Shown: one piece after another, positions 1-28,515 of the stretch
How positions within the stretch are numbered: the first letter of the stretch is position 1
Layout of the letters: each line of letters starts with the position of its first letter
Source of the DNA: a virus
Reading direction: 5' to 3' (one strand)
Length of the DNA stretch: 28,515 nt
Virus record (IMG/VR): IMGVR_UViG_3300033064_001671
Location: 1 to 28,515 of that record
Made by a program: the position numbers and the translations under genes
The notes under the pieces: model-generated
The model's database searches: none
Seen by the model: only the letters and a program-made list of their open reading frames with translations
Told to the model about the DNA's origin: nothing

Positions 1-2
1 AG

Positions 3-305
3 TTGCTAACCAAGGCTGTGCTGGCGAAGTTCCCGAAGTGGAGATCGACGGACGGACAGGGCGGCGATGCGGCTGTCGTCGTCAAGTTCTTCACACCCGA
101 TTCAAACTGGACGTGGTACGCCACGGAGTTTGACGGCGAGGACACGTTCTTCGGTCTGGTCGAGGGGTTCGAGAAGGAGTTTGGATACTTCTCGCTGACC
201 GAACTGGCTGGCGCGAAGGGCCCGATGGGTCTGAGCGTCGAGCGCGACAGATACTTCGGGTTCGGCAAGACCCTGCGCGACGTGGCCCCGAAGAAGTTCG
301 ACTGA
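3..305 (+). CDS. DUF2958-like protein, 5' end cut by window edge
   Basis: The 100 visible residues match the DUF2958 pattern seen in phages and plasmids. The run KFFTPDSNWTWYATEFDGED leads into FFGLVEGFEKEFGYFSL and then the conserved LSVERDRYFG end. The molecular function of DUF2958 is unknown; members sit in mobile-element gene clusters. The frame is open to the window edge. A TTG at position 3 could be a start, but family members normally have a short N-terminal extension before this point, so I treat the gene as partial. It is followed by two small hairpins and then a run of short genes on the same strand. Confidence 0.75.
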   Translation: MLTKAVLAKFPKWRSTDGQGGDAAVVVKFFTPDSNWTWYATEFDGEDTFFGLVEGFEKEFGYFSLTELAGAKGPMGLSVERDRYFGFGKTLRDVAPKKFD

Positions 306-312
306 AACGATT

Positions 313-360
313 CAGACCGGGCTGCGAAAGCCGTCCGGTCTGGTCAGGGCAATCCTGCCC
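313..360 (+). other. Two tandem intercistronic hairpins
   Basis: CAGACCGG (313-320) pairs perfectly with CCGGTCTG (335-342), and GGGCA (347-351) pairs with TGCCC (356-360). Neither is followed by a run of T, so they do not look like intrinsic terminators. They lie between the DUF2958 stop and the ribosome site of the next gene. They could stabilise or process the mRNA; that role is inference. Confidence 0.5.
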
Positions 361-375
361 ACAGGAGGAAGAGAA

Positions 376-576
376 ATGCCAGCACGAATCAAATTGATTA
401 CCCGCAAGGGCACCTACTACTGGAGCGAAGAGAAGCTCGCCAAGGAGTGGGCGGAACAGAACGGCTGGCCGACAGACCGCATCATTCCGTACGGATACGG
501 ATACGCCGTGCAGTGCGGGCCGTCTGGCAATTACGCCGGTCCCGACACGGTGCCGACACCTTACAAAGGAGGATAG
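376..576 (+). CDS. Small hypothetical phage protein (66 aa)
   Basis: Start ATG is preceded by CAGGAGGAAGAGAA, an ideal ribosome site. The protein is short and aromatic-rich, with YYW near residue 15 and a YGYGYA stretch around residue 40, then a Pro/Gly-rich tail. No membrane segment or metal-binding motif is visible. I do not recognise the family. It is followed two bases later by the next gene, whose ribosome site AAAGGAGG overlaps its 3' end, so the two are probably translated together. Confidence 0.7.
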   Translation: MPARIKLITRKGTYYWSEEKLAKEWAEQNGWPTDRIIPYGYGYAVQCGPSGNYAGPDTVPTPYKGG

Positions 577-578
577 CA

Positions 579-785
579 ATGACCGGAGAGAAGAGAGCGA
601 AGCTACTCAGTCTCACGCAAGACCTACTGACGCTGCGGAAGCACACGACGCTGACGCCGCGCCAGCTTGCCACTGGACTGCAAGCGGCTGAGAGGGCGTA
701 CGGGTTCTATCACACGTTCGCAGGAGCGGAGAAGTCTCTGCTCTGGGCGGCGAAGACGGGGCTGAGAGCGGCACACAGAGCGTGA
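579..785 (+). CDS. Small hypothetical helical protein (68 aa)
   Basis: The ATG at 579 follows AAAGGAGGATAGCA. The protein is basic and predicted mainly helical: KRAKLLSLTQDLLTLRKH, then TPRQLATGLQAAERAYGF. No catalytic or zinc motif is present and the family is not recognised. It sits in the left-end run of short same-strand genes upstream of the promoter at 1163. Confidence 0.65.
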   Translation: MTGEKRAKLLSLTQDLLTLRKHTTLTPRQLATGLQAAERAYGFYHTFAGAEKSLLWAAKTGLRAAHRA

Positions 786-798
786 AGGAGGAAGACAG

Positions 799-1002
799 AT
801 GCCTACGTATCGAGAGGAATGGAAAGAGAAACGAATCGCTCAGGGCTACAGCAGAGAACCGTACACGAAGTTCACCTGTACGGTCTGCAAGAAGAAACCC
901 GCCCTGTTCCATTACCCGTACATCGAGGACGCTCAGAACACATACGCGCCGCTGGTAGCCTGCTGGGATTGTTTCGGCGGCGTGTTCGCGGGCGAGCGCT
1001 AG
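799..1002 (+). CDS. Small zinc-finger-like protein (67 aa)
   Basis: The start ATG follows AAGGAGGAAGACAG. Two Cys pairs, CTVC (residues 27-30) and CWDC (residues 55-58), separated by 24 residues, form a probable four-Cys zinc site. The N-terminus is basic (REEWKEKRIAQGY). Such small treble-clef or ribbon proteins are common in phage accessory regions, often with unknown or nucleic-acid-binding roles. This is the last gene before the long gene-free regulatory stretch. Confidence 0.7.
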   Translation: MPTYREEWKEKRIAQGYSREPYTKFTCTVCKKKPALFHYPYIEDAQNTYAPLVACWDCFGGVFAGER

Positions 1003-1012
1003 CACCAGCAGC

Positions 1013-1045
1013 GGCGGCAGAGCGTGAAAGGGCTTTGCTGCTGCC
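1013..1045 (+). other. Hairpin downstream of the 799-1002 gene
   Basis: GGCGGCAG (1013-1020) can pair with CTGCTGCC (1038-1045) using one G-U pair, and AGC (1021-1023) with GCT (1032-1034). There is no following T-run, so termination is uncertain. The rest of 1046-1162 shows no gene or clear signal; it becomes AT-richer toward the promoter. Confidence 0.35.
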
Positions 1046-1162
1046 ATACGTCAAAACGAATCGACCAACTGTTTTGAATGGGCACTCCCAAGCCGACACA
1101 ACTCCTTTGGCATCAACGCACTATGTCACCAAGAAAAGATTGCTATTTGCTTGGTTTACGCT

Positions 1163-1191
1163 TTGACAAACACTTGAAAGTGTGATATATT
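1163..1191 (+). promoter_or_regulatory. Strong sigma70-type promoter of the left operon
   Basis: The -35 box TTGACA (1163-1168) is a perfect consensus. The spacer is 17 bases. The -10 box TATATT (1186-1191) matches consensus at five of six positions. The surrounding sequence is AT-rich compared with flanking coding DNA. Transcription should begin near 1198 and could continue to the terminator at 7050-7100, giving a message of about 5.9 kb. Confidence 0.85.
1170..1183 (+). promoter_or_regulatory. Palindromic operator candidate inside the promoter spacer
   Basis: ACACTT and AAGTGT form a perfect 6+6 inverted repeat around a GA centre, lying entirely between the -35 and -10 boxes. A dimeric repressor bound here would block RNA polymerase. 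No cognate repressor can be assigned; the HTH proteins at 16832-17485 and 22961-23170 are the only visible candidates in the window. Confidence 0.5.
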
Positions 1192-1197
1192 ACTACT

Positions 1198-1535
1198 GTT
1201 GAGTTAGTTGTTCTTTGAAAAACGATCTGAGTCAGAGCGAGGCGGCGACACGAGGCAGGGGCCGCGAGAAACTCGAAAAACCCAAAGCTCTGTAAAACTC
1301 AGCACGGGCCGATCACCGCGGGACGCCCGTTGAAGACTGCCGAAGGGTAACCGAGTAGAATCTGGGAACTGAGTCGAGACCTGTCCTTCTCAGACGCCGA
1401 TTCGCCGCATCGGGTGACCGGACGCGGGAACGATTTCAAATACCAAATCAGCGGGTCGCCGCGTGAGCGGTCGCCCGCTGCCATTCATTGTCTTCACCTT
1501 ACTGTCAATGCGGTTCACTTCTTGGAGGAAGTACA
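1198..1535 (+). ncRNA. Structured untranslated leader RNA (about 340 nt)
   Basis: No ribosome-site-preceded frame is visible between the promoter and the gene at 1536. The RNA contains a 12-pair stem (1227-1238 with 1287-1302, four-base bulge), a stem ACGGGC/GCCCGT (1304-1309 with 1325-1330), CTGAG/CTCAG (1369-1373 with 1389-1393), CCGAT/ATCGG (1397-1401 with 1409-1413) and a long hairpin with a GTGA tetraloop (1449-1480). No known riboswitch or ncRNA family was recognised. It may be a cis-acting antitermination or attenuation leader, or the source of a separate small RNA. Confidence 0.55.
1209..1221 (+). promoter_or_regulatory. boxA-like antitermination element
   Basis: TGTTCTTTGAAAA begins about 11 bases after the predicted transcription start. 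It closely resembles the boxA element of bacterial rRNA leaders (TGTTCTTTGAAAAC type), which the NusB/NusE complex binds to make RNA polymerase resistant to termination. Its placement directly downstream of a strong promoter and ahead of hairpin-rich RNA fits processive antitermination of a long operon. The match is seen in sequence; function is inferred. Confidence 0.6.
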
Positions 1536-1811
1536 ATGGCAAGTCAGAGTAAGAAAGGGCAGGCCAATCTGTTGGAGATTGTCGAGGCGACGGCGCGTCG
1601 GTTGCACAATTCGTCCGACGCTTTCGTTGACTACAAGGATGCACTCGCCGCCGCGGTCGCTGCTGGCAAGGGCGACGTGGGTGTGTGGAAGCACAGCGGC
1701 GTCTTCGAGCGTGTTGCGTTCAGAGCGCAACTCGACGGGCTGCTGGAAGCAAAGCGCGGCTTGCAGCGCGGGCAGGTGCTCGTGCGGTCCTTGCAGTGGG
1801 AACAGGTCTGA
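1536..1811 (+). CDS. Hypothetical helical protein (91 aa), first gene after the leader
   Basis: The ATG at 1536 follows TTGGAGGAAGTACA, and an upstream in-frame start lacks a ribosome site. The protein is largely helical and charged, with NLLEIVEATARRLHNSSDAF near the N-terminus and an Ala-rich middle. It lacks Cys motifs and membrane segments. It is the first gene of the promoter-boxA operon and precedes the amidoligase gene with a similar ribosome-site module. No family is recognised. Confidence 0.7.
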   Translation: MASQSKKGQANLLEIVEATARRLHNSSDAFVDYKDALAAAVAAGKGDVGVWKHSGVFERVAFRAQLDGLLEAKRGLQRGQVLVRSLQWEQV

Positions 1812-1859
1812 CCAGTTTGCATTGGCGTTCACTACAACATCGTGTCAGGAGGAAGTACG

Positions 1860-2663
1860 ATGGGAATCAACGCATACGGAATTCATCCTTACGGCTATCG
1901 CCCCCGCACATGGGTGTTCAAGAAAGCCGCCCGTGAGGAACGCGGCGGTCGATACTTCGGTATCGAGCTTGAGATCGACAAGGGCACGGACGCAGAACTG
2001 CCCAACACTCTCGAACAGGGCAGCAGCGACTTCTACTTTACCCACGACGGCTCGCTCGACGCGCCCGAAGGGTACAGCGCCGAGTTGACGACCCAGCCCT
2101 GCTCGCTCCGTTATCACAAGGAGAAGTTCGGGTGGGACGCGGTGTTGCTGGCCCTCCGCAACGGCGGCTACAAGGGTCACAAGACCGAGACCTACAACAA
2201 GGGCGAAGGCACGTCCGGCATCCACATCACGACGGGCCGCAGATTGCTCGACGACGATGGCTGGGGCAAGGTCGCCCTTCTCATCTACCGAGCACGCAGC
2301 CGTGTCGAGCAGTTCTCACGCCGGAAGAGTGGCCGCTACCGTTGCTACAAAACCGTGACCGAAAGCGCCAAGCGATTCCCCGCGGCCTACCTCGTGAACA
2401 ATTCGGGCCACGGCGATGCGATCAACTTCAAGGCGCAGGCGGTCGAGTTCCGGGTGTTCCGGAGCACGCTCAACCACGCAACGCTGCTGGCAAGCATCGA
2501 GTTCGTCCACGCGCTCATCGGGTGGGCCGACACGGTGACGGTGGGTGTGGCCGCGACGCTGCGCGCCGACGCTCTGTGGAAGACGTTCACCGATTTCGTC
2601 CTCGCTCAGGACGAATACGATTACCTGCCCAAGTATCTCAAGCACTTGGGTCTGACCAACTAA
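1860..2663 (+). CDS. Phage amidoligase (COOH-NH2 ligase, Amidoligase_2-like)
   Basis: The 267-residue protein carries the ordered motifs of the amidoligase family, which has a glutamine-synthetase/ATP-grasp-like active site that joins carboxyl and amino groups with ATP. Visible motifs are FGIELEID (33-40), HDGSL (62-66), ELTTQPCSLRYH (75-86), GIHITT (120-125) and EFRVFRSTLN (196-205); the acidic and His residues in them are typical metal/ATP ligands. The start at 1860 is chosen for its CAGGAGGAAGTACG ribosome site. The next gene is a class II glutamine amidotransferase, the pairing described for phage amidoligases by comparative genomics. The substrate is unknown; peptide tagging or cell-wall modification are possibilities. 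Confidence 0.85.
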   Translation: MGINAYGIHPYGYRPRTWVFKKAAREERGGRYFGIELEIDKGTDAELPNTLEQGSSDFYFTHDGSLDAPEGYSAELTTQPCSLRYHKEKFGWDAVLLALRNGGYKGHKTETYNKGEGTSGIHITTGRRLLDDDGWGKVALLIYRARSRVEQFSRRKSGRYRCYKTVTESAKRFPAAYLVNNSGHGDAINFKAQAVEFRVFRSTLNHATLLASIEFVHALIGWADTVTVGVAATLRADALWKTFTDFVLAQDEYDYLPKYLKHLGLTN

Positions 2664-2681
2664 CGCAGAAAGGAGATGACT

Positions 2682-3455
2682 ATGTGCGTGATAGCAGTCA
2701 AGAAGAGGGGTGTCGCGCTGCCGAACGGCGACACTTTGCGTGCATGCTTCGACGCAAATCCTGACGGCACGGGCTACATGGTCGCGCGCGGCGGTCAGGT
2801 CCACATTCGGAAGGGGTTCATGACGCTCGACGACCTGCTCGCCGATCTCAAGACGTTCAACGTCAGCAAGCGGGACGCGCTCGTGCTCCACTTCCGAATC
2901 GCAACGCACGGCGGCATCAGCAAGGCGACAACGCACCCGTTCCCCGTCGCCGCGTCCTACAAGACGATGCGTCTGCTGAATCAGTCCGTCGATCTCGCCA
3001 TCGCCCACAACGGGGTCTTGGATTTGGATTCTGGCAGCGACAAGGCCAGTGATTCAATGGCTCTCGCCAAGGCGCTGCACAACAACCCGTCGATGCTGAA
3101 CGGCGACGGCAAACTGCTCGAACTCGCCATCAGTGGCAGCCGAGTGGTCAGTCTCGACGGCAGCGGCACGTTGCGCCTGTTCGGCCGCGGCTGGTCGAAG
3201 GAGAAGTGCGTCTCGTACAGCAACAGCCACTGGGTTCGCTGGCTGCCGAAGAAGACGGTGGCGACCCCAAAGAAGTACAGGACCGTGACGCCTATCCGAA
3301 TCGCGGTGCAAAAGCTCAACACGCACGTTCGCAAGAACGTGGAGAAACGAGCGGAGGCGATTCGTGAGAAGTGGGACCGGGAAGGGAAACCTGACGGTGC
3401 TCAGTTGGATGCGGACACGCTCGAATGGTTCCGCAGAAACGAGTACTGGCAGTAG
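2682..3455 (+). CDS. Class II glutamine amidotransferase (Ntn hydrolase)
   Basis: Two ATGs lie close together. The first abuts AAAGGAG with no spacing, whereas the second, at 2682, has six bases of spacing and places Cys at residue 2, the N-terminal nucleophile required in this family. Supporting motifs are MCVIAVKK, NPDGTGYM (26-33), LHFRIATHG (69-77), HPFP (85-88) and AIAHNGVL (106-113). Such domains release ammonia from glutamine, usually for a partner synthetase. No synthetase domain is fused, but the amidoligase lies 18 bases upstream. The C-terminal third is basic and helical, without a recognised domain. Confidence 0.87.
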   Translation: MCVIAVKKRGVALPNGDTLRACFDANPDGTGYMVARGGQVHIRKGFMTLDDLLADLKTFNVSKRDALVLHFRIATHGGISKATTHPFPVAASYKTMRLLNQSVDLAIAHNGVLDLDSGSDKASDSMALAKALHNNPSMLNGDGKLLELAISGSRVVSLDGSGTLRLFGRGWSKEKCVSYSNSHWVRWLPKKTVATPKKYRTVTPIRIAVQKLNTHVRKNVEKRAEAIREKWDREGKPDGAQLDADTLEWFRRNEYWQ

Positions 3456-3462
3456 CAATCAC

Positions 3463-3489
3463 GGGTGGCCGTCGATGAGGCGGCCGCCC
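3463..3489 (+). other. Intercistronic hairpin
   Basis: GGGTGGCCG (3463-3471) pairs over nine positions, with one G-U pair, with CGGCCGCCC (3481-3489). It starts just after the amidotransferase stop. The following bases are TAACTCGG, so a classical terminator is unlikely. It may separate or stabilise mRNA segments. Confidence 0.5.
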
Positions 3490-3507
3490 TAACTCGGAGG
3501 AAGTGCA

Positions 3508-3963
3508 ATGCCTTATACGCCGAACTACCCGGCAGACGGGGCGACGTGCATCGACGACAATCTCAAGTACAGGAGCGCGACGACCGATGCCGTCGATGTG
3601 TTCAAGCGGTCGCACCCGTACCGCGGCACGCTGGTCGAGCGCAAGCGGAAGTTCCGCTCGCTGCACCGCAAACTCAACGCCGTCTACGGCAGACGCACCA
3701 AGCTGAATACACGTCTGGTCGATGGCGAGGGACACAGCGGCTCAAGCAACTACTCACCGCACGACGACAGAATCACGCTGAGTGGCAAGCTGTCCGTCGT
3801 GACCTACCTGCACGAGTACGCGCACGCGCTCGGGCGCGACGAACGCGGCGCCTGCCGCTGGTCACTGAACCTGTTCAAGCGCGCATTCCCGCGCTCGTTC
3901 GCAAGAGTGCACTTCGACGGTCACTGCCTGATCGCCCAGCAAGCGGCGACGGCAGCCAGTTAG
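3508..3963 (+). CDS. Zincin-like metallopeptidase
   Basis: The start follows CGGAGGAAGTGCA. The 151-residue protein contains HEYAHALGRDE (102-112), an HExxHxxGxxE arrangement: two His ligands, the catalytic Glu, and Glu112 as the likely third ligand. This points to a zinc-dependent peptidase fold. The N-terminal 60 residues are basic and Arg/Lys-rich. There is no signal peptide, so it should act in the cytoplasm or be carried elsewhere. It belongs to the same operon as the amidoligase and amidotransferase and could cleave a peptide or linkage made by them, but no substrate is visible. Confidence 0.75.
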   Translation: MPYTPNYPADGATCIDDNLKYRSATTDAVDVFKRSHPYRGTLVERKRKFRSLHRKLNAVYGRRTKLNTRLVDGEGHSGSSNYSPHDDRITLSGKLSVVTYLHEYAHALGRDERGACRWSLNLFKRAFPRSFARVHFDGHCLIAQQAATAAS

Positions 3964-3974
3964 GAGGAAGTAAG

Positions 3975-4190
3975 ATGAAGTTCAAGAGCAAGATCGATGT
4001 CGCCAGAGCGCACTGTGCGAACTGGCGCAGCAGCGGAAAGGACTGCCTGTTCGACAAGCCCTGCGAACCGGCCAAGTGCGACTACTTCAAGGGCGTAGTC
4101 ACACGCTGCGCCGAGATCGCGGCGACTGAGACCGGTCGCAAGAGCTACAAGCACAAATACCATCAGAACAAAAAGGAGGAAGACGAATGA
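3975..4190 (+). CDS. Small Cys-rich protein (71 aa)
   Basis: The ATG at 3975 follows TAGGAGGAAGTAAG, whose TAG is the stop of the zincin gene. Five Cys residues occur (CANW, CLFDKPCEPAKC, and one in VVTRC), suggesting a metal-binding or disulfide-stabilised knuckle. The C-terminus is strongly charged (HKYHQNKKEEDE). The stop overlaps the ATG of the next gene (ATGA), indicating translational coupling. No family is recognised. Confidence 0.7.
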   Translation: MKFKSKIDVARAHCANWRSSGKDCLFDKPCEPAKCDYFKGVVTRCAEIAATETGRKSYKHKYHQNKKEEDE

Positions 4191-4351
4191 ACCGGAAGTG
4201 GAACATCATCATAGGGTTTACAATAATGCTTGTTCTGAGCATTTTGTTCGCATTCTGTTATTTCACTGTGGCCAACGCCATAAAACACGGAGGTGTGAAG
4301 GGAGTAGTCAACCAACTCTGGCACGGGGAAAACCAATACAAGGGTGATTGA
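4187..4351 (+). CDS. Small single-pass membrane protein (54 aa)
   Basis: This short frame starts with ATG overlapping the previous stop (ATGA) and has AAAAGGAGGAAGACGA just upstream. A basic start (MNRKW) is followed by a hydrophobic helix of about 20 residues (IIIGFTIMLVLSILFAFCYF) and a polar C-terminal tail. A one-pass inner membrane protein with its N-terminus inside is expected. Size alone would permit a holin or an inhibitor role, but nothing specific supports either. Confidence 0.65.
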   Translation: MNRKWNIIIGFTIMLVLSILFAFCYFTVANAIKHGGVKGVVNQLWHGENQYKGD

Positions 4352-4363
4352 AAGGAGGCGCCC

Positions 4364-4546
4364 GTGAGACAGGACAGGCTGCAACGGTACTGTATGATCT
4401 GTGGGCAACTCATCGGGGTCATCACCGACTCGATGTGGCGGCGCATGTATCACTGTTGCGAGGACAAAGGCTGTCTGGTGCTCTACGAGGCCAGACTGGG
4501 ACTTGGAAAGGAGACTGGAAATGGCTGCAAACCTAGACAGACGTGA
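4364..4546 (+). CDS. Small zinc-finger-like protein, GTG start (60 aa)
   Basis: GTG at 4364 is preceded by AAAGGAGGCGCCC. A CMIC pair (residues 10-13), a CC pair at about 31-32 and a further Cys at about 37 suggest a zinc-binding fold around an aromatic-rich core. The 3' end overlaps the DUF932 gene by 26 bases in another frame, so the last residues are read over that gene's start. Family unknown. Confidence 0.6.
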   Translation: MRQDRLQRYCMICGQLIGVITDSMWRRMYHCCEDKGCLVLYEARLGLGKETGNGCKPRQT

Positions 4547-5534
4547 GAACGGCGAGGCCGCAGTTTTTGTAGTAGGCGAGCCCGCGTGGCACGGCGAGGG
4601 AATGGTGTTCGATCACCCGCCAACGCTCGTCGAGGCAATCGAGACAAGCGGACTCGACTTCGAAGTAGAGAAGGAGCCGCTCGTCGTCCACCGCGTTGAC
4701 AACGCGCGCGACATCGACGAGAGATTTGAGGTTCCCAACAAGTTCCTGACCGTGAGAACGGACAGGACGGGCGCGGACTCGGTGCTCGGCGTCGTGGGCA
4801 AGACGTACCATGTGGTCAGCAACAAGAACGCATGGGACTTCTTCGATCACGCGGTCGAGGCGGGCGACGTGGTGCTCGAATCGGCGGGAGCGCTCGACGG
4901 CGGGCGTACCTCGTGGATTCTCGCCAAGCTGCCCGAGGTCGTCAAGATCGGGCGGGACATCAGCGAGCCGTATGTGCTGCTGTCCAACTCGTTCGACGGC
5001 TCCCGTCCGGTCATCGCCGGGTTCAATGCCGTTCGCGTGGTCTGCCAGAACACGCACAACATGGCGTTCGCCTCGATGGCGGCCGCCGGCAACCAGATTC
5101 GCATTCGCCACTGCGCGTCTGCGCACGAGAAGCTGCGCGAGGCGAAGCGCGTCCTGCTGCACGCCAAGGCATACTACGAAGCGTACGCAGAGGCGGGCAC
5201 CGCAATGCTGGAGACACGCATCACCGGCCAGCAACTGCACGGCTACTTCGAGACACTGTACCCGGACCCCGCTCCGAACGTGAAGACGAACCGTGTCAAT
5301 CAGCGTGCGGCGAACGTCCGAGACACGCTCGAAGACCTACACAGCACCGGGCCGGGTGCCGAGCGGATTCGCGGAACAGCGTGGGGCGCGTTCAACGCCG
5401 TCAGCCGTTTCGCCGATCACGGCATGGCTCTGCGCGACTCGACCAGCAACACCAAGAACATCTGGTTCGGTGCTGGCAGCCGTCTCAAGCAACGCGCGTT
5501 CGACAACGCGCTCGCTCTCGTCAAAGTCGCCTAG
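4521..5534 (+). CDS. DUF932 / phage-plasmid-like protein (TIGR03299-type)
   Basis: The 337-residue protein matches DUF932. PAWHGEG near residue 21 opens the domain, followed by LGVVGKTYHVVSNKNAWDFF, a glycine-rich AGALDGGR segment, SFDGSRPVIAGF, the hallmark VRVVCQNTHNMA and IRHCASAHEKL. Start 4521 has GGAAAGGAGACTGGAA upstream; the longer frame reads through the previous gene. DUF932 proteins are common in phages and plasmids. Their activity is unknown, though they are often near DNA-metabolism or anti-defence genes. The stop codon lies within a perfect 7-pair hairpin that opens the next intergenic region. Confidence 0.87.
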   Translation: MAANLDRRENGEAAVFVVGEPAWHGEGMVFDHPPTLVEAIETSGLDFEVEKEPLVVHRVDNARDIDERFEVPNKFLTVRTDRTGADSVLGVVGKTYHVVSNKNAWDFFDHAVEAGDVVLESAGALDGGRTSWILAKLPEVVKIGRDISEPYVLLSNSFDGSRPVIAGFNAVRVVCQNTHNMAFASMAAAGNQIRIRHCASAHEKLREAKRVLLHAKAYYEAYAEAGTAMLETRITGQQLHGYFETLYPDPAPNVKTNRVNQRAANVRDTLEDLHSTGPGAERIRGTAWGAFNAVSRFADHGMALRDSTSNTKNIWFGAGSRLKQRAFDNALALVKVA

Positions 5535-5673
5535 CACATTTTGGCTAGGCAGTCAACAATGGCCAAGTGAAGGGAGGTACAGCAAATGAGGTAGAACGAA
5601 ATAAGGCCCACCCGCGGTCTAGCAGATCGTGGGTGGGACCATCTGACAAAGCGTCTGGCGTGTCACCAGACGC
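5529..5673 (+). other. Three stacked hairpins after the DUF932 gene
   Basis: Perfect or near-perfect stems are GCCTAGC/GCTAGGC (5529-5535 with 5544-5550, containing the DUF932 stop), CCCACCC/GGGTGGG (5607-5613 with 5631-5637) and GCGTCTGG/CCAGACGC (5651-5658 with 5666-5673). None is followed by a T-run. The 5535-5781 gap therefore looks like a folded noncoding segment rather than decayed coding DNA. It could be a boxA-dependent attenuation site, an RNA-processing site or an independent RNA. Confidence 0.55.
5586..5594 (+). other. Possible two-codon minigene (ATG-AGG-TAG)
   Basis: The triplets ATG AGG TAG are preceded at optimal distance by AAGGGAGGT (GGAGG then eight bases). Phage lambda bar minigenes have the same layout: a ribosome site, two codons and a stop; they cause peptidyl-tRNA drop-off. 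Here the second codon is a rare Arg codon. The frame lies between hairpins one and two. It may be coincidental. Confidence 0.3.
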
Positions 5674-5781
5674 ACCCAGTTGCTGCCTAAGCCACTGCAC
5701 CACACCCACCTGACTGATTACACGAGAAAGGAGCAGATGTCAGCAGGCGTAAGCACAGACCACCAGACAAGGAGAGAAGAA

Positions 5782-6006
5782 ATGAGAACCACAGAGCTTG
5801 CATCTCAGATTATTCTATCGGACGCGACGCCCGGGCAAAAGTCGGAAATGCTGCGTGCGCTCGACAGAATCGCAACCGACCACCTCGGTATCGTCACCGC
5901 AGAAGCGGCGAGGACCGGTCGGTATCTGACACGAATCAGGAGGATTCTCGATGATAAAGGCAACTGGCACGACAAATTGTTTGTCGTCCGTAGAGCCGTT
6001 TCTTGA
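5782..6006 (+). CDS. Hypothetical protein (74 aa)
   Basis: The chosen ATG at 5782 has AAGGAG seven bases upstream. An in-frame ATG at 5737 also has AAAGGAG but only three bases of spacing, so it is less likely, though a longer 89-residue form is possible. The protein is helical (TTELASQIILSD, EMLRALDRIATDHLG) with a basic C-terminus (YLTRIRRILDDKGNWHDKLF). No family is recognised. Confidence 0.65.
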   Translation: MRTTELASQIILSDATPGQKSEMLRALDRIATDHLGIVTAEAARTGRYLTRIRRILDDKGNWHDKLFVVRRAVS

Positions 6007-6019
6007 GACAGTGGGAAAA

Positions 6020-6130
6020 ATGGTCAGAGTCGCACTTCTGGCCGAATGCAAAAACGAGTGGGTCGGTGCGGCGCGTCAAGCATTCGCTCTGTTCGGCCTG
6101 TTGGTGTTCCTCAAGATCATCACACAATAA
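6020..6130 (+). CDS. Very small membrane-associated protein (36 aa)
   Basis: ATG at 6020 opens a 36-codon frame between two real genes. A short charged N-terminus (ECKNEW) precedes a hydrophobic stretch (AFALFGLLVFLKIIT) long enough for one membrane helix. The ribosome site is poor (GTGGGAAAA); an in-frame GTG at 6011 is an alternative start. It ends 15 bases before the next gene. Existence is plausible but unproven. Confidence 0.4.
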   Translation: MVRVALLAECKNEWVGAARQAFALFGLLVFLKIITQ

Positions 6131-6145
6131 GAAAGGAGTAGCGAC

Positions 6146-6421
6146 ATGAAGACGAAAGTTCGGGAGAGCAACAAGACGTACTATCCGCAACTCAACAACA
6201 CCGAGCAACTGATCGGTCAGTGTATCCACTGCAAGTCAAAGCGACTTACAGCGACACTGAAAGCCTGCGTCAGCGCCCGCCAGTTCGCGGGCAAGTGGAA
6301 CATGTCAGGCGGGTTCGCGTTGGGCGAGAACGTTCAGTACACCTGTCGCGTGTGCGGGCACGTCTGGGGCGAATGCGAAGACCTATGCCCGCAACACGCC
6401 GAGGGCGAATGTCCTGAGTAG
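6146..6421 (+). CDS. Zinc-ribbon protein (91 aa)
   Basis: The start follows GAAAGGAGTAGCGAC. CIHCKSKRL (26-34) and CRVCGHVWGEC (about 67-77) form two zinc knuckles of a ribbon, resembling nucleic-acid-binding ribbon proteins, with two more Cys near the end (LCPQHAEGECPE). The middle segment has aromatic and glycine residues typical of a beta-sheet core. Function is unknown. It is one of several small Cys-knuckle proteins in this operon. Confidence 0.7.
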   Translation: MKTKVRESNKTYYPQLNNTEQLIGQCIHCKSKRLTATLKACVSARQFAGKWNMSGGFALGENVQYTCRVCGHVWGECEDLCPQHAEGECPE

Positions 6422-6458
6422 CAAACCAATCTTGGGGAGAATCGGAAAGGAGTCGAAG

Positions 6459-6647
6459 ATGAGAGAGCGCGAAGACACGAGACGCGCGGTGCCGATAATC
6501 ATGCGGGCACCCAGCGGGCCGATCAATAAGCCCGGCAGCTACCGCTGCCAGTCGTGCAGCGAGCCAAAATGGTGGGTGGAGTTGACGGACGGCATCTGCA
6601 TCACCTGCCGCCACCCGCAAGACGACAAGAAAAGAAAGAGGAGTTGA
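6459..6647 (+). CDS. Small zinc-ribbon protein (62 aa)
   Basis: The ATG at 6459 follows GGAAAGGAGTCGAAG; an upstream in-frame start lacks a site. A four-Cys ribbon is formed by CQSC and CITC separated by a Trp-rich strand (EPKWWVELTDGI). Both ends are basic, ending KKRKRS, which suggests nucleic-acid binding. The family is not recognised. The next gene starts three bases after its stop. Confidence 0.7.
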   Translation: MREREDTRRAVPIIMRAPSGPINKPGSYRCQSCSEPKWWVELTDGICITCRHPQDDKKRKRS

Positions 6648-6650
6648 CGT

Positions 6651-6887
6651 ATGAAAGTTATCGAGATAATCGTGCTCGCGGCCGCACTGTTCCTTCTTGG
6701 AATAGTGTTGGCCATAGGATTCAGTTTGCTTCTGGCGTTCCCGGTCATGTGGCTATGGAACTGGTTGATGCCAGTCATATTTGGTCTTCCGCTGGTCTCT
6801 TACTGGCAAGCGTGGGGGTTGTCTATGTTCTCGGCCCTGCTGGTCAGGAGCGGCGCATCAAGTATATGCAAAGCCACAACGAAGTGA
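6651..6887 (+). CDS. Small two-helix membrane protein conserved in phages (78 aa)
   Basis: The start is preceded by GGAGTTGACGT. Residues 3-30 are a long hydrophobic helix, followed by the motif FPVMWLWNWLMPVIFGLP and SYWQAWGLSMFSALL. This aromatic WNWLMP...FGLP...YWQAWGL pattern is one I recognise from small membrane proteins of many phages and metagenomic contigs; the function is unknown. It is the last recognisable gene before the terminator. The following 6888-7049 stretch holds no supported gene. Confidence 0.75.
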   Translation: MKVIEIIVLAAALFLLGIVLAIGFSLLLAFPVMWLWNWLMPVIFGLPLVSYWQAWGLSMFSALLVRSGASSICKATTK

Positions 6888-7049
6888 GTATGCTAGGTAC
6901 GGCGAAGTTCATGTGTAGCATAGGCGGGAGGCGACGAAGGTAGCTCGTCAGGGTTGCCGGAGCCGACAGTGAAATACCGCCCTTGAACATCTGCGTGCGC
7001 ACAAAGACGGCGCATCGTACGAGCGCCGAGTCGTACTCAGGCTCACACT

Positions 7050-7100
7050 GACCCCAGTAGTTTGGCCCTCACCGGGCTGGCTGCTGGGGTCTTTTTTTTT
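7050..7100 (+). terminator. Intrinsic terminator closing the left operon
   Basis: GACCCCAG (7050-7057) pairs perfectly with CTGGGGTC (7084-7091), with an internal GGCCC/GGGCT stem, and is followed by nine T (7092-7100). It is a textbook plus-strand terminator. It sits at the convergence of the two gene arms. Read from the minus strand the hairpin lacks a U-tract, so it should be one-directional. Confidence 0.9.
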
Positions 7101-7105
7101 GGTCG

Positions 7106-8083
7106 TCACTCAGCGACTTCGGCTTTGCCGCCCATCGAGAACCCTGTCAGGTCGCCGCTCTTGATGTCTGACCAGAGCTTGTCGTCATTCACACGCACCG
7201 TCAGCCACCACGCACCCTTTTTGATCTTGCCGCCGCCCTTCTTCGTATCCGCGTCAGCCTGAAAGCATTCGAGCACCGTCACGTTCTTGCGCCCGGTCTT
7301 GTGCATGCACTGGAACGTCTGACAGTTCTCCATGAAGTCGAACATCGTCTTCTTGATTTCATCGGCGTCCGTGAAATCGTCTTGCGCGTCAACCACCTCT
7401 GCCTCGTACACGATACCGCCGACAATGCGCTCCTCGTCCTCGTCCTTCATGATCTCGACGGAATGAATCATCACATCATCGAACGCCTTCTTCGCGGCTA
7501 TCGTCAACTCACTGGTGTCGGCTGCCGTCGCGCTCTCCTTGATAACCCGCCGCGTCTTCTCGCAGGGCACTATGACCAGATCATACAAGGGAATAATGCT
7601 GCCCTCAACATCGTCGTGGCCCATCAGCACCGGCTTGTCGAGTTGAGCCAGTAGCAGTGACGTAACGGACTTCAACTGCTCTGAGAACAGCTCACACGCC
7701 TTGTCAACCACCACCTCAACGTCAGCGGCACCGCGCGGGTTGACCGCGTGCGCTCCGTAAATACTGACCGCATTCTCTATCAATGTGATGGGCTCAAGCG
7801 AGCACACATCTACACCGAGCATTCCCTTGCGCATCAACGTCTGGTCAATGCGACTCTTCGCCGACACCGGCTTGCCCAGATCGTGCAGCCGTTTGGCCAC
7901 AATAGAGTACTTGGTCAACAGGCTGCCGCGCGTCATTGGCGGTCGAGTGTTCGCCGCTCCGTTGAAGTACTTGTCGAACATCTGAATGCAGCGCAGACGA
8001 AGCTCGCCAAGTTTCTCTGTGTCGTCCGTTGCCCCAACCAGTTCGCGTATCTGGTCGTCAGTCATTTCCTCGATCTTCGTCAT
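7106..8083 (-). CDS. XkdF-like putative phage serine protease / head maturation protein
   Basis: The C-terminal 120 residues match the XkdF (Peptidase_S78_2) family of PBSX-like phages: SVEIMKDEDEERIVGGIVYE, then VVDAQDDFTDADEIKKTM, and KGAWWLTVRVNDDKLWSDIK followed by SGDLTGFSMGGKAEV. These proteins are predicted to process capsid and scaffold proteins during head assembly. The N-terminal 200 residues are mixed helical and not recognised. The gene overlaps its upstream neighbour by ATGA and is the last of the head cluster. Unusually, no scaffold or capsid gene follows: the plus-strand terminator lies directly downstream. No internal promoter is seen. Confidence 0.85.
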   Translation of the reverse strand: MTKIEEMTDDQIRELVGATDDTEKLGELRLRCIQMFDKYFNGAANTRPPMTRGSLLTKYSIVAKRLHDLGKPVSAKSRIDQTLMRKGMLGVDVCSLEPITLIENAVSIYGAHAVNPRGAADVEVVVDKACELFSEQLKSVTSLLLAQLDKPVLMGHDDVEGSIIPLYDLVIVPCEKTRRVIKESATAADTSELTIAAKKAFDDVMIHSVEIMKDEDEERIVGGIVYEAEVVDAQDDFTDADEIKKTMFDFMENCQTFQCMHKTGRKNVTVLECFQADADTKKGGGKIKKGAWWLTVRVNDDKLWSDIKSGDLTGFSMGGKAEVAE

Positions 8084-8346
8084 TTGGCTTGTCCTCTCAG
8101 TGATTTGGTGTCTTCGTAGGCCGTCGTACCGGTCACCTGCTTGTAATCAAGTTTGTTCCGCTTACAGTGACGAGACACATCGCTCAGGGTTATGCCAGTA
8201 GTATACCAGCACGTCTCCACCACAGGAATCTTGACCCAGCGTTTCGCGCGCTCGTCGAACCACTCGCCCTTTGAAACAAATTCTGGGACCTCTCGGTATC
8301 GGCAAACTCTTTCGCTGTCGTCCAGAGCATACTTGATTTTGCTCAT
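8080..8346 (-). CDS. Small hypothetical protein between MuF and XkdF genes (88 aa)
   Basis: ATG overlaps the MuF stop by one base (TAATG) and is preceded by AGAGGAGCAAGATA; its own stop overlaps the next start. The protein has a charged N-terminus, WFDERAKRWVKIPVVETCWY, then TLSDVSRHCKRNKLDYKQV, which resembles a helix-turn-helix-like segment and could bind nucleic acid or a partner. Because it lies immediately after a probable toxin-domain gene, an immunity or assembly-partner role is possible, but this rests on position alone. Confidence 0.7.
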   Translation of the reverse strand: MSKIKYALDDSERVCRYREVPEFVSKGEWFDERAKRWVKIPVVETCWYTTGITLSDVSRHCKRNKLDYKQVTGTTAYEDTKSLRGQAK

Positions 8347-9956
8347 TATCTTGCTCCTCTGTAAAACGGAACGTAGCCCTCAATGGATTTATTCATGGCA
8401 CCTACCGGCATCTCCGGCTTCGACCGATACCGCGTGTAGATTTCGTGAGCCTTCGCCTTCGCGGCCATGTCGTGATCGTGGACCTGAATCTCTGCCCGGA
8501 TGATACCGCCGCCGGGCGTTGCATACTGCGCGTCGATGTGCAGACCAACATACCCAGACTTGTTGAACGGGTTCGCGTACTTGTCGTCTATCATCAACAC
8601 GCGGCCGCCGGAAGCCTCGATTCGTGATCTTATCGATGCCGTCGCCGCCGGAATATCGCCCACCTTCTCGACAACAACCGTGCCACGAACAGCATCGGTT
8701 ATCCCGTCAACAGGGTGCCCTCTGACATTGATTTTTTCCCTGAGAGACGCCTTCGTTTTGGTTATGTATTTGTTGCCGGGCCCGAAGTACGCCTTTCCCT
8801 TAGAATCGGAGGCCGCGCCAACCACGTTCGCTCTCAGCTTGGGAGCCGCGCCAACCGCATCTTTGTAAAGCCCGTCCGCAGTTGTCGCCGTGTTCTTCAC
8901 AGTGCTTGTGTCCACCAGACGTACCGATTGATCGCCGACTTTCGTGCGATAATGCTCCTTGAACTGGTCAACCTCGGCTCTTAGCTCTTTATTTCTCTCA
9001 AGCTCACTGTCAGGCAGTCCCTCTTCCGTACCCTGATCGCGGTTCAACCAATTGCAATGACAATTTGTGTGAACGGCAATAACATTGTCCGCCGACGCTA
9101 TCGGGAACTGCCACCCGTCCATATCGGCGCAGACCGGGCACGCTCCGCTACTGGCCATGAACTCAACCATTTTCACATTGGCTTTCTTCCAGCCGATCAG
9201 CGTGCCCTCACTCAAACTACTGATGCTCTCAGTTCTGGCAATGGCGATGCTGCGTTGTCTCAGCTTCATGTCACGATAGCGGGCAACGCGAGCATTCAGA
9301 ACCCGACCACGAAGCCCCTGCCCTGCCAACTGATCTCTATACGAGTTCACATACCCAACCTGTCTTGTGGTCAGGGCAAACCCGTCGAGACGCTTGATCT
9401 GCCGGGCTATCTCGCCTACGCCACGTCCCTCGCGCACGCCCGAGGTGATCGCGGCACGTATGTTCGTGCGCATCACCCTCGTAATCTCACGCACGAGTCT
9501 GGCGCTATGCTGACTGGCCCATCGGTTAGCCTCTGGGTTGGTCATCGTGAACGAGCCTTTGAACCGCGTGTACTTCATCGAGCCATTGGCCGCCCGTACA
9601 GCATACTCAAGCATCGTCGGGCGAATGTACTGGACGCCACGCGCGTCGAGGCAGCCCCAATCGACCAGACGCGCAACCATAGCGGCAGGCGTGCTCGCTT
9701 TGTGCAGATTGATTCCCTTTGCAATGGGCTTCAGTCCCATCTGCATCTGGGTCCGAACGCCGTACACGACTGCTCTGTGACACTCGGCAAACCACTTGTC
9801 GATGTTCGGCTTCAACTGAATCGCGCTACTCAATCCCAGCCGCTGCAACTCTAGGTGCAGCTTCCGGCCCTGACGACGGCGGGAGTCCGACGGAGCCGGT
9901 GTCCTCAGCGTCCCCGACGACTCAATGTTTGCCAATGTTCCGGGCTGCGGTGTCAT
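8346..9956 (-). CDS. MuF-type minor head protein fused to a RelA/SpoT-like nucleotidyltransferase domain
   Basis: The 536-residue protein has two parts. Residues about 140-305 are the phage Mu F head-morphogenesis domain: IARTESISSLSEG (239-251), then CPVC (273-276) and HTNCHCNW (296-303). Residues about 395-515 align with the alarmone synthetase domain of RelA/SpoT: TKASLREKI, ITDAVRGTVVVE (419-430; D421, R424), DDKYANPFNKSGYVGLH (457-473; Y469, H473), RAEIQVHD (487-494; E489) and AHEIYTRYR (503-511). The catalytic Asp and Glu are kept. RelA/SpoT enzymes make (p)ppGpp, and toxic relatives modify adenosine or tRNA. Because MuF proteins are in the virion, the domain may be delivered into the host. 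Polymorphic MuF toxins are known; this activity is inferred. Confidence 0.85.
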   Translation of the reverse strand: MTPQPGTLANIESSGTLRTPAPSDSRRRQGRKLHLELQRLGLSSAIQLKPNIDKWFAECHRAVVYGVRTQMQMGLKPIAKGINLHKASTPAAMVARLVDWGCLDARGVQYIRPTMLEYAVRAANGSMKYTRFKGSFTMTNPEANRWASQHSARLVREITRVMRTNIRAAITSGVREGRGVGEIARQIKRLDGFALTTRQVGYVNSYRDQLAGQGLRGRVLNARVARYRDMKLRQRSIAIARTESISSLSEGTLIGWKKANVKMVEFMASSGACPVCADMDGWQFPIASADNVIAVHTNCHCNWLNRDQGTEEGLPDSELERNKELRAEVDQFKEHYRTKVGDQSVRLVDTSTVKNTATTADGLYKDAVGAAPKLRANVVGAASDSKGKAYFGPGNKYITKTKASLREKINVRGHPVDGITDAVRGTVVVEKVGDIPAATASIRSRIEASGGRVLMIDDKYANPFNKSGYVGLHIDAQYATPGGGIIRAEIQVHDHDMAAKAKAHEIYTRYRSKPEMPVGAMNKSIEGYVPFYRGAR

Positions 9957-10180
9957 TTGCTCTTGTCCTTCACACGCTCAAATACAATGTCGTTTTCCTG
10001 ACCGGGAAATAGCACTCTATGATCGTGCTCCCCAGCAAAGATTTGACCGGGAATTGAGTCGGAAAAGGCGTCACAGGTGCCATCGCTGTGATTGTGCTTG
10101 CAGTAATGACACTGTGAATAACCAAAATCCTCGGCCATCTCTCGAAGCGCCGCGTCCTGTTTTGCTGTTGTCGTCATCAT
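9953..10180 (-). CDS. Small Cys-motif protein upstream of MuF (75 aa)
   Basis: The start follows AAAAGGAGTGAA, and the gene overlaps both neighbours by 4 bases (ATGA). CHYC (24-27) with HNH and a third Cys in DGTCDAF forms a metal-binding knuckle, followed by SIPGQIFAGEHDHR and FPGQENDIVFE. This IPxxI...GxxxH...PGQxNxIxF pattern is one I associate with small phage proteins encoded next to head morphogenesis genes. The role is unknown; a partner or immunity function for the MuF fusion is a hypothesis. Confidence 0.7.
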   Translation of the reverse strand: MMTTTAKQDAALREMAEDFGYSQCHYCKHNHSDGTCDAFSDSIPGQIFAGEHDHRVLFPGQENDIVFERVKDKSK

Positions 10181-10722
10181 TTCACTCCTTTTCGCCGCAG
10201 TGTCATCTCGTAAACATCCGGCCGACCGTACTTCTCATAGTCCCACGAAGCCGGCGCGTAATCGTCGCTCCAGTGAATCGTCTTCGTCACTTTGAATCCT
10301 CTGTCCTTATACAACTCTCTGAGATGTTCCCCAAGGCAATCAAGCCGCGTCGCCCCGCGATCAACTGCGTCCTGAACCAACGCCGCCCCGCGACCGCGTG
10401 CATTGGAGAACACTGAAACCAATTCACCATTCTTCTTGATTGCAAACCCACTCAGACCGTCATTCGTCAAGAAGACACGTGCGCCCATTTGCTTGTACTC
10501 AGCCTCAGTATACGGAGTCAGAAAAGCCAGCTTGTCCCCCGGGAGCTTGTTCCGCGCGCTCACAAAATTACTCAATCCGGATTTCCTAAACTTGAGCTTG
10601 GGCGTCGGCGTCATCGTACTACCGGGCACCGGCACACCACACGGGGGCACCGGACCGGGCGACACTTTCAGCACGTCAACCAGTCGGCTGCGCAGCACGA
10701 GTTCTGGCCAGAATTCACTCAT
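10177..10722 (-). CDS. GNAT-like acetyltransferase-fold protein
   Basis: In this 181-residue protein, residues 75-175 have the order expected of a small GNAT domain: GLSGFAIKKNGELVSVFS (two antiparallel strands), NARGRGAALVQDAVDRGAT (the acyl-CoA-binding loop and helix), LDCLGEHLRELYKDRGF (strand, helix and the LYxxxGF motif) and a final strand DVYEMTLRRK. The N-terminal 60 residues are Pro-rich and low complexity. It overlaps the portal gene by 8 bases and the next gene by 4. GNAT-like genes occur in phage head clusters with unclear targets; a toxin-like or head-protein-modifying role cannot be separated. Confidence 0.6.
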   Translation of the reverse strand: MSEFWPELVLRSRLVDVLKVSPGPVPPCGVPVPGSTMTPTPKLKFRKSGLSNFVSARNKLPGDKLAFLTPYTEAEYKQMGARVFLTNDGLSGFAIKKNGELVSVFSNARGRGAALVQDAVDRGATRLDCLGEHLRELYKDRGFKVTKTIHWSDDYAPASWDYEKYGRPDVYEMTLRRKGVK

Positions 10723-12181
10723 CGTCTTCCGTCTCAGTATCCAGTTCGTCGTCGATCATCTCTTGCACGTCCTTCACATCAGCCTTCTCACGAAGCTCCT
10801 CGACAAGAGTTTCCATTGCCTCGCTGCTACCGCGCGCGAGCTTGTCCAGACGCTCGACAGTCTCCTCGCCCGCCGGGACCACCTGCTGCGTCACGTAGTA
10901 CTGATCGCCGCCCTCAATCGGACCGCCGATACCGAGGTCTTTCCGTATCTCGTTCTGATTCACGGCACCGAGACGGAACAGCTTGTCGAAAACCTCCACG
11001 CGCGTCTTGAGTTCGTCTGACAAGTACTCGCTCATATCGAACACGACCTTGAACGTGCCCTGCTTCTTGAACCTCGGGCACAGGAACTTGTTGATAGACG
11101 AGGCGATCTTCAGCATCTTCGGCTTCATCGTGTCCTGATAGAACGCCTTCTCTTGCAGGTTGTAATTCGAGTATTTGGCATATTCAAGCAGCCCGACCTT
11201 GACCGGTGGGACGCCGAACACGGTCAGGATTTCCTGCCGGTTCATCTTCTTCAACTGCTCGAAGCCCATTTCCTTGAAGTTCTGGCCAATGGGCTTGAAG
11301 GACAGGCCGGGCGGGAGGATGGCGGTCTTGAACTGCTGCTTGCTGCCACGGTGCCGCGCTCGCCACTGTGTAGACACGCGCTCATAATCCTCCTTGTCCA
11401 TCTCGTTGGCCGATTCGATTACGCCGGACGGAGTGGCATCATTGGAGAAGAACGCCTTGTTGTACTTGACAGTCTCTTGCTCAAGCAACAGCGGGTCGGT
11501 CGCAGCGGTCACCGAGCCCTGACCCTCGTAGTCGGCCACCGGATTGAAATAGCGGAAGGCCAGAATCTCCTCGGGCGAAAACCTGACCGTTTTCGTACCC
11601 ATCTTGAAACTGTACGAACTGATGGTCGTCGGGGCGTTGCGCGAAAGATTCGTCTTCATCCGCGTCGGTCTGATGGGATAGATTTCGCCGGGCAGCCCGT
11701 TCACCATCTCCGCCAGTTCCCAGTACATTGTACCAGCCAGTTCCATGTACCCGATAGTACTCTCAAGCAGATCATAGGTCGTCATCGATGGGTTAGGATT
11801 CTGGAGTATCTTCACGAGCCAGTATTTGTCTTCCTCGTCCGTCACATCCTCCCAGCCAGCGGGCGTGCCGCTCGGCTGCACCTCTTCCAATTCAGGAACA
11901 GGCTTCTTGTCCTTCTCGTCCGCCTTCTCAGTCTCTTCAGCGGTAGCGCCATCGATCTTGCGGAAAACGCGGAGAGGAAGTGCCGCGCCGCTTGTTGCGA
12001 TGGTGTACACGCACGCATACACCCACGGCATCTGATTGTAGAGCTTCAGATACTCGCTCATCCCTGCGGGCGGTGACAACTGATTCCGCCCGAACAGTGA
12101 GTCTACGATTATCGGACCCTGAGCCGAGACCTTCTTGACCTTGGTCTCCTTGATCGGCTTTGTCTGTTTCCCTTTCGCCAT
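10715..12181 (-). CDS. Phage portal protein (HK97 family)
   Basis: The 488-residue protein shows the HK97-type portal pattern: MPWVYACVYTIATSGAALPL near residue 50 (the NxxVyacv segment), LLESTIGYMELAGTMYWEL, YPIRPTRMKTNLSR, LAFRYFNPVADYEGQGSVTA, and QEILTVFGVPPVKVGLLEYA followed by KYSNYNLQEKAFYQDTM and LLARFK-like FLCPRF. It forms the dodecameric ring through which DNA is packaged. ATG at 12181 is chosen because CAGGAG lies seven bases upstream; the GTG at 12199 would overlap the terL stop. A long acidic tail (residues 440-488) is probably the coiled-coil extension. It directly follows terL. Confidence 0.93.
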   Translation of the reverse strand: MAKGKQTKPIKETKVKKVSAQGPIIVDSLFGRNQLSPPAGMSEYLKLYNQMPWVYACVYTIATSGAALPLRVFRKIDGATAEETEKADEKDKKPVPELEEVQPSGTPAGWEDVTDEEDKYWLVKILQNPNPSMTTYDLLESTIGYMELAGTMYWELAEMVNGLPGEIYPIRPTRMKTNLSRNAPTTISSYSFKMGTKTVRFSPEEILAFRYFNPVADYEGQGSVTAATDPLLLEQETVKYNKAFFSNDATPSGVIESANEMDKEDYERVSTQWRARHRGSKQQFKTAILPPGLSFKPIGQNFKEMGFEQLKKMNRQEILTVFGVPPVKVGLLEYAKYSNYNLQEKAFYQDTMKPKMLKIASSINKFLCPRFKKQGTFKVVFDMSEYLSDELKTRVEVFDKLFRLGAVNQNEIRKDLGIGGPIEGGDQYYVTQQVVPAGEETVERLDKLARGSSEAMETLVEELREKADVKDVQEMIDDELDTETEDDE

Positions 12182-12195
12182 CGGTTTTCTCCTGT

Positions 12196-13608
12196 TCACA
12201 TGAACATAATCTCAAGCGGCGCTTTCTTCACACCGTTGACCATTCCTGAGCAGGCCATGATTACGGCCTCTGCCATATCGGGGCTACGCGCGCCGCGCCG
12301 CCTCATCTCATCTTTCGTCTCTAGTTTGACCAACCGTTCGTTCACACGCTTGTACCGAAAGCTGGTGAACTGACCGGCAAGCTCGCCGTTGCGAACCTCG
12401 TGCGCCTCTTCGCCAGACGGCAGGTCGAGTTGGCAGTCGTCTTTCAACAAAGCCTCTCGAAACAGCCATGCGTCCTGCGTCTTACGATTTGAGAAGCGAG
12501 TCTGATCTACATCCTCTGAGCTACCGGCCACCCAGTCTTCTACCGTCGGCCTGCCCTCTTTGCCATCGAACATACGTTCCTCGCGCAGCCAGTCGGCGAT
12601 AGGACCACCTACGCCCGTCGAGTCAACTCGATAGATGATCGGTCCGTACTCGGCGGCAATTCTGTCAAGCTCCTCTCGCAGACGCCCAGTCGAGTGTCTT
12701 CCCTGAATGCGCGACGCGATGCTGATCTTGTTCCCGCGACGAAGGGCGATGATGCTGTCATCTGCGCCAAGTCTGGCCACGTCAACGCCCGCCTCCGTCG
12801 GCTCGTTGATTTCATCAGCGGGCCCGATGTCGCGCTCCAGCGCCGCGCGAACTGCACGGTATGGGAATACGTTGTAATGATCCTCGCCGAGCGCGTCCCA
12901 GTTCCCCTCGATATATCGGTTCACCCAGCCCGGCGTGTCGCGAAACGATTCAAGCATCGTCTCCCGATAATCGTCCGGTAGGTTGCCGCTGTTGTCGTCG
13001 ATACGCGCTTGGACGAAGACTCTGTTCGGCTTGCCCTTGATCTTGAACACGCCCGGCTCAACAAGATAGCCTTCGTCAATGAACCAGTACTTGAGCCAGC
13101 AATCCTCGGGGTTCGACGTGAACAGCGCCTTGTAATACGGACGACCGCCGCCGGGAAGTCTCAGGCGTAGCGAACGGATGAGCATGTTCGCATACCGCTC
13201 CTGCGTCTCGCTCGCCTCGTCAATACCGAACGCCCCCCAGTCAGAGCCCTTCACACGGCTCAAGTCGCGATCAGCACCTGATGGGCGCAAGCCGCCATAG
13301 GCCAGCATCGACCCGTTGATGAACGTGACCTCGCGCCGCTGATGGTCGTGGCGCTTCACCAATTTGAACGGCAGATATTCCATCAGCTTCGGGTAGCAGT
13401 TCGCCATGAACGTGACAAGCTCATGCTGGCAGAAGTAGACGCGGTTGCCCGGGAAGTCGAGACAGAGTTGAATCAGTTCGTTTACGAGGAACACCGTTTT
13501 GCCGCCCCCGACGGCACCCCCGTACATCACCAGTTTCTCCGCGCGTGCGTGCGCGAGCAACTGCTTATCGTTCGGCACATAGCCGGTCTCTATGACTTCT
13601 GTTCTCAA
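12196..13608 (-). CDS. terL: Terminase large subunit (TerL)
   Basis: The 470-residue protein has the ATPase and nuclease layout of TerL. Walker A is GAVGGGKT (31-38). Walker B is FGIDEASE (127-134), and ALFTSNPED (161-169) is the coupling motif III. The RNase H-like nuclease half has GVDVARLGADDS (274-285), YRVDSTGVGG (326-335) and a C-terminal acidic segment. It cuts concatemers and pumps DNA into the head. The start is TTG at 13608 in TTGA, overlapping the glycosyltransferase stop by four bases, with AAAGGGC upstream. No small terminase subunit is adjacent. Confidence 0.93.
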   Translation of the reverse strand: MRTEVIETGYVPNDKQLLAHARAEKLVMYGGAVGGGKTVFLVNELIQLCLDFPGNRVYFCQHELVTFMANCYPKLMEYLPFKLVKRHDHQRREVTFINGSMLAYGGLRPSGADRDLSRVKGSDWGAFGIDEASETQERYANMLIRSLRLRLPGGGRPYYKALFTSNPEDCWLKYWFIDEGYLVEPGVFKIKGKPNRVFVQARIDDNSGNLPDDYRETMLESFRDTPGWVNRYIEGNWDALGEDHYNVFPYRAVRAALERDIGPADEINEPTEAGVDVARLGADDSIIALRRGNKISIASRIQGRHSTGRLREELDRIAAEYGPIIYRVDSTGVGGPIADWLREERMFDGKEGRPTVEDWVAGSSEDVDQTRFSNRKTQDAWLFREALLKDDCQLDLPSGEEAHEVRNGELAGQFTSFRYKRVNERLVKLETKDEMRRRGARSPDMAEAVIMACSGMVNGVKKAPLEIMFM

Positions 13609-14468
13609 CGACTTGCCCTTTGCACTGCTGCCAGCGCGCGCGCCACGCCGACGGGATTCTCTTCAGACTGACGCAGCCAATCGCGTGACCGGTTCCAGCC
13701 ATGGATCTCTATGTTGTACTTCTTGTACAGAGCCGGGCGCGCATAAATTGGCATGAGTTCGGGGCACAGCCGCCACAGATCGCCGGGTTCCCGGTTCTCA
13801 AGCATGTCCTCGCGCGCGCCGCGCAGGCGCGCGTGTAGCTCTATATCGTCGCGTCCGATTTCGATATTGTTGTTGTAGCCGCCTACTGACCAGAACAGGT
13901 CGGCGTCGATGGTCGTTGAGCCGTTCATATAGCCGCGCCAGCCGGCCTTGGGTGTCTTGAACCTCGTGCTCTCGCGAGTTCCCATGTCGTCAGGCTCATC
14001 AAAGTGGCAGTACGCATCAGAGTACTGATCGGCCAGATTCAGGTGGTCGTCGTGCTCCAGCAGCTTCGTCGTCTCGTGCTTTCGGAACATGAACATGCGG
14101 CTCCAATTCAGGAAGGCGCGATAGCCGCGCTTCGACCAAGCGTCAACGCGGTCGAAGAAGTCTGGGGGTAGGATTACGTCGATGTCGTGGAAGATCAACC
14201 AGCGGCGGGATGCAGCACGAGCGCCCTCATTGAAACCAAGTGCGCGGCGCTTGCTGCGGTGGTGTCGTGCGCCATATATACATTGAACGAACCCGCTGTC
14301 CCTTGGCCATTCTTGCTTACGACCAGACCAAGGCTCTACCACTATCAGTTCGGCGTCGTCCCTCTTCGCCCTTTCAAAGCTCTCAAGAAACAGCGCGACG
14401 TAGCGACAGTAGAGTTCCGGGCAATGGCTCGGTATATCATATTGCACTATGACGGAAAAGCCGCCCAC
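13605..14468 (-). CDS. GT-A-fold glycosyltransferase
   Basis: The GTG start at 14468 is the first possible start after an in-frame stop. The 287-residue protein opens FSVIVQYDIPSH, has the nucleotide-sugar metal site HDIDVILPPDF (94-104; D95 and D97), and a later acceptor-side segment GGYNNNIEIGRDDIELHARL (196-215), which resembles the GG...DDIELxxRL region of galactosyl- and GalNAc-transferase families. It would transfer a sugar to phage DNA, a virion protein or a host surface. It sits between the small 79-residue gene and terL and overlaps terL, so it is expressed with packaging proteins. Confidence 0.8.
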   Translation of the reverse strand: MGGFSVIVQYDIPSHCPELYCRYVALFLESFERAKRDDAELIVVEPWSGRKQEWPRDSGFVQCIYGARHHRSKRRALGFNEGARAASRRWLIFHDIDVILPPDFFDRVDAWSKRGYRAFLNWSRMFMFRKHETTKLLEHDDHLNLADQYSDAYCHFDEPDDMGTRESTRFKTPKAGWRGYMNGSTTIDADLFWSVGGYNNNIEIGRDDIELHARLRGAREDMLENREPGDLWRLCPELMPIYARPALYKKYNIEIHGWNRSRDWLRQSEENPVGVARALAAVQRASR

Positions 14469-14474
14469 TCGTTG

Positions 14475-14714
14475 TCATGCCCTGAACAATCCTGTCGGTA
14501 CGCGTATGTGTTGACCGTGATGAAACCAGAACGAATCTGTCAACTCTCCGCCCCAGCAATCTGTGAGGGCGACCAACGTCGCCACATCAGTTGCCGAACC
14601 AATGGCATGCCACACAGCGGCGGCCGCATTCTGTATCGACTCACTCGCCGCAGACTCTCCACCATCAGAGCAAAGACATTCTACGAATTCGTTTCGGTCT
14701 ATCACGTCACCCAC
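14475..14714 (-). CDS. Small hypothetical protein (79 aa), first gene of the head operon
   Basis: GTG at 14714 follows an in-frame TAA at 14727-14729 and is the likely start. Composition is acidic to neutral with an Ala-rich middle (SAASESIQNAAAAVWHAIGS) and Trp/His-rich end. Its stop is in the same frame as the glycosyltransferase, separated by two codons (TGA CAA CGA GTG). No domain is recognised. It lies just downstream of the promoter at 14746. A short ribosome site is not obvious, so confidence is moderate. Confidence 0.5.
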   Translation of the reverse strand: MGDVIDRNEFVECLCSDGGESAASESIQNAAAAVWHAIGSATDVATLVALTDCWGGELTDSFWFHHGQHIRVPTGLFRA

Positions 14715-14745
14715 CTCATCGCGCAGAAATTACTAACACAGATGA

Positions 14746-14773
14746 AGTATACAACGGAATATAACAAATGCAA
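14746..14773 (-). promoter_or_regulatory. Candidate promoter for the packaging/head operon
   Basis: Read on the minus strand, TTGCAT (14768-14773) is followed 16 bases later by TATACT (14746-14751), which matches the -10 consensus at five of six positions. The surrounding 14715-14785 gap is distinctly AT-rich (TTGTTATATTCC) in an otherwise GC-rich arm. This is the only clear gap between the hydrolase gene at 14785 and the head genes, so it is the natural start of the late message. Confidence 0.55.
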
Positions 14774-14784
14774 ACTGGGGAAAT

Positions 14785-15396
14785 TCAGCGGGGAGGGCTT
14801 GAGTCGTAGATTCGCTCGAATTCAGCAGGGTGCGTAACACAACGGTCCCAGATGTCGTCTGGCGTCAGGTCAGACCAATGCTTGCCGAAGAAACGCTTGT
14901 CACCAGACGCCTTCTCGTACACACGGCCCACGTGGCTTGAGCAGATGCGATAGCGTCTCGACGTTCTGAGCAGCCACTTGCTGTTGAGCTTGAGACCGAA
15001 CCAGCCTGCTATTCCTGTTATAGCGTGTGCTGGCAGCCTCCACCATGCGTACAATCGTCCGCGCACTTTCCACATATAGTCGGCGGCAACACCTTCTCCG
15101 GGAACCTTGTACACGCCGCTCTTGCTTATCAGCCAAGGGAACTCACGTTTGTATCTGAAGACGACCACACGACGATTCTCAGTGTCGGGCACAAACGTAT
15201 GCAGCATGTTCTTCCACAACTGCTCTGAAATCTGGAAGTGATTGAGCATCACGCCAATGTGAGTGCATTTCGTCACACCCTCACCGACAGTCTGCGTCAG
15301 TCGGGCTATCGCATTGGCCACCGTGTCGTCATACGAACGGAAGCACATGATGTCCATACGCTCTAGTGTCACACCCTCAAGTTCATGACTCATCAT
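14785..15396 (-). CDS. Permuted papain-fold (NlpC/P60, YiiX-like) cysteine hydrolase
   Basis: The 203-residue protein has the circularly permuted order: an early His in CTHIGVML (44-51), then the nucleophile in YRICSSHVGRVYEKASG (C152), and the trailing TPDDIWDRC (177-185). YiiX/YebB-type relatives cleave peptide or lipid linkages, often at the cell envelope. Position beside the head genes and away from the C39-like gene suggests a lytic or entry role. A mid-section Trp-rich and hydrophobic stretch (AHAITGIAGWFGLKL) is not clearly a membrane helix. Start ATG has GAGGAGGAAG just upstream and overlaps the phosphoesterase gene by 14 bases. Confidence 0.7.
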   Translation of the reverse strand: MMSHELEGVTLERMDIMCFRSYDDTVANAIARLTQTVGEGVTKCTHIGVMLNHFQISEQLWKNMLHTFVPDTENRRVVVFRYKREFPWLISKSGVYKVPGEGVAADYMWKVRGRLYAWWRLPAHAITGIAGWFGLKLNSKWLLRTSRRYRICSSHVGRVYEKASGDKRFFGKHWSDLTPDDIWDRCVTHPAEFERIYDSSPPR

Positions 15397-15925
15397 CTTC
15401 CTCCTCAGCGGGCATCGTCAGCCAACCGTGCAGCACGGCCCATTCGACGGGCTTGAAGTTCCAAGCGTCTACACCCACATCGCAACTGAGTCCGTGGTCG
15501 TCAAGTCTGCCGTGACTATGACCGTAGAGATGAAACGATCCATAGTGAGAGCACGGCCAGACGCGGTGAGCGTAGTGACTGAGAAACACCTTGTGGCCCT
15601 CAACGTCGATCAGCTTGTTCGTACTGACCTCGGCCATGCGCAGTGGCTTCCCCTGCTTCCACCACCGTCGAATGTCCTTGTCATGACCGCCAAGAATCAG
15701 ACGAATATGACCGTTCAGCTTGGTCGTCGTGTTCAGAGCCTGCTTGGCGCTGCCGAAGAACCCAAGGTCGCCAAGAACATACACCGTGTCACCGGCCTTG
15801 ACCTTAGCGTTCCAGTTGGCAACCAACGACGCGTTCATCTCCTCAATCGAACTGAACGGACGATTGCAGTACCCGATGATGTTCGCATGATTGAAATGCG
15901 TGTCTGCTGTGAAGAAGGTGGTCAT
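15383..15925 (-). CDS. Calcineurin-like metallophosphoesterase
   Basis: The 180-residue protein carries the five phosphoesterase motifs: ADTHF (7-11; D8, H10), GDLG (52-55; D53), GGHD (79-82), SHY (116-118) and GHSHG (135-139), and closes with DVGVDAWNFKPV as in small phage/bacterial members. The third motif is usually GNHD; here Asn is replaced by Gly, which may reduce metal or phosphate binding. These enzymes act on phosphodiesters or phosphoproteins; the substrate is unknown. The start overlaps the previous gene by 4 bases, and the acidic tail EEEDDES lies over the next gene. Confidence 0.85.
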   Translation of the reverse strand: MTTFFTADTHFNHANIIGYCNRPFSSIEEMNASLVANWNAKVKAGDTVYVLGDLGFFGSAKQALNTTTKLNGHIRLILGGHDKDIRRWWKQGKPLRMAEVSTNKLIDVEGHKVFLSHYAHRVWPCSHYGSFHLYGHSHGRLDDHGLSCDVGVDAWNFKPVEWAVLHGWLTMPAEEEDDES

Positions 15926-16104
15926 TTCTCACCCGCATTCAGCCGCTCGACGATGAGCTTGACCGCGGCCTCCGTCTCCACAGGCCGATGAACTGCCGAG
16001 ATGAACAGCGGCACCTCGCCGGGAATCCACAACTCGAACTTGTCGGGAATCGAGCTACCTTGAACCGGGTAGATCGGCTTGTACGTCACCTTACCTGTCG
16101 TCAT
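15922..16104 (-). CDS. Small hypothetical protein (60 aa)
   Basis: The frame begins inside the end of the upstream gene (GAAAACCGATG) and ends in an ATGA overlap with the phosphoesterase gene. It contains PIYPVQGSSIPDKFELWIPG and a short helical end (AAVKLIVERLN). The pattern is strand-rich, then helical. No family is recognised. The tight overlaps on both sides support it being a real gene. Confidence 0.6.
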   Translation of the reverse strand: MTTGKVTYKPIYPVQGSSIPDKFELWIPGEVPLFISAVHRPVETEAAVKLIVERLNAGEK

Positions 16105-16384
16105 CGGTTTTCTCCATCATCTTGAGCACACGCTTGATGCGCCGCTCGGTCAGTGCTGACTTCAGGGCCAAGAAGAGTAGGTCCCATGCGCCAGCCGCCA
16201 GCCGCGGGAACGAACGCAACTCACCAGATTTCCACAGAGCGTTCGGGCGGCCCCACTTCGACAAACGAACTCCGTAATTGCCGCGCGTCTTCGTCCCGGT
16301 CCCGTCATTGTATATCTTCGCCGTGCCGAGATGGGAGACCTCACCCGTCACCGCGCTAACCAACTCAACTGTCACTCGTATCAT
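16091..16384 (-). CDS. Hypothetical phage protein (97 aa)
   Basis: The protein has a beta-rich N-terminal half, ending in YGVRLSKWGR, and a basic C-terminal helix (LKSALTERRIKRVLKMMEK). It overlaps the next gene by 14 bases and the previous by 20. The VELVSAVTGEVSHLGTAKIY opening resembles small beta-barrel proteins found in phages, but I cannot name it. Confidence 0.65.
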   Translation of the reverse strand: MIRVTVELVSAVTGEVSHLGTAKIYNDGTGTKTRGNYGVRLSKWGRPNALWKSGELRSFPRLAAGAWDLLFLALKSALTERRIKRVLKMMEKTDDDR

Positions 16385-16835
16385 CAGACACTCCCTCGGT
16401 CTTCAGACCTTTCAGAATGCACAGCATCTCCTTCGCCGCTGCCTGCCACTTCTCCCAGTCCTCGTCTGCGCATATGTACGCAGAGCCATAGTCGTACAAA
16501 GCGTCATACGCCTCGCTGACCCTACGCCACGGGGTACTCGGGGCGTCTTCGCCGACCTCTCTCGTCACACAGGGATAACCGGCCTTGTCCAACGGGCAGA
16601 GAAGACAACCGTACTCTTCCTCTAGGGCGGCCTCTTCGTCGAAAAACCTCCGACACAGACCGCCGTGCGAGTCGCCAACATCGAATAGATCATCACGAAC
16701 TGCCTTGAGAAACTGATCGCGTGTCAGAGCGACAGCCTGCTCCCAATGCTTGACGGACACGGCCAGCGCGCGCTCGGGCGACGCAGCAGCTTCCTCTTTG
16801 ACCTGAACCGGTGTAAGCAGTTCTTCGAGCTTCAT
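16365..16835 (-). CDS. Cys-motif protein, paralogue A (156 aa)
   Basis: The protein has SVKHWEQAVAL near residue 27, CRRFFDEE, CLLCPLDKAGYPC around residue 80 and WEKWQAAAKEMLCILKGL near the C-terminus. The same order (SLKHWAQ, CALC...CPL..AG..C, FAKWQKAAGEMRDVI) occurs in the 17482-17892 protein, so the two are paralogues. Cys residues probably bind zinc. Similar CALC...C..CP phage proteins are widespread and of unknown function. The two copies flank the four-HTH protein. Confidence 0.7.
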   Translation of the reverse strand: MKLEELLTPVQVKEEAAASPERALAVSVKHWEQAVALTRDQFLKAVRDDLFDVGDSHGGLCRRFFDEEAALEEEYGCLLCPLDKAGYPCVTREVGEDAPSTPWRRVSEAYDALYDYGSAYICADEDWEKWQAAAKEMLCILKGLKTEGVSDDTSDS

Positions 16836-17485
16836 CTTCTCTCTCCTCGATTATGCGAGTTGTACCCGTGCTCGCGTGGTATGTTGTGGTCTTCCATGAA
16901 CCGCCACATCGTCTGATAGCTCACGCCCATCGAATCGGCCACCCTCTGAATGGTATACCCCTTCTTGTACCGACGTGCCACCTCGTCGCGCTGTCTGGCC
17001 GCGAGGCCCAGCGGACGACGACGAATGGGAACATCGGCTCCCGATAGCATCAGACGCACACTGTTCGCGCAGGTCCCATACGTTCTCGCGATGCTCGACA
17101 CAGACACACGCTCATCAGAGTAGATGCGCTTCAGTTCATCGATGGGCGGCAGTTTCTCCTCCTTGCGTACACCCCGAAAGGTCGTCGGTCTACCCTTCTC
17201 GATACCATGCGCCTTCATATACCACGAGACCGCCTGACGGGTCACACCAAACTTCTCGGCAATCTCCCGCTGCGCCAAGCCCGAGTGATACATCATGGCA
17301 ACCACGCCCGGCGATGCGGTGATCTTGGTGGTGCCCTGCACGTTTCTCGGCAGATTGTGGTCAACCATGAACAGACGCAGTGTAGCAAAGCTCGTGTTCA
17401 AGACAGCGGCAGCCTTCTTCAGCGCACCCTCGCGCGCATACACGCGCGCGACATACTCAGGATTGTAGCCGAGTTGTGCTCTCAT
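16832..17485 (-). CDS. Protein with four tandem helix-turn-helix units
   Basis: The 217-residue protein contains four similar HTH-like repeats at about residues 8-46, 57-95, 114-153 and 164-203. The first and last share the end pattern FMVDHNLPR / FMEDHNIPRE, and the second has REIAEKFGVTRQAVSWYMKA. It is basic throughout. This looks like a DNA-binding regulator or, given position between early and packaging genes, a candidate small terminase subunit, which is otherwise absent. The start has GAGGAGGAACACAA upstream and overlaps the previous stop (ATGA). Confidence 0.7.
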   Translation of the reverse strand: MRAQLGYNPEYVARVYAREGALKKAAAVLNTSFATLRLFMVDHNLPRNVQGTTKITASPGVVAMMYHSGLAQREIAEKFGVTRQAVSWYMKAHGIEKGRPTTFRGVRKEEKLPPIDELKRIYSDERVSVSSIARTYGTCANSVRLMLSGADVPIRRRPLGLAARQRDEVARRYKKGYTIQRVADSMGVSYQTMWRFMEDHNIPREHGYNSHNRGERR

Positions 17486-17892
17486 TTGTGTTCCTCCTCT
17501 GCATAGTCCTTGAGCACATCAGCGATCACGTCCCGCATCTCGCCAGCCGCCTTCTGCCACTTGGCAAAACGTGTCGGGGAACAGGGACCGAAGTCCGTGA
17601 CATCACTGTACAGCGTCGCCGCCTTATCGTGAGCAGACTCGTCTTCACAGCAGCAGTGCCCTGCAAGTGTCAGCGGGCACGCACCACACATATGTCTCTG
17701 ACACAAGGCGCAATATTCTGTCCCAGAGCCAGTGCGGTCCTTCTTGTTGGCGGCCAGCAACTCGTCGAGCGGAGCGTCTGCCAACTGCGCCCAGTGCTTG
17801 AGACTGTTCTTGAGCGCCGCCAGATCACCGGCCGACGCGGCCTTCATGACAGATGCTTTCGACACCCACCTGATTTTCTTGCGCTCAGTCAT
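17482..17892 (-). CDS. Cys-motif protein, paralogue B (136 aa)
   Basis: The start at 17892 is preferred because it follows GGAGGAGACGCAAG; a longer frame would run deep into the neighbour. Motifs are SLKHWAQLADAPLDELL, CALCQRHMCGACPLTLAGHC and FAKWQKAAGEMRDVIADVL. These align with the 16365-16835 protein. At least eight Cys and two His suggest one or two zinc sites. It overlaps the upstream gene by 8 bases. Confidence 0.7.
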   Translation of the reverse strand: MTERKKIRWVSKASVMKAASAGDLAALKNSLKHWAQLADAPLDELLAANKKDRTGSGTEYCALCQRHMCGACPLTLAGHCCCEDESAHDKAATLYSDVTDFGPCSPTRFAKWQKAAGEMRDVIADVLKDYAEEEHK

Positions 17893-18241
17893 CTTGCGTC
17901 TCCTCCTTGTCATCGACCGCGACAATAACGGCCTGCAATTCAAGCAGCTTCTCGCCAACACTCGTGAAATAGGGCACCGGCAACGGCTCGTGTTCCACCC
18001 ACTGCTTCAGGCCCGGCTCGTCGCAGCCCTTGAGTGTCATCAGATGAACCACGTTCGTGGGACTGCAATCGGCAATCCCAGCCACACCACGCTCCGCTAT
18101 CGGAAGTAGGTCAGCCGCATACTCACTGATCGTCACGTCACGCTCCACCAACTGCTGTTTCAAAGCCGCATTTTCAATCAGCAACTGCTTCTTGTTAGGC
18201 TTCTTCGCCTTCTTCGGCTTGTCCTTCTTCTTGTTTCCCAT
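17885..18241 (-). CDS. Hypothetical protein with basic N-terminus and short coiled coil (118 aa)
   Basis: The start is preceded by GGAAAGGAGTCTGACG. The first 18 residues are almost all Lys/Pro (MGNKKKDKPKKAKKPNKK), followed by a predicted coiled coil (IENAALKQQLVERDVTI), then a mixed domain with VVHLMTLKGCDEPGLKQW. A DNA- or RNA-associated role is possible from the charge. Family not recognised. Confidence 0.65.
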   Translation of the reverse strand: MGNKKKDKPKKAKKPNKKQLLIENAALKQQLVERDVTISEYAADLLPIAERGVAGIADCSPTNVVHLMTLKGCDEPGLKQWVEHEPLPVPYFTSVGEKLLELQAVIVAVDDKEETQDD

Positions 18242-18243
18242 CG

Positions 18244-18447
18244 TCAGACTCCTTTCCTCTTGTGTTTATGCGTCTCTTGCGGAAAATACCAGCGGCCACA
18301 GCCATGACACTGGCGTTGCCGCAGCCCGCCGTTGAACTGTACCCTCGCCCACGCATGCCAACCCAGATAGTCATGCGGGTCAGGCGGCAGGTCGCCGACA
18401 TTGAACGCCGGGCCAACGTCGAGCGTGCCAGTCGTGTCCCCACCCAT
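18244..18447 (-). CDS. Small zinc-binding-like protein (67 aa)
   Basis: A ribosome site AAAGGAGG overlaps the stop of the C39-like gene. CHGC (residues 47-50) with HKHK near the end could complete a CCHH zinc site, with RWYFPQET between. The N-terminal part is acidic and Gly/Pro-rich. Function unknown. Confidence 0.6.
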   Translation of the reverse strand: MGGDTTGTLDVGPAFNVGDLPPDPHDYLGWHAWARVQFNGGLRQRQCHGCGRWYFPQETHKHKRKGV

Positions 18448-18449
18448 CG

Positions 18450-19454
18450 TCAGCCTCCTTTCGCTATGACGGTTTGCCCGGCGTGGGTTACGGTGACTGG
18501 CCGAATCGAGGCATACCCAAGCGGCCCCGGCTTCATCACGACAGATTTTTCCCTGCCGGGTTTTATAGTGATCGACCGCACCACAAAGTAGTCGCCGTGG
18601 ATAAACCGGAACCAGCCCGTCAACGTAGCATCTGTCAGGTTCTCGACCAAGACATAGATTCGCGGCTTATATCGGAGGAGATATGCCTTCTTGCGCGGGT
18701 CGAGTCGGGCCGAGAACAGCGGCACGGGTTCCGGCTCCGGTTCTGGCTCAGGTTCCGGCTCCGGCTCGGGGATCGGCACAGGCTCGTCCTTCGGGCCGGG
18801 ATCGAAGATCGTCCCGCCGTAGACGCTCCAATACTTCAACTCCGTGGTGCGCCGCCACTGATACCACTGGACACTGAGCGAGTAGGTGTTCAGGCAGCCG
18901 TACCAGCGCGTTCCGTCTGCCCGCGTCTCGTGCCCCACGCCCGTCACGAAATGGTCCGTCCGCCCGTCGCCGTTCACGTCCACGATCAGGCACATCGGAC
19001 GGCCCTCGCCGATCTCGTTGGTGTAGGTGTCCCACAAGTCCTTCTCGTCCCGCCAGAAGACGTGCCACGCATCGGCCTCGGGGTAGCCGCAGCGGTGCGC
19101 CCACCACTCTAGGGCGTCGTCGAAGTCGCTGAACCACGACCAGCCGTAGCGGTTGCCGACGCTCGCCCACGAGGTTCGCATCTCGTCCGCGATGCAGTCG
19201 GGCATCCCAACATGCGCCGTCGAGAGGTCGAACGATGCGTCCGGCAGGACGGGCCCGCTGTTGTCCTTCGGCAGGCTGAACGAGTTGTAGTGGCCGAACG
19301 ATGCGCAGATGTTCGCCCTCGTCATTCCGTCCGGCTGCAACTTTGCCCATCCGTGGGCGGCAAGGTACTCCGTTGCCTGCGTTGCCGCAGTCGGCCCGCA
19401 TCCGTGATGCCACTTGAGGGCGGCTGCAACAGCGTCTGGTAGTACGTGCTTCAT
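18450..19454 (-). CDS. C39-like cysteine peptidase with Pro-Glu linker and C-terminal beta domain
   Basis: ATG at 19454 has AAGGAGG seven bases upstream, so the longer GTG-started frame is rejected. The first 220 residues look like a C39-type peptidase: HHGCGPTAATQATEYL (16-31) with nucleophile C19, and the catalytic His in DHFVTGVG (167-174). Residues 226-243 are an uninterrupted Pro-Glu repeat, a rigid extended linker, followed by a 90-residue beta-rich domain (LLRYKPRIYVLVENLTD, VMKPGPLGYASIRPV) that may bind a surface. No signal peptide is seen. It could be a lysin or host-surface enzyme; a scaffold role is also possible. Confidence 0.72.
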   Translation of the reverse strand: MKHVLPDAVAAALKWHHGCGPTAATQATEYLAAHGWAKLQPDGMTRANICASFGHYNSFSLPKDNSGPVLPDASFDLSTAHVGMPDCIADEMRTSWASVGNRYGWSWFSDFDDALEWWAHRCGYPEADAWHVFWRDEKDLWDTYTNEIGEGRPMCLIVDVNGDGRTDHFVTGVGHETRADGTRWYGCLNTYSLSVQWYQWRRTTELKYWSVYGGTIFDPGPKDEPVPIPEPEPEPEPEPEPEPVPLFSARLDPRKKAYLLRYKPRIYVLVENLTDATLTGWFRFIHGDYFVVRSITIKPGREKSVVMKPGPLGYASIRPVTVTHAGQTVIAKGG

Positions 19455-19735
19455 CGCTCGGCCTCCTTCCACAACACAATAAAGGCCATCTTCCCGGCCA
19501 TCGCGGCCACCTGTATCAGTTCGTCGTGAATCTTGTCACGGACCTGATCGAACGTCTTGTTGCCAAGCACGATCTCGTTCTGTTCGCGGGCAACCTCGCC
19601 AAGTTCCTCGACGATGATGTTCATGTGGTCGGCCAGCGACAGGTGTTCCTGCCAGCCGAACTTGTCGATTGACGACAGAAGTTCCCGGCGAACCTCATCC
19701 ACCACGGTCCTTGTTCGTTCGTCGTTGATACTCAT
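19451..19735 (-). CDS. MazG-like nucleotide pyrophosphohydrolase-family protein
   Basis: The 94-residue protein is all-helical with MNIIVEELGEVAREQNEI (38-55), giving the EExxE motif (E43, E44, E47), and a second helix DKIHDELIQVAAMAGKM. Family members hydrolyse NTPs to NMP and pyrophosphate and are frequent in phages, where they tune nucleotide pools or alarmone signalling. The usual ExxD of the second helix reads ELIQ, so the metal-binding Asp may be supplied by D71 or be missing. The gene overlaps the peptidase start by 4 bases. Confidence 0.7.
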   Translation of the reverse strand: MSINDERTRTVVDEVRRELLSSIDKFGWQEHLSLADHMNIIVEELGEVAREQNEIVLGNKTFDQVRDKIHDELIQVAAMAGKMAFIVLWKEAER

Positions 19736-19746
19736 CGTCGCTCTCC

Positions 19747-19923
19747 TTATCCCTGGGCCAGCAGCGTGCGGGCCTTGTCCGTGGCTTCGCGCACCCGCCC
19801 GATGATGCCGGTTACCTGTTCGTAGTCCTCGGCCGTCACCATCTCCCGCAGGGCGTCCTCGTACATCACAGCCGTCAGCTTGTTCTCTCGGGCCTTCGCC
19901 TTCAGCCGTTCGATCTTGTCCAT
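19747..19923 (-). CDS. Small helical protein (58 aa)
   Basis: The start at 19923 has GGAAAGGAGACTGACG upstream. The protein is basic at the N-terminus (DKIERLKAKARENKL) and helical throughout with DALREMVTAEDYEQVTGI. No domain is recognised. It uses the same ribosome-site module as its neighbours. Confidence 0.65.
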   Translation of the reverse strand: MDKIERLKAKARENKLTAVMYEDALREMVTAEDYEQVTGIIGRVREATDKARTLLAQG

Positions 19924-19925
19924 CG

Positions 19926-20141
19926 TCAGTCTCCTTTCCGTACCCGCACGTCCGTCCCGAGCGCGTCGGCGACCGTCTGGGCCGAACGCAGGCACGAGTC
20001 CTTGCGGGTGAAGTTCTGCGAGCTATGGGCCATGATCTCGCCGTTCCCGCCCTTGAGCCGCCACCACCAGCGCCAACCGATCTGCTCAGTGACGCAGGGG
20101 CCGAAGTGGGCGCCCTTCATCTCCACGATCAGCTTCCTCAT
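19926..20141 (-). CDS. DUF1508-like small protein (71 aa)
   Basis: The start at 20141 is preceded by GTAGGAGGACGGACG. The core GWRWWWRLKGGNGEIMAHSS followed by FTRKDSCLRSAQTVAD matches the DUF1508 pattern (W-W-x-L-x-NG-E-I followed by K-x-x-x-x-x-I). DUF1508 proteins are small homodimeric or tandem-repeat beta-alpha modules with unknown role, common in bacteria and phages. Only one copy is present. Confidence 0.75.
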   Translation of the reverse strand: MRKLIVEMKGAHFGPCVTEQIGWRWWWRLKGGNGEIMAHSSQNFTRKDSCLRSAQTVADALGTDVRVRKGD

Positions 20142-20152
20142 CGTCCGTCCTC

Positions 20153-20344
20153 CTACGGTTCTGATGTCCAAACATTCTTGGTGATAACCCACGTATCACC
20201 CTTGCCGAGCGAGGCCAGTTGCCGGATGTTCCCGCCAAGAGAGGCGACCACGTCCTGTAGCACCATTACGTCGGCCTTCTTTTGCTCAAGGGCGTTCCTC
20301 AGTCGTTCATTCTCGACCTCAAGCACACTTGCTTTCTTCGCCAT
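20153..20344 (-). CDS. Small coiled-coil protein (63 aa)
   Basis: The start follows TGAAAGGAGGCTGACG. Residues 6-32 (VLEVENERLRNALEQKKADV) form a predicted coiled coil, followed by QDVVASLGGNIRQLASLG and a short beta end. It may be a partner or clamp-like protein; no family is recognised. Confidence 0.6.
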   Translation of the reverse strand: MAKKASVLEVENERLRNALEQKKADVMVLQDVVASLGGNIRQLASLGKGDTWVITKNVWTSEP

Positions 20345-20346
20345 CG

Positions 20347-20538
20347 TCAGCCTCCTTTCAGCCCTGGTATCTCCCCGTCGTTGTCGTCGGCCTGGCTCCA
20401 GCACTCCAGCGACAACTGCCACGCCAAGAAGTACAGGCAGCCGATGGTATCTCCGTAGCTGGCGTTGCACTCGGTCTTGGCGTACAGCACGGCGCACTTG
20501 AGCCGCTCCATCAGAACCTCTTGCGCGTTCTCCGGCAT
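20347..20538 (-). CDS. Small hypothetical protein (63 aa)
   Basis: The gene ends two bases before the next ribosome site. It is helical with LMERLKCAVLYAKTECNASY, a hydrophobic LYFLAWQLSLECW segment and an acidic tail. Three Cys occur but no clear metal motif. The start lies just downstream of the PAPS reductase gene. Unknown function. Confidence 0.6.
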   Translation of the reverse strand: MPENAQEVLMERLKCAVLYAKTECNASYGDTIGCLYFLAWQLSLECWSQADDNDGEIPGLKGG

Positions 20539-20551
20539 CTACCGCCTCCTC

Positions 20552-21364
20552 TCACTCAAAGAGCACACACTGGCCCTCTACGCGAGAGCCCTTCTCGTGC
20601 TTCACGTCCCGCCGGAGCCACCACTCGTACATGTCGTCGGCGTCGGCCCACCTATCGCCCCACGTCGGGTCTGTGGCTCGCCTATTGGCCCACAGCCGAT
20701 GGAAGGCCAAGCGGTAGGCGCGGTCGAACTTCGGCCAGCGTTTCCGCTCCTTCTCTGTCTCACGCGAGAACGGGCACAGCACGCACCCAATCCGCCGCCA
20801 GCCCTCGTCGTACAGCGAGCAGTAGCGAACGCCGTGGCCCCGTATGTACGCCCATACGTCCTCGTGGCTCCAGTCGATGATGGGGTGCAGGAAGAATCCA
20901 CCGCCTCTGTCGCGGTTGCACGCATCGAACATGCGACGTTGCGCCCGCCGCGCCGATTCGGCCCAACGAACACCCGTCACAATGATGCGGCCAGCGTCAA
21001 GGCCCGTGCCTTCTTTCATGGCGTTACAGCACCACCGAGCTTGTCGCATCGGAAACCCCTTCTCTGGTATCAGGCTGAACATCCCGCGCGGCGGCTTGTG
21101 GAACTCGACCTCGGGGAACGTCCTGATGAAGTCCATCACCTCGGGCGGGTCTACCGTCGTGCAGTTATAGTGTGCGTCGAACTTGACGCCGGCCCGCTTC
21201 GCCAGGTCGAGGATCACGATGCTGTCCTTGCCGCCGCTGAACGCGAGGTAGTAGCCCTCGGGCGGCTCGTACTCCCGAAGCCGATCAAGGGCCAGAGCCT
21301 CAAGGTTCCGGCCCAACAGGTCGGTGTGCAGCACGAGGGTCTCCGGTGGGTCGTTACTCGCCAC
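20552..21364 (-). CDS. PAPS reductase / phosphoadenosine phosphosulfate-type ATP-pyrophosphatase
   Basis: The 270-residue protein has the PP-loop SGGKDSIV (43-50), RWCCNAMK (110-117), GVRWAES (131-137), DWSHEDVWAYI (164-174) and LYDEGWRRIGCVLCPF (184-199). These match PAPS-reductase/DndC-like ATP-pyrophosphatases that activate substrates by adenylation and handle sulfur. C112/C113, C182, C194 and C197 may hold an iron-sulfur cluster. Phages often encode this family; roles in DNA or tRNA sulfur modification or in sulfur metabolism are proposed. GTG at 21364 overlaps the RecT stop by 11 bases. Confidence 0.85.
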   Translation of the reverse strand: MASNDPPETLVLHTDLLGRNLEALALDRLREYEPPEGYYLAFSGGKDSIVILDLAKRAGVKFDAHYNCTTVDPPEVMDFIRTFPEVEFHKPPRGMFSLIPEKGFPMRQARWCCNAMKEGTGLDAGRIIVTGVRWAESARRAQRRMFDACNRDRGGGFFLHPIIDWSHEDVWAYIRGHGVRYCSLYDEGWRRIGCVLCPFSRETEKERKRWPKFDRAYRLAFHRLWANRRATDPTWGDRWADADDMYEWWLRRDVKHEKGSRVEGQCVLFE

Positions 21365-22403
21365 GGAGTTCGTCCTCCTCGTGGTATTTCTCGCACGCCA
21401 CGCACTTGACGTAGCCGGGCGAGCACTTCTCGCTGGTCAGTTCGCCACCGCAGTCGGGGCAGACCAGTTCCACTACGGGCTCGGCTGTGGGCTCCTCAGC
21501 GGCCGCAGGAGGCTCTGGCTCCTCCTCGGAGCCCTGTTGCCCTGGCCCGTAGTCCGGGGGCTCTGGGGCGTCACTGGGTTCGTCTGACGGCTTCTCAGCG
21601 GTCCCATTTGCCCCGAACCCGAACGAGCCCGGCTGGAGGGTCACTGAGTTGCCGAACAGCTTGTCGTCGGACTCGATCCGCTGCTCCCCACGTTCGGCCT
21701 CCTCGTCGAGAGCGACGGCCCGGGCCAGGTCCGGCGACTGCGGCCACATCTTGCTTGCCCGCCGTACGACGGTCTTGCGTTCCATCGCTTCGGGGTCGGT
21801 GACCCACGGCCCGCTCTTGCGTGCCTTGCTGCGCCCCTTCGCGGACTCGATGTCGCAGTAGGGCATGACGTGAACCAACTGGGAGCCGTCGTGCAACTCG
21901 GCCACACAGTAGCCGGCGATCTTCTCACCAGAGTCCTTGGCTTTCACCAGCCACCACGGCCGGTGCCTGATGGACACTTTGGTCCCGCCGATGTAGTCGA
22001 ACTCGTCGTTCTCGTACACCAGTTCCGACCGCACGGCTCCCACCATCCCCGACCGCCGGGCCAGTTCGATCAGACCGCGGTAGCCGACGATCACCGTGGC
22101 GACGGTGCAGTTCGCCTTGTTGTCCTTGAACGGCACGAGGTACACATGCCCGAGGGTGCGGTCAGGAACCAACCCCAATTTCGAGCACTCGTACGCGGCC
22201 AGCAGGACAGACCGGATGTCGCACGCCTTGATCTCGGGCGTCCGGCTCATCGACAGCAGCACTTGGAAGAACCGCTCCTTGTCGACCTGCTTGGGCAGCA
22301 CGGCGAGGAACTTGTCCTTGGTGGAGATGAAGGTCTCCTCCAGCTTGCTGAGGGCGCCGCCGTTCTGCTTGGCGGGCAACGCCTCGTCCTTCTTCTTGCT
22401 CAT
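21354..22403 (-). CDS. recT: RecT-family single-strand annealing protein with C-terminal zinc ribbon
   Basis: The start at 22403 follows AGAAGGAGGACGCAGA. The 349-residue protein has the RecT/Redbeta core: AAYECSKLGLVPDRTLGHVY, GYRGLIELARRSG (about 112-124), ELVYENDEFDYIGG, and the C-terminal core motif MERKTVVRRASKMWPQSPDL followed by ARAVALDEEAERG. After the core comes an acidic Pro/Glu-rich linker (EKPSDEPSDAPEPPDYG) and a zinc ribbon, CPDCGGEL...CVAC. RecT anneals single strands during recombination. The ribbon is an unusual extension that may recruit DNA or a partner. The stop overlaps the PAPS reductase start. Confidence 0.88.
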   Translation of the reverse strand: MSKKKDEALPAKQNGGALSKLEETFISTKDKFLAVLPKQVDKERFFQVLLSMSRTPEIKACDIRSVLLAAYECSKLGLVPDRTLGHVYLVPFKDNKANCTVATVIVGYRGLIELARRSGMVGAVRSELVYENDEFDYIGGTKVSIRHRPWWLVKAKDSGEKIAGYCVAELHDGSQLVHVMPYCDIESAKGRSKARKSGPWVTDPEAMERKTVVRRASKMWPQSPDLARAVALDEEAERGEQRIESDDKLFGNSVTLQPGSFGFGANGTAEKPSDEPSDAPEPPDYGPGQQGSEEEPEPPAAAEEPTAEPVVELVCPDCGGELTSEKCSPGYVKCVACEKYHEEDELRGE

Positions 22404-22690
22404 TCTGCGTCCTCCTTCTTCTGTTGGGCCACTATCCACATGCCGATACCGATCAGCAGCATCTCGGCAGGCTCGCCCGTTTCGTCAGCCGCCGCGAGTT
22501 CGTTGCACGGGATCGTCATCAGCACCTTCTTGCCGCGCGTCACCTGAAAGCACCACTCGGCATCCTCGGCATCGTCGAGGTCGAACCCACGCTCGCCCGC
22601 AGTTGTCACCTCGTAGCCGTAGTAGAACCGCAGGTCGCCAACGTGCAGCACGGCGTAGTCGTCGTTCAGGATAACATCAATCTCGCCCAT
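22400..22690 (-). CDS. Conserved phage hypothetical protein (96 aa)
   Basis: ATG at 22690 follows AAAGGAGGCCGAGTG, with the adjacent GTG an alternative. The protein is beta-rich and acidic (DYAVLHVGDLRFYYGYEVTT, AEDAEWCFQVTRGKKVL) and ends with a hydrophobic LLIGIGMWIVAQQKK segment. The hydrophobic end is a possible membrane helix. The LHVGDLRFYYGYE segment resembles a family I have seen in phages, but no function is known. Confidence 0.65.
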   Translation of the reverse strand: MGEIDVILNDDYAVLHVGDLRFYYGYEVTTAGERGFDLDDAEDAEWCFQVTRGKKVLMTIPCNELAAADETGEPAEMLLIGIGMWIVAQQKKEDAE

Positions 22691-22968
22691 CACTCGGCCT
22701 CCTTTGTCAGTATGTGGGCCAGCGACTGTTCCAAGCCGGCGAACAGTCGGTAGTCCGGTGAGTCGGCCCGCAGGACGGCCTTGTACAGTCGGACCCTTGT
22801 CAGCACAGTTCGGACGATGCTCTCGCGGTCAAACGACTTCCCGGTTAGAGCAAGCCCGCCGTCGATGTCAGAGACCATATGGACGCTGTACGGCGCCAGG
22901 TGCACCGCGCACAGTTGCGCACACAGCGTGCTGCGCAGTTCGTCAATGGCCTTCCGTATGTCACGCAT
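22690..22968 (-). CDS. Small hypothetical protein (92 aa)
   Basis: ATG at 22968 follows AAGGAGGACAACG. N-terminal helix DIRKAIDELRSTLCAQLC, a central VHMVSDIDGGLALTGKS that looks like beta strands, then a long helix ending LEQSLAHIL. No catalytic pattern is visible. Its stop (TGATG) overlaps the next start by one base. Confidence 0.6.
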   Translation of the reverse strand: MRDIRKAIDELRSTLCAQLCAVHLAPYSVHMVSDIDGGLALTGKSFDRESIVRTVLTRVRLYKAVLRADSPDYRLFAGLEQSLAHILTKEAE

Positions 22969-23170
22969 CGTTGTCCTCCTTCGTGTTCACAGACTTGTGC
23001 TCCAGCAGCCAACGAACGGCCGTCGGCTCGTGGAAGTACACCAGACGGCCCACCTTGAGGTACGGCATACCCTTGTGCCGCAGCCCGCGCAGCGTCTCGC
23101 GTGCTACCCCGAGGGCCTTGGCGACCTCCTCCTCAGTGTTGAGGCTGTCCCATGTCAGCGCGTCACTCAT
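22961..23170 (-). CDS. Excisionase/AlpA-type helix-turn-helix protein (69 aa)
   Basis: The protein matches the short winged-helix (HTH_17) pattern: NTEEEVAKALGVARETLRGL, then the wing HKGMPYLKVGRLVYF, and AVRWLLEH. Such proteins act as phage excisionases or transcription regulators by bending or binding DNA. No integrase is in the window, so regulation of the recombination operon is the more supported inference. It overlaps its upstream and downstream genes by 8 bases each. Confidence 0.8.
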   Translation of the reverse strand: MSDALTWDSLNTEEEVAKALGVARETLRGLRHKGMPYLKVGRLVYFHEPTAVRWLLEHKSVNTKEDNDA

Positions 23171-23417
23171 CGATCTCCTCCTTTGTGCCCCAGATGCCGT
23201 TCATCAGCAACTCCATGTGGTTGCCCGGCACGAACACGCGCTCCATCGCGTCGTAGCGGGTGATGGCCACTGACGCGCCTGGGAATCGTTCCATGAACTC
23301 AGGCAGGCCCCTCCATTGGTCGGCTTGGAGTTCCGGTATCTGTTGCCCGTCGTTGTCGAAGTACATGGCGTTCCCGTTGGTGAACAGAAGCGCCCCGGCA
23401 TAAACCTTCTCACTCAT
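23163..23417 (-). CDS. Hypothetical protein (84 aa)
   Basis: The start at 23417 follows CGGAGATGGAGCA. The protein is mixed, with VYAGALLFTNGNAMYFDNDG, PELQADQWRGLPEFMERFP and VFVPGNHMELLMN. No recognised family and no membrane segment. The stop overlaps the HTH gene's ATG region by 8 bases. Confidence 0.6.
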   Translation of the reverse strand: MSEKVYAGALLFTNGNAMYFDNDGQQIPELQADQWRGLPEFMERFPGASVAITRYDAMERVFVPGNHMELLMNGIWGTKEEIDE

Positions 23418-23626
23418 TGCTCCATCTCCGAGAGTGCCATCCTTAGCGTTGTGCCACACGAGCCGACTTGCTGAACGCCGTCCTTCCACCACGCAAACGT
23501 CTTGAGCCCCTCCCGGTAGCCCTCCTTGAACGCCTCGAACGAGAGCGCCCAGTCGGGCTGGCGATCTTCGTGAGTTGCCCGCCTCAGAAAGCCCTCGTAC
23601 AGCAGTTTCAGCTTGTTCGCGTCCAT
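23414..23626 (-). CDS. Small hypothetical protein (70 aa)
   Basis: The start at 23626 has AAGGAGGAGAAGTG upstream, and the ATG overlaps the exonuclease stop by one base. The protein is helical with KLLYEGFLRRATHEDRQPDW, FEAFKEGYREGL and a short Cys-containing end. Gene context between a nuclease and RecT suggests a recombination accessory role, but nothing in the sequence defines it. Confidence 0.6.
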   Translation of the reverse strand: MDANKLKLLYEGFLRRATHEDRQPDWALSFEAFKEGYREGLKTFAWWKDGVQQVGSCGTTLRMALSEMEQ

Positions 23627-24750
23627 CACTTCTCCTCCTTGGCGACCGCCTTCTCGGCCAGCCGCTTCTTCTCCCCGATGTCCAGAGCGCCCGAGTTCTT
23701 CAAGTCCTCCATGAACTTGTCGGCCACGATCTTCTTGCTGCCACGCGGGGCCTTCCCCTTCACCGCCTTGAGCAGCTTCGTCTTGCCCACCGTCATGCAG
23801 GCCGCTATCTCCTCGTCTGTCAGGCCGACCGTCTGGAACAACGGCCAAGCCTCTTTGGCCAGAATCTTCACATCGGGGATGCTGTCCATCACGAACCCCC
23901 GCCCGGGCTCGGTCGGGATGAACCCGTGCCGACCCACCGCTTCCTTGATCCCATCGTACGCGGTGTCGGCCATCGAACGGATGAACCGTATCTTGTCGAT
24001 GGCGTCCTTGATCCGCTCGCCTGCATCGGCGGGCAGGGTCTCGCCGGCCAGGTCCTCGATCAGGCCGGCGCTACCGATCTGGGCCAACGCGGTCTCCGAT
24101 GCCTGCAACCGGCCGGGGCACCCTTGCCACCCGCAGTAGCCACAGTGGGGGCCGGGCCGGAACTCTTGGTTCTCCAGCACGTTACGGACCAGTTCGCCCT
24201 TCCAGTCCATCAGTTCCGCACGGGTGATCTCAGCGGTCTCGTAGAACCCGTGCCGCAGCCACACGGTCACGGCGTAGACCTTCTCGGCCGTCGGCAGGGC
24301 CTCAAGACCCAGCAGGCCGTAGCCGTTCAACTGCTCGCTGTACCGATGCACAGCCCGGCCGCTTTTCCAGTCGAGCACGGTCACTTCGTTGAGCGACGGG
24401 GCGCTGTTGACATCGAGCGTCCCGGTGAGCGTGTGCGGGCCGAGTTCCAATTCGAGGTGTTGCTCGACCTTCGGCTCGGGGAAGCTGTGCTCCAGGGCAC
24501 CCCACGCCGTTGCCCCGTAGGAGACCAGCATCCCGACTTCCCCATCGGGCACGTCGTATCGGTCGGCGTACTTGGAGATGTCCGGCCACTCGCCCGTCTG
24601 GACGTAGTAGGCCAGGGCGGCGTGGACAGCGGACCCGACCTCGGCCGGCGTCGGGTCTCCCATCGGCACGACGGACGGCTCAGTCTCCGGCGGCGTTGCG
24701 GCCATCGGACACAGGAACGCCAGCGGCAATCGGCTCGCTCGTATCTTCAT
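23626..24750 (-). CDS. Cas4/RecB-like PD-(D/E)XK exonuclease with probable 4Fe-4S cluster
   Basis: The 374-residue protein has the RecB-type nuclease core: H43, GTLDVN (110-115; D113), VLDWKSGR (125-132; D127, K129) and QLNGY (140-144), the motif IV Q-x3-Y. One Cys near the start (C14) plus C203, C206 and C211 (CGYCGWQGC) form the four-Cys 4Fe-4S arrangement of Cas4 and AddB nucleases. Such nucleases pair with RecT, resecting DNA to make single strands for annealing. The lysine-rich C-terminus is helical. Start ATG is 9 bases after GGAG; GTG at 24765 is an alternative. Confidence 0.82.
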   Translation of the reverse strand: MKIRASRLPLAFLCPMAATPPETEPSVVPMGDPTPAEVGSAVHAALAYYVQTGEWPDISKYADRYDVPDGEVGMLVSYGATAWGALEHSFPEPKVEQHLELELGPHTLTGTLDVNSAPSLNEVTVLDWKSGRAVHRYSEQLNGYGLLGLEALPTAEKVYAVTVWLRHGFYETAEITRAELMDWKGELVRNVLENQEFRPGPHCGYCGWQGCPGRLQASETALAQIGSAGLIEDLAGETLPADAGERIKDAIDKIRFIRSMADTAYDGIKEAVGRHGFIPTEPGRGFVMDSIPDVKILAKEAWPLFQTVGLTDEEIAACMTVGKTKLLKAVKGKAPRGSKKIVADKFMEDLKNSGALDIGEKKRLAEKAVAKEEK

Positions 24751-24821
24751 CGTCCTGTTCTCCACAAAAGAGGGGGCAGGGCAGGCTTGGAGTAGGCACG
24801 CGGCTGGGGGAGTGCAGCCAT
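24747..24821 (-). CDS. Possible 24-residue leader peptide overlapping the exonuclease start
   Basis: ATG at 24821 opens 24 codons (Pro-, Ala- and Arg-rich, starting MAALPQPRAY) whose stop TGA overlaps the ATGA start of the exonuclease gene. A GGAGG lies about 14 bases upstream. The overlap would allow translational coupling, as in leader peptides, but the ribosome site is weak. Existence is uncertain. Confidence 0.3.
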   Translation of the reverse strand: MAALPQPRAYSKPALPPLLWRTGR

Positions 24822-24873
24822 TTGTGCCTGGGGGCCTCCGTCGCCTGCCCCGCTGTCAAAGATCAGTCGGGTA

Positions 24874-24888
24874 TCAGTAATCTCTCAT
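24874..24888 (-). other. Four-codon minigene (ATG AGA GAT TAC TGA)
   Basis: TAGGAGGAGATA places a perfect Shine-Dalgarno directly upstream of ATG, but the frame ends after four codons. It starts within about 15 bases of the predicted transcription start, so the ribosome site is at the very 5' end of the RNA. It may control translation or mRNA stability of the exonuclease message, or be a relic. Confidence 0.4.
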
Positions 24889-24904
24889 TATCTCCTCCTA
24901 CCTA

Positions 24905-24932
24905 ATAGTACGCCATAACACGGCGTTGTCAA
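24905..24932 (-). promoter_or_regulatory. Strong sigma70-type promoter of the recombination operon
   Basis: On the minus strand TTGACA (24927-24932), a perfect -35 box, is followed by a 16-base spacer and TACTAT (24905-24910), which matches the -10 consensus at four of six positions. It lies in the 125-base gap after the 24947-25267 gene. The transcript would start near 24898 and carry the exonuclease, HTH, RecT and PAPS reductase genes. Confidence 0.75.
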
Positions 24933-24946
24933 CCAGCAAATGCCGA

Positions 24947-25267
24947 CTAAGTCCGGGGTCGCCGGCCTACGCCATCGGCCTTGTACTGGTCGTAGCCCCT
25001 ATCGCCTGACGGCTCCATCCGTTCCGCGAACGTGACGAACGTGAGTGCCGCATCCAGCAGCGCCAACTGGCGAGAGGCCGAGTTGTTCCACGTCGCAACG
25101 CACACGGCGTCAAGCCCACGCGGCTCCGGCCCGTCGATGATCTTGAGCACATCGGCGCTCAGGATCACCCACCCGTTGCCCTCTGGTGCGAGCGACCACT
25201 CGTACTCGGCATCGACCAGCAGGAGCCAGTCGTCGATGGACACTGTGAACGTCCGTTGCACGGTCAT
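24947..25267 (-). CDS. Hypothetical protein (106 aa)
   Basis: Start at 25267 follows ATAGGAGGACGA. The protein is beta-rich early (RTFTVSIDDWLLLVDAEYEW, GWVILSADVLKIIDG) with a helical end (LDAALTFVTFAERM). No known motif. It is the last gene before the recombination operon promoter. Confidence 0.6.
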   Translation of the reverse strand: MTVQRTFTVSIDDWLLLVDAEYEWSLAPEGNGWVILSADVLKIIDGPEPRGLDAVCVATWNNSASRQLALLDAALTFVTFAERMEPSGDRGYDQYKADGVGRRPRT

Positions 25268-25281
25268 TCGTCGTCCTCCTA

Positions 25282-25533
25282 TTACCACAAGTCCTCGGTG
25301 AACAGAATGTCGTGGGCCTCGTCGTTGACAATCTGTCCGGCATGACGGGCAATCAAGAACGCCTCACGCCGCCCCACGAACCGGCCATCGTCAGTTACGA
25401 ATCCCTGCTCGTACCTGTCGCCAACCGGCCCACCAACCTCGTCATAGACGGCCCCGATGACATCTCCGTGACGGGCCGGGCGAGGGAGGGACCACACCTT
25501 GTCGTCCTTGCGTCTGCGAATAGCGGCGATCAT
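25282..25533 (-). CDS. Conserved phage hypothetical protein (83 aa)
   Basis: The start follows GAGGAGGACGA and overlaps the next stop by ATGA. The pattern VWSLPRPARHGDVIGAVYDE followed by GFVTDDGRFVGRREAFLIAR and AGQI is one I recognise as a widespread small phage family (RHxDVI..., GFxTxxGRFVxRxEAxxIA). No function is established. It sits with other conserved phage small genes. Confidence 0.75.
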   Translation of the reverse strand: MIAAIRRRKDDKVWSLPRPARHGDVIGAVYDEVGGPVGDRYEQGFVTDDGRFVGRREAFLIARHAGQIVNDEAHDILFTEDLW

Positions 25534-26234
25534 TCGTCCTCCTCCTCGGTCTCAGGCGTGACGGGCGGGGTCCACTCGGAGAACTGCCGGTTCTTCGCCA
25601 CCGCCCAGTACACCGAACAGGGGTCCGACGCCTTCTCGCTGTCGTCCGTGTGGTAGGTGTCGTGGAACAGGCGACGCGCCGTCTCCTCGTCGCCGCTGGC
25701 CAGGCGCAGGTACTTGTCGTACACGGCCTCGGCGTCGGTCACGCGCTGCACGAACTCGCACGCCTCCCGCACGGCGTCCGTCACCATCTTGCGGCACTCG
25801 GAGGTGTCGTCGCGGTACTTCGTGTACGCCCGGCTGTCCTTGTCCCACACATTCTTCGCCTCCTTGTAGGCGGTGAGGGCCTCGTCCTGCTCCTCGATGT
25901 CGACCTTGGCGTAGAACGCCTTTTGCTCGACCGTCCTGTTCTCCAGCACCTTGAGCCACGGGTAGTCGTAGCCGTTGCGGTAGTTGTACTCCTGCTTGAG
26001 CAGCGCCATCACGGACACGGCGTCTGCGTCGGCCTTGCTCTTGAACAGGAGCCCGGCCACCTCGTAGGCGATGTCGGACTTGTCGGGCATGGCGACCGGC
26101 TCAGGCTCCGGCCCCGGGGCGACCACCGGCATGGTCTTGGCCAGCGCGATCTCCACGTCGACGTAGTGCTCCACCTGCTCGTCGGTCAGGTCGACCAACT
26201 CCTGCTGCTCCAGCGTGTCAAATCTTTTCAGCAT
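25530..26234 (-). CDS. Hypothetical helical protein (234 aa)
   Basis: The start at 26234 has GGAGGACAAGACG upstream; a longer frame reads through the previous gene. The protein has a helical N-terminal region (DTLEQQELVDLTDEQVEHYV), a Pro/Glu spacer (VAPGPEPEPVAMP) and a charged helical body with acidic tail. No metal or catalytic motif is seen. Perhaps a structural accessory or DNA-mimic-like protein, but there is no evidence for this beyond charge. Confidence 0.6.
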   Translation of the reverse strand: MLKRFDTLEQQELVDLTDEQVEHYVDVEIALAKTMPVVAPGPEPEPVAMPDKSDIAYEVAGLLFKSKADADAVSVMALLKQEYNYRNGYDYPWLKVLENRTVEQKAFYAKVDIEEQDEALTAYKEAKNVWDKDSRAYTKYRDDTSECRKMVTDAVREACEFVQRVTDAEAVYDKYLRLASGDEETARRLFHDTYHTDDSEKASDPCSVYWAVAKNRQFSEWTPPVTPETEEEDE

Positions 26235-26553
26235 CGTCTTGTCCTCCTGTCTCTGTGGCCTCGGCGGTAGCCTCGGCCTGTGGGTCGCGCACCAGCGGCG
26301 CGGCATCTTTGGCGGGCAACGCCACAAAGCCGAGGCCCCACTCCAAGCACGTCAAGAGGTCGTGGCTCTCGTGCTGCTGAATCTTCGCGCCCGTCTGTGT
26401 GGTCCCGTCGTCGTGGATCGACACCCGAAACTTCGTCTGCTTGCCCTTGTCCCCGCTGTGACAGGCGAAGAAACACGACTCCGCCGCGACAAAGAGCGTC
26501 CGGCGAACCGGGTCCGCCGCCATGATTTCGTCCCTCACCTCATTCAGCGTCAT
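26218..26553 (-). CDS. Hypothetical protein (111 aa)
   Basis: ATG at 26553 follows AGGAGGGATGAGCG. The middle is RRTLFVAAESCFFACHSGDK and KFRVSIHDDGTTQTGAKIQ, a beta-rich domain, and the C-terminal 30 residues are Ala/Glu-rich and disordered. No family is recognised. It overlaps the next gene by 17 bases. Confidence 0.6.
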   Translation of the reverse strand: MTLNEVRDEIMAADPVRRTLFVAAESCFFACHSGDKGKQTKFRVSIHDDGTTQTGAKIQQHESHDLLTCLEWGLGFVALPAKDAAPLVRDPQAEATAEATETGGQDDAEKI

Positions 26554-26917
26554 CGCTCATCCCTCCTGTGTGAGTGGTTACTTCGCCGAACGGGATCGGC
26601 CCGATCACGGGTCCGTCGCCCCACATCGAGCGGTCGACCGTCAGTTCCTGCTTGCCCACGTCGACGACGACCAGCACCTCGATGTCGGTGTGTATCTGGG
26701 TGCCGATGCCAAAGCAGGTGTCTCGCGGCGCGTCCTTGAACTTCATCTCATCGAAGATGATGCGGGCCAGATACTCCTCGTCGTCCAGACGCCCGTAGGC
26801 TCCGCTCTGGATCACGTCGGCCACCACGCTCGCCAGTTCCTCAGCGCCGTGATGCGTGTACAGGAACACCGCGTTGCCTTTGTCGTCCACCACCTTCACC
26901 TGTCCTCTGCATCCCAT
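26540..26917 (-). CDS. Conserved phage hypothetical protein (125 aa)
   Basis: The start follows GGAGGGATGAGAG. The pattern AVFLYTHHGAEELASVVADV and DEEYLARIIFDEMKFKDAP, then CFGIGTQIHTDIEVLVVVD, resembles a phage family with L-Y-x-H-x-G near the start and an acidic strand near the end. Function is unknown. It follows the clamp-loader-like gene by 3 bases. Confidence 0.7.
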   Translation of the reverse strand: MGCRGQVKVVDDKGNAVFLYTHHGAEELASVVADVIQSGAYGRLDDEEYLARIIFDEMKFKDAPRDTCFGIGTQIHTDIEVLVVVDVGKQELTVDRSMWGDGPVIGPIPFGEVTTHTGGMSDDAE

Positions 26918-26920
26918 CTC

Positions 26921-27562
26921 TCATCCCTCCAGTTGACGGGTCTCTACCAGTTGCAGGACTGCACGCAGGTTCTTCCCGCAATTTCTCACAGCCTGCTCAT
27001 ACACCTCGATGGGCTGCCCGTCCAGGCCCTCAAGGGTTGCGATCCGCTTGGCCTCGGCCGCGAACGGCTTGACCAGATTCGTCTGACGCAACTGAATCAC
27101 CGCACAGCGGGACAGCAGCGGGCTTGCGTCGTCTGACCCGTCCAGCAGCTTCTGCTGCCCTGTCCGTGTGCTGGTGAAGATCCATGTGCACCAGCTTGGT
27201 ATGTCCTCCAGCATGACCAGCAGGCGCCGCACGATGTCGGGCCGCAGCCCGTGTGCTTCGTTCAGCAGGATGCAGGCCCCGCCCTTGCCCCACGGGGTGT
27301 ACCGCAGCATGTCGCATATCTGGCCCAAGCCCTCGACGGTCATGCTCTGGCCGTCCAGTTCCAGCGTGTACAGCTTGTCGGCCACTTCGCCGGCGATGAT
27401 GCGGGCGATGGTCGTCTTGCCAACGCCACTCAAGCCGGACAGCCATACTGCCCTGCCCCCGAATCCTCGGTCTCGCAGAGCGCTGACGGCCTTGAGTGCG
27501 TCGTCCTGCCCGATCACCTGCGACAACGATTTCGGACGGTACTGTTCGAACAGACTTGGCAT
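26921..27562 (-). CDS. Clamp-loader-like AAA+ ATPase
   Basis: The 213-residue protein starts with LFEQYRPKSLSQVIGQD, the RFC-box-like opening of clamp loaders. It has Walker A GLSGVGKT (43-50), a Walker B-like ILLNEAH (98-104), sensor 1 around IFTSTRT (128-134) and the clamp-loader SRC motif LLSRC (149-153). Clamp loaders open sliding clamps for the polymerase. The usual D of DEXX is Asn here, and the collar domain is missing because the protein ends soon after the lid, so it may be a subunit of a split loader or another AAA+ helper. It overlaps the tiny membrane gene by one base. Confidence 0.8.
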   Translation of the reverse strand: MPSLFEQYRPKSLSQVIGQDDALKAVSALRDRGFGGRAVWLSGLSGVGKTTIARIIAGEVADKLYTLELDGQSMTVEGLGQICDMLRYTPWGKGGACILLNEAHGLRPDIVRRLLVMLEDIPSWCTWIFTSTRTGQQKLLDGSDDASPLLSRCAVIQLRQTNLVKPFAAEAKRIATLEGLDGQPIEVYEQAVRNCGKNLRAVLQLVETRQLEG

Positions 27563-27678
27563 CAGTCGCCCCCTTTCCTGTCCTTGCCGGCCAGCCACGC
27601 CCTGAGCCAGTAGCCCGCTCCGAAGCCCAGCAGCAGGCCGAATATCCGCATCCACCAGCACGCAACGTGCGTCGGCAT
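27562..27678 (-). CDS. Tiny single-pass membrane protein (38 aa)
   Basis: ATG at 27678 is preceded by GGAGGGGCTGAC; the stop (TGATG) shares one base with the clamp-loader start. The protein has a hydrophobic core (IFGLLLGFGAGYWLRAWLAG) of about 20 residues and a basic end (KDRKGGD). It would be a one-helix inner membrane protein. It may be a real small gene, because its ribosome site and coupling are good, but no function can be named. Confidence 0.55.
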   Translation of the reverse strand: MPTHVACWWMRIFGLLLGFGAGYWLRAWLAGKDRKGGD

Positions 27679-27770
27679 GTCAGCCCCTCCAACCTTGCCC
27701 TCTCCCCGTCAAGGCGGCGTCTAAAGGCGGCAAAGGACTTTCGCCCTCGACCGCCCCTGGAGGGGGGTAT

Positions 27771-28484
27771 CTATGCCACTTGCTTCTTGTCCTGCTCTGC
27801 CTTCTCCAGCGGCCAGAAGGCGGACTCCAGAGCCTGCTCCATGCAATACTCGGCCCCGTAGAAGCCCCAGCAGCTGTCGTGCACCACTTCCGCCGTGTGC
27901 TCGCAACTCTCGCAGGTCTCGTCCGACTCGATGATGAAGCCCCACACATCGCCGGTCAGGTACTGGTCGTACTCCTTGACTTCGCCCTTGAGCAGTTCCA
28001 CGGCCCAGTCACGCAGCCCCTTGGTGATCCGCTTACCGGCACGCGGGCCTTCCTTGAGCACGTCCTCGCGGCTGATGTAGATGAACCCGACCTGTCCGCT
28101 GTCCCACGGGCAGGAGAAACCGCCGGTGCTCATCGTGATGCCGCCGTGGTCGTACAGGTGCAGCGGCAGCATCACCGTGTGCTTGTCGATGGCCTTGTCG
28201 ATGATGGCTTGGATGCGCTCCTCGCACGCCTTGGCTCGCTCATCGTAGGTTCCGCCCTTGTTGCACAGCTTCGCCCATCCGGCGCCATTCTCCCAGTAGT
28301 CGATCCTGTCCTCGACCGTCGGGTCGAGTTCGCAGGCCAAGCCCTGCAAATACTCCAGAGCATCGCAGCTTGGCTGCTCGTCGCCCAGGTCGTACCCATT
28401 GTGCCAGCAGACCATCTTGCCAAGGTGATCGAAGTCCTTGCGCGGGCTCTCTGCCATCTCGTCGTGCACAATGCGGATGCGCAT
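27771..28484 (-). CDS. Conserved phage protein (237 aa)
   Basis: ATG at 28484 has TTGGAGG eight bases upstream. The protein follows a pattern I recognise in many phages: HDEMAESPRKDFDHLGKMVC followed by WHNGYDLGDEQ, then MLPLHLYDHGGITMSTGGFS, CPWDSGQVGFIYISREDV, EVKEYDQYLTGDVWGFIIE and a terminal Cys pair (CESCEHTAEV) with SCWGFYGAEY. The function is unknown. It is highly conserved in phage early regions and may be involved in host takeover. The 92-base gap downstream (27679-27770) holds no gene; it contains a short inverted repeat CCCCTCCAGGGG. Upstream sequence (28485-28515) is cut by the window. Confidence 0.8.
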   Translation of the reverse strand: MRIRIVHDEMAESPRKDFDHLGKMVCWHNGYDLGDEQPSCDALEYLQGLACELDPTVEDRIDYWENGAGWAKLCNKGGTYDERAKACEERIQAIIDKAIDKHTVMLPLHLYDHGGITMSTGGFSCPWDSGQVGFIYISREDVLKEGPRAGKRITKGLRDWAVELLKGEVKEYDQYLTGDVWGFIIESDETCESCEHTAEVVHDSCWGFYGAEYCMEQALESAFWPLEKAEQDKKQVA

Positions 28485-28515
28485 GCCGCATACCTCCAAC
28501 CGTTCCGCTTCGTAT

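Follow-up and report, generated by a model that had tools for sequence, protein, structure and literature searches.

A compact zincin metallopeptidase as an accessory partner of phage-type amidoligases, largely in planctomycete elements

The window, i.e., the whole stretch of DNA that was analysed, spans an entire virus record of IMG/VR (28,515 bases). Its minus strand encodes a portal, a Mu-F-like head protein, an XkdF-like protease, a terminase and recombination proteins, and its plus strand carries a run of small genes and enzyme genes. The following features were assigned in the run at 1860-3963 and directly after it:

1860..2663, plus strand: amidoligase, a carboxylate-amine ligase of the glutamine-synthetase fold, 267 aa (PHROG match, invariant residues, AF2 model)
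2682..3455, plus strand: class II (Ntn) glutamine amidotransferase with a Met-Cys start, 257 aa (alignment, Shine-Dalgarno sequence)
3508..3963, plus strand: compact zincin metallopeptidase of an undescribed family, 151 aa (AF2 model, PDB fold matches)
3975..4190, plus strand: small Cys-containing ORF with its own Shine-Dalgarno sequence, next in the gene run, 71 aa (sequence)

The amidoligase, amidotransferase and zincin genes lie on the same strand and are separated by gaps of only 18 and 52 bases. Each gene stands behind a strong Shine-Dalgarno sequence, which is found in aggaggaagtacg before ATG 1860 for the amidoligase, in aaaggagatgact before ATG 2682 for the amidotransferase and in ggaggaagtgca before ATG 3508 for the zincin. 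The small ORF at 3975..4190 had no counterpart in the other zincin clusters among the neighbours listed. Two further genes of the window were recorded. The product of 4521-5534 (plus strand) is a DUF932 protein (PHROG 1221, E 9e-49), which was also found as a neighbour of the zincin cluster at L172. Residues 400-506 of the Mu-F-like head protein (8346-9956, minus strand) matched RelA_SpoT (PF04607) with an E value of 8e-5, under the curated cut-off, and this C-terminal part is possibly a nucleotide-synthetase domain carried in the head.

The amidoligase matched PHROG 2443 ('amidoligase enzyme') with an E value of 1e-6, and tblastn connected it to Marvin gp105 (5e-10) and to further annotated phage amidoligases. 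The Pfam model PF12224 (Amidoligase_2-like) gave no direct match to the window protein and did score the amidoligases of equivalent clusters in the examples tested. The 13 residues that were invariant in an alignment of the window protein with divergent phage relatives (about nine) were all present, as were the ten residues invariant across about 40 relatives; the catalytic residues of the family (GxExE, GxH and ExR) are kept. In the window protein, Thr124 occupies the position at which more than 90% of the relatives have His, the second one of an HxH motif. The AlphaFold (AF2) model (pLDDT 85) had a glutamine-synthetase/glutamate-cysteine-ligase fold, and its top 50 structural matches all belonged to the GS superfamily. 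The Z values were 11.7 for YbdK and 11.4 for plant glutamate-cysteine ligase (221-225 residues) and about 10 for Dop and PafA, and the first match in Foldseek was PafA (E 1.6e-5). These enzymes have the carboxylate-amine ligase fold in common with the window amidoligase, whereas they are only 10-14% identical to it and are accompanied by other genes.

The amidotransferase begins at ATG 2682 with MCVIA..., and the Met-Cys start was common to all 8 of the 8 aligned phage relatives. A start at ATG 2676 was considered and rejected, because the Shine-Dalgarno spacing is proper for 2682 and the Met-Cys start, which is needed mechanistically, occurs in all aligned relatives. Cys2, HFRIATHG, HNG and Asp124 were invariant or kept in the window protein and eight phage homologues; hence, the HxRxATxG, HNG and Asp motifs of class II glutamine amidotransferases are present. 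The Pfam model GATase_4 reached an E value of 0.011 only.

The zincin contains the sequence HEYAHALGRDE, in which HEYAH corresponds to residues 102-106 and Glu112 is the candidate third ligand. The AF2 model had a pLDDT of 90, and its best PDB matches were nearly all zincins (minigluzincins, BepA, CapP, IrrE and Wss1), with Z values of only 4.7-5.5. No match to the protein was found among the Pfam, PHROG, NCBIfam and PADLOC models, and no credible relative was found among the PDB sequences. The compact zincin fold, the HExxH motif and a Glu that opens the next helix are as in the minigluzincins (selecase, jannalysin) and in IrrE/CapP; unlike in these proteins, the candidate third-ligand Glu lies merely six residues past the second His, and the resemblance is confined to the fold, at the Z values given above. 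For the IrrE/ImmA family (M78), no Pfam family was matched at E values up to 10. The family represented by the window protein has the motif HExxHxxGxxE and, behind it, A/T-x-x-W-S-x-N-L-F. Every compared intact copy except L083 retained HExxH and the Glu, a conservation that is partly built in because the scan patterns include parts of the active site. The exception (L083, 8346-8831) is a zincin homologue without HExxH that was found independently of the zincin, via its amidotransferase. At L188 (4806-5480), the zincin gene is divided between two reading frames, owing either to a frameshift or to an error in sequencing. Tandem zincin gene pairs were observed in the low-GC phages L176 (3034-4032) and L177 (4410-5408), which carry an amidoligase elsewhere in the record. 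The earlier note had described three adjacent genes for an amide-bond-forming enzyme, a supplier of glutamine-derived ammonia and a zincin metallopeptidase, and the evidence above bears out their positions and all three assignments. The loss of catalytic residues in homologues, which it had named as a point against its reading, did not occur.

The first two genes were also said to form a known phage pair, and this holds. According to PMC10580990, the amidoligase-amidotransferase pair in phages has been described since 2009 (Iyer et al. 2009) and is also carried by LUZ24-like and phiEco32 phages. An amidoligase directly before an amidotransferase was found in Marvin, in MEP401/402, in two spring podophages and in faecal phages. 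In the IMG/VR samples, this order occurred at 77 of the 80 loci sampled by the amidotransferase and at 64 of the 79 sampled by the amidoligase. The pairs of Marvin (gp105-gp106), the Methylophilales phages MEP401/402, the LUZ24-like phages and phiEco32 agree with the window in the two enzyme families, their order, their adjacency and the catalytic residues, but they lack the zincin. The open literature that was searched names no substrate for the pair. Two further phages resemble the window in part. The Poriferisphaera phage ZRK32 carries an amidotransferase, an amidoligase, a glutathione synthase and a gamma-glutamyl cyclotransferase (PMC10945688). In this planctomycete phage, the amidoligase and amidotransferase lie side by side as in the window, and the cyclotransferase in the same genome is likewise present in several zincin clusters, but no zincin was detected. 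The Geobacillus phage GR1 carries an amidoligase and a cyclotransferase together with a zincin homologue that is only distantly related (27% identity); the zincin is located 11 kb from the cyclotransferase-amidoligase pair, and no class II amidotransferase was found in GR1. In a spring podophage (L010, 4001-5218), an amidotransferase domain is fused to a gamma-glutamyl-cyclotransferase-like domain, which fits a link between both enzymes.

The distribution of the zincin was evaluated from its own loci. Single-sequence scans of IMG/VR yielded no relatives because the proteins are divergent, and alignments of diverse homologues were needed. The 32 zincin loci comprised 18 from IMG/VR and 12 from genomes (zincin-only scans), together with L083 and GR1; these counts derive from degenerate-pattern scans that contain parts of the zincin motif, most of the genomes are MAGs that differ in completeness, and L176 and L177 are near-identical. 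All 12 genome loci came from Planctomycetota, and the scan of plasmids found no zincin. At 24 of the 32 loci, the zincin formed an operon-like cluster with an amidoligase and/or its partner, on the same strand and adjacent or one to two genes off. An amidotransferase was present in 14 of these 24 clusters (L171-L174, L179-L181, L183, L184, L186-L188, L191 and L193; the L174 contig begins inside the gene). Seven clusters contained a gamma-glutamyl cyclotransferase, and no amidotransferase was recognised in them (L182, L185, L190, L194, L197, L199 and L200). In the remaining three (L192, L196 and L198), the amidoligase stood alone, with no recognised enzyme next to it that would release ammonia or an amine. 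In the cluster examples tested, the cyclotransferases matched PF06094 and PF13772, the amidoligases PF12224 and the amidotransferases PF13522. Both an amidotransferase and a cyclotransferase-like gene lie nearby at L187; thus, the two enzymes are not strictly exclusive. The gene orders observed were amidoligase-amidotransferase-zincin, amidoligase-zincin-amidotransferase, amidotransferase-amidoligase-zincin and cyclotransferase-amidoligase-zincin. Eight zincin loci were unclustered (L083, L175-L178, GR1, L195 and L189). At L083, about 2 kb separate the homologue from an amidoligase-amidotransferase pair, and PF12224 was found elsewhere in the record of the phages L175-L178 and GR1 and of the genome L195, with the adjacent cyclotransferase in GR1. 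Only L189, where the zincin lies at the contig end, had neither an amidoligase nor a partner. Hence, an amidoligase or its partner was present in the same record or genome at 31 of the 32 loci.

This association was compared with the background in Planctomycetota. PF12224 was detected in 10 of 11 zincin-bearing genomes and in 7 of the 391 genomes without the zincin (Fisher p 8e-15); in the comparison set of 392 evenly drawn Planctomycetota genomes, the zincin occurred in 1 of 392 and PF12224 in 8 of 392 drawn likewise. The co-occurrence is not circular, because no ligase sequence was used in the zincin bait. The view of the zincin as a mere neighbour was rejected on the 31 of 32 loci and on the Fisher test, and the three genes are not clustered by chance. 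The folds, the motifs, the clustering and the dependence of the zincin on the amidoligase were all obtained by computation. The co-occurrence check that the earlier note had proposed was thereby run and passed. The three-gene system suggested there stands in one direction only: the presence of the zincin implies an amidoligase, but in the IMG/VR samples no zincin lay near 79 of the 80 amidotransferase loci or any of the 79 amidoligase loci (1/80 and 0/79 with it). Moreover, the set recurs, but its membership is not fixed, with the gamma-glutamyl cyclotransferase in place of the amidotransferase in about one-third of the clusters. The zincin is therefore an accessory partner of the amidoligase, largely in planctomycete elements, and dispensable for the core reaction, because most amidoligase pairs are without it.

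The zincin of the window was 42-62% identical to most of the others and 35-62% identical overall (L083 apart), whereas the window amidoligase and amidotransferase were just 15-28% identical to those of the zincin clusters. In BLAST, the window partners matched the best zincin-free pairs with E values of 1e-26 (amidoligase) and 1e-40 (amidotransferase), and nearly all zincin-linked partners gave E values above 0.009; the exceptions were L083 and, for the amidotransferase, L183. These distances favour a different subfamily for the window pair than for the zincin-linked partners, and they do not date the linkage. A quick amidoligase tree placed the window among pairs without the zincin. In the AU test, one clade was rejected for the amidoligase (p 4e-8) with the unlinked rows L008, L034 and L044 in the set, but not when these were left out and only the window was in question (p 0.83); for the amidotransferase, one clade was not rejected either (p 0.74). 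An independent joining of the window pair to the zincin was thus tried via the trees and not established, as the rejection depended on sampling. The trees would be compatible either with repeated joining or with an old linkage and faster-changing partners. The zincin linkage has outlasted deep divergence of the partners, several gene orders and a switch of the amine-releasing enzyme. Apart from DUF932 at L172, the window had no neighbour in common with the other zincin loci among the neighbours listed. A zinc-ribbon protein of 68-78 aa (CPxC...CxxC) is encoded on the minus strand just downstream at L171, L172, L180, L188, L191 and L193; this gene is conserved beside amidotransferase-type clusters, and ASCH-domain or terminase small-subunit genes occur near some. 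Judged from the zincin relatives only, the host of the window probably belongs to Planctomycetota.

The reading favoured here, at moderate confidence, is that the three genes form one module that amidates a carboxylate of a peptide or protein with glutamine nitrogen and that the zincin cleaves the same polypeptide. Members of these enzyme families are known to release ammonia from glutamine (the amidotransferase) and to form an acyl phosphate with ATP and then an amide (the amidoligase). By analogy with their families, we infer that the class II amidotransferase of the module would free ammonia from glutamine, and the amidoligase would convert the carboxylate to an acyl phosphate with ATP and then to an amide with that ammonia or another amine. 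From the linkage alone, we infer that the zincin shares this substrate; it may cut the polypeptide beforehand to expose the carboxylate or afterwards to release the product. In clusters without the amidotransferase, the gamma-glutamyl cyclotransferase would likewise free an amine from a gamma-glutamyl compound. The alternation of the amidotransferase with the cyclotransferase suggests that amide formation is the constant step and amine supply the variable one. The peptidase depends on the ligase; therefore, a polypeptide substrate is likely. Since the trio recurs in other phages and in planctomycete genomes, the peptidase very probably belongs to a system that modifies proteins or peptides. 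An intracellular target is probable, because no signal peptide was evident by eye. Thr124 in place of the usual His of the amidoligase and the three clusters without a recognised amine-releasing partner are points against the module. A substrate gene or conserved small peptide gene was not found in the neighbourhoods of the zincin loci among the neighbours listed, and a precursor-peptide (RiPP) cluster was dropped for want of a conserved small gene among these neighbours.

The polypeptide could belong to the cell wall, where the module would amidate or alter a peptidoglycan-precursor peptide and the zincin would trim the stem peptide, thus blocking superinfection or resisting lysis enzymes. 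This is unlikely, since neither a signal peptide nor a wall-binding domain is evident, the amidoligase-amidotransferase pair is found in phages of very different hosts, and the folds of MurT/GatD differ from those of the phage pair. Nevertheless, other authors have proposed a cell-wall role for the phiEco32 pair (cited in PMC10580990), and MurT/GatD are an established case of peptidoglycan amidation by a ligase and a glutamine amidotransferase (PMC3267633).

Small-molecule chemistry, in which a gamma-glutamyl metabolite would be made or recycled or nitrogen metabolism aided, with a small peptide as the substrate of the zincin, also appears rather improbable. The cyclotransferases that replace the amidotransferase in about one-third of the clusters have gamma-glutamyl compounds as substrates, and ZRK32, a planctomycete phage with the pair, reportedly helps its host to use nitrogen (PMC10945688); however, ZRK32 itself has no detectable zincin, and a dedicated, ligase-dependent metallopeptidase points to polypeptide substrates. 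There is little likelihood that the zincin only travels with the pair and works independently of it, as a protease of the IrrE/ImmA kind that serves counter-defence or cleaves a regulator. Its fold resembles IrrE and CapP and it lies apart from the amidoligase in the L175-L178 phages, but it had no PADLOC match, and an amidoligase or partner accompanied it in 31 of 32 zincin-bearing records, the amidoligase being otherwise rare. Attachment of a small protein or amino acid via an isopeptide bond by the ligase and its removal by the zincin is very improbable: Foldseek placed the Pup ligase PafA first for the amidoligase and Dop was close, but no Pup-like gene was recognised in the clusters among the neighbours listed, and the amidotransferase suggests ammonia rather than a protein as the amine donor. 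Among these neighbours, no small ORF was common to the window and the other clusters. A known anti-phage defence system was dropped, as PADLOC matched none of the three components at E 0.1. The counter-defence and host-surface roles that the earlier note had raised are neither backed nor contradicted by these results.

The amidoligase-amidotransferase pair is already known. The zincin family, its coupling to the pair and the alternation of an adjacent amidotransferase or cyclotransferase were absent from the open literature searched, a scope outside which Iyer et al. 2009 falls. It is tentatively proposed that an undescribed zincin family is an obligate partner of phage-type amidoligases, with the amidotransferase and cyclotransferase interchangeable as amine-releasing enzymes, and that planctomycete phages and mobile elements possibly carry in this set a novel type of polypeptide-modifying module that both cleaves and amidates one target. 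As the peptidase depends on the ligase, the substrate of the pair is likely a polypeptide, which a zincin without catalytic activity would be expected to trap. The biology of Planctomycetota phages is little known, and the analysis adds a metallopeptidase family that had not been described, as well as a module that recurs in association with the phages and mobile elements of Planctomycetota.
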